DNA of 64,000 bases from positions 62,001 to 126,000 of the forward strand of contig WGMO01000017.1 of the NCBI GenBank assembly GCA_016125075.1, given 5' to 3'. Origin of the DNA: Terrimonas sp. (GTDB lineage Bacteria; Bacteroidota; Bacteroidia; Chitinophagales; Chitinophagaceae). Positions 1-64,000 of this stretch are shown piece by piece; within the stretch, counting starts at the first letter, position 1, and every line of letters starts with the position of its first letter. Below the pieces are notes generated by a model. It was not told where the DNA came from. It saw only the letters and a program-made list of their open reading frames with translations, and did no database searches. Both the position numbers and the translations under genes were made by a program.

Positions 1-877
1 CCCGTTGCACAGAAAAAGCATCATTTTTGGTAAAACTCGGGTGCAGTTCAAATAATTTTTGAACCCCGGGGCCTATTTTCAAAAGGGCCGTCAGGTCGAG
101 TGTCTTCACGGAATGGGATCCATTTACAATCAGTATTTCACTGGGGATATCTTCATTTAAGCGAATGACCAGTTTTAGCGGTTTAACAGCAAGATCATGG
201 GCGGGTAAGACGTTTTCCCCGTTCAGGTAGATCGCAATGGAATCGCTGCCGGATAAACTTTTCGCACGAATTTCCAGGATGATCTCACTACTGTCGGTCA
301 TAATGCTTGTTACCTGTTCTGCCATCCTGGAAACCGGGGGTAGAAAATAGTTGTCCTGATCCAGGTGCTGATATACCTGGTCGATATAAGCGTTCAGATC
401 GTCCTTTGCCGACTCTGACAATGCATCGCTGGTCTTGCTGCAGGTAAAGGATGATTCCATACCGGATGATTCACCCCAGGTACCCGTGAGCCGGAGCAGT
501 GAATCTTCTTTTGAAACAATGGCGGAGATATTTTTAAGACGCAGGCAATCTATTACTGAAAAACCGATGTTGCGTTGAAGTTGTGTTAATGAGAGGGCCA
601 GTTTTCCTTTCAAATATACCCCGCTCATGATAAAATCACAACCCAGTATCCGGTTATCCTCAAAACCCCTTGTATAGATGACTGCCAGCACCTTTCCACC
701 TTCATCTGATTGCATTTCCAGCTGAACCTTGAGTTTTTGATTTTTGTCATTATTAATCAATAATTCACCTTCCCATAAACCGGTGAGGTCCTGGCTAAGT
801 ACAAAGATCGGGGACAACAAGATCAGTAAAAAAAAGACAAACTTTTGCAGGCGTAAAATTTGTCTAAATGTAAGCAA
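1..877 (-). CDS. secreted protein of unknown function, 3' end outside window
   Basis: An open frame runs from a TTG at 877 to the window edge, giving 292 residues with no stop. I chose the TTG because an AGGAAGG sequence lies about 9 nt upstream, an in-frame stop lies just before it, and the first codons give a signal peptide: a short basic start, a hydrophobic run (FVFFLLILLSPIFVLS), then mature protein beginning near QDLTGLWEG. The rest alternates polar and hydrophobic residues and looks beta-rich. A small-molecule-binding or lipocalin-like fold is possible, but I recognise no family. It probably acts in the periplasm or outside the cell. The next gene on the same strand starts upstream, with only 14 nt between them, so the two may be co-transcribed. 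Confidence 0.75.
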   Translation of the reverse strand, partial: MLTFRQILRLQKFVFFLLILLSPIFVLSQDLTGLWEGELLINNDKNQKLKVQLEMQSDEGGKVLAVIYTRGFEDNRILGCDFIMSGVYLKGKLALSLTQLQRNIGFSVIDCLRLKNISAIVSKEDSLLRLTGTWGESSGMESSFTCSKTSDALSESAKDDLNAYIDQVYQHLDQDNYFLPPVSRMAEQVTSIMTDSSEIILEIRAKSLSGSDSIAIYLNGENVLPAHDLAVKPLKLVIRLNEDIPSEILIVNGSHSVKTLDLTALLKIGPGVQKLFELHPSFTKNDAFSVQR

Positions 878-891
878 TAATCATTTCCTTC

Positions 892-1608
892 CTAAAGGGC
901 CTGGTGATTGAAAGGCTGCAGGACCATTTCACTCACCACGGCACTGGTGGGTTGTTGGCAAAGAAACCAGATGGCCCTGGCTGCCTCCTGCGACTGTATC
1001 ATTTTTTCTCTTTGTACCCTGAGGTCAATAGTATCCCAGAAGGCTGAATCCACCCCGCCTAAAAAAATATTGGTGATCCTTATATGCGTTCTCTTTAACT
1101 CTTCCCGGACCGACTGCATCATCCCTACCAGCCCGTATTTGGAAGCACTGTAAGCCGCCGCCCCGGCCATGGGGACTTTTCCCAGCACCCCCGGAATATT
1201 GATGATCAGCCCCTGCCCGGATAATTTCATTTTGGGAAGAAATGCACGCACGAGGTTAAAGGCACCGATGAGATTTGATTCCAGGGATTGCCTGAAATCC
1301 TGTACACTGAGTTGTTCCAAGGGCTTAATGATGCCCACCCCGGCAGCATTGACCAGGATATCTATTTGCGGGGTCATCGCGTGAATCTTTTCTGCCATGA
1401 TCGCCACATCCTTTTCATTGGCAAAATCTGCCACAAAGGTATGCGAAGAAGAAACCTGGCAGGCTTGTGCAACACTCAGGAGATTTTCTGCATTTCGTCC
1501 TGCCAGGTAAAGTTGGGCGCCGCTTGCGGCGAGTAATTTTGCCGTCTCACTGCCAATCGTTCCCGTTGCGCCGGCAATCAGTATATGTTTTCCTTTTACA
1601 GTTTCCAA
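892..1608 (-). CDS. short-chain dehydrogenase/reductase (SDR) family protein
   Basis: The protein has 238 residues, a normal size for a classical SDR, a cytoplasmic NAD(P)-dependent oxidoreductase. Visible motifs are the Rossmann glycine motif GATGTIG (13-19), NAAG (87-90) and YSASK (Tyr153, Lys157). The catalytic Ser expected 13 residues before the Tyr is replaced: the usual NxSS segment reads NIPG, with Gly at 140. The enzyme may therefore be catalytically atypical or use another residue. The start is a TTG at 1608; no in-frame ATG exists near it. The substrate cannot be told from sequence. The 263-nt gap to the divergent photolyase-like gene holds no feature I can name. Confidence 0.85.
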   Translation of the reverse strand: METVKGKHILIAGATGTIGSETAKLLAASGAQLYLAGRNAENLLSVAQACQVSSSHTFVADFANEKDVAIMAEKIHAMTPQIDILVNAAGVGIIKPLEQLSVQDFRQSLESNLIGAFNLVRAFLPKMKLSGQGLIINIPGVLGKVPMAGAAAYSASKYGLVGMMQSVREELKRTHIRITNIFLGGVDSAFWDTIDLRVQREKMIQSQEAARAIWFLCQQPTSAVVSEMVLQPFNHQAL

Positions 1609-1871
1609 TTTGATATTTTCATACTAGAACAATGAACACCCTGTTTTGTTTTCAAGCTTTGCTGCATCAGGGCCTGTTATTTTATTTTATCTCCCCGGTT
1701 GAAATGGAAGAATGCTTTGTTGAAGCATGAAGATTATTGATATACCATCATTTCCACAAACCCGGAAAGAGCAGGATAAGCGTCCGCGGAAAAAAAAACT
1801 GAAGCAGAAATATTGAAACTCCCAAGAACCATTATCCATGAATTTTGTTGTTCATTATTCAATCGTATGCC

Positions 1872-3011
1872 ATGCAATTTCCCACTGATTACGCAAGCAT
1901 CAGCGAAAGGATGCGCCATATTAATCCCGTATCCTATGCCCTGACCAGAAATCATATTGACGGGCATGTTTCTTACCTGTCACCCTATATATCCCGCGGT
2001 GTTATTTCTACAAAACAGGTACTGGCAGCTGTACTGGATAACGGTTTCGAGCTTTCCGAAACAAAAAAGTTTATCCAGGAACTGGCCTGGCGGGAATATT
2101 ATCAAAGAACCTGGCAACAACTGGAAGACGGCATGTTTACAGATATACGGGTATACAGGAATGGTGTCAATAACCGGTTGGTCCCTGCCGCTATTATTCA
2201 TGGAAATACCGGGATAGACAGTATCGATCAGGCCATCAGTGAATTGAAAGAAACGGGTTATATTCATAACCATCTCCGTATGTATATTGCCTCCATGACC
2301 TGTAACATTGCAAGGTCCTACTGGCAATTACCTTCCCAATGGATGTACTACTTTTTGCTGGATGGCGATCTCGCCAGCAACACCTGTAGCTGGCAGTGGG
2401 TGGCCGGCAGTTTTTCTTCCAAAAAATATTATTGCAACCAGGAAAATATCAATAAATATACTTCCAGCCGGCAACAGCATACCTTTCTGGATATCCCCTA
2501 TGAGCAGTTAACAAACTTACCCATACCCGAAGTGTTGTCGAACCTCAAAAACCCTTCATTACACACTTTTTTACCGGAATTCAAAACAGTGAGTTTTGAT
2601 ACATCAAAACCTTTGCTCATTTACAATTCATATAATCTCGACCCCCTTTGGAGAAAGGATGATAATGTGAACAGGGTATTATTGCTGGAGCCCTCCCATT
2701 TCAGGTCTTTCCCGGTTCACGAGCAGGTCATCCGGTTTATCATTTCGCTGGCAGACAATATAAAAAACATACAGGTATTTACGGGTGAGCTCAATGAAAT
2801 TCCCGGTATCCGGGATTTCCCGGCTGTTATTTCCAAAGAACATCCTGTCTTCCAACATTACCCTGGACAGAAAGATAACCGCGACTGGCTGTTTCCCGAA
2901 ATAACGGGTTTCTACAATTCATTCTTTTCCTACTGGAAGCAGTGTGAAAAATACCTGACAAAAAACATCGGGAAAGCCCCTGTTAAACAAATGGAGATGG
3001 CTGTAAAGTGA
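1872..3011 (+). CDS. photolyase/cryptochrome-family FAD protein with inverted domain order
   Basis: The 379-residue protein begins directly with the photolyase FAD-binding region: LSPYISRG (36-43), FIQELAWREYY (67-77), TGYIHNHLRMYIAS (128-141) and LLDGDLASN followed by SWQW (162-176). These match the flavin- and DNA-contacting helices of DNA photolyases. The alpha/beta antenna domain that normally precedes them is absent. Instead residues about 245-330 form an alpha/beta segment with VLLLEP and a following helix. From memory, similar proteins occur across Bacteroidota, and they start at this MQFPTDY methionine rather than nine codons earlier. Likely role is light-dependent repair or blue-light sensing; which one cannot be decided here. 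Confidence 0.8.
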   Translation: MQFPTDYASISERMRHINPVSYALTRNHIDGHVSYLSPYISRGVISTKQVLAAVLDNGFELSETKKFIQELAWREYYQRTWQQLEDGMFTDIRVYRNGVNNRLVPAAIIHGNTGIDSIDQAISELKETGYIHNHLRMYIASMTCNIARSYWQLPSQWMYYFLLDGDLASNTCSWQWVAGSFSSKKYYCNQENINKYTSSRQQHTFLDIPYEQLTNLPIPEVLSNLKNPSLHTFLPEFKTVSFDTSKPLLIYNSYNLDPLWRKDDNVNRVLLLEPSHFRSFPVHEQVIRFIISLADNIKNIQVFTGELNEIPGIRDFPAVISKEHPVFQHYPGQKDNRDWLFPEITGFYNSFFSYWKQCEKYLTKNIGKAPVKQMEMAVK

Positions 3012-3022
3012 GTTCCTCCGTT

Positions 3023-3030
3023 TATCTTTG
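3023..3030 (+). promoter_or_regulatory. candidate -7 promoter box (TATCTTTG)
   Basis: TATCTTTG matches the Bacteroidota TAnnTTTG element and ends 14 nt before the thioesterase ATG. No clear TTTG -33 box is seen. The leader would be only a few nucleotides long. Confidence 0.45.
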
Positions 3031-3044
3031 CCCAAAACACTTCT

Positions 3045-3560
3045 ATGCCGGATAAAAACCCTGCAGACAGTTCTATCATCATGACAGAGCTGGTTCTGCC
3101 CAATGACACCAACACCTTTGGCAACCTTATGGGCGGCCGGCTGATGTATTGGATGGATATAGCCGCAGCACTGGCGGCCATGAAACATTGTGGTTCACCT
3201 GTTGTAACGGCTTCGGTTGACAATATTTCTTTTGAGTCGCCGATCAAACTGGGGAATGTGGTTCATATAGAGGCGAAGGTTTCCCGCGCTTTCAATACTT
3301 CCATGGAAGTACACATGAATGTTTGGGGAGAAGATGCCATCCAGCAATACAAATACAAAAGCAATGAAGCTTATTATACTTTTGTTGCCCTGGACCCCAA
3401 TGGCAAACCCCGGAAGATACCCGGACTCACACCTGTAACAGATGACGAAAAGAAATTATTCGATGGGGCCCTGAGAAGAAGACAGATTCGCCTCATCTTG
3501 GGCGGTAAAATGAAACCGGATGATGCCGCAGAATTAAAAGCGTTATTTGTTAAGGATTGA
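3045..3560 (+). CDS. acyl-CoA thioesterase, hotdog fold (YciA/BACH-like)
   Basis: This 171-residue protein hydrolyses acyl-CoA to free acid and CoA in the cytoplasm. It shows the hotdog signature of this group: PNDTNTFGNLMGGRLMYWMD (19-38) with the substrate helix that follows, then VTASVDNISFESPIKLGN (54-71) forming the central strands. Length fits a single-hotdog enzyme acting as a dimer or hexamer. It follows the photolyase-like gene by 33 nt but has its own promoter-like box. Chain-length preference cannot be read from sequence. Confidence 0.88.
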   Translation: MPDKNPADSSIIMTELVLPNDTNTFGNLMGGRLMYWMDIAAALAAMKHCGSPVVTASVDNISFESPIKLGNVVHIEAKVSRAFNTSMEVHMNVWGEDAIQQYKYKSNEAYYTFVALDPNGKPRKIPGLTPVTDDEKKLFDGALRRRQIRLILGGKMKPDDAAELKALFVKD

Positions 3561-3590
3561 TACCGGTTTCCCCTTTGCTGTTTATCCTAT

Positions 3591-4358
3591 TTATTTGTCA
3601 GTCGATTGCCAGTGATGGGGTCCCTTCATCATATGAGCCTTGCTCTGTTCAATAGCAAACATGATCTGCTCCAGTATTTCATCGGCTGGCGCTTCATAAT
3701 CAATTTGCATCGGTGCTTTAAATCGCACTGTTAACAGGGAGCCTTTCTTTTTGAATTTTAAACCTTTCTTATTGAACGCCCGCCAAAAACCACTGATCAC
3801 AACGGGCACGACAATGGGTTTGTGATATTTGATGATCAATGCCGTTCCTTTCCTGCCCGGAGCAAAGGGCTTTGTAGTACCCTGGGGAAATGTGATGATC
3901 CAATTGTCGGCTAAAGCCCTTTCTATCTTTCTTGTATCGGAAGGATCTAATCCCCTCCTGACTTCTTTTCCTCCTTCCCGCCAGGTTCTTTTTACAGTAA
4001 GCGCACCCGCTAAAGAAAAAAGCCTGCTGATCCAACTGCCCCGCATGGTTTCTTCTGCAGCCACATAATAGACCCGGGTAAATGGGTTTAACAGATAGTA
4101 GGGAATACCGAGGCGGTTCTGCTTACCCCATTTGATCGCACAAAAAATATGGAGGAAGGTGATGACATCGGCGAAATAGGTTTGGTGGTTGCTGACAAAA
4201 AGAACGTTGCGGCGGGGCAGGTCCTTGATATGCTCGGTACCGGATATTTTCAACTTGTTAACCCATACCAAACCCGGGTAGGAAAATAATCCAACTACTG
4301 CATAAACCAATGCCTTTACGAACCGAAAACGTTTTATCTTTTCAACTAATGATGCCAT
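3591..4358 (-). CDS. 1-acyl-sn-glycerol-3-phosphate acyltransferase family protein (PlsC-like)
   Basis: A 255-residue membrane-associated acyltransferase that would acylate a lysophospholipid or lysophosphatidate in phospholipid synthesis. It shows the catalytic His/Asp motif SNHQTYFAD (His58, Asp64, five residues between rather than the usual four), and FPQGTT in place of the common FPEGTR acceptor-binding motif. A hydrophobic stretch at 13-32 could anchor it to the inner membrane. It converges with the thioesterase gene, 30 nt apart. A second PlsC-type protein lies at 9585-10577, so the pair may have different acceptors. Confidence 0.85.
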   Translation of the reverse strand: MASLVEKIKRFRFVKALVYAVVGLFSYPGLVWVNKLKISGTEHIKDLPRRNVLFVSNHQTYFADVITFLHIFCAIKWGKQNRLGIPYYLLNPFTRVYYVAAEETMRGSWISRLFSLAGALTVKRTWREGGKEVRRGLDPSDTRKIERALADNWIITFPQGTTKPFAPGRKGTALIIKYHKPIVVPVVISGFWRAFNKKGLKFKKKGSLLTVRFKAPMQIDYEAPADEILEQIMFAIEQSKAHMMKGPHHWQSTDK

Positions 4359-4416
4359 AAATTACCAGCGCCACTAATATAAACATTTATACAACCGGAA
4401 TCGTTGATTGGCATAC

Positions 4417-4448
4417 AAAAAAAGGGGGCGCCCTAGACAAGGCACCCC
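4417..4448 (-). terminator. intrinsic terminator of the T9SS cargo gene
   Basis: Read on the minus strand, GGGGTGCC and GGCGCCCC form an 8-bp stem with one G-U pair, followed directly by seven T residues. It lies 38 nt past the stop codon of the upstream minus-strand gene. Confidence 0.8.
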
Positions 4449-4485
4449 GCAGGTTATTAAACCTGAGCATGATTCAGCTGAATCG

Positions 4486-5901
4486 TCATTTTAATACTGT
4501 GAACTTAGCGGTAACCACATCCGAACCATCAATCATCTGCATCGTGTACACGCCAGGTTGCAACCTGCCCATATTATTTAAACTGATCGAATTATTTCCT
4601 TCAAAAACATTTTCCTTTTGCTGCAAAACTATCTTCCCGGTAAAATCGATCACCCTGAACTCCACAGTGCCTTTCGCCACAGCTGTCATCCGAACGGTAG
4701 CATTTCCATTCACCACCGGGTTAGGGTTGATAACGATTCCGCTAACTGCCTTACTGCTTCTCCGGATCAGTACGGTCGGGCTATAGGAAAACCTGCCATC
4801 CAGGTCAACCAACTTCAGCCGGTAGAAAAACACATTACCATTTACACTGGCCAGATTATCTGCCAGGCTATAGCTCCTCGTGATGCCAACACCCCCAGCA
4901 GGGCTGATACTGCCAACCTGCTCAAAATCGCGTCCATTATCACTTCTTTCCACCTCGTACTGCCTGAACTTATCTTCATTCTCAGCCGTCCAGCTTAACA
5001 GGGTGCTGGTACCAACATACCTGCCGCTAAAACTCAGCAGATGAACGGGCAGGGTTGATTGTGAAGGGAATTCAAAGCATCCAAACCTGCCACCAAACTG
5101 CCTGACGGGCTGGCCAAAGGATGCTGTGGATGTACCGGCTTCATAATTATATCCCATCCGATAAGTGATGGATGACTGCGCTACCCCATACTGTCCTGCC
5201 ACCGCTACTTCTGCGCAACGGGAAACTCCGGTCCTTTCACAAACGGATCCTGCAAATCCCCTCCAGCTGGAACCATCACCGGCATAATTATAGGCCACCA
5301 GTTCAGAATTACTGTTTGCATTGATCGATAAGGGAGGTGCATCTTTAAAGACACCGGTTTCGCGGAACCACCTTGTTCCCGTTGAAGAACCATCTACATC
5401 ATAATGTACATAATTCAGGTTAGCCAGGGTGGCGGGTACGGTAAAATCATTATTGCTGACAGGGTTGTCGACATGTAAATAAAACCGGACCGTAAACTGA
5501 ACATACCCGTCCCTGTCGGTACCCGCCAGGTTTTGATCAGGTTGTATACGGGGAGCAAAAAAACTCGCGATACTGACACCCGCCTGGTCGGTGGCCGCAT
5601 CATCATCGATATTCTGAAGAATAGCCCTGTAAGTGGCATCTACAGACACGGTGGCGTGTATGCGTTGCCCATTGACAAGCGCAACATCGGTGAACCGATA
5701 AACCTGTGTGGCATTATCAAAAACGCCGTTATGAAAATCGGTTACGACAACATTGGATCCCGGAGGGCATACATCGATATTTGCATTGGTGGTACAAAAT
5801 GATGCATTGCAACTGATGGGATTGGCCGGGATACCCGGAGCCGACTGGGCGGCAATTTGCTGGCTGAGCCATAATAATGGCAATAGTAGAAAATATCTCA
5901 T
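4486..5901 (-). CDS. secreted protein with type IX secretion C-terminal sorting domain
   Basis: The 471-residue protein has a signal peptide (MRYFLLLPLLWLSQQIAAQ), a cysteine-containing beta-rich body and, from about residue 385, a C-terminal domain with VINPNPV, VIDFTGKIV and LQPGVYTM, ending in KFTVLK. This is the pattern of Por/type A sorting domains, which direct Bacteroidota proteins through the outer membrane by the type IX system before the domain is removed. A fibronectin-like segment (about 285-385, VHLLSFSGRYV to YRLKLVDLDG) precedes it. The body holds no enzyme motif I recognise. The gene stands alone with its own terminator. Confidence 0.85.
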   Translation of the reverse strand: MRYFLLLPLLWLSQQIAAQSAPGIPANPISCNASFCTTNANIDVCPPGSNVVVTDFHNGVFDNATQVYRFTDVALVNGQRIHATVSVDATYRAILQNIDDDAATDQAGVSIASFFAPRIQPDQNLAGTDRDGYVQFTVRFYLHVDNPVSNNDFTVPATLANLNYVHYDVDGSSTGTRWFRETGVFKDAPPLSINANSNSELVAYNYAGDGSSWRGFAGSVCERTGVSRCAEVAVAGQYGVAQSSITYRMGYNYEAGTSTASFGQPVRQFGGRFGCFEFPSQSTLPVHLLSFSGRYVGTSTLLSWTAENEDKFRQYEVERSDNGRDFEQVGSISPAGGVGITRSYSLADNLASVNGNVFFYRLKLVDLDGRFSYSPTVLIRRSSKAVSGIVINPNPVVNGNATVRMTAVAKGTVEFRVIDFTGKIVLQQKENVFEGNNSISLNNMGRLQPGVYTMQMIDGSDVVTAKFTVLK

Positions 5902-6111
5902 GCTTCAAGTTTATAAGTTCCTGGGGGTTTTTAAGGAATGGAACCTGATACAGCCATGCGTAGCACCGTATCTGAAGCTTTTCAGAAAAATTGGAAATGA
6001 TGATTTTTAAGGGAGATTGGGCGGATTAAGTCGTTACAAGGATAGTAGACTATTGTAATGGGATTACAGTTGCAAACCTAATAATGATTTTTTTTAAATG
6101 CAAGCTTTTAT

Positions 6112-6140
6112 AAAAAAACCCCTCAAAATTGAGGGGTTTT
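6112..6140 (-). terminator. intrinsic terminator after rpsA
   Basis: CCCCTC AAAATT GAGGGG makes a 6-bp stem with a 6-nt loop. On the minus strand it is followed by seven T residues, and it lies 14 nt past the rpsA stop codon. It would be weaker on the plus strand, where four T follow. Confidence 0.85.
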
Positions 6141-6149
6141 ACGAGTATT

Positions 6150-8069
6150 TTAGCTTTTCGCTTCGTCCGATCCTTTCTCTTCTTCCTTTAATTTAGCCTT
6201 GATCTCCGCTAAGGCTCCAAGATCTCCCAAAGTAGCTTTTTCTACCTTGCTCTGGATATTCTTGACCACCTTCTTGGTTTTTTCGGCATCTACCCTCGCT
6301 TCTTTCTTAGCCGCCTCTTTTTCATCTGTTTTCACCTGTTCCCAGATGCGGGTATGTGAGATCACGATGCGTTTTTCATTCCTGTCAAACTCAATAACCA
6401 TGAACTGGGTGGTTTCATCTGCCGCAACTGTCTTTCCATCTTCTTTGGCCAGATGGCGGCTGGGGGCAAATCCTTCCAATCCATAGGGTAACTGCACTAC
6501 AGCGCCTTTATCGTCCCTCCGGATCACCGTTCCTTCATGTACCGTTCCGATTGCAAAAGTATCCTGTAAAGTGTTCCAGGGATCTTCTTCCAGTTGCTTA
6601 TGGCCCAGCTGCAACTTACGGTTCTCTTTGTCAATACCCATGATAATGACATCGATATTCTCGCCCACCTTTGTATAGTCGCTTGGGTGATTGAATCGCT
6701 TCAGCCAGCTCAGGTCGCTGATATGGATCATACCGCCGATACCCGGCGCCAGTTCAACAAATACACCATAAGGAGTGATATTTTTTACCAAACCGCTGTG
6801 ACGGCTTTCAACCGGGAATTTATCTTCGATCGTAGCCCAGGGATCTTCGCTCAGTTGCTTGATCGACAAGCTCATCTTGCGATTTTCCTTATCCAGTGTT
6901 ACCACTTTGGCTTCATGCTCATCGCCCAGTTTGAAGAACTCCTTGGCATTGATCGGCGTATTGGCCCAGGTAATCTCACTGACGTGAACCAGACCTTCTA
7001 CACCCGGTAATATTTCAAGGAAAGCACCATAGTCTTCAATATTCACCACCTTACCTTTGATCACTTCACCTTCTTTAATGTTTTCAGGTAAAACATCCCA
7101 GGGGTGCGGGGTCAGCTGCTTCAATCCAAGACTGATCCTTTTTTTCTCATCATCGAAATCAAGCACCACTACATTGATCTTCTGGTCCATTTTCAGGACT
7201 TCACCCGGATGATTGATACGTCCCCATGAAATATCGGTGATGTATAACAATCCGTCGAGTCCACCCAGATCCATAAAGGCTCCAAAGTCGGTGATGTTCT
7301 TCACCGTTCCTTCCAGTACCTGTCCTTTTTCCATCTTGCTCATGATCTCTGCACGCTGTGCTTCGATATCGCTTTCAATAAGTGCTTTATGGCTTACTAC
7401 GGCATTCTTAATGGCTTCATTGATCTTCACCACTTTGAACTCCATTGTTTTGCCCACAAACTGGTCATAGTCCGTAACCGGTTTTACATCGATCTGTGAT
7501 CCTGGCAGGAAAGTTTCCATACCAAAAACATCCACGATCAAACCACCCTTGGTTTTATTGGTAACGGTACCGGTTATCACTTCGCCCGTCTTATGGACTT
7601 CCATGATCCTTTCCCATGCACGGGTGATACGGGCCTGTTTACGGCTCAGGTTAAGATGGCCATCCCTGTCTTCTTTCTCCACAACCATCACTTCAACTTC
7701 ATCGCCAACCTTGAGGGTGGGCAGGTCCCTGAATTCATTTAATGAAACCAGTCCATCACTCTTAAAACCAATGTTGAGTACGACATCTGTTTTGGTCATA
7801 CCCACTACTGTACCGCCCATTAATTCGCCATCGGTAATGTTTTTGAAAGTGGCTTCATACACTTTATCATATTTCTCTTTCTCTTCCTCGCTGTAAGCCG
7901 ATACATTTCTCTTATCGATACTCCAGTCAAAATCATCATGAGCGGTTTCAATAACCGGCTCAGCCACAGGTGCATTTTTTGTCGCTGTAGCAGCTTCTGC
8001 AGCTTCGTTGGCTGCGGGTGCTTGCTCCTGTGATTCAGCGTTTGAGTTAACAATATTGTTGTCAGACAT
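6150..8069 (-). CDS. rpsA: 30S ribosomal protein S1
   Basis: S1 binds mRNA at the 30S subunit and helps start translation. The 639-residue protein contains about six S1/OB repeats after an acidic, Ala/Glu-rich N-terminal stretch; repeat hallmarks such as GxVxNITDFGAFMDLGG and the paired GVEGLVHVSEITW and GIGGMIHISDLSW are visible. It is longer than the 557-residue E. coli protein because of the N-terminal acidic region and a C-terminal Lys/Ala/Glu-rich tail. I place the start at the ATG at 8069, 12 codons inside the longest frame, because a TATCTTTG box at 8103-8110 puts the transcript start near 8096, inside the longer reading. Confidence 0.95.
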   Translation of the reverse strand: MSDNNIVNSNAESQEQAPAANEAAEAATATKNAPVAEPVIETAHDDFDWSIDKRNVSAYSEEEKEKYDKVYEATFKNITDGELMGGTVVGMTKTDVVLNIGFKSDGLVSLNEFRDLPTLKVGDEVEVMVVEKEDRDGHLNLSRKQARITRAWERIMEVHKTGEVITGTVTNKTKGGLIVDVFGMETFLPGSQIDVKPVTDYDQFVGKTMEFKVVKINEAIKNAVVSHKALIESDIEAQRAEIMSKMEKGQVLEGTVKNITDFGAFMDLGGLDGLLYITDISWGRINHPGEVLKMDQKINVVVLDFDDEKKRISLGLKQLTPHPWDVLPENIKEGEVIKGKVVNIEDYGAFLEILPGVEGLVHVSEITWANTPINAKEFFKLGDEHEAKVVTLDKENRKMSLSIKQLSEDPWATIEDKFPVESRHSGLVKNITPYGVFVELAPGIGGMIHISDLSWLKRFNHPSDYTKVGENIDVIIMGIDKENRKLQLGHKQLEEDPWNTLQDTFAIGTVHEGTVIRRDDKGAVVQLPYGLEGFAPSRHLAKEDGKTVAADETTQFMVIEFDRNEKRIVISHTRIWEQVKTDEKEAAKKEARVDAEKTKKVVKNIQSKVEKATLGDLGALAEIKAKLKEEEKGSDEAKS

Positions 8070-8102
8070 GATAAAAATCCCGAGGGTTTTAATTCGGGGT
8101 TG

Positions 8103-8110
8103 CAAAGATA
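8103..8110 (-). promoter_or_regulatory. candidate -7 promoter box of rpsA (TATCTTTG)
   Basis: On the minus strand TATCTTTG fits TAnnTTTG and lies 33 nt before the chosen rpsA ATG. No TTTG is seen at the -33 distance. Confidence 0.5.
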
Positions 8111-8168
8111 AAGCAAACTCCCGGGAAATCAGTGTATTAGCTGTGTTTTTTTGAAGAAGACAGCACTT

Positions 8169-8297
8169 TTATAAATCAATGTATTTGAGGAATTTATAAA
8201 TAGCCCAGCAGGATATTCCTGGTTCTATTTTCCTGATAAAATATTTGCACGCGGTGATCCATGCAAATAGGGCAACCGGTTTTATATAACCTGCCAT
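8169..8297 (-). CDS. possible small protein downstream of the flavoprotein gene
   Basis: A 42-codon frame starts one base after the stop codon of the flavoprotein gene (TGA, A, ATG), so it could be translated by reinitiation. The product is moderately hydrophobic with two Cys (MAGYIKPVALFAWITACKY at the start) and a basic middle. I recognise no family. Without comparison to relatives it may be chance. Confidence 0.25.
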   Translation of the reverse strand: MAGYIKPVALFAWITACKYFIRKIEPGISCWAIYKFLKYIDL

Positions 8298-8298
8298 T

Positions 8299-9561
8299 TC
8301 AGACTGGCGATGACGGGTCAGCACCAGCTGCAATACTTTCAGCTGCGATGAAACCGGAGGTCCAGGCATGTTGAAAATTATAACCGCCGGTAATACCATC
8401 CACATCCAGTACTTCTCCGGCAAAATAGAGTCCAGGTATCTTTTTACTCATCATGGTTCCTGCATCCACTTCATTGAGCCGGATACCACCAGCTGTCACA
8501 AATTCTTCCCTGAAAGTCGTTTTCCCTTTTATCTCAAATTCAGCGGCAGTAATGATCCCTACAAGCCGGTTCTGATCTTTGGCAGGCAGGTCGGACCAGC
8601 GTAAATCCTTACCAATCCCGGACTGTTGCAGCATATATTCCCATAACCGGGCAGGCAAACCGAATGGATTTTTATTGATCATTTTATTAGCAGCCAGTTC
8701 AAACCTTACCTGGCGGATCCTGTCTCGCAATTCCTGCTCATTCAATTCCGGCAGCCAGTTTACAGCCACCTGGAAATGCCAGTTAGTAGCTGCCAGTTCT
8801 CTTGCACCCCAGGCGCTTAACCGCAGTACCACCGGCCCGCTAAGCCCCCAGTGGGTGATCAGTAGCGGTCCGGTTTCCTCGAGCTTGGTTTTGCGGATTT
8901 TAATCCGGGCCGCTGCAACAGCAATACCCATCAGTTTTGTTAATGGATTCCCCGGCATATTAAAGGTAAAAAGCGAAGGAACCGGGTTTTCTATATGGTG
9001 TCCGGTTTTCAGGATCCATTCAAACAGGGTTGCTTTTGGATACCCCCCGCAGGCGATACATACAAAATCAGCATTCATTTCCCTATCTCCTGAAATATCA
9101 ACTACGAAATGTTCCTGGTTTTTGAAAAGTCCCCTGACTTCCGCATTCATGCGGATGGATATCCCATATTGATTGACTTCTTTCATCAGGCAATCGATAA
9201 TGGTTTGAGAATTGTCGGTAACCGGGAACATCCTTCCGTCTTTTTCTGTTTTGAGTTGCACCCCCCGCTCTTCAAACCAGTGAACCGTATCCGTGGTAAA
9301 AAAACGGTGAAAAGTTTTCCGCACAAAAAATTTACCCCGGGGGTAATGCTCACTCATTTCCGGTATATCAAAACAGGCATGCGTAACATTACAGCGGCCT
9401 CCTCCTGAAATTTTCACTTTGGATAATAACTTTGAGGATTTTTCCAGAATGACCACCTGTAAAGATGGGCAAAGCCTTGCTGCATTCACGGCACAGAAGA
9501 TACCGGCTGCCCCGCCCCCGATCACAATCAATGTTTTTCCTGATTTTAAATTATCTTTCAT
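8299..9561 (-). CDS. NAD(P)/FAD-dependent oxidoreductase, YhiN/HI0933 family
   Basis: This 420-residue cytoplasmic flavoprotein shows the dinucleotide-binding motif IGGGAAG (14-20), the family hallmark KISGGGRCNVTH (50-61) and the C-terminal FAD segment with GLYFAGEVLDVDG and GGYNFQHAWTSG. These place it in the HI0933-like (BaiN/YhiN) family, whose biochemical role is mostly unassigned; some members reduce steroid or bile-acid intermediates, but I do not infer that here. Its ATG lies only 23 nt from the TTG of the divergent acyltransferase gene, so the two promoters must overlap the coding starts or one start is further in. Confidence 0.88.
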   Translation of the reverse strand: MKDNLKSGKTLIVIGGGAAGIFCAVNAARLCPSLQVVILEKSSKLLSKVKISGGGRCNVTHACFDIPEMSEHYPRGKFFVRKTFHRFFTTDTVHWFEERGVQLKTEKDGRMFPVTDNSQTIIDCLMKEVNQYGISIRMNAEVRGLFKNQEHFVVDISGDREMNADFVCIACGGYPKATLFEWILKTGHHIENPVPSLFTFNMPGNPLTKLMGIAVAAARIKIRKTKLEETGPLLITHWGLSGPVVLRLSAWGARELAATNWHFQVAVNWLPELNEQELRDRIRQVRFELAANKMINKNPFGLPARLWEYMLQQSGIGKDLRWSDLPAKDQNRLVGIITAAEFEIKGKTTFREEFVTAGGIRLNEVDAGTMMSKKIPGLYFAGEVLDVDGITGGYNFQHAWTSGFIAAESIAAGADPSSPV

Positions 9562-9584
9562 CCAGGTATCAAAACTAACAGTAT

Positions 9585-10577
9585 TTGCTCTACGCCTTTT
9601 TAAAATTTATGGGGCAGCCTGCCATCAGGATTTTCTGCAAAAGGATTATTATCAATCAACCCGCCTGCTTAAATGAAGATGGACCCCTGCTGCTGGCCTG
9701 CAATCACCCGAATTCCTTTCTCGATGCCGTTTTACTGGACCTGTTAATGAAGCAACCTGTTTATTCGCTGGCAAGGGGGGATGCCTTTATCAACCGATTG
9801 GTAGCACGGATATTTTATTCCCTGCATATATTACCCGTTTACAGGACCAGTGAAGGTGTGGAAAACCTTAGCGAAAATTATAAAACTTTTGATAACTGTT
9901 TGGAACTGTTCCGTCATAACGGTACCGTTTTGATGTTCAGCGAGGGTAAGTGCATCAATGAATGGCATCTCCGTCCTCTCAAAAAAGGGACCGCCCGATT
10001 GGCCATCCAAAGCTGGAAAAATGATATCCCGCTAAAAGTATTACCCGTGGGATTAAACTATGATTCATTTTCCCATGTTGGTAAAACCGTAAAGATCAAT
10101 TTCGGAAAGGTGATCCGGAAAGAAGATATCGATTTTGATATGCCGGAGGGCTTACGGCACCAGGCATTCAATACAAGGCTGGCCAATGAGCTTAAAGACC
10201 TGGTGTATGAAATCGGGAAAGATGATAAGGCTGCCCTGAAAAAAACCTTTGGTACTGCAACTCCTTTTTTGATGAAAGTGGTTTTAGGGATTCCGGCCCT
10301 GGCCGGCTACCTTATTCATGCGCCTGTGTATTTATGCCTGCGGTATTTTATCAACAAAAAATATCATAAGACCGATCATTTTGATTCTGTCATGATCGGA
10401 AGCCTGCTCTTTTCCTATCCGCTTTATGTAATATTGTTAAGCACCTGCTGCTTCCTCGTCACAGCGTCCTATTGGGCCTGGTTATGCCTGCTGCTACTGC
10501 CTTTTACCGCCTGGTCATATATCCAGTTAAAAGACATCCATCATGCAGTGACCCCTACATTTAACAGTGCAGAATAA
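9585..10577 (+). CDS. PlsC-family lysophospholipid or glycerol-3-phosphate acyltransferase
   Basis: The 330-residue protein has the acyltransferase motif ACNHPNSFLDA with five residues between His and Asp, and the later MFSEGKC block in place of FPEGT. Two hydrophobic segments near the C-terminus (about 253-275 and 285-312) suggest membrane anchoring there. It would act in phospholipid or lipid A-like acylation on the inner face of the inner membrane. The TTG at 9585 gives MLYAFLKF; an ATG eight codons later (9609) is the alternative. The gene converges with map, 8 nt between stops, with no terminator in that gap. Confidence 0.82.
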   Translation: MLYAFLKFMGQPAIRIFCKRIIINQPACLNEDGPLLLACNHPNSFLDAVLLDLLMKQPVYSLARGDAFINRLVARIFYSLHILPVYRTSEGVENLSENYKTFDNCLELFRHNGTVLMFSEGKCINEWHLRPLKKGTARLAIQSWKNDIPLKVLPVGLNYDSFSHVGKTVKINFGKVIRKEDIDFDMPEGLRHQAFNTRLANELKDLVYEIGKDDKAALKKTFGTATPFLMKVVLGIPALAGYLIHAPVYLCLRYFINKKYHKTDHFDSVMIGSLLFSYPLYVILLSTCCFLVTASYWAWLCLLLLPFTAWSYIQLKDIHHAVTPTFNSAE

Positions 10578-10585
10578 CCCCTTGG

Positions 10586-11389
10586 TTACTGGCCCGGGTA
10601 AAAAAGGTTAGGATTCTCTTTTTCTGCCTTTTCGATGATACTGTAATCGGACAGGATATCCGCCTTTGTTTTACGAACACATACATCATGTTCGAAATGA
10701 ACCGAAGGTTTTCCGTCCTTTGTCCTTACGGTCCACCCATCCGATTCGGTAAAGACTTCTTTCACACCCAAATTGATCATGGGTTCAATGGCCAGCACAA
10801 GCCCTTCCTTCATCTTGGAACCGCTTCCTCTTTTGCCGTAATTGGGCACCTGGGGATCTTCATGCAGTTCCCTGCCCAGACCATGCCCCACCAATTCCCT
10901 TACCACGCCATAGCCATACCTTTTTTCCGTATGTTCCTGGATGGCAAAGGAAATATCCCCGATCCGGTTCCCGGCCACCGCTTTTTCAATACCCTTGTAG
11001 AGGGACTCCTTCGTTACCCTGATAAGCTGCAAGACCTCCTCACCGGGATTTCCTATGGAGAATGTATAGGCATGATCACCATGCCAGCCATCGAGGATGA
11101 CACCAATATCGACCGATATAATATCTCCTTCCCGGAGTTCCGTCTTATTCGGAAAGCCATGCACCACCACATCGTTAACGGAAATACAGGAATTGAACGG
11201 ATAACCGTTATAATGCAGGAAAGATGGGATAGCATGATGATCAGCAATGAATTCGCCAATCACTTTATCAATGGAGAGGGTGGTAATGCCGGGTTTTAAC
11301 AAAGCGGTGACAACAGCCAGTGTTTTGCTGACCAGTAATGCGCTCTGCCGCATCTTTTCAATCTCTTCTGCTGATTTATAATGAATCAT
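10586..11389 (-). CDS. map: type I methionine aminopeptidase
   Basis: The enzyme removes the N-terminal Met from nascent proteins. The 267-residue protein carries all metal ligands of the family: Asp94, Asp105, His169, Glu202 and Glu233, plus the substrate His77 (VVHGFP). It is the last gene of the S10-spc cluster, 78 nt after secY, and an intrinsic terminator lies in that gap, so its expression probably depends on read-through or its own start. In many bacteria infA follows; here the next gene is convergent and infA is about 52 kb away. Confidence 0.95.
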   Translation of the reverse strand: MIHYKSAEEIEKMRQSALLVSKTLAVVTALLKPGITTLSIDKVIGEFIADHHAIPSFLHYNGYPFNSCISVNDVVVHGFPNKTELREGDIISVDIGVILDGWHGDHAYTFSIGNPGEEVLQLIRVTKESLYKGIEKAVAGNRIGDISFAIQEHTEKRYGYGVVRELVGHGLGRELHEDPQVPNYGKRGSGSKMKEGLVLAIEPMINLGVKEVFTESDGWTVRTKDGKPSVHFEHDVCVRKTKADILSDYSIIEKAEKENPNLFYPGQ

Positions 11390-11415
11390 CCCTATACATT
11401 CAATATTGTAAAAAT

Positions 11416-11446
11416 AAAAAAACCCGGTAAGCTATTCCTACCAGGT
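11416..11446 (-). terminator. terminator-like attenuator between secY and map
   Basis: On the minus strand ACCTGGTA and TACCGGGT form an 8-bp stem (one G-U pair) with a 9-nt loop, followed by seven T residues. It lies 22 nt past the secY stop and 27 nt before the map ATG. Confidence 0.8.
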
Positions 11447-11467
11447 CCCTTTAAATATATTTTGCAG

Positions 11468-12808
11468 TTAAACCTGTACCTGGGACGCGGTTTGTCTTCC
11501 CTGGATACGGCCACTCTTCATCAGACCGTCATACTGCCGCATGAGTAACTGTGTTTCTATTTGCTGTAAGGTGTCCAGGATAACCCCCACCATGATCAGC
11601 AGGGAAGTACCCCCGAAGAAAGTGGAAAATCCGGCGGTCACACCCAGTCTTTGTGCAAATCCGGGTAAGATACCGACAAAGGCCAGCAATACTGCACCCG
11701 GTAAAGTGATCTTATCCATGATAGAACCAATATAATCAGCCGTTGGCTGTCCGGGTTTTACCCCCGGCACAAAACCATTGTTTTGCTTCAGGTTTTCTGC
11801 AATTTGCTTTGGGTTAAAGATCAATGCCGTGTACAGGAAGGTAAAACCGATAACAATGACGGCATAAATCACCATGTACCAGAAATTACTATGATCCCTG
11901 AATATATTCGAAATATTCTGTCCCGTTTGTGTTTTGGTCAGGGAGAACAAAGTGGGGATAAACATGATCGCCTGTGCAAAGATAATCGGCATTACACCGG
12001 AGCTATTGACCTTTAAAGGCAGAAATTGCCTTGCCCCGGTAAATTGCCGGTTGCCTCCGGCTATCTGTTTCGCATAATTGATCGCTACTTTCCTGGTTCC
12101 CTGTATCAGCATGATACAACCGAGTATAATCGCGATCAGGATGACGATTTCAATGATAAATACCAGCACCTGTCCGTTGCGGGTTGTTTTTGCAGAAAAC
12201 TCCTGCAGGAATGACTGGGGCAAACGCGCCAGGATACCCACCATGATAATCAGGGAAGTACCATTACCCAATCCCTTATCGGTTATCTTTTCACCCAGCC
12301 ACATAACAAAAAGGGTTCCGGCCGTCAATACAATAACGGTTGACATCCAGAAATACCCTTTGAACAAGGGGTTGATAGCACCACCCGTCGTCTGGTTAAG
12401 ATACGTAACATAAGCAGAGGCCTGCACCACAGTTACAGCAACAGTAAGGTAACGGGTCCATTGGTTGATTTTTTTACGACCGCTATCGCCTTCTTTTTGT
12501 AATTTCTGCATCTGTGGTACCAGTACCGTCATCAGCTGCATAAAGATAGAAGCGGAGATATAGGGCATGATCCCCAGCGCAAAAATGGACGCTTTTGAAA
12601 ACGCACCACCGGCAAAAGTATCAATCAGTCCCAGCATACCCCCCTGGTTGGAGCTTGTAAATTTCTCAAGGTCGCCGGGGTTGATACCTGGCAAAACGAT
12701 ATGTGAACCTATGCGGTAAATAAGAATAAGGAGTAAAGTAAAAATGATCTTACTTTTCAATTCCTCTATGCTCCAGATATTCTTAAGGGTTTGTATAAAC
12801 TTCTTCAC
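11468..12808 (-). CDS. secY: protein translocase subunit SecY
   Basis: SecY is the inner-membrane channel for protein export and membrane insertion. The 446-residue protein shows ten hydrophobic segments, the early GSHIVLPGI block after helix 1 and the plug-region GMLGLIDTFAGGAFSKASIFALG. The length matches the family (443 in E. coli). The start is a GTG. It follows rplO by 74 nt, and that gap holds a terminator-like hairpin; a second one follows the gene. Together they could set SecY output below that of the ribosomal genes. Confidence 0.96.
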   Translation of the reverse strand: MKKFIQTLKNIWSIEELKSKIIFTLLLILIYRIGSHIVLPGINPGDLEKFTSSNQGGMLGLIDTFAGGAFSKASIFALGIMPYISASIFMQLMTVLVPQMQKLQKEGDSGRKKINQWTRYLTVAVTVVQASAYVTYLNQTTGGAINPLFKGYFWMSTVIVLTAGTLFVMWLGEKITDKGLGNGTSLIIMVGILARLPQSFLQEFSAKTTRNGQVLVFIIEIVILIAIILGCIMLIQGTRKVAINYAKQIAGGNRQFTGARQFLPLKVNSSGVMPIIFAQAIMFIPTLFSLTKTQTGQNISNIFRDHSNFWYMVIYAVIVIGFTFLYTALIFNPKQIAENLKQNNGFVPGVKPGQPTADYIGSIMDKITLPGAVLLAFVGILPGFAQRLGVTAGFSTFFGGTSLLIMVGVILDTLQQIETQLLMRQYDGLMKSGRIQGRQTASQVQV

Positions 12809-12838
12809 GGATGCTGATAAATTTATGAGCCTTTAAAC

Positions 12839-12864
12839 AAAAAAGACGCATCAGTTAATGCGTC
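12839..12864 (-). terminator. terminator-like attenuator between rplO and secY
   Basis: GACGCAT and ATGCGTC form a perfect 7-bp stem with a 6-nt loop, followed on the minus strand by six T residues. It lies 18 nt past the rplO stop and 30 nt before the secY GTG, leaving no room for a separate promoter. Confidence 0.8.
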
Positions 12865-12882
12865 ATTGCAAGATACTGAAAA

Positions 12883-13332
12883 TTAGTTTACCAATTCTAC
12901 AGTTCCACCGGCTGCCTCGATGGCAGATTTCGCTTTTTCGCTGACGGCATTCACCCGGAAAGCAACTTTGCTTTTAATTTCGCCATTCCCCAACAGTTTC
13001 ACTTTATCATTCTGGCTGATAAGGCCATTGGCATACAGGTTTTCGAGCGAAAAATCGGTGATCTTGTATTTTTCCACCAGGTGGTCTACCTGGCCCAGGT
13101 TAAATACCTTGAATTCAACACGGTTGAAATTCTTGAACCCGCGTTTGGGAACACGACGTTGAATGGGCATCTGGCCACCTTCGTGTGCCATCTTGTTTTT
13201 AAAGCCGCTCCGGCTCTGGTGTCCCTTATTTCCTTTTGTTGATGTTCCTCCCTTTCCGGAAGCTTCTCCACGTCCCAAACGTTTCTCTTTGTGGACGGCG
13301 CCTTTTGCAGGTCTTAAATTGTGTAGTTTCAT
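12883..13332 (-). CDS. rplO: 50S ribosomal protein L15
   Basis: L15 binds 23S rRNA late in 50S assembly. The 149-residue protein has the typical N-terminal MKLHNLRPAKGA and a Gly/Lys-rich extended arm (residues 18-50), then the globular L15/L18e domain ending in EAAGGTVELVN. Its length is close to the E. coli 144. It sits in the usual rpmD-rplO-secY order. Confidence 0.96.
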   Translation of the reverse strand: MKLHNLRPAKGAVHKEKRLGRGEASGKGGTSTKGNKGHQSRSGFKNKMAHEGGQMPIQRRVPKRGFKNFNRVEFKVFNLGQVDHLVEKYKITDFSLENLYANGLISQNDKVKLLGNGEIKSKVAFRVNAVSEKAKSAIEAAGGTVELVN

Positions 13333-13353
13333 TGCTTTTATTTTTTACTCATC

Positions 13354-13372
13354 GCCCCGAAAGCATCAGGGC
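13354..13372 (-). other. hairpin in the rpmD-rplO spacer
   Basis: On the minus strand GCCCTGA and TCGGGGC pair over 7 bp (one G-U) with a 5-nt loop. No T-run follows, so it is not a terminator; it could affect pausing, processing or rplO translation, whose ATG is 21 nt away. Confidence 0.45.
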
Positions 13373-13402
13373 TCGCTTTAATAAATGATTTTCAGCAAAG
13401 GA

Positions 13403-13585
13403 TCAGGCCAGTTCTTCCACGGTAATAAGGTGGTTCACTTTCCTGACCATCCCTAATATCTGCGGCGTAGCCTCTACTTCTTTAGAAGCATTTGTCTTAT
13501 TCAGGCCCAAAGCTTTCAAGGTCAGTTTTTGACGTTCCGGCCTGTCGATAGGGCTCTTTACTAATGTAATTTTAATCTTTTTCAT
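13403..13585 (-). CDS. rpmD: 50S ribosomal protein L30
   Basis: A 60-residue L30 of bacterial type, with MKKIKITLVKSPI at the start and the LGLNKTN and MVRKVNHLITVEE blocks. L30 binds domain II/V of 23S rRNA on the large subunit surface. Length equals the family norm (59 in E. coli). It lies 41 nt after rpsE in the normal spc order. Confidence 0.95.
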   Translation of the reverse strand: MKKIKITLVKSPIDRPERQKLTLKALGLNKTNASKEVEATPQILGMVRKVNHLITVEELA

Positions 13586-13626
13586 ATCACGGTCTTTTGG
13601 ACTGTATACCCTGTACAGCTGATTAT

Positions 13627-14145
13627 TTATCCGTTAAATACTTTTTTCAAACCAATGGTGCGTGTTTTGGCCACATGAATCGGCTCCCGCAGCATAGCAA
13701 GCGCCTTAAAAGTGGCTTTTACTACGTTATGGGGATTGGCAGATCCCAGCGACTTTGCCAGCACGTCAGTAATACCCGCACTTTCCAGCACAGAGCGCAT
13801 ACTGCCCCCGGCAATTACACCCGTACCGTGTGCAGCCGGTTTGATCAACACTTTGGCCGCACCTTCCTTCGCCCATTGATCATGGGGAATGGTACCGTGC
13901 ATCACAGGCACTTTGATCAGGTTCTTCTTGGCGTCCTCAATACCTTTTGTGATCGCTTCCTGTACCTCCTTCGCTTTTCCCAAACCGTGGCCTACCACAC
14001 CATTTTCGTTACCTACCACCACGAGTGCAGAAAAACTGAAAGCGCGTCCACCCTTTGTTGTTTTCACAACACGGTTGATGGATACTACTTTCTCTTTTAA
14101 TTCAAGATCTCCTGCTTTTACTCTGTTTAAATTAACTTTTGCCAT
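13627..14145 (-). CDS. rpsE: 30S ribosomal protein S5
   Basis: S5 lies near the mRNA entry site and affects decoding accuracy. The 172-residue protein has the double-stranded-RNA-binding-like N-domain ([30 protein letters not shown]) and the C-domain with [15 protein letters not shown]. Length is close to the E. coli 167. It follows rplR by 35 nt. Confidence 0.96.
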
Positions 14146-14180
14146 TATTTCAAGTTGAAATTTGCCTTATAAAATGCTTA

Positions 14181-14540
14181 TTAAAATTGAAGTCCCCCCT
14201 CTCTTGCACCTTCAGCAACTGCTTTCACCCTTCCATGGTACAGGTTACCCCCGCGGTCAAAAACCACGTCCTTTAATCCCAGCTCCGAGGCTTTCTTTGC
14301 AATGGCTGTTCCGACCAGCTTACTCTTTTCGATCTTGGTGCCTTTCTGGGCCACGATGTCCTTATCGGTAGAAGATGCACTGACCAGGGTAAAACCCTTG
14401 GTATCGTCGATGATCTGCGCATAGATCTCACTGTTGCTCCTGAATACTGATAAACGGGGCTTCGTAGTGGTACCACTGATCTTTGCACGGATGCGGTAAC
14501 GTATGTTCTGTTTTTTCTGCGATTTTGCTTTCGGGTTCAT
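14181..14540 (-). CDS. rplR: 50S ribosomal protein L18
   Basis: L18 binds 5S rRNA and, with L5 and L25, joins it to the central protuberance. The 119-residue protein shows the L18 core: [18 protein letters not shown], then the C-terminal [26 protein letters not shown] in parts. A short basic, Gln-rich N-terminus precedes it. Gap to rplF is 82 nt and contains a small hairpin. Confidence 0.96.
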
Positions 14541-14554
14541 CTCTTTTTATTTTG

Positions 14555-14575
14555 TTTCCTGATGCTGCCAGGAAA
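14555..14575 (-). other. hairpin in the rplF-rplR spacer
   Basis: TTTCCTG and CAGGAAA form a perfect 7-bp stem with a 7-nt loop, 14 nt upstream of the rplR ATG on the minus strand. No T-run suitable for termination follows the stem directly, so a role in pausing, processing or translation is only possible. Confidence 0.4.
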
Positions 14576-14622
14576 ATTCAAATGCAATAATTATTAAACA
14601 AAGGGTTACACCAGCTGCGGCC

Positions 14623-15177
14623 TTATTTTCCGGCTGCTTTACCGGCTTTCTTCCTTACCACTTCACCAACATACCGTACCCCCTTGCCTTTATAAGGCTC
14701 AGGTTTGCGCAACCCACGGATCTTGGCGGCCACCTGGCCTAATAACTGGCGGTCGATCCCCTCCAGCGAAATGGTCGGGTTCTGTCCTTTTTCCTGGGCC
14801 GTACCCACTTTCAGTTCTTTCGGCACTTCGAAAATAATATTATGCGAATATCCCAATGACAGGTCAAGGATATTACCCTGGTTGGAGGCTTTGAAACCCA
14901 CACCAATCAATTCAAGATTCTTCTTGAAGCCATCAGTGACCCCTTTCACCATATTGGCCACCAGGGCACGGTACAAACCATGCAAGGCGCGGTGACGGAT
15001 CTGTTCGGTCGGCCGCACAAAAACCACTTCGCCTTCTTTGATTTCCACCTTGATATCACGATCAATGGTTTCCTTTAATTCGCCTTTGGGACCCTTTACG
15101 GTGATCGTATTATCGGGTGCTACGGTGATCGTAACACCACTGGGAACTGTAACCGGCTTCTTTCCTATACGGGACAT
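14623..15177 (-). CDS. rplF: 50S ribosomal protein L6
   Basis: L6 sits near the sarcin-ricin loop and the factor-binding site. The 184-residue protein has the two tandem L6 folds, with MSRIGKKPV at the start and the family signature KPEPYKGKGVRY near the end, followed by a basic KKAGKAAGK tail. Length is near the E. coli 177. It lies 90 nt after rpsH. Confidence 0.96.
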   Translation of the reverse strand: MSRIGKKPVTVPSGVTITVAPDNTITVKGPKGELKETIDRDIKVEIKEGEVVFVRPTEQIRHRALHGLYRALVANMVKGVTDGFKKNLELIGVGFKASNQGNILDLSLGYSHNIIFEVPKELKVGTAQEKGQNPTISLEGIDRQLLGQVAAKIRGLRKPEPYKGKGVRYVGEVVRKKAGKAAGK

Positions 15178-15216
15178 GTTAATTCAGTTTAATTTGTTCT
15201 TTTTATGGGTTTCGCT

Positions 15217-15230
15217 GCTGACCGGTCAGC
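15217..15230. other. palindrome in the rpsH-rplF spacer
   Basis: GCTGACCGGTCAGC is a perfect 14-bp palindrome that could fold as a 5-bp stem with a CCGG loop in the transcript. It lies 40 nt before the rplF ATG. Function unknown. Confidence 0.4.
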
Positions 15231-15267
15231 CGGGTATAGGTTCGGCTTAATGTATCAGCAATTTTTT

Positions 15268-15666
15268 TTAATATACAAAGCACAGGACTTCACCGCCAAC
15301 ATTCTGCGACTTCGCCTCTTTGTCCGTCATCACACCTTTGGAAGTTGACACGATCGCCACACCCAGGCCATTCTTCACACGGCGGAATTCACCAGGTTTT
15401 GCATACTGACGCAAACCCGGGCGGCTGATCCGTTCCAAACTATGGATAGCAGGCTGTTTTGTTTGCGGATCATATTTCAGCGCGATCTTGATGACACCCT
15501 GTTTCTTATCATCCTCAAATTTGTATTTCAGGATATATCCCTGGCTGTACAATATTTCAGTCATGCGCCTTTTCAGATTAGAGGCGGGTATTTCAACAAT
15601 ACGGTGACCTGCCATCTGCGCATTACGGATTCTTGTCAGGAAATCTGCTATAGGATCTGTTACCAT
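15268..15666 (-). CDS. rpsH: 30S ribosomal protein S8
   Basis: S8 binds the central domain of 16S rRNA and in E. coli represses the spc operon. The 132-residue protein begins DPIADFLTRIRNAQ and ends with the RNA-binding STSKGVMTDKEAKSQNVGGE segment typical of the family. Length is near the E. coli 130. It follows rpsN by 71 nt; an imperfect hairpin lies in that gap. Confidence 0.96.
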   Translation of the reverse strand: MVTDPIADFLTRIRNAQMAGHRIVEIPASNLKRRMTEILYSQGYILKYKFEDDKKQGVIKIALKYDPQTKQPAIHSLERISRPGLRQYAKPGEFRRVKNGLGVAIVSTSKGVMTDKEAKSQNVGGEVLCFVY

Positions 15667-15703
15667 TTTATCTCCAATTGATAATTGTTAATCTAAATAT
15701 TTT

Positions 15704-15733
15704 ACTATTGAACCGGCATCGCTGCCCGTTTCA
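15704..15733 (-). other. imperfect hairpin in the rpsN-rpsH spacer
   Basis: On the minus strand a TTGAAACGGGC segment can pair with GCCGGTTCAA, leaving one bulge and one mismatch. It ends about 38 nt before the rpsH ATG. No T-run follows. Could be a pausing or regulatory element; E. coli S8 regulates at a different position, so no homology is claimed. Confidence 0.35.
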
Positions 15734-15737
15734 AAAA

Positions 15738-16007
15738 TTACCAGCTAGCTTTTTTAAGCCCCGGTATCTTACCATTCAGTGCCATATCCCGAAGGGCAAT
15801 CCTTGATATCCCGAAATAACGAACATATCCTTTTGGACGGCCACTCAGCTGGCAACGGTTCTTTAAACGAACCTTGGAAGAGTTTTTGGGAAGCTCATCC
15901 AATGCCTTCCAGTCGCCAGCCGCTTTCAGGGCTGCACGCTTCTCGGCATATTGCGCTACCATCTTCTCTCTTTTACGTTGCCTGGCTTTTACTGATGTCT
16001 TAGCCAT
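15738..16007 (-). CDS. rpsN: 30S ribosomal protein S14, zinc-less form
   Basis: S14 completes the head of the 30S subunit. The 89-residue protein has the family core [27 protein letters not shown] and ends GLKKASW. Only one Cys is present, so the zinc-binding CxxC pairs of the C+ form are missing. This C- form is independent of zinc. Length fits the intermediate C- class (E. coli 101). It is 26 nt after rplE. Confidence 0.95.
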
Positions 16008-16033
16008 AGTATATTATACTTTTTAGTGTTAAA

Positions 16034-16600
16034 TTATTTATTGGCATTTTTAAAAGGCATACCCAGTTCCTTCAGCAACTCGTAGGCTTCCTCATCGGTT
16101 TCAGCCGTAGTTACAAATGTGATATCAAGACCGGTTATCTTATTCACCTTATCAATATCGATTTCCGGGAAAATGATCTGTTCGGTTACACCCATGGTAT
16201 AATTGCCGCGTCCGTCAAAGGATTTTTCATTCACACCCCTGAAATCACGGACCCGGGGAAGGGCCACCGCAATCAAACGGTCGAGGAACTCGTACATCTT
16301 TTCCCCCCGCAACGTAACCCGGGCACCGATAGGCATATTCTTACGGAGTTTGAAATTGGAAATATCCTTTTTAGACATGGTTGCTACCGCTTTCTGACCG
16401 GTAATGGTAGTCAGTTCATCGATGGCAATATCCACCAGTTTCTTATCGGTTACGGCACCGTTGACACCCCTGTTCAGGCAAATCTTTTCTAGCTTGGGTG
16501 CCTGCATGATGCTCTTATAAGAAAACTTCTTTACCAAAGCCGGTACAACTTCTTTTTTGTACTTGTCGGCCAATCTTGGAGCATATTTTACTGTACTCAT
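16034..16600 (-). CDS. rplE: 50S ribosomal protein L5
   Basis: L5 binds 5S rRNA and contacts the P-site tRNA. The 188-residue protein shows [12 protein letters not shown], the [19 protein letters not shown] segment and [20 protein letters not shown], all L5 hallmarks. Its start codon overlaps the rplX stop by one base (TAATG), so translation is probably coupled. Confidence 0.96.
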
Positions 16601-16938
16601 TATTTAATTACCTCCCCTGATTTTTTTGATACACGCTGTGTTTTACCATTTTCTTTTACCCTTTTCACTTTCGAAGGGGCTTTGGCCTTCGCATCCCATA
16701 ACATTACGTTGCTGATATGGATGGGCGCTTCTTTCTTGATAATGCCGCCAGAAGTATTCTGGGCTGAAGGCTTGGTATGCCTGGAGATGATATTCACTCC
16801 CTCAACAATTACTTTACCTTCTTCCACCAAAACCTGTTTTACAATACGGGGCTTGGACAGGTCTTTGTCTTCACCTGTAATCACCACAACATTGTCCCCT
16901 TTTTTAATATTGTATTTTGGTTTAAATCTTGTTTTCAT
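16600..16938 (-). CDS. rplX: 50S ribosomal protein L24
   Basis: L24 starts 50S assembly by binding the 5' domain of 23S rRNA. The 112-residue protein has the KOW motif [16 protein letters not shown] (12-27) and the following [21 protein letters not shown] basic tail extends it slightly beyond the E. coli 104. The stop overlaps the rplE start by one base. It lies 40 nt after rplN. Confidence 0.95.
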
Positions 16939-16978
16939 TTGTTTATCATTAATGGGTGTTACCCGATTATTTCAAATA

Positions 16979-17347
16979 TTAAAGCACTTCCGGTGCGAGT
17001 GAAACAATTTTCATATACCCTTTGTCCCTCAGTTCCCTGGCCACGGGTCCGAAAATACGGGTACCCCGGGGTTCATCAGACTGGTTGAGCAGCACCACGG
17101 CATTGTCATCGAAACGGATATAAGAACCGTCTTTCCGGCGCAACTTGTTGGTGGTACGAACGATCACCGCCTTGGCCACTGTTCCTTTTTTGATACCGCC
17201 TGCGGGTATAGCATCCTTTACGGTTACGACTATCTTATCGCCGATCTTGGCATAACGCTGACCACTGTTTCCCAGTACACGGATACAAAGAACTTCTTTT
17301 GCCCCGCTGTTGTCTGCCACATTCAACCTGCTTTCTTGCTGAATCAT
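16979..17347 (-). CDS. rplN: 50S ribosomal protein L14
   Basis: L14 lies at the subunit interface and forms bridges to 16S rRNA. The 122-residue protein has the family signature [18 protein letters not shown] and the block [20 protein letters not shown], with a length essentially identical to E. coli (123). It is 45 nt after rpsQ. Confidence 0.97.
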
Positions 17348-17392
17348 TTTTTTTAGCTTTAGCTTTTAACTACTGGTTATACCAACCAAATC

Positions 17393-17650
17393 TTATTTAA
17401 CTTTTTCAACAACCTCCACCATTCTCCAGCGTTTTGTTTTGCTGAGCGGGCGGGTTTCCATGATTTTGACCAAATCACCGATGCTGCATTCATTTTTCTC
17501 ATCATGTGCATGGAACTTGGTCGTTTTTTTCACGAACTTACCATAGATGGGGTGCTTTACTTTTCTTTCAACCGCAACGGTAACAGTTTTCGCCATCTTG
17601 TTGCTGGTCACCACCCCGATTCTTGTTTTGCGCAAATTTCTTTCGGTCAT
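17393..17650 (-). CDS. rpsQ: 30S ribosomal protein S17
   Basis: S17 is an early-assembly OB-fold protein of the 30S body. The 85-residue protein has [27 protein letters not shown] in parts and ends [19 protein letters not shown], the family signature, plus a short tail. Length equals the E. coli 84 within one residue. It is 39 nt after rpmC. Confidence 0.96.
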
Positions 17651-17689
17651 TTCTTTGTTTTTTATCCACTGCCAGGCAGTGTATTGTTA

Positions 17690-17899
17690 TTATACGCTTA
17701 ACTCCTTGTTTCTTAATTCGGTTTTCAAACGGGCAATATCCCTGCGCAGGTTGCGGATGCTCACCGGGTTCTCCAGGGGAGAAATTGCATGCGCAAACTC
17801 CAGTTTCTTGAGCCGGAGCTCATCTTCCTGTATACGGGCTTTCAGGTCTTCCTGATTCATTTCCCTTATGCTTTTTAAAAAATCTGCATTATTCGCCAT
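17690..17899 (-). CDS. rpmC: 50S ribosomal protein L29
   Basis: L29 is a small helical protein near the exit tunnel, next to L23, where the signal recognition particle and trigger factor bind. The 69-residue protein is two long helices, with REMNQEDLKARIQEDELRL and SIRNLRRDIARLKTELR. Length is near the E. coli 63. It starts 20 nt after rplP. Confidence 0.95.
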   Translation of the reverse strand: MANNADFLKSIREMNQEDLKARIQEDELRLKKLEFAHAISPLENPVSIRNLRRDIARLKTELRNKELSV

Positions 17900-17919
17900 C
17901 GTTCAACGATTTTATTTTT

Positions 17920-18339
17920 TTACGCAACCAGATCCCTGCGTATCACAAATTTTGTTTTGATCGGCAACTTGCCGGAGGCCAGTTGCAGTGCTTCTTTCGC
18001 CACCTGTTCTGTTACACCGTCTATTTCAAAAAGAATACGTCCCGGCTGAACTACGGCTGCCCAGAATTCCAGGTTACCCTTTCCCTTACCCATCCTCACC
18101 TCTGCAGGCTTACGGGTAATGGGTTTGTCGGGGAATATGCGGATCCAAACATTTCCTTCTCTTTTCATGTGGCGGGTCAAAGCCTGACGGGCCGCTTCAA
18201 TCTGACGGTCGGTGATCCAATGCTCATCCATGGCTTTAAGGCCATAAGAGCCAAAGGCGATCGTTGTTCCCCTTTTCGCATTTCCCTTCATGCGACCCTT
18301 CTGCATCTTCCTGTGTTTCGTTCTTTTCGGTTGTAACAT
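17920..18339 (-). CDS. rplP: 50S ribosomal protein L16
   Basis: L16 organises the peptidyl-transferase region around the A-site tRNA elbow. The 139-residue protein starts [19 protein letters not shown] and contains [20 protein letters not shown] and the C-terminal [16 protein letters not shown], all L16 signatures. Length is near the E. coli 136. It follows rpsC by 46 nt. Confidence 0.97.
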
Positions 18340-18385
18340 TGCTTATAATTTCTAGTTACTTGATTCTGATTTCTGTGTTAATTGA

Positions 18386-19165
18386 TTAACCCCTCCTGTC
18401 TCTGCCACCACCTCTTCTTTCTCCGCCCCTTCTGTCATCACGGCGATCACCCCGATGATCATCCCTTCTCTCACGCCTGTCGCCGGCACCTTCATTTTTA
18501 CCGCCTGCCAGGAAATTGGGGTTCAGGTCTCTTTTACCCAGTACTTCTCCTTTACAGATCCATACTTTGATACCAATTTTTCCGTAAACGGTCTGAGCAA
18601 AAACATTTGCATAATCGATATCCATCCGGAACGTATGCAAAGGGGTACGACCCTGCTTCAGTTCTTCGCTACGGGCAATTTCAGCGCCATTCAAACGTCC
18701 GCTCAGTTTCACTTTTATCCCTTCGGCACCCATACGGAGGGCAGAAGCGATCGACATCTTGGTCGCTCTTTTGTAATTGATACGGTTTTCGATCTGGCGG
18801 GCAATCGTATCTGCCACGATCATCGCATCCAGTTCCGGGCGTCGGATCTCAAGGATATTGATCTGTACATCATCTTTGCCGGTGAGCTTTTTCAACTCTT
18901 CCTTGATGCGGTCTACCTCACCACCACCCTTACCGATAATGATACCGGGTTTGGAAGTATGGATAGTAACGATCAGTTTACCCAGCGTACGCTCAATAAC
19001 AATTTTTGAAATACCGCCTTTATTGATACGGGCATTGAGATATTTCCTGATTTTGTTATCCTCGATCAGTCTGATGCTGAAATTCTTCTTATCAGCATAC
19101 CAGTTGGATTCCCAACCACGAATGATCCCTAACCTGTTACCAATCGGATTTGCTTTTTGACCCAT
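18386..19165 (-). CDS. rpsC: 30S ribosomal protein S3 with Arg-rich C-terminal tail
   Basis: S3 lines the mRNA entry tunnel and contributes to helicase activity. The 259-residue protein starts [14 protein letters not shown], has the KH-domain GIIIGKGGG motif (75-82) and the C-domain ending [18 protein letters not shown]. Beyond residue 221 comes a tail of about 39 residues with 14 Arg in the last 30, alternating with Asp and Gly (RGG/RDR-type). E. coli S3 has 233 residues and lacks it. Such a tail could contact mRNA; its role is unknown. Confidence 0.96.
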
Positions 19166-19186
19166 GTTTATTGGTTATGCGTTTAA

Positions 19187-19666
19187 TTATTTTTTTGTTG
19201 TTGCTTTCTTTGTTGCTTTTTTGGTAGCTGCCTTTTTAGGTGCCGCTTTCCTGGGCTTTTTCTCCGCTGCTACAGGCGTTTCCGCTACAGCTGCTTCTTC
19301 TGTTGCTTTCGCGGCCTTCACCGTCTTGGCTCCTTTCACGTCCACCACCACGGTTACGTGGTTGCTTCTCTTTCTTACCCGGTAGCCGCGTCCCTGTGGT
19401 GCGGGCCTTAAACGCTTGATGGTCCTGGCACCGTCTACCATAATGGTCTTGACCACTAACTGGCTTTCATCTTCCCCTTCATTTTTCTGTTTCCAGTTGT
19501 TGATGGCGCTTAATACCAGTTTCCGCATCGGCACCGCCGGGTGCTTGGCGCTGTGTTCCAGGGTCGCCAATGCTTTTTCCACCTGCATACCACGGATCAG
19601 GTCGGCCAGTAAACGCATCTTGCGGGGCGATGTAGGGTAATTTCTGAGTTTAGCTAATGCTTCCAT
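19187..19666 (-). CDS. rplV: 50S ribosomal protein L22 with Ala/Lys-rich tail
   Basis: L22 reaches into the nascent-peptide exit tunnel. The core (1-110) shows [14 protein letters not shown], the tunnel hairpin region with [26 protein letters not shown] and normal helices. Residues 111-159 are an added tail, first Ala/Glu/Val-rich, then repeated KKA and TKK units like a eukaryotic H1 tail. E. coli L22 is 110 residues. The tail would start at the outer face of the subunit. Adjacent to rpsS (18 nt). Confidence 0.96.
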
Positions 19667-19684
19667 TTTTATTTCTTAATTCAA

Positions 19685-19957
19685 TTAAGCAATTTTCTTA
19701 CTTGAGTGTCCTTTGAACTGACGGGTCGGTGCAAATTCACCTAATTTATGACCCACCATGAATTCCGTTACATAAACAGGGATAAACTTGTTACCGTTAT
19801 GAACCGCAAATGTGTGCCCGACAAAATCAGGTGTGATCGTAGAGCGGCGGCTCCAGGTTTTGATAACTCCCTTTTTTGTCTTACCCTCAGCCATGGCCAG
19901 CACCTTTTTTTCAAGGTGAGATGCGACATAAGGACCTTTTTTAATTGAACGAGCCAT
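19685..19957 (-). CDS. rpsS: 30S ribosomal protein S19
   Basis: S19 is in the 30S head, near the A-site finger. The 90-residue protein has [35 protein letters not shown] in parts and the signature [17 protein letters not shown]. Length is near the E. coli 92. It starts 28 nt after the rplB stop. Confidence 0.97.
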
Positions 19958-19985
19958 TTATAATTTCAATTTTTGAATGATAAAT

Positions 19986-20825
19986 TTATTTAGCCAGCTT
20001 CTTACCGTCTTTCCGCTGAAGGATCAGTTTATCACTACCCTTATGCTTGGTACGGGTCTTTTCACCTTTTGCATATTTACCGGTACGGCTTCTCGGATGA
20101 CCACCGGAAGACCTTCCCTCACCACCACCCATCGGGTGATCGACAGGGTTCATAGCAACACCTCTGTTACGGGGCCTGATGCCCTTCCAGCGGTTACGGC
20201 CAGCCTTACCCATGCTCTGCAGGTTATGGTCGCTGTTACCCACAACACCTACTGTAGCATAACAATTGATCAGCACCTTCCTTAATTCCCCGCTCGGCAT
20301 TTTCAGCACCGCATATTTATCTTCTTTATTGGTCAGCTGTGCAGAAGAACCCGCACTTCTGGCAATTTTTCCACCCTGGCCCGGCTGCATTTCAATATTA
20401 TGCACCATGGTACCGAGGGGCATATTCTTTAACTGCAGGGCATTGCCTATCTCCGGCGCTACGTTATCACCGCTGATGATCTTCATACCCACTTCCAAAC
20501 CCTGGGGGGCGATGATATATTTCTTTTCACCATCCTTGTATTCCACAAGGGCAATAAAACAGGTACGGTTGGGATCATATTCGATCGTTTTTACTTCTGC
20601 CTCAACCGCTTTCTTATTTCTTTTAAAATCAATAATTCTGTATTTCTTCTTGTGACCACCGCCAATATAACGCATGGTCAGGTGACCTGATGAATTACGT
20701 CCCCCTGTCCTTTTCTTTGTTTCCAACAAAGATTTTTCAGGTTTATTGGTCGTAACCTCTGCGTAGGCATTCCCGATTCTCCAACGGGTTCCTGCAGTTA
20801 CCGGTTTGTATTTCTTTAGTGCCAT
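19986..20825 (-). CDS. rplB: 50S ribosomal protein L2
   Basis: L2 is needed for subunit joining and peptidyl transfer. The 279-residue protein contains the N-terminal OB part ([20 protein letters not shown]), the SH3-like part and the signature [18 protein letters not shown] with the conserved His near the peptidyl-transferase centre. Length is near the E. coli 273. It follows rplW by 52 nt. Confidence 0.97.
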
Positions 20826-20877
20826 TTCGTTTTCAGTTTTGCGAACTTATCAGCCTCGCTGCTATAGTGAGTAAATA

Positions 20878-21177
20878 TTATATACTGGAATATAAATCAA
20901 TTTCTTCTCCCTCCGCAACTGTTACCAGCGCTTTCTTATAAGGAGGTTTTTTACCGGCTACATATCCTGCTTTTGTATAGCGGAACTTGCTTTTTGCAGG
21001 AACAACCAGTGTGTTCACATCTACAACAGTAACCCCGTAAAAGCTTTCGATAGCCTTCTTGATTTCAAGCTTATTCGCAGCTTTTGCCACCTTAAATGCA
21101 TAACGACGCAGTTTTTCCTGCTGGCTGTTTGCCTTCTCGGTCAAAATGGGTTTTATCAATACTTCAGAAAGTTTCAT
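20878..21177 (-). CDS. rplW: 50S ribosomal protein L23
   Basis: L23 lies at the tunnel exit and docks trigger factor and the signal recognition particle. The 99-residue protein begins MKLSEVLIKPILTEKAN and contains the AANKLEIKKAIESFYGVTVV signature. Length equals E. coli (100). It follows rplD by 25 nt in the usual order. Confidence 0.96.
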   Translation of the reverse strand: MKLSEVLIKPILTEKANSQQEKLRRYAFKVAKAANKLEIKKAIESFYGVTVVDVNTLVVPAKSKFRYTKAGYVAGKKPPYKKALVTVAEGEEIDLYSSI

Positions 21178-21202
21178 TTCTATCGGTTTAGAAAGTTTTT
21201 AA

Positions 21203-21841
21203 TTATGCTTCCACTTCGGCTTCCAGTTCTGCAAACATTTTAGCAGCACTTTCAGTAAACACCAGCACATCGGAATTTACCAGGTCATACGTATTCAGTT
21301 CCCTGTTCAGTAAACCCAGAACAGAGGGAACGTTCTGAAGACTTAAGTAAACATTATCATTATAATCCGGCATCACGAACAATGACTTTTTATCAGCCAC
21401 TTTCAGGTTATCAAGGATCCCGACAAATGTTTTGGTTTTGGGGGCATCCATTTTGATATCTTCCACCACCACAATCGCATTTTCTTTTGCCTTCGCCGAC
21501 AGGGCCGATACCCTGGCCAATGCCTGTACTTTACGATTCAGCTTGATATCGTAAGCATGGGGCTTGGGCCCGAATATAGAACCACCTCCCTTGTATAAAG
21601 GGTTCCGGATATTTCCTTTACGGCTTCCACCGGTTCCTTTCTGGCGGTGCAGTTTACGGCTGGCTCCCTTCACTTCCGCACGGGTTTTCACTTTATGGGT
21701 GCCCTGGCGCTGTGCAGCGAGATACTGCTTGACAGCCAGGTACACAACGTGTGTGTTGGGTTCAATGCCGAAAATAGCTTCGGGCAACTCAACAGTCCTG
21801 CCTGTTTTCTTTCCTTGTATATTTAAAACGTCGACTTGCAT
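21203..21841 (-). CDS. rplD: 50S ribosomal protein L4
   Basis: L4 lines the exit tunnel and in E. coli represses the S10 operon. The 212-residue protein shows the extended loop (EVKGASRKLHRQKGTGGSRKG, GGGSIFGPKPHAYD) that reaches the tunnel, then the Rossmann-like globular part. A short acidic end (EAEVEA) extends it past the E. coli 201. Its start follows the rplC stop by 2 nt, so the two are probably translated together. Confidence 0.96.
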   Translation of the reverse strand: MQVDVLNIQGKKTGRTVELPEAIFGIEPNTHVVYLAVKQYLAAQRQGTHKVKTRAEVKGASRKLHRQKGTGGSRKGNIRNPLYKGGGSIFGPKPHAYDIKLNRKVQALARVSALSAKAKENAIVVVEDIKMDAPKTKTFVGILDNLKVADKKSLFVMPDYNDNVYLSLQNVPSVLGLLNRELNTYDLVNSDVLVFTESAAKMFAELEAEVEA

Positions 21842-21843
21842 AA

Positions 21844-22461
21844 TTATTTCTGGATTAAAACGATTGAACCATTGTGGCCAGGAACTGAACCACTTACCAA
21901 TATGTAATTTTTGTCAGCAAAAATCTTAACCACTTTCAGGCCTTTCATCTTCACCCTGTCGCCACCCATACGGCCGGCCATACGCATACCCTTAAATACA
22001 CGGCTAGGATATGATGATCCACCGATTGAACCGGGAGCACGCTGACGGTCGTGCTGACCGTGTGATTGCTCACCCACACCGGAAAATCCATGACGCTTTA
22101 CAACACCCTGGAATCCCTTGCCTTTTGAAGTACCCACAACTTCTACCGTATCGCCTTCAGCGAAAATGTCAACCGTAACGGTATCACCAATATTTTTTTC
22201 GAGGGAAGTATCCCGAAATTCCTTTACGAATTTCTTTGCGCCGGTCTGGGCTTTGGAGAAGTGATTTTTTTCAGACTTGAGGGTGTGTTTTTCTTTCTTA
22301 TCGCCAAAAGAAAGCTGGAGGGCACTGTAACCATCAACATCTTTGGTTCTCACCTGCGTAACTACACAGGGGCCAGCCTCAATGATCGTACAGGCTGTCT
22401 GTTTGCCACCAGGATCGAAGATGCTTGTCATCCCAATTTTTCTACCGATTATTCCTTTCAT
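21844..22461 (-). CDS. rplC: 50S ribosomal protein L3
   Basis: L3 starts 50S assembly and reaches towards the peptidyl-transferase centre. Starting at the ATG at 22461 it has 205 residues and begins [15 protein letters not shown], the normal L3 N-terminus. The frame is open for 44 more codons upstream, but that extension (MFVTGTSSS onward) is not L3-like and is best read as untranslated leader. The signature [11 protein letters not shown] and the loop [13 protein letters not shown] are visible. Confidence 0.96.
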
Positions 22462-22719
22462 TTTCTTACGGTTTTTCCCCGCAAGGTTATACAAGACATC
22501 CGCCATGGGCGAATTCAATCCTGGTTTATCGCCGACCTTTTCCATTGTTTTCCCTGCAGGCTGCAGCGAAGAGGAAGTACCGGTGACAAACAAACCTCGA
22601 AGGGCTTGTTTATATTTTGTGATCTACCAGAGCTCTTTTCTCCGACAAAATGCCGGATTGAGAGATGGCAAAAAATTAATGTATAATAATAAGAACTACT
22701 TAATAAAACTATAACGCAC
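22462..22719 (-). promoter_or_regulatory. rpsJ-rplC spacer, candidate ribosomal-protein leader
   Basis: This 258-nt gap is by far the longest inside the S10-spc cluster. On the minus strand it can form a 9-bp hairpin (AAACAAGCC/GGTTTGTTT, loop CTTCGA, positions 22588-22611) and a CTGCAG-CCTGCAG repeat nearer rplC. No TAnnTTTG box was noticed in it. An autogenous site for L4, L3 or S10 is a reasonable guess; no known RNA family is recognised. Confidence 0.4.
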
Positions 22720-23025
22720 TTATGCCTTGATCTCCACTTCCACACCACTTGGCAAATCCAGTTTGCTCAACGCATCAACGGTACGGGAAGAAGACGTGTA
22801 TATATCCAGCAAACGCTTATGCGTAGCCAGCTGGAACTGTTCACGACTTTTCTTGTTGACGTGGGGTGAACGCAACACAGTAAAAATCTTTTTACGGGTG
22901 GGAAGGGGAATAGGCCCCGTCACCACAGCACCTGTGCTGCGAACAGTTTTGACGATCTTTTCGGCAGATTTATCTACCAGGTTATGATCGTAAGACTGTA
23001 ATTTGATTCTAATTCTCTGAGACAT
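22720..23025 (-). CDS. rpsJ: 30S ribosomal protein S10
   Basis: S10 lies in the 30S head and, as NusE, also takes part in antitermination. From the ATG at 23025 the protein has 101 residues and begins [20 protein letters not shown]; the signature [29 protein letters not shown] is present in parts. The 11-codon upstream extension in the longest frame is not S10-like. It is the first gene of the cluster here; tuf, fusA, rpsG and rpsL, often found upstream, are absent, and a beta-helix protein gene precedes it. Confidence 0.97.
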
Positions 23026-23055
23026 ACGTGAAAACCCGATTTTCTTACGGGAGTG

Positions 23056-23087
23056 CAAAGGTAGGGGGTTAGGTTTAAACAGACAAA
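23056..23087 (-). promoter_or_regulatory. promoter of the S10-spc operon
   Basis: On the minus strand a TTTG box (23084-23087) and TACCTTTG (23056-23063) are separated by 20 nt, matching the known Bacteroidota promoter form TTTG-N19..21-TAnnTTTG. The start would be near 23049, about 24 nt before the rpsJ ATG. It is the only promoter in the window where I see both boxes. Confidence 0.7.
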
Positions 23088-23186
23088 GATTTGAGAAATA
23101 TTTTTCGCAGCTGTTTTTCCTGAAATCTCTTTCCCAAAAACCGGCAGGCAGGGAAGCAGTCCGACGATCCCTCCAACCCCGGATTT

Positions 23187-25373
23187 TTATTGCTGCTTGT
23201 TGATTTTCAGGCTTAAAACCGCAAATCCTCCCAATTCCACATGCTCCACCCTGAAAAAATGATTCCCCTTTGCCAGGTGGATAACCAGCTTTTTCTGCGG
23301 CGATTCGTCAAAGCCATATAAGGATGGGTTCCATTCATTGATGATCAGCTTCCCGTCAACAAAAACCCGGACGGCATCATCCCAGGTAACTGCCAATTCA
23401 TAATTCCCTTCTTCCGTTTCTGCCGCCCCTTCTCCTACCGTAATAAATTGCTCATACTGTTTACCGGCCTTTATGCCTCCCCACCAGGCATAATCGAGTT
23501 GCCGGGTCTTTTCTGTTTTAATGGGCCGGATCCTTGCATTTGCAGGGAATAAACTTTGTTCTTTCAAAGGGTTATGAAAAAGGGAATCAAAACTGTACCA
23601 GTTCACGGTAAAATCGATCGGCAAAAAGAAATGCTGATAAGAAAAGGGGTAAGGGCTTCCGTTTTTAATTTCATGGCCAAAGGGGTCTGTGAAAGTTTCC
23701 CCGGTAAATTCAAGTTCCAGCGCCAGGTCTGTAACGGAGGATTGGATCTTCCTGGCTGTGATACTGTCCGGAAAGCCGCCTTCCAGTTTTGATAATCCCT
23801 CCAATCCCCTGAAACTCCTGACTTTCCAGTTCCCATTCGGACCTACGATCTTAAAGTTTAGCAGTCCGGAGGTATCAGTGGGACGGGTATTCCAGCAAAT
23901 GGGATACCGGAAGTCGTATGGCCCCCAGGCCGTCATCATGATATTTTTTCTGCCGGCCAGCCAACCCGAACCTTTAAAGGGATCATTGGGCTCCCGGATG
24001 TCGGGGATCTCTTCTTTAGTGTCTTCCGATAATGCTGCATTCAATTGGGCATCAAAGGCTGTATCCAGGTTCTTTACCGCACTGTCTAATTTGAATAATT
24101 GTTCATACTCTCCATAGCTATTGCCAAAAATATTCAGGTTTTCCGTTTGGGCTATATCGAAAACAGTGGGCTTCTTAAAAAAACTATTCAGGGCGATGAC
24201 ATAGTCCCGGCTACGTGTATCCCGGTATTTTGGATATCCCCAGCTGCCCGGTTGCAGAGCATTGGCCCAGAGCTTGATGGCCTCACCCCCCTGGTCAAAT
24301 ATATTATAGGTGATGGTGTTTTGCTGGCCGTGCTCGATCGCGATATCAGTTTTATTGTTCCGGAACTTATTGGCGGAAATCGTGGTTGCATAGCTATAGC
24401 CGCCCCAAAATCCATAATCACATTCATAGACCCGGTTATTGATAATTCTATTACGGCTGAAAGTAGCCTCAATCCCATTGGTTGGGGCATAGGAAAAATC
24501 ATTCCCGTTCAACAGGTTATCATTACACCCCCCTTTTCCATCATCCATGGTTGACTGACCTGCCCACAGGAAAAATCCGTCGCCGCCATGGGTGGCAGAA
24601 TTCTTATAGAAATGATTTTGCTGGCTCTGTTCATATACCAGGATCCCCGCACTATCCTGACCACGACTATAAACCCCGTGGCTATAACCTCTTACATTGA
24701 AATCGACCTTATTATAAGCAATGGTATTCAATTGGCTTCTGTAAAGGCCGATACCAATCCCGGAGTTAAAGGAAAAATCATTGTTATAGATGATCCCGTT
24801 ACGACAACCTGACATCATCAGGGCGTTTTGACCTCCCGTAACCCTGCAATTGGTAATGACCGGGGTGAGGCAATTTTTCAAATATAAGGCAGCTCCATAG
24901 CGCAGCCATTCATCCTGCTCGTTATGGTGATAGCTCATCCAATCAGACATATCTTCTTTTTCCTGCGTACTGTTGAGGTGCTGGCGGTAATTATAACTGA
25001 AATCACAATGGTCAACCCGGAGTTGTTCGATATCCCTTGCCAGGAAAGCGACCTTAAAGCCTTTGACCGTAAGATTCTTTATCGTGATATTCTTTCCGCC
25101 TTTCACCAATATGGCCAATCCTAAAAATGCATCCGGCATTTTGTTTTTGCTATCCCCTACTATCACGGCTCCATTAAAATCAACTGTAATATTATCACCG
25201 GTAATAATGATGGCCGGTTGGTCCAAAGACCCCGAACCGGTAAGGGTATAGGTACCGGGCCTGATTTTTACGGAACGGTTAATGGTTTTGCCAAAAAAAA
25301 GTTTTTTCTTCTGGCCCAGCATATGGATGGAGAGAAAAAATAAAATAAAAAAGGGGATAATTTTTTTTACCAT
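23187..25373 (-). CDS. secreted right-handed beta-helix protein with PA14-like C-terminal domain
   Basis: From the ATG at 25373 the protein has 728 residues. A signal peptide ([21 protein letters not shown]) is followed by parallel beta-helix coils (about 40-420), with repeated NxI/NxF units such as [19 protein letters not shown] and [18 protein letters not shown] of the NosD/pectate-lyase-like type. The C-terminal 80 residues (about 648-728) resemble a PA14 or carbohydrate-binding domain ([26 protein letters not shown]). It probably binds or cleaves a polysaccharide outside the cell; no catalytic residues can be assigned. The longer frame to 25550 lacks a signal peptide at its start and overlaps the divergent gene. 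Confidence 0.8.
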
Positions 25374-25448
25374 TGATTTGCTTTTACTTGCACCCGTTTT
25401 ACAATTCAACCTGCCGTAAGACCGAAGCCTGTTGAATAAAAATACACA

Positions 25449-26339
25449 ATGGCTGAAACAGAAACCAGAAAAGAAGGAAAAATAAAAAAAGCCGGGAAAC
25501 TGCTGTTGAAGATCGGCATTACGGTATTGTGTTTCTGGTATATTTCGCATAAGGTTGATTTCCTGTCAGCAAAAAATGCCTTTTTGAAATCAAACTGGTG
25601 GTTGCTGGCACTGGCAGTTCTCCTCTTAATCATTTCAAAAATATTTTCCGCGTTCCGGCTCAATATTTATTTCAGCAATATTAACCTGCACCTGCCTTCC
25701 CTGCAGAATATCAGGCTGTACTGGCTGGGTATGTTTTATAATCTCTTCCTGCCAGGCGCTATCAGCGGAGACGCTTATAAGGTGATCTTACTGAATAAAA
25801 AGTTCAACGCCCCCTATAAAAAAACTTCGGCGGCGGTCTTACTGGACCGGTTCAGCGGTTTACTGGCACTGGGTCTTATATTATCCGTATACGCTGTGAT
25901 CGTACTGAACAACCCGCTATATGACACCCTACTTGTAACAGGAGCATTGCTGGCAGTGCTGGCTCTTTACCTGATCATCAAATTTTTTTTCAAAGACTTC
26001 CTGAAAGGTTTCTGGCCGACTTTTTTCTGGGGACTGGCCGTTCAACTGACACAGGTGGTTTGTGTGTATTGCATCTTAAAAGCCCTGGATATTCCTCTTG
26101 GCCAGTCCGAATGGATTTTCATTTTCCTGGCAGCTGCCGTGATTTCCGTATTACCGCTTTCACTGGGAGGAGGACTGGGTACCCGGGAATTTGTTTTTGT
26201 GGAAGGCGCTAATTATTTTCACCTCAGCCCCGAAACCGGTGTCGTGATCAGTTTGTTATTTTACCTGATCAGTGTGCTGGCGTCTTCATGGGGTTTATAT
26301 TTTGTTTTTCATGACCCCTTAAAGCCGGACCGTACCTGA
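25449..26339 (+). CDS. lysylphosphatidylglycerol synthase TM-region / flippase-like membrane protein
   Basis: The 296-residue protein has a short basic N-terminus and about eight hydrophobic segments, with the UPF0104/LPG_synthase_TM features RLYWLGMFYNLFLPGAISGDAYK and LPLSLGGGLGTREFVF. The family includes flippase-like proteins of the inner membrane, often next to glycosyltransferases. Here a GT39-type gene follows after 41 nt, which fits a lipid-linked sugar or glycolipid role. The substrate is not known. Confidence 0.82.
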   Translation: MAETETRKEGKIKKAGKLLLKIGITVLCFWYISHKVDFLSAKNAFLKSNWWLLALAVLLLIISKIFSAFRLNIYFSNINLHLPSLQNIRLYWLGMFYNLFLPGAISGDAYKVILLNKKFNAPYKKTSAAVLLDRFSGLLALGLILSVYAVIVLNNPLYDTLLVTGALLAVLALYLIIKFFFKDFLKGFWPTFFWGLAVQLTQVVCVYCILKALDIPLGQSEWIFIFLAAAVISVLPLSLGGGLGTREFVFVEGANYFHLSPETGVVISLLFYLISVLASSWGLYFVFHDPLKPDRT

Positions 26340-26355
26340 TTTTTCCGGTATCGCT

Positions 26356-26363
26356 TAAATTTG
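26356..26363 (+). promoter_or_regulatory. candidate -7 promoter box (TAAATTTG)
   Basis: TAAATTTG fits TAnnTTTG and ends 17 nt before the glycosyltransferase ATG. The -33 box is not clear. It suggests the gene can be transcribed apart from the flippase-like gene. Confidence 0.4.
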
Positions 26364-26380
26364 CTATTCATTTCCGGACA

Positions 26381-27931
26381 ATGAACTATTCCGAAAAAAA
26401 CTATTGGTGGATCGTTCTGGGCCTGGCCCTTATTTTATTATTACCCGGCCTGGGACGTACTTCCCTTTGGATATTTGACGAAGCGCGAAATGCGGAATGT
26501 GCCAGGGAGATGTTTGAAAGAAATGACTGGATCGTGCCCACTTTCAACGGGGAGCTGAGGGCTATCAAACCCCCCTTACATTATTATTTTATGTTTGGGG
26601 GATTTAAGCTCTTTGGTATTTCCGAATGGGGAGCAAGGTTTTTTTCCGCGATCTTTGGGGTACTCACCATACTGATCACTTATTTTTTTATTCGTCGCTA
26701 TTCATCCGCCCGACATGCTTTGATCAGTTGCCTCGTATTATTGACATCCACCCATTTCCTTTTCCAGTTCAGGATGTCTGTGCCCGATCCCTACCTGATC
26801 TTTTTCAATGTACTGGCGATTTTTTCCGGCTTTGCCTATTTCCAGGAAAAACAGGATCGCTGGCTTTGGATCTGTGCAATCGCAATGGGTTTGGGCACCC
26901 TCGCTAAAGGCCCGGTAGCGATTGCCATTCCCGGCGCGGTCATTTTATGCTGGTTGATCTGGGAAAAAAGATGGAAAGAAATTCAATTCGGCAAAATTGT
27001 CCTTGCCGCGATCTTAACCATGGCGATTGCCGTTCCCTGGTACCTCCTGGTGCACGGGGCCACCGGGGGGGCTTTCACAAAAGGGTTTTTTATTGATAAT
27101 AATATCAACCGGTTTTCATCTCCGCTGGAAGGTCATGGTGGCTTTTTTTTACTCATTCCTGTTTTTGTAGTAGTGGGACTATTACCCTCTTCCGTCTTTT
27201 TTGTTGAATCTTTTAAAAAAAATACAAACCTGTACAAAAATTCTTTTCTCCGGCTATGCTTTTTGGCCATCGCCATATATGTTGTATTCTATAGTTTTTC
27301 CGGCACCAAGCTTCCTAATTATCCGATACCCGGCTATGCATTTGCTGCGGTATTATTGGGCAATTATTTTGTCAGGTTGCTGGAAAGGAAAAAAACAGCG
27401 ATTTACCCTTTTTTCATCCTGCTGGCCGTGAACCTGGCATTACCCGTTTTGGCCTTTATTGCCATCAGGAATGAACCGGCCACAAAGGGTTACGAAAACC
27501 TCGCCCTGTTCTTACTGGTTTTAGTTACCGGAACCCTTGCCTCAATTGTATTCGTGCATAAACGAAAACATACCAGGGCTCTCATTACCCTGTTCGCAAC
27601 ATATACTGTTTTTAACCTTATTTTCCTGCACATTCTCTACCCGGCCATTTACCAGAACAATCCCCTGACCAAAACCAGGGACATGCTCAATAAATTTGAC
27701 AAGGTTGTCGGTTATAAGATTTTCCAGCCTTCCTTTACCTTTTATCTTCCCGAACGGGTAAAAGTTTTCAAGGATATCGATTCGCTTCGTCATTACCTGG
27801 AACATAACAAAGCATTGATCCTGAGCCGAACAGCATACATGGATGAATTAAAAGAACTTCCATTAAGAACGGTAGCCAAAGAACATGATATTTTTGAGTT
27901 GCCAACAACCCTCCTGGTCACCAACCAATAA
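26381..27931 (+). CDS. GT39/ArnT-like membrane glycosyltransferase
   Basis: The 516-residue protein has about 11-12 membrane segments and a first periplasmic loop with Asp33-Glu34 (FDEARNAECAREM) followed by IKPPLHYYF, the pattern of GT-C enzymes such as ArnT and protein O-mannosyltransferases that use polyprenyl-phosphate sugars. It would transfer a sugar to lipid A, another lipid or a protein on the periplasmic face. A soluble C-terminal part of about 80 residues follows. The flippase-like gene upstream could supply donor lipid (inference). Confidence 0.83.
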   Translation: MNYSEKNYWWIVLGLALILLLPGLGRTSLWIFDEARNAECAREMFERNDWIVPTFNGELRAIKPPLHYYFMFGGFKLFGISEWGARFFSAIFGVLTILITYFFIRRYSSARHALISCLVLLTSTHFLFQFRMSVPDPYLIFFNVLAIFSGFAYFQEKQDRWLWICAIAMGLGTLAKGPVAIAIPGAVILCWLIWEKRWKEIQFGKIVLAAILTMAIAVPWYLLVHGATGGAFTKGFFIDNNINRFSSPLEGHGGFFLLIPVFVVVGLLPSSVFFVESFKKNTNLYKNSFLRLCFLAIAIYVVFYSFSGTKLPNYPIPGYAFAAVLLGNYFVRLLERKKTAIYPFFILLAVNLALPVLAFIAIRNEPATKGYENLALFLLVLVTGTLASIVFVHKRKHTRALITLFATYTVFNLIFLHILYPAIYQNNPLTKTRDMLNKFDKVVGYKIFQPSFTFYLPERVKVFKDIDSLRHYLEHNKALILSRTAYMDELKELPLRTVAKEHDIFELPTTLLVTNQ

Positions 27932-27934
27932 AAA

Positions 27935-27952
27935 GGCTTCCTTTCGGAAGCC
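27935..27952 (+). terminator. hairpin after the GT39 gene, probable terminator
   Basis: GGCTTCC TTTC GGAAGCC forms a perfect 7-bp stem with a 4-nt loop, 3 nt past the stop codon. The T-run is delayed (ATCATTTTCTTTG), so termination may be weak. Confidence 0.55.
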
Positions 27953-28105
27953 CGGAATCATTTTCTTTGAATCAGGTTATCAATAGAAAAAAAGGTATTT
28001 GTTTTCAAGAGCATCCGGATGAGGTTTGGATATCAAAAACGGGGCCATTGGTATTGTGAAAAAAGTGGAAAAAATTTGGGTACAAAGAGATTTTCAGTGG
28101 CCGAA

Positions 28106-29134
28106 TCAGTTATTATAGGAAATAACAGACAAGCCTTGTTTTTGTTCATTAAAATTTTCAAGATATTCCTTGGGCAGGATACCGAATTCTTTTTTAAATG
28201 CCGCCGAAAAATGGCTCATGTTGGAATACCCCGACATGGCTCCTACCTCTTTGATGCTTAACTTTTTATTCACCATTAAAGAACGGGCATAGATCATACG
28301 GCTTTTCTGGAAATACCGGTATACCGGTAAGCCAAACATCTGCCTGAAATCAGTTTTGAATTTGGAGGGGCTCATCCCGGCATTTTTTGACAGAAAGGAG
28401 ATCGTGGGAGCCGGCTCTGCAAAATTTTTCACCAGTTCCTTCTCCGCTTTTTTCAGCTGTTCTGTTTCATGATCTGAAAAGGTTCGTATCCCTTTTTGAC
28501 TCAACTGCTTTTTTAATCGGAAAATAAACTTCTCCAATAACAATTTGATGCGGATGACAGAATAAAAATCATCCCAGGCGGTTTCATTATTATGGATGAA
28601 TACTTCCCTTAACCAGAGCCGCTCTTCGGCATTCAACGGTGACCGGAGGTGATTACCCGGCAAGGTATCCAAGATGCCAACCAGAATGTCTTTCAGGTTT
28701 TCATTACCAATTATCTCTTCCAGCCACTCCTGGCGGATGATGATCCGCAAAGACTTCACCAACTTGCCCTTATAACGGGGTTGCTGGTGCGTATGATTAC
28801 TGATGGCAAATGCAAAGGAAGTTTCTTCTGTGAATGGAACACGGGAAGTTTCGGGCTCGGATTGTTGGTCCTTGCATTTTACGATATGGTCATATTGCAG
28901 GATAAATACAGGGCTTTCTGAATCGGACGCTTCCAGGGCAAAATCAATTTTATAACAGCATTGAGCTATGATTGCACTGATGCCTTTTCCAAGTGTATAA
29001 GCTTTGCAGAATCCTTCTCCCACAAATTCAGGCATGGCAAGGCGGTCATTTTCGAGTTGTTTCCCTAAACCCGCTGCCAGTTGCTTTAAAATATCTATCC
29101 CATCAGCCTGCATTTGCACTTTTACACCGTTCAT
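28106..29134 (-). CDS. AraC-family transcriptional regulator
   Basis: Starting at the ATG at 29134 the protein has 342 residues. The last 100 (about 240-340) form the two helix-turn-helix motifs of AraC/XylS proteins: TISFLSKNAGMSPSKFKTDFRQMFG and LSIKEVGAMSGYSNMSHFSAAFKKEFG in parts. The N-terminal 230 residues would bind a ligand and show no family I recognise; PchR-like layout is possible. A TTG at 29185 gives a longer frame, but a TATCTTTG box at 29160-29167 lies inside it, so the ATG is preferred. No obvious target gene is adjacent. Confidence 0.85.
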   Translation of the reverse strand: MNGVKVQMQADGIDILKQLAAGLGKQLENDRLAMPEFVGEGFCKAYTLGKGISAIIAQCCYKIDFALEASDSESPVFILQYDHIVKCKDQQSEPETSRVPFTEETSFAFAISNHTHQQPRYKGKLVKSLRIIIRQEWLEEIIGNENLKDILVGILDTLPGNHLRSPLNAEERLWLREVFIHNNETAWDDFYSVIRIKLLLEKFIFRLKKQLSQKGIRTFSDHETEQLKKAEKELVKNFAEPAPTISFLSKNAGMSPSKFKTDFRQMFGLPVYRYFQKSRMIYARSLMVNKKLSIKEVGAMSGYSNMSHFSAAFKKEFGILPKEYLENFNEQKQGLSVISYNN

Positions 29135-29159
29135 TTCCAAAATTTTTACGTTAATCGGG

Positions 29160-29167
29160 CAAAGATA
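29160..29167 (-). promoter_or_regulatory. candidate -7 promoter box of the AraC-type gene (TATCTTTG)
   Basis: On the minus strand TATCTTTG fits TAnnTTTG and lies 25 nt before the ATG at 29134. It argues against the longer TTG-started reading. Confidence 0.5.
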
Positions 29168-29237
29168 GTTTGGTTGCATAAACAACTTTGCTGTTTGTTG
29201 TAAATATTACAAAAAGCCCGTGAAAATTGGCTTTTCA

Positions 29238-29459
29238 TTAAAGATACCGGAATGGGTTCCGCCTGGCGGCCAGTATGTACTTCTTGATATTGATCCAAAA
29301 TGCCAGGATCATATAGATAATAATTGGTGATCCCATGGTCAGCAGGGAGGTAAACATAAAATACTGGCGGATCCGGCTGGTGGCGATTCCCAACCGTTCG
29401 CCGATAGCGGTACAAACACCAAAAGCCTTCCACTCAACAAATTCTTTAAACTTGTTCAT
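29238..29459 (-). CDS. PspC domain-containing small membrane protein
   Basis: The 73-residue protein has the PspC layout: a short N-terminal segment with KAFGVCTAIGERLGI, in which the usual GVCGG-like motif is partly kept, then a hydrophobic segment (35-57) and a basic end. PspC proteins belong to the phage-shock envelope-stress response, where they sense membrane damage. No pspA or pspB gene is nearby, so its partners lie elsewhere or it works alone. Confidence 0.8.
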   Translation of the reverse strand: MNKFKEFVEWKAFGVCTAIGERLGIATSRIRQYFMFTSLLTMGSPIIIYMILAFWINIKKYILAARRNPFRYL

Positions 29460-29645
29460 ACTGCTAAATTAAAAAAAATCATTTTCACTTCCAATGAACT
29501 TCTATCCACATTACGTTGTTTTTTATTTAATTTCGCAGCACTTTAAAAAACCGTCTGCAGTCGGTAAGAAAAATCGGCCATTCCTCTCTTTATATGCCCG
29601 TTTCCATCGTCTGTGGCAAAATGAATCATTAAAACCCAACCCAAT

Positions 29646-31913
29646 ATGGTATTTGATCTCGACCTCATCAAAAAAACATACAGTGAGATGCCGGCTAAAG
29701 TGGATGCGGCCCGGAAAGCGCTCGGTCGTCCCTTAACACTGGCTGAAAAGATCCTGTTTTCACATCTGTGGCAGGGAGTTGCCATAAAAGACTATCCGCG
29801 CGGTAAGTCCTACGTGGATTTTGCTCCCGACCGTGTGGCGATGCAGGATGCGACTGCGCAAATGGCCTTGCTCCAGTTTGATACTACCGGACGGACAAGG
29901 GTAGCCGTTCCTTCAACGGTACACTGTGATCACCTTATTGTAGCAAAAAAAGAAGGTGTTACCGATCTGGCAAAAGCCAAAACTGATAATGAAGAAGTGT
30001 TCAATTTCCTGTCTACGATTTCCAATAAATATGGCATTGGTTTCTGGAAACCGGGAGCCGGGATCATTCACCAGGTTGTCCTGGAAAATTATGCGTTCCC
30101 GGGTGGCATGATGATTGGCACCGACAGCCATACGGTTAATGCAGGCGGTCTGGGCATGGTCGCCATCGGTGTGGGTGGTGCTGATGCCTGCGATGTGATG
30201 GCCGGTTTGAGCTGGGAATTACTGATGCCCAAACTGATCGGTGTAAAACTGACGGGTAAACTCAGTGGCTGGACCTCCGCAAAAGATGTAATCCTGAAAG
30301 TTGCCGGTATCCTGACTGTAAAAGGCGGCACCAATGCCATTGTGGAATACTTTGGTGAAGGCGCCACGAGTATGAGCTGTACCGGAAAAGGAACCATTTG
30401 TAATATGGGTGCAGAAATCGGCGCAACCACCTCCACTTTCGGCTATGATGAAAGCATGAGCCGTTATCTGAAAGCAACGGGACGTGCAGCCGTTGCGGAT
30501 GCCGCCGATGCGATAAAAGAATATCTCACCGGCGACCCTGAGGCTTACGCCCATCCCGAAAAATATTTCGACCAGGTAATTGAAATTAACCTGAGTGAAT
30601 TGGAACCCCACCTGAACGGGCCTTTCACACCCGACCTGGCCACACCTATTTCCAAAATGAAAGAAGCAGCTGCCAAAAACGGCTGGCCCACTAAAATTGA
30701 AGTGGGACTGATCGGTAGCTGTACCAATTCTTCTTATGAAGATATCAGCCGTGCCGTAAGCCTGGCCAAGCAGGTAAAAGCAAAAGGCTTAAAATTAAAA
30801 TCCGAGTTTACTATTACACCCGGGTCTGAACAGGTAAGATATACGATCGACAGGGATGGATTCCTGGATATTTTTGGAGAGATCGGTGCAACGGTATTTG
30901 CCAATGCCTGTGGTCCCTGTATCGGAATGTGGGATCGTATGGGAGCGGATAAACAGGAACGCAATACGATTGTCCATTCCTTTAACCGGAATTTTGCCAA
31001 AAGGGCGGATGGCAATCCGAATACGATGGCCTTTGTGGCAAGTCCTGAATTAGTGACCGCGATGGCCATTGCCGGTGACCTGAATTTCAATCCCCTGACC
31101 GATTCACTGATCAATGATAAAGGAGAGTCGGTAAAACTGGATCCTCCCAGTGGTGATGAATTACCGGTTAAGGGTTTTGCAGTTGAAGACGCCGGATACC
31201 AGGCCCCTGCAGAAGACGGCAGTAAGGTAGTGGTGGATGTAAACCCTGAAAGTAAAAGACTACAACTCCTGGCACCTTTTGCGGCCTGGGAAGGTACTGA
31301 TCTGAAAGGATTGAAATTGCTTATTAAGGCGAAGGGAAAATGTACCACCGACCATATCTCCATGGCAGGGCCCTGGCTCAAATTCCGGGGACACCTAGAT
31401 AATATCAGCAATAACATGCTGATTGGTGCCATCAATTTCTTTAATGAAAAAACAGACTCAGTAAAGAATCAACTAACAGGTGAATACGGCACGGTTCCCA
31501 ATACCCAACGCGCTTATAAAGCTGCCGGGGTGGGAACCATTGTTGTGGGAGATGAAAATTACGGAGAAGGATCCAGTCGTGAACATGCAGCCATGGAACC
31601 TAGACACCTGGGTGTGAGGGTGGTACTGGTCAAATCATTTGCCCGTATCCATGAAACGAACCTGAAAAAACAGGGGATGCTGGCGCTAACCTTTGCTGAC
31701 AAATCCGATTATGAAAAGATCCAGGAAGATGATACGATTGATATTATCGGGCTCACCCGGTTTGCTCCCGGAAAACCTCTGACCATTATATTACACCATG
31801 CCGGAGGGGGAAGCGAGGAAATAACGGTGAACCATAGTTATAATGAACAGCAGATTGAATGGTTCAAGGCTGGGGGTGCATTAAATGTGATCCGGGCTCA
31901 GTTTGCCAAATAA
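29646..31913 (+). CDS. aconitate hydratase
   Basis: This citric-acid-cycle enzyme interconverts citrate and isocitrate with a [4Fe-4S] cluster. The 755-residue protein has the three cluster Cys (359 in LIGSCTNSS, 422 and 425 in [10 protein letters not shown]), the active-site block [15 protein letters not shown] (157-171) and the C-terminal swivel domain with [19 protein letters not shown] in parts. Its size and sequence style fit the mitochondrial-type class rather than AcnB. The gene stands alone and ends at an intrinsic terminator. Confidence 0.95.
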
Positions 31914-31947
31914 CTTTGCCAGAAAAGCAAACCTATTCATTCATCAC

Positions 31948-31974
31948 AGCCCCGGCATCAACCCCGGGGCTTTT
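31948..31974 (+). terminator. intrinsic terminator after the aconitase gene
   Basis: AGCCCCGG and CCGGGGCT form a perfect 8-bp stem with an 8-nt loop, followed by TTTATT. It lies 34 nt past the aconitase stop and 10 nt before the next ATG. Confidence 0.8.
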
Positions 31975-31984
31975 ATTGCATAGT

Positions 31985-32410
31985 ATGGAAAGAAAAAAAC
32001 CGGATGTAGACATTATCAGGGATATTCTGCAACTTGCCTTATCGGTCTATCCGGCATCGTCGTTTATCAAAAGCCTTTCCCTGCAATATGAAGAACGCGG
32101 CGGTCTCAGTAAAAAACAATTGCAGGGTCTGTATGACAAGTCGCTAAAATCAGGGAATATACCGCCGGCCAAATTAGCGACACTCGAAGCCGTGATTAAG
32201 AAGAAACCCAACCGGTATAAATCCGAACGGCCTTCCCATTCGCCTTTATATGCCAAAGATGAAAAAACAGGTGAAATGATCGGGGCCGTACTCGCCAAAT
32301 ACCCTGAACATAAAAGGGTGCTTTTTCTCAAAGCAAAATATGACAACAACGAAGTAATGACGGCGATGGAGAAAAACGACCTTGAGCGTTTTTACAGGTT
32401 GCTTAAATAA
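31985..32410 (+). CDS. hypothetical protein, helical, basic
   Basis: From the ATG at 31985 the product has 141 residues, no signal peptide and no membrane segment. It looks mostly helical: IIRDILQLALSVYP, FIKSLSLQYEERGGLSKKQLQ, then LATLEAVIKKKPN and a C-terminal helical part. I recognise no family with confidence. The longest frame begins inside the aconitase gene and runs through its terminator, so the internal ATG is preferred. Only 10 nt separate it from that terminator; its own promoter is not seen. Confidence 0.65.
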   Translation: MERKKPDVDIIRDILQLALSVYPASSFIKSLSLQYEERGGLSKKQLQGLYDKSLKSGNIPPAKLATLEAVIKKKPNRYKSERPSHSPLYAKDEKTGEMIGAVLAKYPEHKRVLFLKAKYDNNEVMTAMEKNDLERFYRLLK

Positions 32411-32551
32411 AAAAATGCCAGACAGGTGCAAATTGCCATTGGAACCGTCAATCTCTCAATTCAGGATACAGTCAAATGTTTATTGAACCACTGGTATATT
32501 TATCCCTGTTTTATTGATAAAATATTATAACTTCCTTCAAAATTTTATGGC

Positions 32552-34699
32552 ATGAAAAAAATACTTGTACCGGTAACCGTAATGCTGGTGATGGCTTCCT
32601 GCAACAGCAATGACCAGGCTACCCGGCTTACCACTTTTAAAACCATCGAAGTGAAATACCCGGTTACAGCAAAAGATACGACAGTAGTTGATAATTATTT
32701 CGGCACCCTGGTGGCCGATCCCTACCGTTGGCTCGAGAACGATACCAGCAAGGCCACCGCTGAATGGGTCAAAGCCGAAAACGAAGTCACCCAGCAGTAT
32801 CTCTCCCAGATCCCCTTCCGTGATGCCATCAGAAAAAGATATACCGAGATCTTTGATTATGAAAAATATTCCGCCCCCTTTAAACAGGGCAAATACACTT
32901 ATTACTACCGGAACTCCGGTTTGCAGAACCAGTCGGTCCTGTATCGCGAATCAGCCGAAAACAAAGAGCCCGAAGTTTTCCTGGACCCCAATACTTTTTC
33001 AGCAGACGGAACAACCTCACTTTCGGGTATACGCTTTAGCAAAGACGGTTCCATGGCCGCTTATAATATCTCGCAGGGTGGCAGTGACTGGCAAAAACTG
33101 GTAGTCATCAATGCTGACACAAAACAACAAACCGGCGATACGCTGGATCTGAAATTCAGCGGTGCCAGTTGGAAAGGCAATGACGGCTTTTTCTACAGCA
33201 CCTATGAGAAACCCAAAGAAGGTAGTTTCCTGGCAGGTGTAACAGCCAACCATAAACTATATTATCATAAATTGGGGACCCCGCAAAGCGAGGATCAAAT
33301 GATCTTCGGCAGCGACACAAATCCTACCCGTTATATCGGGGGTGGTGTGAGTGAAGACGAAAAATGGCTTTTTATTTCAACGGCCAACGAAACATATGGC
33401 AATGGTATCTATGTTATTGACCTGTCGAAACCGGGATCACCCGCAGTACCCCTTACCCGTGATATGAAGAATACGGTTAACGTGATTGATAACGACGACC
33501 AGTATTTTTATATACAAACCGATAAAGATGCCCCTACCGGGAAAGTGGTAGCGGTGCCCATCAACAATCCCGCCCCTGAAAACTGGAAAACTATCATTGA
33601 GGCCAAACCTGAAGTGCTCAGTGCTTCAACCGGTGGCGGCTTTCTTTTTTGTTCGTATTTAAAGGATGCAATCACCAGGATCAGTCAATATGATATGACC
33701 GGTAAATTGATTCGGGATATTGAATTACCCGGTATCGGTACGGTGGGAGGTTTTGGTGCGAAAAAGGATGAAAAAGAATTATTTTACGTATTCACCTCCT
33801 ATACCACACCGCCAACCATCTATCAGTATGATATCAGTTCAGGGAAATCCTCTGTTTACAAGAAATCGGAAATGAAATTCAATCCTGATGATTACGAATC
33901 CAAACAGGTATTTTATACCTCCAAGGACGGTACTAAAATACCCATGATCATCACCTATAAGAAAGGACTTACACTGGACGGCAACAATCCCTGTATGCTT
34001 TATGGATATGGCGGGTTTGGGGTTAGCCTTCGACCCTCCTTTAACACTTCTACCGTGATATTACTGGAAAATGGAGGTGTGTATGCGGTGCCCAACCTGA
34101 GGGGTGGTGGAGAATATGGCGAAGATTGGCATAAGCAGGGTATCAAAACCAGCAAACAAAACGTGTTTGACGATTTTATCGCTGCAGCCCAATACCTGGT
34201 CGATAATAAATATACCTCCCGCAACCTCCTGGCTATTTCTGGGGGCAGCAATGGTGGTCTCCTGATCGGTGCCTGTATGACCCAACAGCCGGGTATGTGT
34301 AAAGTCGCATTCCCTGCCGTAGGGGTTATGGATATGTTGCGCTACCATAAGTTTACCGCCGGCGCCGGTTGGTCATACGACTATGGAACATCGGATGATA
34401 ATAAAGAAATGTTTGAATACCTGTATGGTTATTCACCGGTTCACAATATCAAAGTGGCTTCTTATCCTGCTACCCTGGTCACCACCGCAGATCATGACGA
34501 CCGTGTGGTTCCTGCGCATTCCTTCAAGTTTGCAGCAACGATGCAGGAAAAACAAAACGGCTCAAACCCCGTACTGATCCGCATTGAAACAAAGGCGGGA
34601 CACGGGGCTGGGAAAAGTACAAAACAGACAATCGAAGAACAGACCGACAAATGGAGTTTCATGTTCTATAATATCGGACTGGAACCCGGTTACAAATAA
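32552..34699 (+). CDS. prolyl oligopeptidase family serine peptidase, predicted lipoprotein
   Basis: The 715-residue S9A enzyme cuts short peptides after Pro. The catalytic triad is visible: Ser566 (GGSNGG), Asp650 (ADHDDRVV) and His684 (KAGHGAG). The N-terminal part (about 35-110) and the following beta-propeller (about 110-445) fit the family. The first 17 residues form a lipoprotein signal with lipobox VMASC, so the enzyme is exported and lipid-anchored, unlike the cytosolic eukaryotic form. The gene has an excellent terminator behind it. It probably feeds on peptides in the periplasm or at the surface. Confidence 0.92.
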   Translation: MKKILVPVTVMLVMASCNSNDQATRLTTFKTIEVKYPVTAKDTTVVDNYFGTLVADPYRWLENDTSKATAEWVKAENEVTQQYLSQIPFRDAIRKRYTEIFDYEKYSAPFKQGKYTYYYRNSGLQNQSVLYRESAENKEPEVFLDPNTFSADGTTSLSGIRFSKDGSMAAYNISQGGSDWQKLVVINADTKQQTGDTLDLKFSGASWKGNDGFFYSTYEKPKEGSFLAGVTANHKLYYHKLGTPQSEDQMIFGSDTNPTRYIGGGVSEDEKWLFISTANETYGNGIYVIDLSKPGSPAVPLTRDMKNTVNVIDNDDQYFYIQTDKDAPTGKVVAVPINNPAPENWKTIIEAKPEVLSASTGGGFLFCSYLKDAITRISQYDMTGKLIRDIELPGIGTVGGFGAKKDEKELFYVFTSYTTPPTIYQYDISSGKSSVYKKSEMKFNPDDYESKQVFYTSKDGTKIPMIITYKKGLTLDGNNPCMLYGYGGFGVSLRPSFNTSTVILLENGGVYAVPNLRGGGEYGEDWHKQGIKTSKQNVFDDFIAAAQYLVDNKYTSRNLLAISGGSNGGLLIGACMTQQPGMCKVAFPAVGVMDMLRYHKFTAGAGWSYDYGTSDDNKEMFEYLYGYSPVHNIKVASYPATLVTTADHDDRVVPAHSFKFAATMQEKQNGSNPVLIRIETKAGHGAGKSTKQTIEEQTDKWSFMFYNIGLEPGYK

Positions 34700-34707
34700 T
34701 AATAATT

Positions 34708-34749
34708 CGCATAAAAAAAGCCACCCTTTCTGGTGGCTTTTTTTATGCG
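34708..34749. terminator. long symmetrical intrinsic terminator
   Basis: CGCATAAAAAAAGCCACC, loop CTTTCT and GGTGGCTTTTTTTATGCG make an 18-bp perfect stem. The A- and T-runs on both sides make it work on either strand. It ends the prolyl oligopeptidase transcript. Confidence 0.9.
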
Positions 34750-34963
34750 ATAAAGTAAGGAAAGGAACCGGCCAAAGTAGTATATAGACTACAACAGAAT
34801 CGAATAACAACGAGTCCAAAATACTGATCGTTTGCTTTTTTATACCCCCCATTTAGTCTTTCTTTGTGTCAAGATTACACTTATATAAGAATCTGAATAT
34901 CAGTTTAAAAGATTTTTCCGTTGCGTGGTGCCGCTTTTAACACTCAACGCATAAATTATTCCT

Positions 34964-35404
34964 ATGACGAACCGGTCTTGTGCTAAAATTACAGCAGATG
35001 GTCAACCAGAAATTCTCCTAAAACCATTGGTTGACCATCTGCTTAATACAATTATTCCTTCCTGTGTTGCACGAAACAGTTTCCTGGTCAACGAGGTCCC
35101 ACCCCACCTGACGATTGCGGCTGAAGAAAAACTTGTGCTGCTGGTGTTGGGCAATATCCTCACAGAGGTCATTCATCTTACCGAAAATGATTGTATCAGG
35201 ATCAATGCTGCAGAAAATGGTAACCTGACCACCATACATATGAAAAATACGGCGCTGCAAGAAGAAAAATCATTTTTGATATTCCTGGAAACAATTCAAT
35301 TGATCTCAAACCGGATGGGGGGCAGGATCAGTTTTGAACAAAAGATTCAATCCGGCATCACGCTTTCAATCAGGTTTAACCTGGACAGCCAGGCTGCTGC
35401 ATAG
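34964..35404 (+). CDS. stand-alone histidine-kinase-like ATPase (HATPase_c) domain protein
   Basis: The 146-residue protein resembles the ATP-binding domain of sensor kinases: a helix with the N-box region (EEKLVLLVLGNILTEVIHLTEN, residues about 54-75), strands INAAENGNLTTIHMKN and a final IQSGITLSIRF strand. The usual dimerisation/phospho-acceptor domain and clear G1/G2 boxes are absent, so it may be inactive or act as a partner. The first 30 codons contain a perfect 16-bp inverted repeat. It could work with the genes behind it, but that is not shown. Confidence 0.6.
   Translation: MTNRSCAKITADGQPEILLKPLVDHLLNTIIPSCVARNSFLVNEVPPHLTIAAEEKLVLLVLGNILTEVIHLTENDCIRINAAENGNLTTIHMKNTALQEEKSFLIFLETIQLISNRMGGRISFEQKIQSGITLSIRFNLDSQAAA
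34993..35043. repeat. perfect 16-bp inverted repeat inside a coding region
   Basis: AGCAGATGGTCAACCA (34993-35008) is repeated inverted at 35028-35043, with 19 nt between. It begins 29 nt after the start of the HATPase-like gene and would make a strong hairpin in its mRNA. See findings. Confidence 0.85.
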
Positions 35405-35526
35405 ATGCGAATCACCGAAACCATATTTTCTTCCATATTAACGACCAACGGTTTCTGAAATACCCCGGTTCTGCCAATTAGCGAACGTATATTGTTATCT
35501 TTACCGTTCAGCAACAAGGAATTGAA

Positions 35527-36273
35527 ATGGATAATCAAAAAGATCTGCGACTGGCCGTTTTGATCGATGCAGATAATATCCCCCATCGTTTGGTCAGTGG
35601 TGTATTGGAAGAAATCGCCAAATACGGCTCCCCAACTTTCAAAAGAATTTATGGTGACTGGACCAAACCCCATGTATCGGGTTGGAAAACCGTTTTATTG
35701 GACCATGCCATCACCCCCGTTCAGCAATATAGTTATACAACCGGGAAGAACTCAACAGATTCTGCCATGATCATCGATGCCATGGACATCCTTTATACAG
35801 GCCGGGTAGATGGTTTTTGCCTTGTAACCAGCGACAGTGATTTTACAAGGCTCGCCACCCGTCTGCGGGAGGCCGGCATGAAAGTGTTTGGAATGGGAGA
35901 GCAAAAGACGCCTTCTGCTTTCAGGGCCTCCTGCGACAAATTCATTTATATCGAATTGCTGGAGCCGGAAGAACATGCCCCTAAAGCAGAAACTAAGACC
36001 CAGAAACCGAAAAAAGAAAAAACCCTGAACAAGGCCGATATGAACCTGGTACGCTTACTCACCTCCAGCATCAACGATATCGCTGATGAAAACGGGTGGG
36101 CCTACCTGGCCGAACTGGGGAACCTCCTGCTGAAAAAACGCCCGGATTTTGACCCCCGCAATTATGGGTTTGAAAAATTATTGCCCCTGATCAAAAGCCT
36201 CGGCAATTTCGAGATCGACGAAAGGGATACCAGCAGGAAAAATGTCAAATTGGTATATATAAGGGCTAAATAA
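35527..36273 (+). CDS. NYN-domain (PIN-like) protein with C-terminal LOTUS/OST-HTH domain
   Basis: The 248-residue protein has a NYN/LabA-type nuclease fold with acidic residues at Asp14 and Asp16 (LIDADN), Asp78, Asp84, Asp103 and Asp105 (TSDSDF), the metal-binding set expected of this family. A Lys-rich linker (about 148-165) leads to a winged-helix LOTUS/OST-HTH domain (about 168-246). Both parts point to binding and possibly cutting RNA in the cytoplasm. It precedes the SET gene by 36 nt on the same strand, so they may be co-transcribed. Confidence 0.85.
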   Translation: MDNQKDLRLAVLIDADNIPHRLVSGVLEEIAKYGSPTFKRIYGDWTKPHVSGWKTVLLDHAITPVQQYSYTTGKNSTDSAMIIDAMDILYTGRVDGFCLVTSDSDFTRLATRLREAGMKVFGMGEQKTPSAFRASCDKFIYIELLEPEEHAPKAETKTQKPKKEKTLNKADMNLVRLLTSSINDIADENGWAYLAELGNLLLKKRPDFDPRNYGFEKLLPLIKSLGNFEIDERDTSRKNVKLVYIRAK

Positions 36274-36309
36274 TCCCGGTAAATTGCCTTCGACTTTCAT
36301 ACAACCATC

Positions 36310-36720
36310 ATGCATAAAACAGCACTCCTCCAGGAACTGGAGAATAATACATGGGTAATGATCAAACCCTCACCGGTAGACGGCATCGGGGTATTTGCCA
36401 TCCGGAATATCCCCAGGGGGACCCGTGGGCTTTTCTCAAAAAACACGGGGGAATGGATCCCCGTTTCTAAACAGGAGGTGAGTTCGCTTCCACCCTATAT
36501 TCAAAAACTGGTCGAAAACTACTGTCTATATGATGAAACGAATTATTTTATTCCCGACTACGGATTTAAAGTAGTGGACCTGGTCAATTTTCTGAACCAT
36601 TCCCAAACTCCCAATATCATTTCCATCAATGACGGGGAAGATTTTGAGGCCATTCAAGCAATCAACGAAGGCGAAGAACTTTTTTTGGATTATGGAACCA
36701 TTGTTGACAGTGAGGAATGA
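36310..36720 (+). CDS. SET-domain protein, putative lysine methyltransferase
   Basis: The 136-residue protein is a bare SET domain: GIGVFAIRNIPRGT (25-38), then NHSQTPN (96-102) and GEELFLDYG with Tyr128, the residues that bind S-adenosylmethionine and the target lysine in eukaryotic SET enzymes. No pre-SET or post-SET zinc region is present. Bacterial members are usually small and their substrates are mostly unknown. It lies 36 nt after the NYN-LOTUS gene. Confidence 0.85.
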   Translation: MHKTALLQELENNTWVMIKPSPVDGIGVFAIRNIPRGTRGLFSKNTGEWIPVSKQEVSSLPPYIQKLVENYCLYDETNYFIPDYGFKVVDLVNFLNHSQTPNIISINDGEDFEAIQAINEGEELFLDYGTIVDSEE

Positions 36721-36869
36721 TTACTGGTCCTTTAGAATTACTCCGGTTCTACCCAATTCCTCACCTGGTCAGGGAAAGGATTTTGAGGAGCATAAGCCTG
36801 GCTATTTCCCATCTGGTTTGATAAATAATTAATTACCAATCAATTAACTCCTGTTTTCGACCCGATGGC

Positions 36870-36921
36870 ATTATAATTTCCACCCTTGCCCTGGTGGGGC
36901 AATTATTTTGTAAATTATAAT
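36870..36921. repeat. nested inverted repeat upstream of the ECF sigma gene
   Basis: ATTATAATTT (36870-36879) is matched by AAATTATAAT (36912-36921), and between them TTGCCC and GGGCAA form a smaller stem with a 5-nt loop. The element ends 56 nt before the sigma-factor start. It could be a regulator site or an RNA hairpin in the leader. Confidence 0.6.
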
Positions 36922-36977
36922 CGGAAAGGCAACCAGATTGCCCTGCTAAACGATTATTAAGTTCGAAAACAACCATT

Positions 36978-37562
36978 TTGCTATCTGCCCAGGAATTAAT
37001 AGAACATATTAAGGGTTGTACCGACAATAAGAGAGGGAGCCAAAAAATGATCTACAGCTCTTTCTATGGATATGCCATGGCCATTTGTGACCGTTATGTG
37101 AATAACCAGGATGATGCTGTTGAAATCCTCAATGACGGTTTTCTGAAAATATTTAAGGAGATGGGGAGGTTTAAACCCGCGTATGATGATGTAAACAGTT
37201 CCTTCAAAGGATGGCTAAGGAAAATCATGATCTATACGGCCATCGACCATTTCCGGAAAAATAAAAAACACGCCGTGGTGGGCGACCTTGAAACAGTAGT
37301 GTACCAGTTACCCACCTGGTCGGAAAATGCGATTGACCATATTTCCCATGAAGAGATCATCAGGTCTATCCGGACATTATCACCGGGTTACCGTACGGTC
37401 CTAAACCTTTTTATCATTGAAGGATTTACCCACGAAGAAATTGCCCAACACCTGGGAATATCGGTGGGAACATCCAAGTCGAATCTTGCCAAGGCAAGAA
37501 AACAGCTTCAAAAAATATTATTTAAAGAGAATCAAATTCAAGTAAATAAAAATGTTGTCTGA
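36978..37562 (+). CDS. ECF-type RNA polymerase sigma factor
   Basis: The 194-residue protein has sigma region 2 (YVNNQDDAVEILNDGFLKIFKEMGRF in parts) and region 4 with a helix-turn-helix (FTHEEIAQHLGISVGTSKSNLAKARK in parts), and no regions 1 or 3, as in extracytoplasmic-function sigma factors. The start is a TTG at 36978, giving MLSAQELIEHIKG. Its stop overlaps the next gene by 11 nt, which encodes the likely anti-sigma partner. Sigma factors of this group usually activate their own operon. Confidence 0.88.
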   Translation: MLSAQELIEHIKGCTDNKRGSQKMIYSSFYGYAMAICDRYVNNQDDAVEILNDGFLKIFKEMGRFKPAYDDVNSSFKGWLRKIMIYTAIDHFRKNKKHAVVGDLETVVYQLPTWSENAIDHISHEEIIRSIRTLSPGYRTVLNLFIIEGFTHEEIAQHLGISVGTSKSNLAKARKQLQKILFKENQIQVNKNVV

Positions 37563-39027
37563 AGAATTCGATAATAAGATAAAATCCGCCGCAGCGCATC
37601 ATCACCCGGATTATGAGGAAGATGCCTGGAAAAAGATGAACAAACTGTTCGGCAAACACCTTCCTGAAAAAAAGAAAAGGAGTAAAAGGTTAATTATCCT
37701 CTTGATTTTACCCTTATTCCTGGCTGGTGTAGCTTATTATGCCCTGCAATACCCGAAAGGTTTTGGGAACACAACAGTGTCAACTTCCGACAACATTGAT
37801 CCGCAAAACAATAACAAAACAAACAGTATCCCGAACCAAACAAATACATCCCCAACAGTAGAAAAGGAACCTGCCACCAAAAAAATATCAGCATCCGGCC
37901 CGTCTAGTGAAACAAAATCCCTGAAGAATACCATCCCCGTACCAGATCACAGCAACCCTTCAACTGTATCGGGTAAAGACCCGCAAGGGAGCCTTATCGT
38001 AAAAAACAACAAAGGGCTTACGGAAAAAAATAAACTAATCACACCAGATGATCATCCGGTCCTGCAGAAAATCGCTGATACAAAAGACCTGGCAACCCAT
38101 ACACAGCTATATCAAAAATCCCTATCCCAATCGGGACCAACGGGATCATTTGTCAAGAATACTCCGAAGGAAAAAGAGAAGAAAACGGGTTCTGGAACAA
38201 TCCGGTCTAAACAAATCAATAATCCTGCAACTAATAACCTGGAGCAGGACCAGGATAATTTAGAAAAATCGGAATCACCTGTTATCCGTATCCTTCAAAC
38301 GGCCATGAAAGAAAAAGCAGAAGCCATTGAATTGACCCGTACGGATATCATTCCATTCCATACTATTCATCAGGATATGGCCATTCCCGTTTTAGACAAG
38401 CAGATGAATATTGCCCGCAAAAAACGTTTCATTGCTAACATCAGCCTCGGTTTATCTGCCGGACCCGACATCAGCGCCGTGGGAATCAATGCCGGAAAAA
38501 CAGAAATAGTGCGGGGAGCAGGCCTGGGCCTTTCCCTGTCAAAAAGGGTGTCACTCAGAACAGGATTTTATACTGCCCAGAAAGTCTATACCGCCGCGGG
38601 CAGCGATTACAAGGGCAGCCCGGCTTTCATGAATTACTATCCCAACCTCAAGTCAGTTGATGCCAATTGCAAAGTGTACGAAATACCCCTGCTGCTGAAT
38701 TATAGCTTTGGCCAGAAGCGTTCACATGGCTGGTTTCTTTCTACCGGGCTCAGTTCATTGATCATGAAAAAAGAGACCTATAATTATTATTACAAACCAA
38801 ATTACAGCCCTGATTATATCTACTATAAAAAAACATTCAACAATAAAAACAAACATATTTTATCCACCCTCGCCTTATCAGGGGGATACCAGGTTCAACT
38901 CAATTCATCCCTGTCATTTGTAGCGGAACCTTATCTGAGAATTCCGCTAACGGGTATTGGTGAAGGAAAATTACACCTTAACAGTGCAGGCATGCTGTTC
39001 ACATTTCTCGTAAGACCCTTCAAATAA
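37552..39027 (+). CDS. possible anti-sigma factor fused to an outer-membrane beta-barrel
   Basis: The 491-residue protein has, in order: a cytoplasmic N-terminus of about 46 residues with a WKKMNKLFGKHLPEKK helix; one membrane segment (about 47-65, LIILLILPLFLAGVAYYAL); a 220-residue linker rich in Asn, Ser, Thr, Pro and Lys; and from about 293 a run of amphipathic strands (LGLSAGPD, VSLRTGFYT, YEIPLLLNYSFG, SFVAEPYLRIPL) ending LLFTFLVRPFK, with a Phe near the end. That is the pattern of an outer-membrane beta-barrel. It overlaps the ECF sigma gene by 11 nt. I infer an anti-sigma protein that spans the periplasm; topology is not proven. Confidence 0.65.
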   Translation: MLSEEFDNKIKSAAAHHHPDYEEDAWKKMNKLFGKHLPEKKKRSKRLIILLILPLFLAGVAYYALQYPKGFGNTTVSTSDNIDPQNNNKTNSIPNQTNTSPTVEKEPATKKISASGPSSETKSLKNTIPVPDHSNPSTVSGKDPQGSLIVKNNKGLTEKNKLITPDDHPVLQKIADTKDLATHTQLYQKSLSQSGPTGSFVKNTPKEKEKKTGSGTIRSKQINNPATNNLEQDQDNLEKSESPVIRILQTAMKEKAEAIELTRTDIIPFHTIHQDMAIPVLDKQMNIARKKRFIANISLGLSAGPDISAVGINAGKTEIVRGAGLGLSLSKRVSLRTGFYTAQKVYTAAGSDYKGSPAFMNYYPNLKSVDANCKVYEIPLLLNYSFGQKRSHGWFLSTGLSSLIMKKETYNYYYKPNYSPDYIYYKKTFNNKNKHILSTLALSGGYQVQLNSSLSFVAEPYLRIPLTGIGEGKLHLNSAGMLFTFLVRPFK

Positions 39028-39093
39028 ATAAGCGGAGCTATAATCGCATTGCGCCTGCCATTCAGGAAAGCCGAAAGGTGATACGCCACCGGA

Positions 39094-40221
39094 TCAAACC
39101 AGCGTAGTGAGTTTTTCAACTACCAGGTCAACTTCTTCTTTGGTATTGAATTTCGAAAAAGAAAAACGGACAGCGAGTCGGTTAGGGTCATTGCTGATAG
39201 CCCTGATGACATGAGACCCCTGGTCGGCACCACTGGTGCAGGCACTCCCGCCAGAGGCACAAATATTATTGATATCGAGGTTAAACAGCAACATTTCCGA
39301 TTTCTCGGATTTGGGAAAGGATACATTCAATACTGTATACAAACTCTTTCCCCGGTAATCGCCATTGAAATCCAGTGCAGGTATCGCTGCATTGAGCCGT
39401 TCTGCCATATAGGATTTCAGCGCCTGGATATGCCTGCTTTCTTCTTCCATATGCAATGAAGCCAGTTCCAAAGCTTTGGCAAAACCCACTATACCATAAA
39501 CGTTTTCTGTACCGGCCCGCATATTCCGCTCCTGGACACCCCCATAAATTAAGGGTTTTATTTTTACGTTTTCATTGACATATAAAATACCCACACCCTT
39601 GGGCCCATGAAACTTATGCCCTGAGCCAGATATGAAATGTACCGGGGTCTTCCTGAGGTCAAGGGCATAATGTCCGACTGTCTGAACACAATCAGAATGA
39701 AAAATGGCATTATATTTCTTACACAAGGCCCCCACTGCATCAATATCAAGGATATTACCGATCTCATTATTGGCATGCATCAGGGTAACCAGGCATCGCT
39801 TTTCAGCAGCAGCCAGCTGTCTTTCAAGGTCCTGTATATCGATATGGCCGTCGGGGAGCAATTTTACAAAACTGCTGGTTACCTGGTCCTCGTGGTCAAA
39901 ATGCTCAACAGTATGCAGAACGGCATGGTGTTCCACCGGAGAAGTAATGATATGCCTGCAACCCAGGTCCCGGATCGATGCCGCGATGGCGGTATTATTG
40001 CTTTCCGTCCCGCCACTGGTAAAAAATATTTCCGCGGGATGAGCATTCAATATCCTGGCTACTGTTTTCCTTGCATTTTCAACAGCCATCCTTGTTTCCC
40101 TTCCATAAGAATAAATGGATGAAGGGTTTCCAAAATGGGTGCTCAGATAAGGTAACATGGCCTGGAGAACTGCTTCATCAAGGGCCGTGGTGGCCGCATT
40201 ATCAAAATAGATCCTGTTCAT
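39094..40221 (-). CDS. cysteine desulfurase, IscS/NifS family
   Basis: This pyridoxal-phosphate enzyme takes sulfur from cysteine for iron-sulfur cluster and thiocofactor synthesis. The 375-residue protein has the cofactor Lys203 (SGSGHKFHGPKG), the cofactor-stacking block TSGGTESNN (68-76) and the persulfide Cys328 within SACTSGADQGSHV. The loop carrying Cys328 is of the long, class I type. It lies 93 nt after glmM and has a TATCTTTG box of its own. No iscU or suf genes are close. Confidence 0.92.
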   Translation of the reverse strand: MNRIYFDNAATTALDEAVLQAMLPYLSTHFGNPSSIYSYGRETRMAVENARKTVARILNAHPAEIFFTSGGTESNNTAIAASIRDLGCRHIITSPVEHHAVLHTVEHFDHEDQVTSSFVKLLPDGHIDIQDLERQLAAAEKRCLVTLMHANNEIGNILDIDAVGALCKKYNAIFHSDCVQTVGHYALDLRKTPVHFISGSGHKFHGPKGVGILYVNENVKIKPLIYGGVQERNMRAGTENVYGIVGFAKALELASLHMEEESRHIQALKSYMAERLNAAIPALDFNGDYRGKSLYTVLNVSFPKSEKSEMLLFNLDINNICASGGSACTSGADQGSHVIRAISNDPNRLAVRFSFSKFNTKEEVDLVVEKLTTLV

Positions 40222-40241
40222 AAATTCCCGGTTAAAAATGG

Positions 40242-40249
40242 CAAAGATA
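40242..40249 (-). promoter_or_regulatory. candidate -7 promoter box of the cysteine desulfurase gene (TATCTTTG)
   Basis: On the minus strand TATCTTTG fits TAnnTTTG and lies 20 nt before the ATG at 40221. The -33 position reads TTTTT rather than TTTG. Confidence 0.5.
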
Positions 40250-40314
40250 AAATTAAGCAGCTGATTATTGCTAAAAACCCACTTATCCTGCGACCCTGCA
40301 AAGCGGGGTACCGC

Positions 40315-41703
40315 CTACATAAATTCACGGATATCGCTGATAAGACGCTTAGCAATGGCGTTAGCCTTTGATTCATAGTCGCTTTCTGCATAAATCCGGA
40401 TAATCGGTTCTGTATTGGAACTGCGCAGGTGAACCCAGTCATTGTCAAATTCTATTTTCAGGCCATCCTCCGTATTGAGCGGCTGGGCCTTATATCTTTC
40501 CCGGATCCTGGCAAATACCTGCTCAAGGTCAGTTCCCTTATCGAGTTCGATCTTATTTTTTGAGATAAAATAATCGGGATAAGATTTTCTTAATTCCTTA
40601 ATGCTGCTCTTTGTCCTGGCCAGCTGACTTAAAAATAAGGCAATCCCGATTAGTGCATCGCGGCCATAGTGGAAATCGGGAACGATGATACCGCCATTCC
40701 CTTCCCCGCCGATCACCGCTTCCGTTTCCTTCATCTTATTCACTACATTCACTTCCCCAACAGCCGAAGGAAAATACTGCCCTCCATGCTTCAGCGTAAT
40801 CTCCTTCAATGACTTTGTACTGCTCATGTTGCTGACTGTATTTCCCACTTTCCGGCCCAATATATAATCCGCAACTGCCACCAGCGTATATTCTTCACCA
40901 AACATGGTTCCGTCTTCACACACAAAACAAAGCCGGTCAACATCCGGGTCAACTGCAATGCCCAGGTCCGCTTTATGTTTCACAACTGCATTGCTCAAAC
41001 CCGAAAGATGTTCGGGCAGCGGTTCGGGGTTATGGGCAAATTGCCCGTTGATGTCTTCATTCAGAACAATGATATCCTTTATGCCCAGTGCTTCCAGCAG
41101 GGCGGGTACAAAAAGGGCCCCGGTAGAATTGATAGCATCGACGACCACACGGAATTGTCTGCCGCCAATAGCATTACGGTCAACAAGCGGATAGGCCAGG
41201 ATGGCGTCAATATGTTTTTGAAGATAGCTGTCATCTTGCAGAATACTACCCAGTTTGTCAACACTGCTAAAAGTAAAATCCTCGCTGGCAGCTTTTTCAA
41301 GCAGTTTTTTACCCAATTCTCCGCTAATGAACTCTCCGTCGTGATTCAGCAACTTGAGGGCATTCCAATCTTTTGGGTTATGGCTTGCCGTGATGATAAT
41401 GCCCCCTATGGCATCCTCCATCCTGACCGCCACTTCAACAGTGGGTGTCGTGGAAAGACCAAGATCAATAACCCGGAAGCCCATCCCCACCAGGGTTGCC
41501 GCAACAAGGTCCCTGACCATCGCGCCACTGATCCTCCCGTCTCTTCCGATCACCACTTTAAGCGTCCTCCCTTTTTGGTTATCCTGCAGGATACTTCCAT
41601 ATGCAGCTGTAAACCTGACGATATCCAGGGGTGAAAGTGTATCACCGGGTATTCCACCAATTGTTCCCCGAATGCCTGAGATACTTTTTATTAATGCCAC
41701 CAT
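40315..41703 (-). CDS. glmM: phosphoglucosamine mutase family protein
   Basis: GlmM turns glucosamine-6-phosphate into glucosamine-1-phosphate, a step towards UDP-GlcNAc for peptidoglycan and lipopolysaccharide. The 462-residue protein has the phospho-serine loop TASHNP (Ser107), the Mg-binding AVDPDVDRLCF and the sugar loop GGEGNGGI, with the C-terminal SNTEPIIRIYAES phosphate-binding block. Many Bacteroidota use this single alpha-D-phosphohexomutase type; a role in phosphomannomutase activity cannot be ruled out. Confidence 0.88.
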   Translation of the reverse strand: MVALIKSISGIRGTIGGIPGDTLSPLDIVRFTAAYGSILQDNQKGRTLKVVIGRDGRISGAMVRDLVAATLVGMGFRVIDLGLSTTPTVEVAVRMEDAIGGIIITASHNPKDWNALKLLNHDGEFISGELGKKLLEKAASEDFTFSSVDKLGSILQDDSYLQKHIDAILAYPLVDRNAIGGRQFRVVVDAINSTGALFVPALLEALGIKDIIVLNEDINGQFAHNPEPLPEHLSGLSNAVVKHKADLGIAVDPDVDRLCFVCEDGTMFGEEYTLVAVADYILGRKVGNTVSNMSSTKSLKEITLKHGGQYFPSAVGEVNVVNKMKETEAVIGGEGNGGIIVPDFHYGRDALIGIALFLSQLARTKSSIKELRKSYPDYFISKNKIELDKGTDLEQVFARIRERYKAQPLNTEDGLKIEFDNDWVHLRSSNTEPIIRIYAESDYESKANAIAKRLISDIREFM

Positions 41704-41760
41704 TTAAATTTTAGAATGGCAAAAATACAGCATTGGCTGCCATAAACATTTCGTAAGCTC

Positions 41761-41768
41761 TATATTTG
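41761..41768 (+). promoter_or_regulatory. candidate -7 promoter box (TATATTTG)
   Basis: TATATTTG fits TAnnTTTG and ends 17 nt before the methyltransferase ATG. No TTTG is seen at -33; TTTC is present about 19 nt upstream. Confidence 0.4.
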
Positions 41769-41785
41769 CTTTCTAAACAGGCGGG

Positions 41786-42532
41786 ATGGCAGACAAAACA
41801 TGGTATGAAAACTGGTTCAATTCCCCGTTTTATCACAAACTATATTTTCAACGTGACGAAAAAGAAGCCCGTTTCTTCCTGGCAGCACTCATCGATTATT
41901 TAAAGCCCTTTCCGGGAAGCAATTGGCTGGATGTAGCCTGTGGAAGAGGCCGTCTCAGCAGGATACTGGCAGAAAATGGTTTTGAAGTTACAGGTTTTGA
42001 CATTGCACCCCGCAGTATCGAATATGCCCGGCCATTCGAAAATAAGCATCTCTCCTTTTTCCAGCATGATATGCGCCGGTCTTTCCGGATCAATTACTAT
42101 GACTTTGTGATAAATTTTTTTACAAGTTTCGGGTATTTTAATACCCGGCGGGAGCATGATGATGCAATCCGAACGATGGCGGTCAGCCTCAAAAAAGGGG
42201 GAATCCTGATCATCGATTACCTCAACACTCATTATGTCGAGGATCATCTTGTACGGGAAGACCATCTCTCCATTGAAGGAACAAGCTTTGACATTCACCG
42301 GTGGGAAGATGAACATTTTTTTTATAAAAAGATCCGGATCAACGATCCTTCCCTGGCAGCTGCAGCAACACATACGGAGAAGATCGCCAAGTTCAGCCTG
42401 GGTGATTTCACAGACATGCTCTCCTTCCAGCATTTGCAGGTTCGGGCTGTTTTTGGCGACTATGCACTCGGGGCTTATGATACCCGGAATACACCCCGTC
42501 TTATCATTATTGCCGATAAAGGGAAAAGCTAA
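41786..42532 (+). CDS. class I SAM-dependent methyltransferase
   Basis: The 248-residue cytoplasmic protein has the nucleotide-binding motif LDVACGRGRLS (48-58) and the acidic residue Asp72 (VTGFDIAP), as in small-molecule methyltransferases. The C-terminal part is likely to bind the acceptor, which cannot be identified. Its last codons overlap by 4 nt the end of the convergent LtaS-like gene. Confidence 0.82.
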   Translation: MADKTWYENWFNSPFYHKLYFQRDEKEARFFLAALIDYLKPFPGSNWLDVACGRGRLSRILAENGFEVTGFDIAPRSIEYARPFENKHLSFFQHDMRRSFRINYYDFVINFFTSFGYFNTRREHDDAIRTMAVSLKKGGILIIDYLNTHYVEDHLVREDHLSIEGTSFDIHRWEDEHFFYKKIRINDPSLAAAATHTEKIAKFSLGDFTDMLSFQHLQVRAVFGDYALGAYDTRNTPRLIIIADKGKS

Positions 42533-44541
42533 TTTGCCTGTTTATTGTTCATCAGCATCCACTTGGCTGTTTCGAAATAGGCTTTTGTGAGGGTGGACAA
42601 TCTTTCTTTGACGGAGTCCCTTTCTGATGCAGAAAGATCCAGTGCATCACTGGTCAGGGAATAAAGCCTGGGGTCAGGGAAAGCAACAACGGCCCCGCTG
42701 TTGGGCTGATCAGCGGTATAATCAATATTCATATTGAAATAAAACCTGTCTGTCACTAACCCGATCCTTCCCTGCCCATTGATGATAAAGGCCATATTAT
42801 CTTTTGTTGCAGAATCAAGGACATCCCTCCCCAGTGTATGGTTCACATAGGGCTGGCTGACCATCCCTGCAATCGTTGGTAATACATCGATCTGGGAAAC
42901 CACTTCCTGCCGTAACTGGGCAGGCAAAAGATACGGGGCGTAAAAGAGTAAGGGAACGTGTTCATCAGTCAACCGCTGATCTGTCCAAACGGAAGGATAC
43001 ATTTTTTTGGCATTGCCCGATACGCCATGATCACCTACAAAAACAAAAATGGTATTATGGAAATAGTCTTCTTTGCGGGCTGCTTCCATGAATTGCCGGA
43101 TACAATAATCTGCATACCGGAAGGCATTGAACTCTTCATTCGAATCAAACCCGTACAGGCGAAGGGAATCTTTTGAAACAGTTTCCTTCGAAAAATCGGT
43201 CTCAGTGGAAGGTATATTAAATGGGCGGTGATTGTCAGCCGTCTGGATGATGGCAAAAAAAGGTTGCTGCTGCTCCCGGAATACTTTATTGGCTTCCAGG
43301 AACAAACTCTTATCACTGATGCCCCAGACATTGATCTTTGGAGCTTTGAATTTCCCCTCCGTGTACATCTGTAAACCGTTAATATTTTTCAGCAAACCCT
43401 CGAAATTATTAAACTCAGGGCTGCCCCCCAGGAAATACATTTTCTGATAGTCTTCAAAATTATTGATAACGGTATGCTGGTTTAAGGCCAGTGGGTTCCT
43501 GGTTGAAAATTTATACAACTGAACATCAGGTATTCCTGTTAGGGTCGCAAATAATCCCCTTGCCGTGGAAAAATGAGGGGTAAAACAACGATTAAAAAAA
43601 ATACCTTCTTTTGAAAGCTGGTTGAAAAACGGGGTCGTATTCAGCGGGTTTCCGCTCATACTGCTTTTATACATGCTGAAAGATTCACAAAGGACCAGCA
43701 CAATATTGGGTTTACTTTCAATAGCATTGGCCTGGGGCAGCACGACCCTTTTATAATTGAAATCTGACTTGTTCTTTAAACCGAGCAGTTCGGCCATCAC
43801 CGGGTAATATTGCTTTGCGACAGATTCGCTGTATTGCGGAGTCCTGAATTTTAAGGTGGTAAAAAAATTCTGGAGAGGATTTAAAGCCAAATAGGACTTA
43901 AAACTATCGCGGAGAGTAAATGCTTTTTTCCAGGAAAGCGGCTGCAGACTAAACCCATACACAAAAACACCTAATACTACGGCTGCCACATAAAACCATT
44001 TCCGGCGGTAAGGTATTTTAAGACCCTCCGTTTTTGAAATGACGGTCCAATGCGAACGGTGATACATCCACCGGAATATAAGGACAGCGACAATCAGCCC
44101 CATTACGAGCCAGAATAATGGATAGGACTGCCACAACATGGAAATCGAAATCCTGGCGTCTTCTGCAAAATTGAGGGCGCCGGCATCCAGCCTTGTCCGG
44201 TTATAGGTAAAACTGCCAAAATCAGCCGCGAAAAAGAAAAAAAGGATAAAAGTAGCAATGGCGAGATACCAGGTCCACCATTTCTTGTTTTTCTCAGAAT
44301 AGAAGGGTGACAGTTTGGGGGAAAGGCTGACCAGCACCACCGGCAGCAGGACAATGGCGATCCACCGGATATCATATTCAAACCCGAGTAAAAAGGAAGC
44401 AAGACTTTCGGTAAATCCCAGTGTTGCCGGCTTAAATGCCAGGAAAGTGGCAAAACGAAAAAGAGTGAAGATGAATAAAAAGATAAAGAAAAGGTTGGTT
44501 ACCCAAAGTAAAGTTTTAGGAATTTTATAACGAACCAGCAT
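42529..44541 (-). CDS. LtaS-like/sulfatase-fold phosphoglycerol transferase family protein
   Basis: From the ATG at 44541 the protein has 670 residues: about five N-terminal membrane segments, then a periplasmic alkaline-phosphatase-like domain with PNIVLVLCESFSMYK, the nucleophile region HFSTARGLFATLTG and FVGDHGVSGN, which carries metal ligands. The family includes lipoteichoic acid synthase and phosphoethanolamine or phosphoglycerol transferases. A Gram-negative makes no lipoteichoic acid, so the acceptor could be a membrane glycan or lipid. The next gene, divergent, is a PAP2 phosphatase, which suits lipid-phosphate chemistry. A TTG at 44589 is an alternative start. Confidence 0.85.
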   Translation of the reverse strand: MLVRYKIPKTLLWVTNLFFIFLFIFTLFRFATFLAFKPATLGFTESLASFLLGFEYDIRWIAIVLLPVVLVSLSPKLSPFYSEKNKKWWTWYLAIATFILFFFFAADFGSFTYNRTRLDAGALNFAEDARISISMLWQSYPLFWLVMGLIVAVLIFRWMYHRSHWTVISKTEGLKIPYRRKWFYVAAVVLGVFVYGFSLQPLSWKKAFTLRDSFKSYLALNPLQNFFTTLKFRTPQYSESVAKQYYPVMAELLGLKNKSDFNYKRVVLPQANAIESKPNIVLVLCESFSMYKSSMSGNPLNTTPFFNQLSKEGIFFNRCFTPHFSTARGLFATLTGIPDVQLYKFSTRNPLALNQHTVINNFEDYQKMYFLGGSPEFNNFEGLLKNINGLQMYTEGKFKAPKINVWGISDKSLFLEANKVFREQQQPFFAIIQTADNHRPFNIPSTETDFSKETVSKDSLRLYGFDSNEEFNAFRYADYCIRQFMEAARKEDYFHNTIFVFVGDHGVSGNAKKMYPSVWTDQRLTDEHVPLLFYAPYLLPAQLRQEVVSQIDVLPTIAGMVSQPYVNHTLGRDVLDSATKDNMAFIINGQGRIGLVTDRFYFNMNIDYTADQPNSGAVVAFPDPRLYSLTSDALDLSASERDSVKERLSTLTKAYFETAKWMLMNNKQAN

Positions 44542-44627
44542 CTGCCCAATTTTCTTTAATGAACTGCAAAAGAAACCAATTTCAAGCAACCCGGCAACCT
44601 GTTTAACTTAATTTTTGCCCTTTCCGC

Positions 44628-44635
44628 TATTTTTG
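44628..44635 (+). promoter_or_regulatory. candidate -7 promoter box of the PAP2 gene (TATTTTTG)
   Basis: TATTTTTG fits TAnnTTTG and ends only 4 nt before the first possible ATG (44640). A start near 44642 would favour the later ATG at 44667. Confidence 0.4.
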
Positions 44636-44666
44636 CAGCATGTTCATATCCGTTCATCTTCTTTCA

Positions 44667-45257
44667 ATGATTTCGCAATTGATAAAATGGGACCAATGGC
44701 TTTTTAGCCAGATCAACAGCCACCTGACCAACCCATGGCTGGATATGGTTTTGCCTTACCTGCGGAATTCTGTCTTCTGGACACCGCTTTATCTTTTCCT
44801 GATTGTGTTCTTCCCGATGAATTTTAAGAAAAAGGGATGGTGGTGGGTATTGGTCTTTATTTGTACGGTTGCCCTGACCGATATGATCAGCAGCAGGCTA
44901 TTCAAAGAATACTTCGAACGGTTACGTCCCTGTAATGACCCGGCCCTGGTTGGCCATATGCGTTTGCTGTTGAAAAATTGTTCCGGGGGATTTAGTTTTA
45001 CCTCTTCCCATGCAGCCAATCATTTTGGGATGGCCGCCTTCTTCTATTACTCTACAAGAAGTTTCCTGAAGCATTGGTCCTTTCTTGCATTTGCCTGGGC
45101 CTTTGTAATCTGTTATGCGCAGGTTTACGTGGGCGTGCATTATCCACTCGATATCCTGGGCGGGGCGCTGATCGGGTTGGGGGTGGGGACGCTGACGGCA
45201 TTGTTTTTCAACAAGATGTTTGGATTTATTATCTTCGGTAAAGAACCAACTACTTAG
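44667..45257 (+). CDS. PAP2-family lipid phosphatase
   Basis: A membrane phosphatase of about 196 residues. The three signature motifs are readable: RLFKEYFERLRP, FTSSHAANH (S-H pair of motif 2) and VGVHYPLDILGG (motif 3). Five or six membrane segments surround them, as in undecaprenyl-pyrophosphate phosphatases and PgpB-type enzymes. An ATG nine codons earlier (44640) lies where the mRNA would begin, so I use the later one. It is followed after 4 nt by the CBS/CorC gene. Confidence 0.85.
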   Translation: MISQLIKWDQWLFSQINSHLTNPWLDMVLPYLRNSVFWTPLYLFLIVFFPMNFKKKGWWWVLVFICTVALTDMISSRLFKEYFERLRPCNDPALVGHMRLLLKNCSGGFSFTSSHAANHFGMAAFFYYSTRSFLKHWSFLAFAWAFVICYAQVYVGVHYPLDILGGALIGLGVGTLTALFFNKMFGFIIFGKEPTT

Positions 45258-45261
45258 GTTA

Positions 45262-46557
45262 ATGGAAATCATTATTTTGCTGGGATTGATTTTTGTGAAC
45301 GGGCTTTTTACCATGTCAGAAATCGCATTGGTTTCGGCCAGGAAATCAAGACTGGAAAGCATGGCGGATAAAGGTGATATACATGCCCGCCGGGCACTTG
45401 AGTTGTCAGAAAATCCGGAAATCTTTTTATCGGCTGCACAGATCGGCATCACCCTGATCGCCATTTTAACAGGTGTCTATTCCGGGGAGCGGTTCAGCAG
45501 TGATCTTGAACCCTATGTGGCGAAAATCAGTTCACTGGCCCCTTACGCAGATACGATTGCCACAACGATCATTGTCATCCTGGTCACTTTCCTCTCTATT
45601 ATTTTTGGGGAATTGATTCCGAAAAGGATCGGGTTGCTAAGGGCAGAGAGGATTTCCATCCTGGTGGCCGGGCCCATGGGTTTCTTTGCCAGGCTGACCC
45701 ACCCCATTGTTTGGTTATTGAATATTGTCAGTAATCTTTTCTTCCGGATCTTCAACATCAGGAGGATGAAAGAGGATGCCGTAACGGAAGAAGAGATCAA
45801 AACCATGATCACCGAAGGAACGGAAGCGGGGACGATTGACGAAGCCGAACAGGAGATCATAGAAAGGGTATTCCATCTTGGCGACCGGAATATCACCTCC
45901 CTGATGACACACCGGAGCGATATCATTTGGTTTGACCTGAATGACAATGAAGAAAAAATCAAAGAGAAAATATTGAAGGAGCCCCACTCCGTTTATCCAA
46001 TTTGCGATGGCGATATCGACCACCTGAAAGGGATCGTGACGCTGAAGGACCTCTACATTACGAATGACCTAACGCTTTTCAAGCATATCATGAATCCCAC
46101 ACTCTTTGTGCCGGAGAACAATTCGGCCTACCAGTTGCTGGAAAAATTCAAAACCACCCGGCAGCATGCCTGCTTTATCGTTGATGAATACGGCACCCTG
46201 CAAGGGATGATTACCCTGAATGATATCCTGGAAGCCATTGTAGGCGACCTGCCCCAGCCGGATATCAATGACTATGAGATCGTGGAAAGGCAGGATGGTT
46301 CTTACCTGGTGGACGCACAGATTCCCTTCTATGATTTCCTCGACAGGTTTGAAAAAACAGAATGGATGAATGAGGGCGAACACGAATTCGATACCCTTGC
46401 GGGTTTCATCCTGCATGAATTGGAACACATACCACAAACGGGAGAAACATTTGAATGGAAAGGATTCTCCCTGGAAATCGTGGATATGGACGGCCACCGG
46501 ATTGATAAGGTAATGGTCAAGATCAGCAATGAACTACGGGATGAAATGGATGAATAA
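45262..46557 (+). CDS. hemolysin-family (CNNM/CorC-type) membrane protein with CBS domains
   Basis: From the ATG at 45262, 4 nt past the PAP2 stop, the protein has 431 residues. An N-terminal CNNM domain of about four membrane segments (EIIILLGLIFVNGLFTMSEIALVSARK) is followed by two CBS domains and a C-terminal CorC_HlyC domain (about 340-425). Family members are linked to Mg or Co efflux and to envelope integrity; the ion here is not known. The longer frame begins inside the PAP2 gene and lacks the membrane start. Confidence 0.87.
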   Translation: MEIIILLGLIFVNGLFTMSEIALVSARKSRLESMADKGDIHARRALELSENPEIFLSAAQIGITLIAILTGVYSGERFSSDLEPYVAKISSLAPYADTIATTIIVILVTFLSIIFGELIPKRIGLLRAERISILVAGPMGFFARLTHPIVWLLNIVSNLFFRIFNIRRMKEDAVTEEEIKTMITEGTEAGTIDEAEQEIIERVFHLGDRNITSLMTHRSDIIWFDLNDNEEKIKEKILKEPHSVYPICDGDIDHLKGIVTLKDLYITNDLTLFKHIMNPTLFVPENNSAYQLLEKFKTTRQHACFIVDEYGTLQGMITLNDILEAIVGDLPQPDINDYEIVERQDGSYLVDAQIPFYDFLDRFEKTEWMNEGEHEFDTLAGFILHELEHIPQTGETFEWKGFSLEIVDMDGHRIDKVMVKISNELRDEMDE

Positions 46558-46565
46558 ATCCGGTA

Positions 46566-47060
46566 TCAAAAAGTAAATACTGCCTTCGTATTCGGGTAAT
46601 CCAGTTTGGTACTCTTTCTCACACCGCCTTCTGTAACATGCATGATATTGATCTGGCTGTTGATGAAATCATGCAGGATTGAATTGTTCATCTCGAGGCT
46701 TTTGAAACGGGTGATCCCGTTTACCTGTAAATAAACCCAGACTGCCTCCCGCTCCTTTTCAAATCCAATAAATTGAAGGGTATCCGTTATACCATCGGTT
46801 TTGAGGGATAAATGCGAAAAGATGTAATCCCTGACCAACTGTCTATTCTGGTCATGCCGGTTGGCATCGGAAAGGTCAACCTTTGTCTTATTATTCTTTT
46901 CCAGAATCTCTTCAAAATCTTCCGTAAAAATTTTACAGCTGATCTCCAGGGTTTTATCGCTTGCATTATGGTTCACTTCTATTACACTCACATAAAAGGG
47001 GTGTAAAAGGGTAAAAACCGCTATCGATAACCACTTAAATAATAAAGGTGCCATTGACAT
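46566..47060 (-). CDS. DUF6702 family secreted protein
   Basis: From the ATG at 47060 the protein has 164 residues. A signal-like start (MSMAPLLFKWLSIAVFTLLHPFYVS) precedes a beta-rich mature part with IEVNHNASDKTLEISCKIFTEDFEEIL. I assign it to DUF6702, a family of unknown function common in Bacteroidota. An in-frame ATG at 47156 would give an additional 32 residues before the signal; a second, six bases inside (47054), is also possible. It is divergent from the HupE/UreJ gene, with which it often occurs (from memory). Confidence 0.7.
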   Translation of the reverse strand: MSMAPLLFKWLSIAVFTLLHPFYVSVIEVNHNASDKTLEISCKIFTEDFEEILEKNNKTKVDLSDANRHDQNRQLVRDYIFSHLSLKTDGITDTLQFIGFEKEREAVWVYLQVNGITRFKSLEMNNSILHDFINSQINIMHVTEGGVRKSTKLDYPNTKAVFTF

Positions 47061-47160
47061 ATTTTTTTTCGGGATTACAAAACTCTGATTTATTTTGATC
47101 TTTCGACTGGATTTATGACGATAAAAACGGGATATTTGTTGGCTGTAATATGACATAAAT

Positions 47161-47739
47161 ATGGGGGATTTTGGATTTTATTTCAAATGGGGATGGGAAC
47201 ATATCATTAGCAGGGATGCCCTGGATCACCAATTATTCATTGCTGCGCTGGCAGCTATTTACCTGATCAAGGACTGGAAACAGGTGTTGATCCTTGTAAC
47301 AGCATTTACCATCGGACATTCTGTTACCCTGGCCCTCAGTGTATTGGACATCATCCGGTTTTCCTCCCGCTGGGTGGAATTTTTGATTCCCTGTACGATT
47401 GTGCTGACCGCCATCAGTAACCTGTTTCAAAAAAAATTCACAACAAAATCAATCCGTATCAATTATTTCCTGGCTCTTTTTTTCGGACTCATACATGGAA
47501 TGGGGTTTGCCAACGCCATCCGTTTTGCCTTGGCAGAGGATCAAAGCCTGGGATGGAGCCTTTTTGGTTTTAACCTGGGTCTTGAAGCTGGTCAGATAGC
47601 CGTAGTGATTTGCATTTTACTGATCACGCAGCTCGTCTTATCATTACTCAGGGTACCCCGCCGGGAATGGGTCCTTTTTTTATCGGCAGGCGTATTCAGT
47701 ATTGCTTTAAAAATGTCTTTAGATCGTATACCATTTTAA
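47161..47739 (+). CDS. HupE/UreJ-family membrane protein
   Basis: The 192-residue protein has six hydrophobic segments and the family motif near its start: His14 (WEHIISRDALDHQLF) with Asp22-His23, resembling the HIxxGxDHxLF of HupE/UreJ-type proteins. A later FFGLIHGMGFANA repeats the pattern. These proteins are linked to nickel or other divalent-metal uptake, often with urease or hydrogenase; neither is present here. It precedes the M1 peptidase by 18 nt. Confidence 0.8.
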   Translation: MGDFGFYFKWGWEHIISRDALDHQLFIAALAAIYLIKDWKQVLILVTAFTIGHSVTLALSVLDIIRFSSRWVEFLIPCTIVLTAISNLFQKKFTTKSIRINYFLALFFGLIHGMGFANAIRFALAEDQSLGWSLFGFNLGLEAGQIAVVICILLITQLVLSLLRVPRREWVLFLSAGVFSIALKMSLDRIPF

Positions 47740-47757
47740 TAATAAACAAATATTCAC

Positions 47758-50133
47758 ATGAAGAAAATGATGACTTTGTTGCTGGCGGTATCCGCTTTAT
47801 GGTTCTCCGCTTCAGCACAAAATACCCAAAACAATCCCGGATCTAACCACGGGAACAAGTTTGAACAACTCGGCAGTATTCTGCCCACTCCCAATGAATA
47901 CAGGACTGCGAGTGGTGCCCCGGGCCCAAAATACTGGCAGCAACGGGCTGATTATGATATCAAATGTGATCTCGACGAGAAAAAACTGAAATTAACCGGC
48001 AGTGAAACCATCACTTATTTTAACAATTCCCCGAATGAGCTGACCTACCTATGGTTCCAGTTAGATGAAAACGAGCACAGTTCGGTGAAGAATGCCAATT
48101 ACCAGGATGGGAGTTCCTTGCCCCGGCAGGCCAGCACCCAGATGCTGGACCGGATGTCAGAAACCAAAGAAGACAATGGTTATGGTGTCAATATCACAAA
48201 ACTCACTGACCTCAATGGCAAGCCGCTAAAATACACCATCAATAAGACCATGATGCGGGTCGATCTCCCGGTTGTGTTGAAACCGGGACAGCAATATATC
48301 GTGAAGATCGACTGGAATTACAAGATCAGCGACAGGATGAGCATGGGCGGCCGTGGCGGATATGAATATTTTCCGGAAGATGGCAATTATCTTTTCACGA
48401 TGACACAATGGTATCCCCGTTTATGTGTGTACAGTGATTTTCAGGGCTGGCAAAACCACCAGTTCACCGGCCGCGGTGAATTTGCACTGACCTTTGGTAA
48501 TTTCAAAGTGCAGATGACCGTCCCCGCCGATCACATCATTGGCGCCACCGGTGAATGCCAGAATTACCAGCAGGTACTGACCCCTGCCCAATTCAGCCGA
48601 TGGAAAAAAGCACAAACAGTAAAAGAGCCGATTGAAGTGGTGACCCTGGATGAAGCAAAGGCATCAGAACAGAAAAAAGACCAGGCCCGCAAGACATGGG
48701 TTTTCAAAGCCAATAATGTACGCGACTTTGCCTGGGGTTCCTCCCGGAAATTCATATGGGATGCTATGCCGGCATATGTAGAGGGTAAAAAAGTGATGGC
48801 GATGAGCTATTATGGCAAGGAAGCCTATGGCGTTTACCGGCCCTTTTCCACGAAAGCTGTTGCCCATACGATCAAGACCTATTCAAAGTTCACGATACCC
48901 TATCCCTACCCGGTAGCGCAAAGCGTTGAAGCTGCTAACGGTATGGAATACCCTATGATTTGTTTCAATTTTGGGAGGACCGAAAAGGATGGCACGTATT
49001 CGGAAGCCACCAAAAACGGGATGCTGGGTGTGATCATCCATGAAGTCGGACATAATTTCTTCCCGATGATCATCAACAGCGATGAACGCCAGTGGAGCTG
49101 GATGGATGAAGGCCTGAACACTTTTGTGGAATATCTGACAGAAGAGTTATGGGACAATAAGTTTCCCAGCCGAAGGGGGCCCGCCTTTACGATCACCGAT
49201 TATATGAGCCTCCCGAAAGACCAGTTGGAGCCCATCATGACGAATTCTGAAAATATTATCGGTTTTGGGCCCAATGCATACTCAAAACCCGCAACCGGTT
49301 TAAATATTCTCCGGGAAACCATCATGGGCAGAGAACTGTTTGATTTTGCCTTTAAGGAATATGCCAGGCGCTGGGCGTTTAAACATCCTGAACCGGCCGA
49401 TCTTTTCAGGACCCTGGAAGATGCCAGCGGTGAGGACCTGGATTGGTTCTGGAGAGGATGGTTTTACAGCACCGATGCCTGTGATATCTCACTGGACACG
49501 GTAAAATATGCGCAACCTGTAATAGCAGATGTTTCCGGCATGAAAGAGACCACCGCCAAGGTGAGCCTTCCCAAACCTTCTGTAAACAGCTTTGAAGACA
49601 TTTCAAAGATCAGGAACCGGGAAGATAAAAACATCACCTTCCAGACCGATGCAGACCCTTCCTTAAGGGATTTCTACTGGAGGTATGACCGTGACATGGA
49701 GCCCTATGATTCCACCAGGTATGAGATTACCAACGCCCCGAGAGTGGAAGAAATGGATGATGCCACCAGGGCTATTTATGAAAACAAGCATCTTTACGAA
49801 CTTACTTTCAGCAATAAAGGCGGACTGGTGATGCCCATCATCATCGAATGGACCTATGAAGACGGTACCACTGAAATTGACAGGATACCCGCCCAGGTGT
49901 GGAGAAAAAATGAAAATAAAGTGATCAAGACCTTTGTAAAAGACAAGAAAGTAAAATCGATCAGGCTGGATCCGATGCGTGAAACAGCCGATATCAATGA
50001 AAATAATAATACCTGGGGGGATATCGCACCTGAACCGACCAAGTTCCAGCTTTTCAAACAAAAGCAACAGGCCAGGGGTCAATCACAGGGTATTAACCCC
50101 ATGCAAAAGGCAAAAGAGAAAAAAGGGTTTTAA
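47758..50133 (+). CDS. M1-family zinc metallopeptidase, exported
   Basis: The 791-residue protein has a signal peptide (MKKMMTLLLAVSALWFSASA), the zinc site HEVGH (428-432) with the third ligand Glu451 in WMDEG, and GMEYPM (395-400) in place of the GAMEN aminopeptidase motif. The N-terminal beta-saddle and a final Lys-rich end are present. It probably trims peptides in the periplasm or outside the cell. The HupE/UreJ gene immediately before it and DUF6702 across the divergent gap suggest linked use of a metal (inference). An intrinsic terminator follows. Confidence 0.9.
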   Translation: MKKMMTLLLAVSALWFSASAQNTQNNPGSNHGNKFEQLGSILPTPNEYRTASGAPGPKYWQQRADYDIKCDLDEKKLKLTGSETITYFNNSPNELTYLWFQLDENEHSSVKNANYQDGSSLPRQASTQMLDRMSETKEDNGYGVNITKLTDLNGKPLKYTINKTMMRVDLPVVLKPGQQYIVKIDWNYKISDRMSMGGRGGYEYFPEDGNYLFTMTQWYPRLCVYSDFQGWQNHQFTGRGEFALTFGNFKVQMTVPADHIIGATGECQNYQQVLTPAQFSRWKKAQTVKEPIEVVTLDEAKASEQKKDQARKTWVFKANNVRDFAWGSSRKFIWDAMPAYVEGKKVMAMSYYGKEAYGVYRPFSTKAVAHTIKTYSKFTIPYPYPVAQSVEAANGMEYPMICFNFGRTEKDGTYSEATKNGMLGVIIHEVGHNFFPMIINSDERQWSWMDEGLNTFVEYLTEELWDNKFPSRRGPAFTITDYMSLPKDQLEPIMTNSENIIGFGPNAYSKPATGLNILRETIMGRELFDFAFKEYARRWAFKHPEPADLFRTLEDASGEDLDWFWRGWFYSTDACDISLDTVKYAQPVIADVSGMKETTAKVSLPKPSVNSFEDISKIRNREDKNITFQTDADPSLRDFYWRYDRDMEPYDSTRYEITNAPRVEEMDDATRAIYENKHLYELTFSNKGGLVMPIIIEWTYEDGTTEIDRIPAQVWRKNENKVIKTFVKDKKVKSIRLDPMRETADINENNNTWGDIAPEPTKFQLFKQKQQARGQSQGINPMQKAKEKKGF

Positions 50134-50152
50134 TGAGCTCATCATCATCAAT

Positions 50153-50180
50153 AAAAAACCGCTCTCCGGAGCGGTTTTTT
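50153..50180 (+). terminator. intrinsic terminator after the M1 peptidase gene
   Basis: CCGCTC TCCG GAGCGG is a 6-bp stem with a 4-nt loop, flanked by six A before and six T after. It would also act on the opposite strand, for the RHH-containing operon. Confidence 0.85.
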
Positions 50181-50183
50181 CTT

Positions 50184-50255
50184 TTAACATCCCACCAGGA
50201 ATCCCAGGAGGGCAAAAACAAAAGGGAAAAAAACAAAAAAATATTTCCTGGTCAT
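50184..50255 (-). CDS. possible 23-residue hydrophobic peptide
   Basis: An ATG lies one base after the RHH gene stop (TGA-T-ATG) and opens a frame of 23 codons for a mostly hydrophobic peptide that starts MTRKYFFVFF and ends in Gly-Cys. It would fit a tiny membrane protein translated by reinitiation. It may be chance; conservation would decide. Confidence 0.3.
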   Translation of the reverse strand: MTRKYFFVFFPFVFALLGFLVGC

Positions 50256-50256
50256 A

Positions 50257-50448
50257 TCATTGATTTTTAGGGTTGGGTTTATCGGGCCGGGAATCCTTCT
50301 TCTTAACCCGGCCGGCGTCCTGCAATTGTTGGAACAGCAGGTATTCAATTTGGCCGTTGACACTGCGGAATTCATCCGCGGCCCATTTCTCCAGGGCCTT
50401 ATACGTATCATTATCGATTCTTATAACAAAACTTTTCTTCTGGCTCAA
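50257..50448 (-). CDS. ribbon-helix-helix (Arc-like) DNA-binding protein
   Basis: The 63-residue protein has the RHH layout: a strand (KSFVIRIDND), a helix with YKALEKWAADEFRSVNGQ and a second helix IEYLLFQQLQ, then a basic tail. Such dimers bind tandem half-sites. The start is TTG, 10 nt past the stop of the membrane-protein gene. It is the third gene of the SPFH operon. A pair of TGATATCA sites in front of that operon suggests autoregulation (inference). No toxin gene is near, so a toxin-antitoxin role is not supported. Confidence 0.75.
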   Translation of the reverse strand: MSQKKSFVIRIDNDTYKALEKWAADEFRSVNGQIEYLLFQQLQDAGRVKKKDSRPDKPNPKNQ

Positions 50449-50458
50449 AACATTTGTT

Positions 50459-50974
50459 TTATTTCTTAGATACCGGTACGAGCTGTTCTACGGCCCGCGT
50501 AAACCCTTTTAATTTTCCGGAACTGATAAATATCTTTCTGCCGGATTTCAACACAAACTGTAAGCCCCTGGGGGATCCTGCATGATGGACCCTGCCATAT
50601 CCGAAACTAAACCGCTTGTAACCCACACGCAGGAAAGGGCTTCTTCTTTCGTATACCCTGGCCATATCCTGTTTTCCGATCCAGGCATATTTTTTCATAA
50701 CCGGCCACCACCTGAAATAAATGGCCTCATCTGTCACGATAGTTTCAAACCTTACGATAAAAACAAAATACAGGAACAGGATGTTCAGGGGGATGATAAA
50801 GGCGAGGATCACCATTTCCTCCGGTTTCAGTTCTTTGACCTGGTATCCAAAAAAAATAAGTGCTCCTGCAATTACCAATACAGGCGAAAGCAACAGCAAA
50901 CCAATCCATGGTTTTCTGAACTGTTGTGTTTCCCTGAACTGAACAGTGCCTTTTATTTGTCTTTCTTTTTTCAT
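50459..50974 (-). CDS. membrane protein of unknown function in the SPFH operon
   Basis: From the ATG at 50974 the protein has 171 residues: a charged N-terminus, two hydrophobic segments (about 23-46 and 53-75) and a soluble part of about 95 residues rich in beta strands (ETIVTDEAIYFRWWP, LQFVLKSGRKIFISSG). The soluble part resembles bacterial PH-like domains in layout but has no motif I can name with confidence. An upstream reading from 51022 overlaps the SPFH stop and has no such start. Confidence 0.65.
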   Translation of the reverse strand: MKKERQIKGTVQFRETQQFRKPWIGLLLLSPVLVIAGALIFFGYQVKELKPEEMVILAFIIPLNILFLYFVFIVRFETIVTDEAIYFRWWPVMKKYAWIGKQDMARVYERRSPFLRVGYKRFSFGYGRVHHAGSPRGLQFVLKSGRKIFISSGKLKGFTRAVEQLVPVSKK

Positions 50975-51021
50975 GATACATTCATTTGAGCAGCCGCCAG
51001 CTTCCCAATTCCATACCTGCA

Positions 51022-51885
51022 CTATTGGTAAAGCGTGCCGGTGTTCAGGATCGGCTGTGCTGCTTTTTCACCACAGAGTACCACCATTAGGTTACTCACC
51101 ATGGCAGCCTTTTTTTCTTCATCCAACTCCACAATTTGTTTCCGGTTGAGCATTTCCAGCGCCATTTCCACCATCCCCACGGCACCTTCCACGATCTTGG
51201 TCCGGGCCGCTACGATCGCAGTTGCCTGCTGACGCTGTAACATAGCACCAGCAATTTCCTGGGCATAAGCCAGGTGTGCGATCCTGGCCTCCTTGATAAT
51301 GATCCCGGCTGGCGCTAACCTTTCTGCCAGCTCCTTTTCAAGGATACCATTCACTTTATCACCCCCGTCGCGTAAGGTAATATCAGCATGTTCATCTTCC
51401 AGGTTGTCATAAGGAAAACTGTTGGCAAGGTGCCTGACCGCTGCCTCACTCTGCACTTTCACATATCCTTCATAGTCTTCCACTTCATAAGCTGCCTTAT
51501 AGGTATCACCTACCTGCCATACCACCACGGCCCCGATTTCAATCGGGTTTCCCATCTTGTCATTGACCTTCAGGGTCTGGCCCTGCAGGTTCTCAGAACG
51601 CAGTGAAATTTTTAGTTTGGTAAACAAAGGGTTTACAAAGAAGAGCCCGTCATCTTTGGCAGTACCCTTATAGTTACCAAAGAAATTCAGGACCCTTGAA
51701 TGGTTGGGGTAAATGACCATCAGGCCCGACATAATAAAAATACTGCCGATCAAACATAGGATGGCACCCGCAATCATCCATCCCCCCTCCTGGATATGAA
51801 TAAAACAATACACAGAAGCCGACAGGATGATCAGGGACAAAAGCAGGGCCCAGTAGCCAGATACAGGTTTGATAATTTTTTCCAT
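51022..51885 (-). CDS. SPFH/band-7 domain membrane protein
   Basis: The 287-residue protein has two hydrophobic N-terminal segments (about 13-30 and 34-56) and then an SPFH/prohibitin domain (about 58-240), with VRHLANSFPYDN and ERLAPAGIIIKEARIAHLAYAQEIAGAMLQ in parts, followed by a helical end. Band-7 proteins form membrane microdomains and often control proteolysis or stress responses. It is the first gene of a three-gene operon with a membrane protein and an RHH regulator. Confidence 0.85.
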   Translation of the reverse strand: MEKIIKPVSGYWALLLSLIILSASVYCFIHIQEGGWMIAGAILCLIGSIFIMSGLMVIYPNHSRVLNFFGNYKGTAKDDGLFFVNPLFTKLKISLRSENLQGQTLKVNDKMGNPIEIGAVVVWQVGDTYKAAYEVEDYEGYVKVQSEAAVRHLANSFPYDNLEDEHADITLRDGGDKVNGILEKELAERLAPAGIIIKEARIAHLAYAQEIAGAMLQRQQATAIVAARTKIVEGAVGMVEMALEMLNRKQIVELDEEKKAAMVSNLMVVLCGEKAAQPILNTGTLYQ

Positions 51886-51904
51886 TGTATAGTGTTTAAT
51901 TGTA

Positions 51905-51923
51905 TGATATCAATTTGATATCA
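51905..51923. promoter_or_regulatory. paired TGATATCA operator-like sites before the SPFH operon
   Basis: Two perfect 8-bp palindromes TGATATCA (51905-51912 and 51916-51923) are spaced 11 bp centre to centre, about one helical turn, and end 19 nt before the SPFH ATG. RHH repressors bind such tandem sites. See findings. Confidence 0.6.
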
Positions 51924-52063
51924 AAATTATACTATTTGTTAGAATTTTCAAAAATTTCCAGGTTCTTTTCCGACCGAAAATTTTTATTTCCGGGCAACCG
52001 ATCGGTCTTTATTTCCTTCTAGGTCTTATATTGTATCGAAAATTCATTCTTAAACATCTGGTT

Positions 52064-52882
52064 ATGAAAAAGATGCTATTGGCTGGCCTGGGAATTGTTA
52101 TGTATACGGCTGAACTGCTGGCAGCACAGGTGGATACGGTGGTGATCCACAGCGACGCCATGAAAAAGGACTTCAACTGTTATGTGGTATTGCCGGATAA
52201 TTACCAGGGAGGCGATAAACACTACCCGGTCGTTTACCTGCTTCATGGTTACAGCGGCAATTCTTCCGACTGGTTAAACAAGGACCCCGATTTAAAGAAG
52301 GAGGCTGACAACAATAACCTCATTATTGTTTGCCCGGAAGGTGGGTATAGCAGTTGGTATTTTGACAGCCCCGTAGATACCAGCATGAAATATGAAACTT
52401 ATATCGGGAAGGAAGTGCCGGTCTTCATCGACAGGCATTACCGCACCCTCCCCAATCGGAATGGAAGGGCGATCACCGGGTTAAGCATGGGCGGGCATGG
52501 CGGGATGTTCATCGGTCTCCGGCATCCGGATATGTTTGGCGCCTGCGGGAGTATGAGCGGCGGTGTTGATATTAATTGTTGTGTCGACAGGTTTGATGTA
52601 GCCTTAAGGATTGGGGATACAGCACAGCATGCTGACAACTGGAAATCATTTTCTGTGATGAACCTGGTGGAACAATATAACCGGCAGTTACCGCTTTCCA
52701 TCATCATCGATTGTGGCACCGAAGATTTTTTCTATTCGATCAATCACCAGTTACATGAAAAAATGCTCAAACTGAAAATACTCCATGATTATACAGAACG
52801 GCCCGGAGCGCATAACTGGGCTTACTGGACAAATGCGGTAAAATACCAGCTATTATTTTTTTCGGAATATTTTAAACACTAA
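52064..52882 (+). CDS. exported alpha/beta-hydrolase of the esterase-D type
   Basis: From the ATG at 52064 the protein has 272 residues: a signal-like start (MKKMLLAGLGIVMYTAELLAA), a core with YLLHGYSGNSSDW and the nucleophile motif GLSMGG, followed by GLRHPDMFGACGSMSGGVD, and a His near the end (GAHNWAYW). The family includes tributyrin esterases and S-formylglutathione hydrolases; the exported form probably cleaves ester side chains on sugars or lipids. The TTG at 52031 would add 11 residues before a complete signal and is less likely. Confidence 0.85.
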   Translation: MKKMLLAGLGIVMYTAELLAAQVDTVVIHSDAMKKDFNCYVVLPDNYQGGDKHYPVVYLLHGYSGNSSDWLNKDPDLKKEADNNNLIIVCPEGGYSSWYFDSPVDTSMKYETYIGKEVPVFIDRHYRTLPNRNGRAITGLSMGGHGGMFIGLRHPDMFGACGSMSGGVDINCCVDRFDVALRIGDTAQHADNWKSFSVMNLVEQYNRQLPLSIIIDCGTEDFFYSINHQLHEKMLKLKILHDYTERPGAHNWAYWTNAVKYQLLFFSEYFKH

Positions 52883-52889
52883 ACAGGGT

Positions 52890-53576
52890 TCAGTTGCCCC
52901 CGGTTCTGCCGTCCCTGACTTTAATTTTTTTCTTTCCGGAGTTCTGTTTCTCAAACTCCAGCACCTGTTTAGGTTTGGCAACCGTTTTGATGGCAGCAGA
53001 ATCAGACAGGGGGTCTTTATTAACATCAATCGGGGCCAGGTCTTCAAGATCATTTTTCAGTTTACCCAGCTGGTATTCCTCTGTTTTCAGGATTCGCCCA
53101 TATTCAGGATCAAAATATTTCCAGGTGCCGTGCCTGAGTGCGGTGCCTTCGAGTTTAACCCTGACCCTGTCCACAATTTTTGTCGGGTCCAACAGATCAT
53201 ACACATCAACCGTATCATAGGGATTATCGGGGTTCACCGCTTTCCAGCTTTCTTCCCTGATCATTCCACCCCAACGGTTATAATAATAACATTTCCCGTT
53301 TTTATTCCCCCAACGGTAATTCTCCACCGACTGCAGATCACCCATTAAAGTGAATTGCTGCCACTGGCCTTCTTTTTTGTCATCGATATAAATTCCCTGT
53401 TCTTCATAACCAGGTTCACCCCGCAGGGGCTGTACGGTATTCACCCACCGGCCCTGTTTCTTTCCCTGTGCATCCACAATGTTCAAGGTATCCCCTTTTA
53501 CGCCGATAATATAGCTTTTATACTGGCCAAAGCCATTCATGGAAATCAGCAGAAATAGGATAAAGATATATCGCAT
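52890..53576 (-). CDS. secreted MORN-like repeat protein
   Basis: The 228-residue protein has a signal peptide (MRYIFILFLLISMNGFGQ) and short WxxF/GxW units spaced about 20-25 residues: KKQGRWVNTVQPLRGE, KEGQWQQFTLMGDLQS, RWGNKNGKCYYYNRWGG, LRHGTWKYFDPEYGR. These resemble MORN or YwqK-type repeats, which are often labelled antitoxins; nothing here supports that role. The C-terminus is basic (KKKIKVRDGR). It converges with the esterase gene, 7 nt between stops. Function unknown. Confidence 0.7.
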   Translation of the reverse strand: MRYIFILFLLISMNGFGQYKSYIIGVKGDTLNIVDAQGKKQGRWVNTVQPLRGEPGYEEQGIYIDDKKEGQWQQFTLMGDLQSVENYRWGNKNGKCYYYNRWGGMIREESWKAVNPDNPYDTVDVYDLLDPTKIVDRVRVKLEGTALRHGTWKYFDPEYGRILKTEEYQLGKLKNDLEDLAPIDVNKDPLSDSAAIKTVAKPKQVLEFEKQNSGKKKIKVRDGRTGGN

Positions 53577-53653
53577 AGTTTAGTAAGTTTGATAATTACT
53601 GGCATACAAACTTCCCGCCAAACCCAAGTTACTAACGAAAAATTATATTGTTT

Positions 53654-56266
53654 ATGAGTAAGCTGTTAAAGTTATTATCCCCCCTGATTATCCTGTTGAA
53701 CGGTATCAACACTCTTGCACAGGTGGAACCCACCCCTGCAGCAGTGAGGATGCAATCCATCCAGCAACGCAAAGACCTGGAAAAAAAATCCTTATTGAAT
53801 GATATTTCATTCCGAAACATTGGTCCCACAGTTATGAGCGGCCGTGTTACGGATATTGATGCCAACCCGGAAGATCCTACCGAGTTTTACGTAGCCTATG
53901 CATCCGGCGGACTTTGGTATACCCATAATAACGGGCTTTCCTTCTCTCCCATCTTTGATACCGAAGATATCATCACAATCGGGGATATCGCCGTGAATTG
54001 GAAAAACAGGATCATCTGGGTTGGTACCGGTGAAGTGAACAGCAGCCGCTCTTCCTATGCCGGTATCGGGGTATTTAAAAGCAGCGACAATGGCAAATCC
54101 TGGCAATACCTGGGTTTACCTGAATCCCATCATATTGGAAAAATATTATTGCACCCCTCCGACCCCAATACAGCCTGGGTAGGTGTATTGGGCCACCTCT
54201 ATTCATCAAACAGCGAGAGAGGGGTCTATAAGACCACTGACGGGGGGAAAAGCTGGACCCAGACCCTTTTTATCGATGACAATACCGGGATTGCAGAAAT
54301 GGATATCAACCCTGAAAACCCCGAAGAAATTTATGCCGCTTCCTGGTATCGTACCCGGACAGCATGGAACTTTGAGGAAGCCGGAAAATCAAGCGGAATT
54401 TATAAGAGTTCGGATGGCGGTAATACCTGGAAACTATTAACCACAGAAGGGTCCGGGTTCCCAACCGGTGCGGATGTGGGTAGGATTGGACTGGCCGTTT
54501 ATCCCAAAAAGCCTTCCCTGGTCTATGCGGTGGTCGATAACCAGCAGGTGAAACCGGATACTGCAAAAAAAAATCAGGACAAATACCAGCTCGATGATTT
54601 TAAGTCGATCAGTAAGGAACAATTTGCTGCCCTCGATGATAAGAAACTGGATTCCTTTTTTATGGAAAACAGGATGTACCAGCGCTATAAGGCCCGGCAG
54701 GTGAAAGAAGAAGTGGCGAACGGAAAAATAAAACCCACTGCCGTGTATGATTACCTGAACGTCAACACGGGATTTGAAGGTTCTCCCATAGGCTGTGAAG
54801 TCTATAAAAGCGAAAACGGTGGCATAACCTGGAGAAAAACCAATGAAAAGGATATCAATATCTTTTTCACTTACGGTTATTATTTTGCCAAGATCTATGT
54901 ATCCCCCTACAATGAAAATAAATTATTCATCATGGGTTTCTCGCCGGTGATGTCTACGGATGGCGGAAAAACCTGGAAAGCCATTGATAAAAATAATGTT
55001 CATGCCGATCACCATACGCTTTGGATTGACCCTAAAAAAGATGGTCACCTGATCAACGGAAATGATGGCGGGGTCAATATAACTTATGATGACGGAGCAG
55101 TATGGTTTAAGGCGAATACACCGCCTGTTGGCCAGTTTTATGCGATCACGACCGACAATGCCAAACCGTATAATGTATATGGCGGTTTACAGGATAACGG
55201 GGTCTGGTACCTCCCATCGCAAAAACCCCGGAATTCTTTTGCCAATTCAGGTCTCGGACTGGCAGATGGCATTGAAAAAAGTATCGGAGGCGGAGATGGC
55301 ATGCAGGTGCAGGTTGACCAGCGGGATAATGCCACGGTTTATTATGGATCTCAATTTGGGAATTATGCCCGAAGAAATCTTTCCGTTCCGGGCCGTCCGG
55401 CCAGGATCACCCCTTCGCATACATTAGGGGAATTGCCTTACCGATTCAACTGGCAGTCGCCCATACTGCTCAGTAAATTCAACAATGATATTTTGTATTT
55501 TGGCAGCAATCATTTTCATCGTTCCATGAACAGGGGCGACAGTATGACAACCATGAGTCCTGACCTGAGCAGGGGCGGCAGGGAAGGGAATGTGCCTTAT
55601 GGCACGATTACCGCCATCGATGAATCGCCGCTGCGTTTTGGTTTGATCTATGCCGGTACAGATGATGGGAACCTGCAGCGTACCTACGATGATGGTTATT
55701 CATGGGAACAACTGAATGCGCCTGCAATCAACCAGAAGAAAAAAAAGAAAGAAACGGGTCAGCTGATTACCCATCAACTCTGGGTAAGCCGGGTTACCGC
55801 CAGCCGGTTTTCGGAAGGACGAGTTTTTGTTTCACTAAACGGATATCGCTTTGATCATTTCCTTCCCTATTTATATATCAGCGAGGATTTTGGTAAAACC
55901 TGGACACCGATTGGCTCCGATCTGCCCAATGAACCGATCAATGTTGTAAAAGAAGATACCCGGAACGACAGCATCCTCTACGTAGGGACCGATGGTGGAC
56001 TTTATGTAAGCTTTGACCGGGGTAATAGTTTCATGATGTGGAATGCAGGGTTGCCAAAATCGGTACCCATCCATGATATTGTCATCCAGGAGCGGGATGA
56101 TGAGATTGTGCTGGGCACGCATGGCAGGAGCATTTACATTGCAAAATTGGCGGATGTAAGGATGCTGAAGAAAGACCCGGACTGGATGAAAAAGAAAAAA
56201 AACAAAGACAATAAAAAGAAACCGGAGGTAGAAGAGGAAGAATCCCCGGAACCCGAGATCGAATAA
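53654..56266 (+). CDS. exported BNR/VPS10-like beta-propeller protein
   Basis: From the ATG at 53654 the protein has 870 residues. A signal peptide (MSKLLKLLSPLIILLNGINTLAQ) is followed by repeated BNR/Asp-box units such as SSDGGNTW, KTTDGGKSW, STDGGKTW and SFDRGNSF across about 90-830, the pattern of sortilin/VPS10 propellers and xyloglucan-active enzymes. Catalytic residues are not obvious. A charged Lys/Glu tail (about 835-870) ends the protein. It may bind or cleave a complex glycan or peptide. A symmetrical terminator follows. Confidence 0.85.
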   Translation: MSKLLKLLSPLIILLNGINTLAQVEPTPAAVRMQSIQQRKDLEKKSLLNDISFRNIGPTVMSGRVTDIDANPEDPTEFYVAYASGGLWYTHNNGLSFSPIFDTEDIITIGDIAVNWKNRIIWVGTGEVNSSRSSYAGIGVFKSSDNGKSWQYLGLPESHHIGKILLHPSDPNTAWVGVLGHLYSSNSERGVYKTTDGGKSWTQTLFIDDNTGIAEMDINPENPEEIYAASWYRTRTAWNFEEAGKSSGIYKSSDGGNTWKLLTTEGSGFPTGADVGRIGLAVYPKKPSLVYAVVDNQQVKPDTAKKNQDKYQLDDFKSISKEQFAALDDKKLDSFFMENRMYQRYKARQVKEEVANGKIKPTAVYDYLNVNTGFEGSPIGCEVYKSENGGITWRKTNEKDINIFFTYGYYFAKIYVSPYNENKLFIMGFSPVMSTDGGKTWKAIDKNNVHADHHTLWIDPKKDGHLINGNDGGVNITYDDGAVWFKANTPPVGQFYAITTDNAKPYNVYGGLQDNGVWYLPSQKPRNSFANSGLGLADGIEKSIGGGDGMQVQVDQRDNATVYYGSQFGNYARRNLSVPGRPARITPSHTLGELPYRFNWQSPILLSKFNNDILYFGSNHFHRSMNRGDSMTTMSPDLSRGGREGNVPYGTITAIDESPLRFGLIYAGTDDGNLQRTYDDGYSWEQLNAPAINQKKKKKETGQLITHQLWVSRVTASRFSEGRVFVSLNGYRFDHFLPYLYISEDFGKTWTPIGSDLPNEPINVVKEDTRNDSILYVGTDGGLYVSFDRGNSFMMWNAGLPKSVPIHDIVIQERDDEIVLGTHGRSIYIAKLADVRMLKKDPDWMKKKKNKDNKKKPEVEEEESPEPEIE

Positions 56267-56271
56267 AAAAG

Positions 56272-56297
56272 AAACCCGTCTGTATGACGGGTTTTTT
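56272..56297. terminator. bidirectional intrinsic terminator between convergent genes
   Basis: AACCCGTC TGTAT GACGGGTT is an 8-bp stem with a 5-nt loop, followed by TTTT on the plus strand. It lies just past the BNR gene stop and next to the stop of the CoA-transferase gene on the minus strand. Confidence 0.85.
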
Positions 56298-56298
56298 A

Positions 56299-57582
56299 TT
56301 AAAAACATTTGAATCTTTCAAAGCAGGCTTTATCCAGTTCTTCCCGGTCATCGGGATGGGCGATATTGATGAGCGCCCTTGCCCTTTGCCGCAGGTTTTT
56401 TCCATAGAGATAAGCGGCGCCGAATTCCGTTACAACATAATGCACATGCCCCCGGGTGGTGACTACCCCCGCTCCGGGTTTCAGAAATGGCACGATACGA
56501 CCCACCCCTTTTGAAGTGCGGCTGGTCAGCGCAATGATGGGTTTCCCCCCTTCGCTGAGTGCAGCACCGCGCATAAAATCCATTTGGCCGCCAATGCCGC
56601 TGTACTGCCGGGTTCCGATCGAATCCGCGCAGACCTGGCCGGTAATATCCACTTCGATCGCACTGTTCACGGCTACCACTTTGGGGTTTCGCCTGATCAC
56701 ATGCGGATCATTTACATAATCTATATCAAGAAAAACAAACGAAGGGTTATCATGCACATAATCATACAGTTTCCTGGTGCCCACGGCAAAACCCGTTACC
56801 GTTTTATAAGGATGTATTTTTTTATGCGTGTTGTTGATGATATCCTTATCAACAAGATCAATGATACCATCACTGCACATCTCTGTATGCACCCCCAGGT
56901 TCTTATGATTGTAAAGGGATTTCAAAACCGCATCAGGAATCGTTCCGATACCCAGCTGAAGCGTGCTGCCGTCTTCAATCAGTTCCGCCACATTTTTCCC
57001 GATCCTGATTTCATCTTCCCCGATCTTAGAACCGTAATCCACTTCCGGAAGGTCTTCCTCATGATAAACAAGCGAATCTATACGAAGGGTATGAATTAAA
57101 CTATCCCCATGGGTGCGGGGCACTTTGGGATTGACCTGTGCAATGATATGTTTTGCCGTATTCACTGCGCTCCGGGCAATATCGACAGAAACACCCAATG
57201 AACAATAGCCATGTTCATCCGGTGGAGATACCTGGATCAATGCCACGTCAATTTCCATCTGGTTCCGGAACAGGTCGGGGATATCGCTTAGGAATACAGG
57301 GATAAAATCCGCTCTTCCCTCGTTCACCGCTATTCTAACAGATTCTGAAACAAACATGCAGTTGATATGAAAGGAATCAGCATATTGCGGTTTATCGACC
57401 ACGATATCGCCCTGGACAGTAATGAATACCAATTCTACATTGCGCAAATCTGCCGACCTTTTACTGAGTTCCCTCATCAGGTAAAGGGGGGTCTGCGCAC
57501 TGCCCTGCACAAAAACACGGCTTCCTGTTTTGATAACAGAAAGGGCTTTTTCTGCAGGTGTATAAGTTATGGGTACACGCAT
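56299..57582 (-). CDS. acetyl-CoA hydrolase/CoA-transferase family protein
   Basis: The 427-residue protein has the class I CoA-transferase features: QVSPPDEHGYCSLG (117-130), the catalytic Glu234 in HTEMCSDG, and the later SGIGGQMDFMRGA and GVVTTRGHVHYVVTEFG blocks. These mark the 4-hydroxybutyrate or acetate CoA-transferase subgroup. It moves CoA between short-chain acids in the cytoplasm; the exact pair is not known. A TAGTTTTG box lies 23 nt upstream. It is convergent with the BNR gene. Confidence 0.88.
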   Translation of the reverse strand: MRVPITYTPAEKALSVIKTGSRVFVQGSAQTPLYLMRELSKRSADLRNVELVFITVQGDIVVDKPQYADSFHINCMFVSESVRIAVNEGRADFIPVFLSDIPDLFRNQMEIDVALIQVSPPDEHGYCSLGVSVDIARSAVNTAKHIIAQVNPKVPRTHGDSLIHTLRIDSLVYHEEDLPEVDYGSKIGEDEIRIGKNVAELIEDGSTLQLGIGTIPDAVLKSLYNHKNLGVHTEMCSDGIIDLVDKDIINNTHKKIHPYKTVTGFAVGTRKLYDYVHDNPSFVFLDIDYVNDPHVIRRNPKVVAVNSAIEVDITGQVCADSIGTRQYSGIGGQMDFMRGAALSEGGKPIIALTSRTSKGVGRIVPFLKPGAGVVTTRGHVHYVVTEFGAAYLYGKNLRQRARALINIAHPDDREELDKACFERFKCF

Positions 57583-57604
57583 CTGATATTTTTTTATTCT
57601 ATGG

Positions 57605-57612
57605 CAAAACTA
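57605..57612 (-). promoter_or_regulatory. candidate -7 promoter box of the CoA-transferase gene (TAGTTTTG)
   Basis: On the minus strand TAGTTTTG fits TAnnTTTG and lies 22 nt before the ATG at 57582. No TTTG -33 box is clear. Confidence 0.4.
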
Positions 57613-57675
57613 AAAACAGCTGTTTCACCGGAAGTTGATTACTCCCCTGTACAGGGCTGATATCAGTCATAAAAA

Positions 57676-58095
57676 TCAATGGGAAAGAAACCATTCAACC
57701 GCCAGTTCATATCCTTTTAAACCAAGGCCAAAAATACTGCCCACTGCTTTTGCTGAAACATGCGACAATTTCCGGAAGTCTTCCCTGGCATGGACATTGG
57801 AGATATGGACTTCAATGACGGGTGTCCTGATGGCAGCAATGGCATCGCCTATGGCAACAGAAGTATGGGTATACCCACCCGGGTTAAAAATGATCCCGTC
57901 GCAATCAAACCCTGCCCTTTGGATCTCATTGATCAGTTCCCCTTCTATATTACTTTGGTATTGACTGAAATGAATATGAGGATATTTCGCCTTCAATTCT
58001 GAGAAATACTGGTCAAAAGGTTTATTACCATAAATATCGGTTTCTCTTTTTCCCAGCAGGTTTAAATTAGGCCCGTTGATGATCACTATCCGCAT
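57676..58095 (-). CDS. aroQ: type II 3-dehydroquinate dehydratase
   Basis: AroQ forms 3-dehydroshikimate in the shikimate pathway. The 139-residue protein has NGPNLNLLG (7-15), the catalytic Tyr22 (DIYG), NPGGYTHTS and EVHISNVHARE with the active-site His, all features of the dodecameric type II enzyme. Length matches the family norm (about 140-150). It follows carA by 48 nt on the same strand. Confidence 0.95.
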   Translation of the reverse strand: MRIVIINGPNLNLLGKRETDIYGNKPFDQYFSELKAKYPHIHFSQYQSNIEGELINEIQRAGFDCDGIIFNPGGYTHTSVAIGDAIAAIRTPVIEVHISNVHAREDFRKLSHVSAKAVGSIFGLGLKGYELAVEWFLSH

Positions 58096-58143
58096 ATTGC
58101 AGCCATTGAAGATTTAAACGAAAATACAGCTTTGCCACGATTA

Positions 58144-59247
58144 TTAATGCTGCACCCCCATGAGTGAAAGGAAATCGTCAAACAGATAACGGGAATCATG
58201 CGGGCCGGGTGTAGCTTCCGGGTGATACTGTACGGAAAAAACAGGTTTCCCCTTTACTCGGATGCCTTCAATGGATTTATCATTCAGGTTGACATGGGTG
58301 ATCTCAATTGTGGGGGAATTCCTGACGGCTTCCGGGTCAACACCAAAACCGTGATTCTGCGTGGTGATTTCGCTCTTACCGGTTTGCAGGTTCATGACAG
58401 GATGGTTTAAGCCCCTGTGTCCATGATGCATCTTGAATGTGGGCACCCCATTGGCAAGGGCCAGTAACTGATGCCCCAGGCAGATGCCGAAGGTGGGTTT
58501 GTTTTCCTGTAATATTTCTTTTACGGTCGCAATTGCATAATCCATGGAGGAGGGATCCCCGGGTCCATTGGAGATGAAATACCCTGAAGGGTCAAACTCC
58601 CTGAGCCGGGATGCCGGTGTTTTGGCGGGAAATACTTTTACATAAGCTCCGCGATCGGTCATGCATTTCAGGATATGCTGTTTACAGCCGAAGTCCAGAA
58701 CCGCCACTTTGATGGCAGCATCCGGGTTGCCGATTGCATATTCCTTTTCAGTGGTTACCTGGGACGCCAGTTCCAAACCGGCCATTGAAGGTATTTTTGA
58801 CAGTTCTTTCTTTAATATTTCAACATCGGTAATGGCTGAGGAAATGATACAATTCATGGCCCCCTTTGTCCGGATATGGGCCACGAGTGATCGGGTATCG
58901 ACACCCTCAATAGCAACAATATTATTCTTTTTCAGGTATTCATCCAATGATCCATCGGCCATCTTACGGCTATACTGGTCTTCCAGGTTCCGCCCGATCA
59001 GCCCCCGGATTTTCACGGCATCTGATTCCACATCTTCATCTCTGACACCATAATTACCAACATGAACGGCGTTCATGATCAATACCTGGCCGAAATAACT
59101 GGGGTCCGTAAATACTTCCTGGTATCCGGTCATACCTGTATTGAAACAGATTTCGCCGCCTGTGGTGCCGATGGTGCCAAAAGCGAATCCCTTACAAATA
59201 GTTCCGTCTTCTAACAGTAAAATAGCAGGTTGTTGTGTTTGCTCCAT
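58144..59247 (-). CDS. carA: carbamoyl-phosphate synthase small (glutaminase) subunit
   Basis: CarA frees ammonia from glutamine and passes it to CarB for arginine and pyrimidine synthesis. The 367-residue protein has the N-terminal CPSase small-chain domain (FNTGMTGYQEVFTDPSYFGQ in parts) and a class I glutaminase with Cys256 (FGICLGHQ), His342 and Glu344 (QYHPEA). carB is not in the window. It follows rplQ after the alpha-operon terminator; an rplQ-carA neighbourhood is common in Bacteroidota (from memory). Confidence 0.96.
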   Translation of the reverse strand: MEQTQQPAILLLEDGTICKGFAFGTIGTTGGEICFNTGMTGYQEVFTDPSYFGQVLIMNAVHVGNYGVRDEDVESDAVKIRGLIGRNLEDQYSRKMADGSLDEYLKKNNIVAIEGVDTRSLVAHIRTKGAMNCIISSAITDVEILKKELSKIPSMAGLELASQVTTEKEYAIGNPDAAIKVAVLDFGCKQHILKCMTDRGAYVKVFPAKTPASRLREFDPSGYFISNGPGDPSSMDYAIATVKEILQENKPTFGICLGHQLLALANGVPTFKMHHGHRGLNHPVMNLQTGKSEITTQNHGFGVDPEAVRNSPTIEITHVNLNDKSIEGIRVKGKPVFSVQYHPEATPGPHDSRYLFDDFLSLMGVQH

Positions 59248-59312
59248 GGTATTAAAAGGTTTTGCAAAGAAAAGGAATCAGTATTATTAAGCCGGCAATA
59301 GTTTTTCACAAC

Positions 59313-59341
59313 AAAAAAGCAGAACCTTTACAAGTCCTGCT
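59313..59341 (-). terminator. intrinsic terminator of the alpha operon after rplQ
   Basis: On the minus strand AGCAGGAC and GTTCTGCT pair over 8 bp (one G-U) with an 8-nt loop and are followed by five to six T. It lies 27 nt past the rplQ stop and 66 nt before carA. Confidence 0.8.
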
Positions 59342-59367
59342 TTGATATTTTATCGACCGGTTCAATC

Positions 59368-59871
59368 TTATTCTTCTGTTTTTTCTTCGTTGGTTGTTTC
59401 GGTTGCTTCTTCTGCTGCAGCAGTCGTTTCGGTTGATTTTTTGGCAGTGCTTTTTCCACGACGGGTTCTCCTGGCACCTTCCTTGGCTCCTTCCGCCTGC
59501 TTACCGTATACTTCATTGAAATCGACCAGTTCGATCATCGCCTGCTCTGCATTATCTCCCACACGGGCGCCGAGTTTGATGATCCGGGTATATCCGCCGG
59601 GACGTCCGCCGATCTTATCAGCAACCGCTCCGAATAATTCTTTAATCGCTTCCTTATCCTGCAGATAGCTGAAAACGACCCTGCGCTGATGCGTAGTATT
59701 GGTTTTTCCCTTGGTGATAAGGGGTTCCACATACACACGCAAAGCTTTTGCCTTGGCCAGTGTAGTAACAATTCGCTTGTGCTGGATCAGCTGGCAGGCC
59801 AGGTTGCTCAATAAAGCATCCCTGTGCGATTTGGTCCTGCTTAGATTTTTGATTTTGTCTCCGTGACGCAT
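59368..59871 (-). CDS. rplQ: 50S ribosomal protein L17 with charged tail
   Basis: L17 sits near the tunnel exit. The core (1-121) starts [20 protein letters not shown] and holds the [20 protein letters not shown] and [17 protein letters not shown] blocks. Residues 122-167 are an extra tail: first basic ([14 protein letters not shown]), then Thr/Ala/Glu-rich and strongly acidic (EEKTEE). E. coli L17 has 127 residues. It is the last gene of the alpha operon, 116 nt after rpoA, and a terminator follows. Confidence 0.95.
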
Positions 59872-59888
59872 GACTTTTGTTTTTATTC

Positions 59889-59915
59889 GGCTGCACCGTG
59901 TCAGGAATTGCAGCC
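59889..59915 (-). other. hairpin in the rpoA-rplQ spacer
   Basis: GGCTGCA and TGCAGCC form a perfect 7-bp stem with a 13-nt loop, 17 nt upstream of the rplQ ATG. There is no T-run next to it. Possibly a translation or processing element. Confidence 0.4.
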
Positions 59916-59987
59916 TACAGGTATAAAATTACTGTTTACAGCACCACCCCCGTATGAACCGGGATGCAATGCCGGATATTCTTTTTA

Positions 59988-60989
59988 TTACAATTCATCG
60001 GGATCAACACCCAGCTTCACCAGGTCCATACCAAAAGAAAGACCTCTTTCGGTCAGCACCTGTTCGATCTCAGCCAGTGATTTCTGTCCGAAATTCCTGA
60101 ACTTCATCAGGTCTTCCTGCTCATACTGTACCAGCTCACTCAGGGAATTGATTTTTGCAGCTTTCAGGCAATTGAAAGCCCGTACTGAAAGATCAAGGTC
60201 TTCAAGCGGGGTTTTCAACACTTTACGTAACTGCAGGGTTTGTTCATCGACCAGGTCCTCTTTCTTTTCTTCCTTATTGTCGAAAGTGATATTTTCATCA
60301 GTGATGATCATCAGGTGCTGTATCAGGATACGGCTAGCCTGTTTTACAGCCTCTTCAGGATGGATCGTACCATCGGTCACCACTTCCATGATCAGTTTCT
60401 CATAGTCTGTCCTTTGTTCAACACGGGTATTCTCAATGGTATACTTAACATTCTTGATCGGCGTATAGATGGAATCCACTGGGATATATCCAAGGGGAGC
60501 ATCCTTTGGCTTATTATCTTCGGCCGGCACATAACCACGGCCCTTGCCAATGGTCAGTTCAATATCGATCTTAGCGGAAGAATCCAGCGTACAGATCAGT
60601 AATTCGGGATTCATCACGGCAAAGCTCTGTGTAGCCTGACCGATATTGCCCGCAGTGAATTGTGTCTGGTTTTTAACCGAAAGCATGATGCGCTCATTCG
60701 CTACCTCATGATCTACGATCTTCTTCAATCTTACCTGCTTCAGGTTCAGTATGATCTCTACCACATCTTCACTTACCCCTGTAATGGTGGCAAATTCGTG
60801 TTCCACACCTTCGATCTTCACCCCTACGATGGCATAGCCTTCCAGGCTGCTCAGCAGGACCCGGCGCAAAGCATTACCAATGGTTACACCATAACCCGGC
60901 TCAAGCGGACGAAACTCGAACTGAGCTTCAAAATCGGTAGCCTTTTGTAAGATGATCTTATCAGGTTTTTGGAAATTTAAGATGGACAT
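59988..60989 (-). CDS. rpoA: DNA-directed RNA polymerase subunit alpha
   Basis: Alpha forms the dimer on which the polymerase assembles. The 333-residue protein has the N-terminal domain (FEFRPLEPGYGVTIGNALRRVLLSS in parts) and the C-terminal domain (LEDLDLSVRAFNCLKAAKINSLSELVQYEQEDL in parts) that contacts upstream DNA and regulators. Length equals the E. coli 329 within a few residues. It lies 45 nt after rpsD. Confidence 0.97.
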   Translation of the reverse strand: MSILNFQKPDKIILQKATDFEAQFEFRPLEPGYGVTIGNALRRVLLSSLEGYAIVGVKIEGVEHEFATITGVSEDVVEIILNLKQVRLKKIVDHEVANERIMLSVKNQTQFTAGNIGQATQSFAVMNPELLICTLDSSAKIDIELTIGKGRGYVPAEDNKPKDAPLGYIPVDSIYTPIKNVKYTIENTRVEQRTDYEKLIMEVVTDGTIHPEEAVKQASRILIQHLMIITDENITFDNKEEKKEDLVDEQTLQLRKVLKTPLEDLDLSVRAFNCLKAAKINSLSELVQYEQEDLMKFRNFGQKSLAEIEQVLTERGLSFGMDLVKLGVDPDEL

Positions 60990-61034
60990 ATTTAATGTTT
61001 AAAGTTTGAAATGTTGTTCTGCACCACTGCCATT

Positions 61035-61640
61035 TTACTTGCTGTACAATTCCACGATCAGCTGTTCCTTGATATTCTCAGGAACACTTTCTCTTTCGGG
61101 ATAAGCAATAAAAGTACCCTTCATCTCTGTTTCATTCCAGTCCAGCCAGCTGAACTTGGGGTTCTTTCCGGCGATAACGCTGGTAACAGAAGTCTTTTCC
61201 TTGCTGATCTCTTTCAGGCTGATAATATCACCGGGCTTCACTTCGTAGGAAGGCGTATTGACGACTTCATCATTTACGGTAATGTGCTTGTGGCTCACCA
61301 GCTGGCGGGCAGCCGGACGGGAAGGTGCAATCCCGAGACGAAATACGGTATTATCCAGACGGGCTTCCAGTAATTTGATCAGGTTTTCACCCGTAACACC
61401 TTTACGGCGTGCGGCTTCTTCAAATGTTTTGCGGAACTGCTTTTCCAACACACCATAAGTGTATTTGGCCTTTTGTTTTTCGCGGAGCTGAAGTGCATAT
61501 TCACCCAGGGTCTTACGCTTGCGCTGTGCGCCATGCTGACCGGGGGGGTTGCTGTTTTTATTCAGCCATTTACCGTTGCCTAAGATAGGCTCTCCAAAAA
61601 TGCGGGAAATCTTGGTCTTTGGACCAGTGTAACGTGCCAT
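61035..61640 (-). CDS. rpsD: 30S ribosomal protein S4
   Basis: S4 starts 30S assembly and, in E. coli, represses the alpha operon. The 201-residue protein shows PKTKISRIFGEPILGNG near the start and the S4 RNA-binding domain (ARLDNTVFRLGIAPSRPAARQLVSHKHITVND in parts). It has no Cys, so it is the zinc-less form. Its upstream spacer of 142 nt holds an 8-bp hairpin, so an autogenous control site there is possible. Confidence 0.97.
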   Translation of the reverse strand: MARYTGPKTKISRIFGEPILGNGKWLNKNSNPPGQHGAQRKRKTLGEYALQLREKQKAKYTYGVLEKQFRKTFEEAARRKGVTGENLIKLLEARLDNTVFRLGIAPSRPAARQLVSHKHITVNDEVVNTPSYEVKPGDIISLKEISKEKTSVTSVIAGKNPKFSWLDWNETEMKGTFIAYPERESVPENIKEQLIVELYSK

Positions 61641-61655
61641 AGTTTTTATTCATTT

Positions 61656-61693
61656 ACGCTTTTTTGAAACGGTGCGTTGATCAGTAAAAGCGT
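61656..61693 (-). other. hairpin in the rpsD leader
   Basis: On the minus strand ACGCTTTT and AAAAGCGT form a perfect 8-bp stem with a 22-nt loop, ending 15 nt before the rpsD ATG. Candidate S4-binding or translation-control site. Confidence 0.4.
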
Positions 61694-61782
61694 TAAAAAT
61701 CAATCAAGCACCCTTTAATGAAATGAACCAGTTTGGCGATTCAATATGTATGGAGCCATCAGCCAGTGCCGATAACCCTTTC

Positions 61783-62187
61783 TTAAACTCTTCTTTTCTT
61801 CGGGGGACGGCATCCGTTATGCGGTAAAGGCGTAACGTCTTTGATCATCACCACCTCAATACCGGATTGTGACAGGGATCGGATGGCGCTTTCGCGGCCG
61901 GAGCCCGGTCCTTTCACATATACATCCACCCTTTTCAGACCGGCATCAAAGGCCGTTTTGGCGGCATCGCTGGAAGCCATCTGTGCGGCGTAAGGCGTGT
62001 TCTTTTTAGAACCCCTGAAACCCATCTTTCCGGCACTGCTCCAGGAAATAACCTGCCCGTTCTTATTGGTCAGGCTGATGATAATGTTGTTGAAACTTGC
62101 AACGATGTGTGCGTCGCCATAAGCATCCACCTTTACGACTCTTTTCTTCGCAGCTGCTTTTGCGCTTTGTTGTTGTGCTTTTGCCAT
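61783..62187 (-). CDS. rpsK: 30S ribosomal protein S11
   Basis: S11 shapes the 30S platform near the E-site. The 134-residue protein has a Lys/Ala-rich start, the core [28 protein letters not shown] (in parts) and the signature ending [18 protein letters not shown]. Length is near the E. coli 129. It follows rpsM after a 156-nt gap that holds a terminator-like hairpin. Confidence 0.97.
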
Positions 62188-62310
62188 TTTTTATTAATTC
62201 GAGGTACTCTTTATTTTAATGAGCTTTCCCGTTTTCTCCGGAAAAACCTGAATCAACCCTCCACCTGCACCGGGTATCCGTAATTGATTCAGCTGATAGG
62301 TGCATATTGT

Positions 62311-62337
62311 AAAAGCCGAAAGCTATCGCTTCCGGCT
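62311..62337 (-). terminator. terminator-like attenuator between rpsM and rpsK
   Basis: On the minus strand AGCCGGAAGC and GCTTTCGGCT form a 10-bp stem (one G-U) with loop GATA, followed by TTTT. It lies 6 nt past the rpsM stop and 123 nt before rpsK, so it could lower expression of the downstream genes. Confidence 0.65.
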
Positions 62338-62343
62338 GATCGC

Positions 62344-62724
62344 TTATTTCTTCGGTGCCTTCTTCTTACCGGCCACTGTCTTACGCTTACCCTTCCTGGT
62401 ACGGCTGTTGGTCTTGGTACGCTGACCACGAACCGGCAACCCTTTACGGTGACGAAGTCCCCGGTAACAGGCGATATCCAGCAAACGTTTGATGCTCATC
62501 TGTACTTCCGAGCGTAACTGACCTTCTACTTTGAATTCTTCAGTAATCGTGTTACGGATGGAATTCAGGTCCTCATCATTCCAGTCATTCACTTTCTTGC
62601 TACGGTCAATATTATTCTTGTCCAGAATATACCTGGCCGTAGAAGGACCAATACCATATATATAGGTAAGGCCTATTTCTCCTCTTTTGTTTTTTGGTAA
62701 GTCAACACCGGCAATACGAGCCAT
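62344..62724 (-). CDS. rpsM: 30S ribosomal protein S13
   Basis: S13 is in the 30S head and contacts 23S rRNA and tRNA. The 126-residue protein has [25 protein letters not shown] (in parts), the helix-two-turn-helix and the signature [27 protein letters not shown] (in parts), with a basic end. Length is near the E. coli 118. It starts 37 nt after rpmJ. Confidence 0.97.
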
Positions 62725-62761
62725 ATGAAATTTGAGATTTTAGATTAATAATATTAAAAGA

Positions 62762-62878
62762 TTATCCCTGGCGCTGCTTAAAGCGGGGATTCTTTTTGTT
62801 AATAATGTAAAGCTTGCCTTTTCTGCGAACGATCTTGCAATCGACGCTGCGCTTTTTGATGGATGCTCTTACTTTCAT
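62762..62878 (-). CDS. rpmJ: 50S ribosomal protein L36, zinc-less form
   Basis: The 38-residue frame reads [19 protein letters not shown], then [19 protein letters not shown], the L36 family sequence. Only one of the Cys ligands of the zinc ribbon is kept (Cys14; the usual first Cys is Ser), so this is the C- form. It lies between infA (94 nt) and rpsM (37 nt), the normal alpha-operon order. It is too short for most automatic gene calls. Confidence 0.95.
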
Positions 62879-62943
62879 TTTTTAAGCTTTTTGCTACCGG
62901 TCTCTAACCTTTAGCTATTCACATTTTATTGATTCGCTTTTAG

Positions 62944-62962
62944 CTGCCGTCTGAGACGGCAG
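62944..62962 (-). other. hairpin between infA and rpmJ
   Basis: CTGCCGTC TGA GACGGCAG is a perfect 8-bp stem with a 3-nt loop, 10 nt past the infA stop. No T-run follows, so simple intrinsic termination is unlikely. It could slow polymerase or mark a processing site. Confidence 0.5.
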
Positions 62963-62972
62963 GCTTACAGCA

Positions 62973-63191
62973 TTACTTGTACCTGAATATGATCCTGCCC
63001 CTCGTTAAATCATAAGGGCTCATTTCCACCCCCACTTTATCACCCGGCAAAATACGGATATAGTGCATCCTCATTTTTCCCGAAATAGTCGCCAAAATCT
63101 CGTGCCCATTCTCCAGTTTCACCCTGAACATTGCATTTGACAAGGCTTCGATGATAGTGCCGTCCTGTTTAATTAAGGGTTGTTTTGACAT
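62973..63191 (-). CDS. infA: translation initiation factor IF-1
   Basis: IF-1 blocks the A-site of the 30S subunit during initiation. The 72-residue OB-fold protein has the family pattern [53 protein letters not shown] (in parts) and ends in IIFRYK. It is the first gene of the alpha block, with a TATCTTTG box 13 nt upstream, so this block has its own promoter. Confidence 0.97.
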
Positions 63192-63204
63192 ATTTTTGGG
63201 AGCG

Positions 63205-63212
63205 CAAAGATA
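63205..63212 (-). promoter_or_regulatory. candidate -7 promoter box of the alpha operon (TATCTTTG)
   Basis: On the minus strand TATCTTTG fits TAnnTTTG and lies 13 nt before the infA ATG. The leader would be very short. No TTTG -33 box is seen. Confidence 0.5.
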
Positions 63213-63311
63213 AGAGTATCAGGCCGAAAAAAGAAAAAAGGGATTATTTTTTTCCACAACGATGCAGAAAAAGGACCCGGGGAAGGGAAATTATGCAGGA
63301 CTGTCTGTAAA

Positions 63312-63707
63312 TCAATGCCTTTCGAGTGGCACTTTTGTCATGGAAGCATGAAGATTTTGCAGTTCATGCACAGCAATCGGTATTTCAAAATGACGACGGT
63401 CTTCCCGGTACCACATTTCAACCTTAGAAAAATTGCCTTTTTCGGGAAGAAGCATCCGGAAAGCGCCTTTCTTATATTTCACGGATCCATTCATATCCTC
63501 AGCCTCAAAACCGAATTTATGGAGCTGGTCTTCATTCAGTGCAACTGGAAACAGGTCCTGCTGAGGGTACCAGAATGCCTGGATACCATTGTCGACCAGG
63601 GCCATGTGCTCTTCACGGTTGGTCTGCACCACGGTACCCTCTCGCATCAACCCTTCATGGTTGACCATGATAATGTCGCCGGCTTGCAAATGTCCTATTT
63701 TAATCAT
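63312..63707 (-). CDS. conserved-looking hypothetical protein
   Basis: The 131-residue protein has no signal peptide or membrane segment. It seems beta-rich at first (HLQAGDIIMVNHEGLMREGTVVQ in parts), with later EMWYREDRRHFEIPIAVHELQNLH. I recognise no family. It lies between the permease end and infA, 104 nt from the infA promoter box; relation to translation genes is not shown. Confidence 0.6.
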   Translation of the reverse strand: MIKIGHLQAGDIIMVNHEGLMREGTVVQTNREEHMALVDNGIQAFWYPQQDLFPVALNEDQLHKFGFEAEDMNGSVKYKKGAFRMLLPEKGNFSKVEMWYREDRRHFEIPIAVHELQNLHASMTKVPLERH

Positions 63708-63766
63708 ATGGCTGAAATTTTATACCCTGAATATACAAAATTTGCCACCTACTGAAAATGATTTTA

Positions 63767-64000
63767 TCATGATCTTTTCCTGTAACTGATCACCGCCCAG
63801 CCGTTAAAAAACAGGGCGAAACCCATCATGATATAGAGATAGTTCCTGATGTCTGAAAGGGTACTGCCTTTCAATACCACCATACGCATCACTTCTATAA
63901 AATAGCTGACAGGGTTAAACCGGGTGATCCATTGGGCCCATTCCGGCATGCTGTCGATCGAAGTATACAGTCCCCCCAGCAAGATAAATATCATCATTAA
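63767..64000 (-). CDS. ABC-2 type transporter permease, C-terminal fragment
   Basis: The frame enters from the right edge and ends at 63767, giving the last 77 residues visible. It contains a membrane segment (MMIFILLGGLYT), the loop MPEWAQWITRFNPVSYFIEVMR and a final membrane segment with YLYIMMGFALFFNGWAVI and YRKRS. This matches the C-terminus of ABC-2 permeases of the YhhJ/YbhR type. The N-terminal part is outside the window. Confidence 0.75.
   Translation of the reverse strand, partial: LMMIFILLGGLYTSIDSMPEWAQWITRFNPVSYFIEVMRMVVLKGSTLSDIRNYLYIMMGFALFFNGWAVISYRKRS

Follow-up and report, generated by a model that had tools for sequence, protein, structure and literature searches.

The window analysed here is the whole stretch of 64,000 nucleotides from Terrimonas sp., and it carries on its forward strand a gene for an ECF sigma factor that is overlapped by 11 nt by a second, longer gene (open reading frames 36978-37562 and 37552-39027). 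This arrangement had been claimed in an earlier note made from the sequence alone, and the observation is confirmed as real. The features of the locus are as follows.

36928-36955, + strand: putative promoter element of ECF type (GGCAACC-N16-CGATT), lying 50 nt upstream of the start codon of the sigma gene, recognized by its conservation over 47 loci
36978-37562, + strand: ECF sigma factor gene, 194 aa, TTG start, with Sigma70_r2 and Sigma70_r4_2 above the Pfam cut-off
37552-37562, + strand: 11-nt overlap of the sigma gene and the partner gene on their common strand, read from the sequence
37552-39027, + strand: partner gene, 491 aa, ATG start, predicted Dma/Reo-type anti-sigma factor (AlphaFold2 model; conserved linkage to the sigma gene)
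37552-37683, + strand: partner residues 1-44, presumed cytoplasmic sigma-binding part with helices 4-15 and 23-35 (AlphaFold2 model, alignment)
37684-37749, + strand: residues 45-66, predicted inner-membrane helix (AlphaFold2 model, sequence analysis)
37750-38427, + strand: residues 67-292, predicted disordered tether of 226 residues (pLDDT mostly 40-55, composition, conservation)
38440-39012, + strand: residues 297-487, predicted eight-stranded barrel of outer-membrane type (pLDDT 92-98; structural matches to NspA and OmpA)

The sigma protein matches Sigma70_r2 (E 1e-9) and Sigma70_r4_2 (E 6.9e-16) in Pfam, both above cut-off, and the NCBIfam model TIGR02937 sigma70-ECF at 85.3 bits (cut-off 42.9). 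With 73 bits, it lies below the cut-off of 126.4 bits of TIGR02985 Sig70_bacteroi1. At the aligned position of its start codon, TTG is found in 34 of 47 loci, GTG in 3, and ATG never; the remaining 10 have no start codon at that position, so that alignment of the proteins does not hold there. The weak TTG start may be kept on purpose. Of the three neighbours of the pair that were tested, one is a class-V aminotransferase, one a SET-domain protein (36310-36720), and one, adjoining the latter, combines an NYN nuclease domain with an OST-HTH/LOTUS domain (35527-36273).

Within its family, 77 of 147 genomes encode relatives of the partner protein; a profile detects relatives in 48 of 247 genomes from the whole phylum. 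The pair is found in records of Terrimonas, Ferruginibacter, Ginsengibacter, Flavihumibacter, and Hymenobacter, among others. In a first set of loci, comprising the window's own genome and 29 relatives, a sigma gene lies immediately 5' of the partner gene and on the same strand in all 30. The same holds for 46 of 53 loci in a second set, which has some genomes in common with the first. Six of the seven exceptions have a partner open reading frame starting less than 200 nt from a contig end, and the seventh (L054) is a fusion. The adjacency of the two genes is thus beyond chance. As for the fusion, which comes from a metagenome record (L054, 2591-4087), an in-frame deletion has removed sigma region 4 and the anti-sigma part, so that sigma region 2 runs on into the partner's tether and barrel. 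The promoter element is retained, and the fusion is possibly an assembly artefact.

The 491-aa partner protein has no match in NCBIfam and a single one in Pfam, to OMP_b-brl_2 over residues 325-450 (E 1.9e-4), where its 22 bits fall short of the cut-off of 27. Its AlphaFold2 model, built on an alignment of 46 sequences (A3), has an overall pTM of 0.50 and divides the chain into four parts. The earlier note had placed a cytoplasmic part at residues 1-46, followed by a linker of about 220 residues and a C-terminal barrel, and these figures prove correct within a few residues. The two N-terminal helices (4-15 and 23-35) are conserved ahead of the membrane helix, W26 being invariant in the 46-protein alignment, and are modelled with moderate confidence (pLDDT just 65-73). 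Residues 1-44 would bind the sigma factor, by analogy with proteins of the same architecture, which act as anti-sigma factors in genetic tests according to the published accounts (PMC9308784, PMC13088901, PMC13114119). Before the membrane helix at 45-66 stands the stretch KKKRSKR, the pattern expected of an anchor whose N-terminus faces inwards.

The tether that follows is composed to 73% of P, S, T, N, Q, E, K, D, G, and R, and its conservation is 0.25, as compared with 0.58 for residues 1-40 and 0.55 for the barrel. Its equivalent is 135 to 267 residues long across the 46 proteins. Many anti-sigma factors work by proteolysis, and a tether so long, disordered, and unconserved could be cut. 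The partner might then be cleaved in normal cells, so that barrel and anti-sigma part are two proteins that signal by controlled proteolysis and not as one chain. This alternative appears unlikely, since all full-length relatives among the 46 aligned proteins keep the fusion, none having fewer than 135 residues in place of the tether, and since the related protein Reo is described as reaching from the cytoplasm to the surface (PMC13114119). In the preferred reading, the signal would run along a single partner chain.

The structure prediction proposed in the earlier note was run with AlphaFold2 and returned the C-terminal barrel at pLDDT 92-98. According to Foldseek, its best solved structure is OmpA (E 4.6e-8). 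A second structure comparison has in its top row a porin from the Dot/Icm machinery of Legionella (Z 18.8, rmsd 5.4). It is followed by NspA (Z 18.6, with an rmsd of 2.8 over 153 residues), a model of OmpA (Z 18.4), OmpA itself (Z 17.4, rmsd 3.3 over 163 residues), OprF (17.2), OmpW (16.7), and a transmembrane barrel obtained by design (16.3). Barrels of soluble proteins also match, at lower Z: a designed retro-aldolase (13.1), PsbO (10.3), DynF (9.9), and a YceI-like protein (9.6). These matches, together with a hydrophobic alternation that is significant in just 2 of the 8 strands, would suit a barrel that is soluble in the periplasm, the partner then being an anti-sigma factor whose long sensor part stays periplasmic and stops short of the outer membrane. 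Such a protein is nevertheless very unlikely here, given that the top matches are transmembrane (from NspA to the designed barrel) and that the sole Pfam match, below its cut-off, is to an outer-membrane barrel family, whose cut-off is passed by the NigD-linked relatives described below and by the f5 relatives. A soluble C-terminal domain, the outcome that the earlier note had named as contrary to its idea, is thus disfavoured, the best structural matches being transmembrane barrels. In the preferred reading, the barrel would lie in the outer membrane. The note's envelope-spanning claim accordingly stands, by prediction, as regards architecture (OmpA-type barrel, membrane helix with the N-terminus inside, long disordered tether). 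The novelty that it implied does not, the class having already been published as Reo and Dma; the idea was sound and not new.

ECF promoters in general carry AAC in the -35 region and CG in the -10 region at a fixed spacing. The element at 36928-36955 is the sole match to its pattern in the 64-kb window, where 0.28 matches are expected and 27 of 100 shuffled sequences contain at least one. A lone match of this kind is not significant by itself, and its weight lies in its conservation. Indeed, 45 of 47 loci, the window included, have [A/G]GCAAC-N17-CG[A/T] 5' of the sigma gene, with identical internal spacing in all 45, and any other spacer than 17 occurs 1 to 3 times each. With the spacer relaxed to [A/G]GCAAC-N15-18-CG[A/T], a match stands ahead of the sigma gene at 44 of 46 loci, as compared with 311 of 10600 random 260-nt stretches from the same loci (2.9%). 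The sigma gene is therefore probably autoregulated through the 36928 element.

Across 0.92 Mb of relative loci, the element has 85 matches. Of these, 41 stand before a sigma gene and 35 before another gene on the same strand, at most 260 nt upstream of it, among them the promoter of the L054 fusion; of the remainder, 3 fall within genes and 6 at other places. Targets were counted among genes at most 6 kb from the pair in the 41 loci where a sigma gene is present and the sequence extends 3 kb or more downstream. There, the element stands before 30 of 33 sigma genes called by the script, 18 of 27 genes for cytochrome-like lipoproteins, 9 of 22 DUF5777 genes, and 4 of 395 other genes. It precedes none of the 41 partner genes, and near the pair in these loci no element of their own was found before YceI-like (0 of 9, named by inspection) or AhpC/TSA (Bcp) genes (0 of 7). 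The reversed pattern, used as a control on the same loci, stands before 1 of the 395 other genes, 2 partner genes, 1 YceI-like gene, and no others.

A cytochrome-like lipoprotein gene lies near the pair in 25 of the 41 loci and a DUF5777 gene in 22. Two such lipoproteins carry SprB repeats and, at the C-terminus, a match to Cytochrome_CBB3 that does not reach the cut-off (E 4e-4 and 9e-4). Another comprises a Cytochrome_CBB3 domain alone, just above cut-off (3.2e-6), and many have CxxCH motifs. For DUF5777, no mention was found in the literature searched. In L035 (12847) and L050 (13261), the element stands just before similar membrane-protein genes of about 550-570 aa that have no Pfam match and look like polysaccharide polymerases. 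In L098 and L099, from two genera (G051 and G125), it precedes genes for secreted proteins with similar starts (HITGGE and HTKGGW). In two other families of the phylum (L326 and L327), small lipoproteins with CxxCH-type motifs adjoin the pair, as do YceI-like or plastocyanin-like genes, so named by inspection.

In 17 genomes, the strict form GGCAACY-N16-CGATW has 77 matches, as compared with 20 for the reversed pattern. Among 74 distinct matched sequences that were examined, drawn in part from other scans, 29 were classed as inside open reading frames of at least 180 aa and 45 as outside. Downstream of those outside, genes for glutathione peroxidase (4 genomes) and for DUF5777 proteins (5 genomes) are found repeatedly, one member of each family being confirmed by Pfam. 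In the reverse direction, genomes with the pair carry the element at 4 of 20 DUF5777 loci, 6 of 17 glutathione peroxidase loci, and 5 of 22 lipoprotein loci (15 of 59 in total), and genomes with no detected pair at 0 of 10, 0 of 13, and 0 of 8, respectively (0 of 31), in a comparison of genomes unmatched for relatedness and a count that omits some family copies, including three element-bearing DUF5777 copies.

The window's own genome contains 14 matches to the strict element, as compared with 11 for the reversed form, and 10 of the 14 lie within open reading frames. A large regulon is thus unsupported in this genome, and no broad one is claimed. No cytochrome-like or DUF5777 gene lies beside the window's pair; the SprB-repeat lipoprotein that accompanies the pair in relatives matches just two long open reading frames in this genome, of 1025 and 1492 aa. 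The best candidate for another target is a gene for a 127-aa lipoprotein on a different contig (C8), with the element 58 nt before its start. It has 8 close orthologues, itself included (E < 1e-20), of which 5 carry the element, one of them in the second genome of the genus. The protein contains CX4CH and has no Pfam match, so that a cytochrome reading rests on its likeness to relatives. Two further intergenic matches, neither claimed as a target, lie 71 nt before a gene whose product has a type IX secretion domain of the CHU_C family (L086/L175) and 186 nt before one for a carboxypeptidase-regulatory-like protein (L097, by inspection).

The near-equality of strict and control counts in this genome, and the fact that the element was derived purely from sequence, would fit a different assignment, in which GGCAACC-N16-CGATT serves another regulator or sigma factor and the common targets are not the regulon of this one. 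This is judged quite unlikely. The element has the general ECF form, its most constant site is before this very sigma gene, Hymenobacter included (L068, L073, L077-L080), and it is absent from the 31 target-type loci of genomes with no detected pair, as compared with its presence at 15 of 59 where the pair occurs.

Taken together, the pair is probably an autoregulated sigma/anti-sigma switch of the Reo-Dma kind, in which an outer-membrane sensor would control envelope lipoproteins. This reading draws on the conserved pair, the modelled helix, tether, and barrel, the published anti-sigma factors of the same architecture, the conserved element, and the enrichment of targets behind it. Counted against it are the pLDDT of 65-73 for the N-terminal helices, the pTM of 0.50, alternation in 2 of 8 strands, and the soluble-barrel matches, as well as the own-genome count of 14 to 11, cytochrome-like and DUF5777 genes that do not lie beside the pair, and the lack of a Pfam match for the 127-aa lipoprotein.

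The switch would work as follows. With the N-terminus of the partner in the cytoplasm, its two short helices would hold the sigma factor; one helix would cross the inner membrane, the disordered tether of about 225 residues would span the periplasm, and the OmpA-type barrel would sit in the outer membrane. The sigma factor would be freed when the surface or outer membrane is disturbed, by barrel damage, misassembly, or a ligand. One guess is that barrel tension or misassembly, perhaps followed by proteolysis, brings about this release. The freed sigma factor would read GGCAACC-N16-CGATT promoters, namely that of its own gene, in relatives those of the cytochrome-like lipoprotein, the DUF5777 barrel protein, and sometimes glutathione peroxidase, and in the window's genome that of the 127-aa lipoprotein gene on the other contig. 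The purpose would be upkeep of the outer membrane or redox defence. A bolder and rather doubtful extension of the switch is that this clade of Dma-like proteins is a dedicated sensor for the redox state or integrity of an outer-membrane module formed by the cytochrome-like lipoprotein, the DUF5777 barrel, and the YceI-like protein. The barrel would monitor this module and, through one chain and the sigma factor, call for more of it; the small CxxCH lipoproteins beside the pair in two other families are added to this picture.

Published studies of envelope-spanning anti-sigma factors concern, as far as their available parts go, gut Bacteroidales. Here, pairs are found by sequence in another family (77 of 147 genomes) and in Hymenobacter, and envelope-spanning signalling is linked to cytochrome-like surface lipoproteins, distinct probable targets that make its role testable. 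The sharp promoter-like element and the recurrent targets offer reporters and genes with which to study how the signal of a barrel crosses both membranes.

In FecI/FecR systems, an event at the outer membrane controls an ECF sigma factor via a membrane anti-sigma factor, with FecR as a protein distinct from the TonB-dependent receptor. The window's pair would likewise place an ECF sigma factor under outer-membrane control through a membrane anti-sigma factor, but with a single chain in place of receptor and FecR. A FecI/FecR reading of the pair was rejected, as the partner has no FecR domain match in Pfam at E up to 1, nor in NCBIfam. Among the open reading frames listed from 34500 to 42000, none of the three tested neighbours is a TonB-dependent receptor, the others being judged by look.

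Among the closest published systems are Dma1/Das1 and Dma2/Das2 of Bacteroides thetaiotaomicron. Dma proteins are described as starting with an anti-sigma domain, which is joined through a single membrane helix and a long disordered tether to a barrel at the C-terminus. Their genes adjoin an ECF21 sigma gene and are confined to Bacteroidota, Dma1 has NigD1 among its targets and Dma2 polysaccharide loci, and loss of dma2 increases vesiculation in a Das2-dependent manner (PMC13088901). The window's partner shares this predicted architecture, the adjoining sigma gene, and the phylum. NigD is found in 2 of 247 genomes, the window's genome not among them, and in both a sigma/Dma-like pair is divergent from nigD (L322 and L323). 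Over 174 aa, the NigD-linked sigma factor and that of the window share 33% identity (BLASTP), and the two NigD-linked partner proteins show a weak, distant similarity to A3 (Prob 71.5, E 3.6e-5, 114 barrel columns); pairs of another family (L324 and L325) align better with the partner (Prob 99.1, E 6e-19).

A similar pair, EcfO-Reo, is described in Bacteroides fragilis and Phocaeicola vulgatus. According to its accounts, Reo has a predicted outer-membrane barrel, antibacterial toxins induce the P. vulgatus pair, EcfO-Reo responds to envelope or oxygen stress, and NigD lipoproteins are among its targets (PMC9308784, PMC13114119); the EcfO response of P. vulgatus also leads to a longer O-antigen (PMC9308784). 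A cytoplasm-to-surface anti-sigma factor, lipoprotein targets, and induction of the sigma gene itself would be common to EcfO-Reo and the window's pair. Further literature searches gave, by title and abstract, nothing concerning the present system. Judged by model and analogy, the window's pair is a member of the Dma/Reo type outside the Bacteroides lineage. It would differ from both published systems in its targets: in place of NigD and, for EcfO-Reo, the longer O-antigen, the element here stands before genes for cytochrome-like lipoproteins, DUF5777 proteins, and some peroxidases, and what appears to be new is this putative promoter element and its candidate target set.
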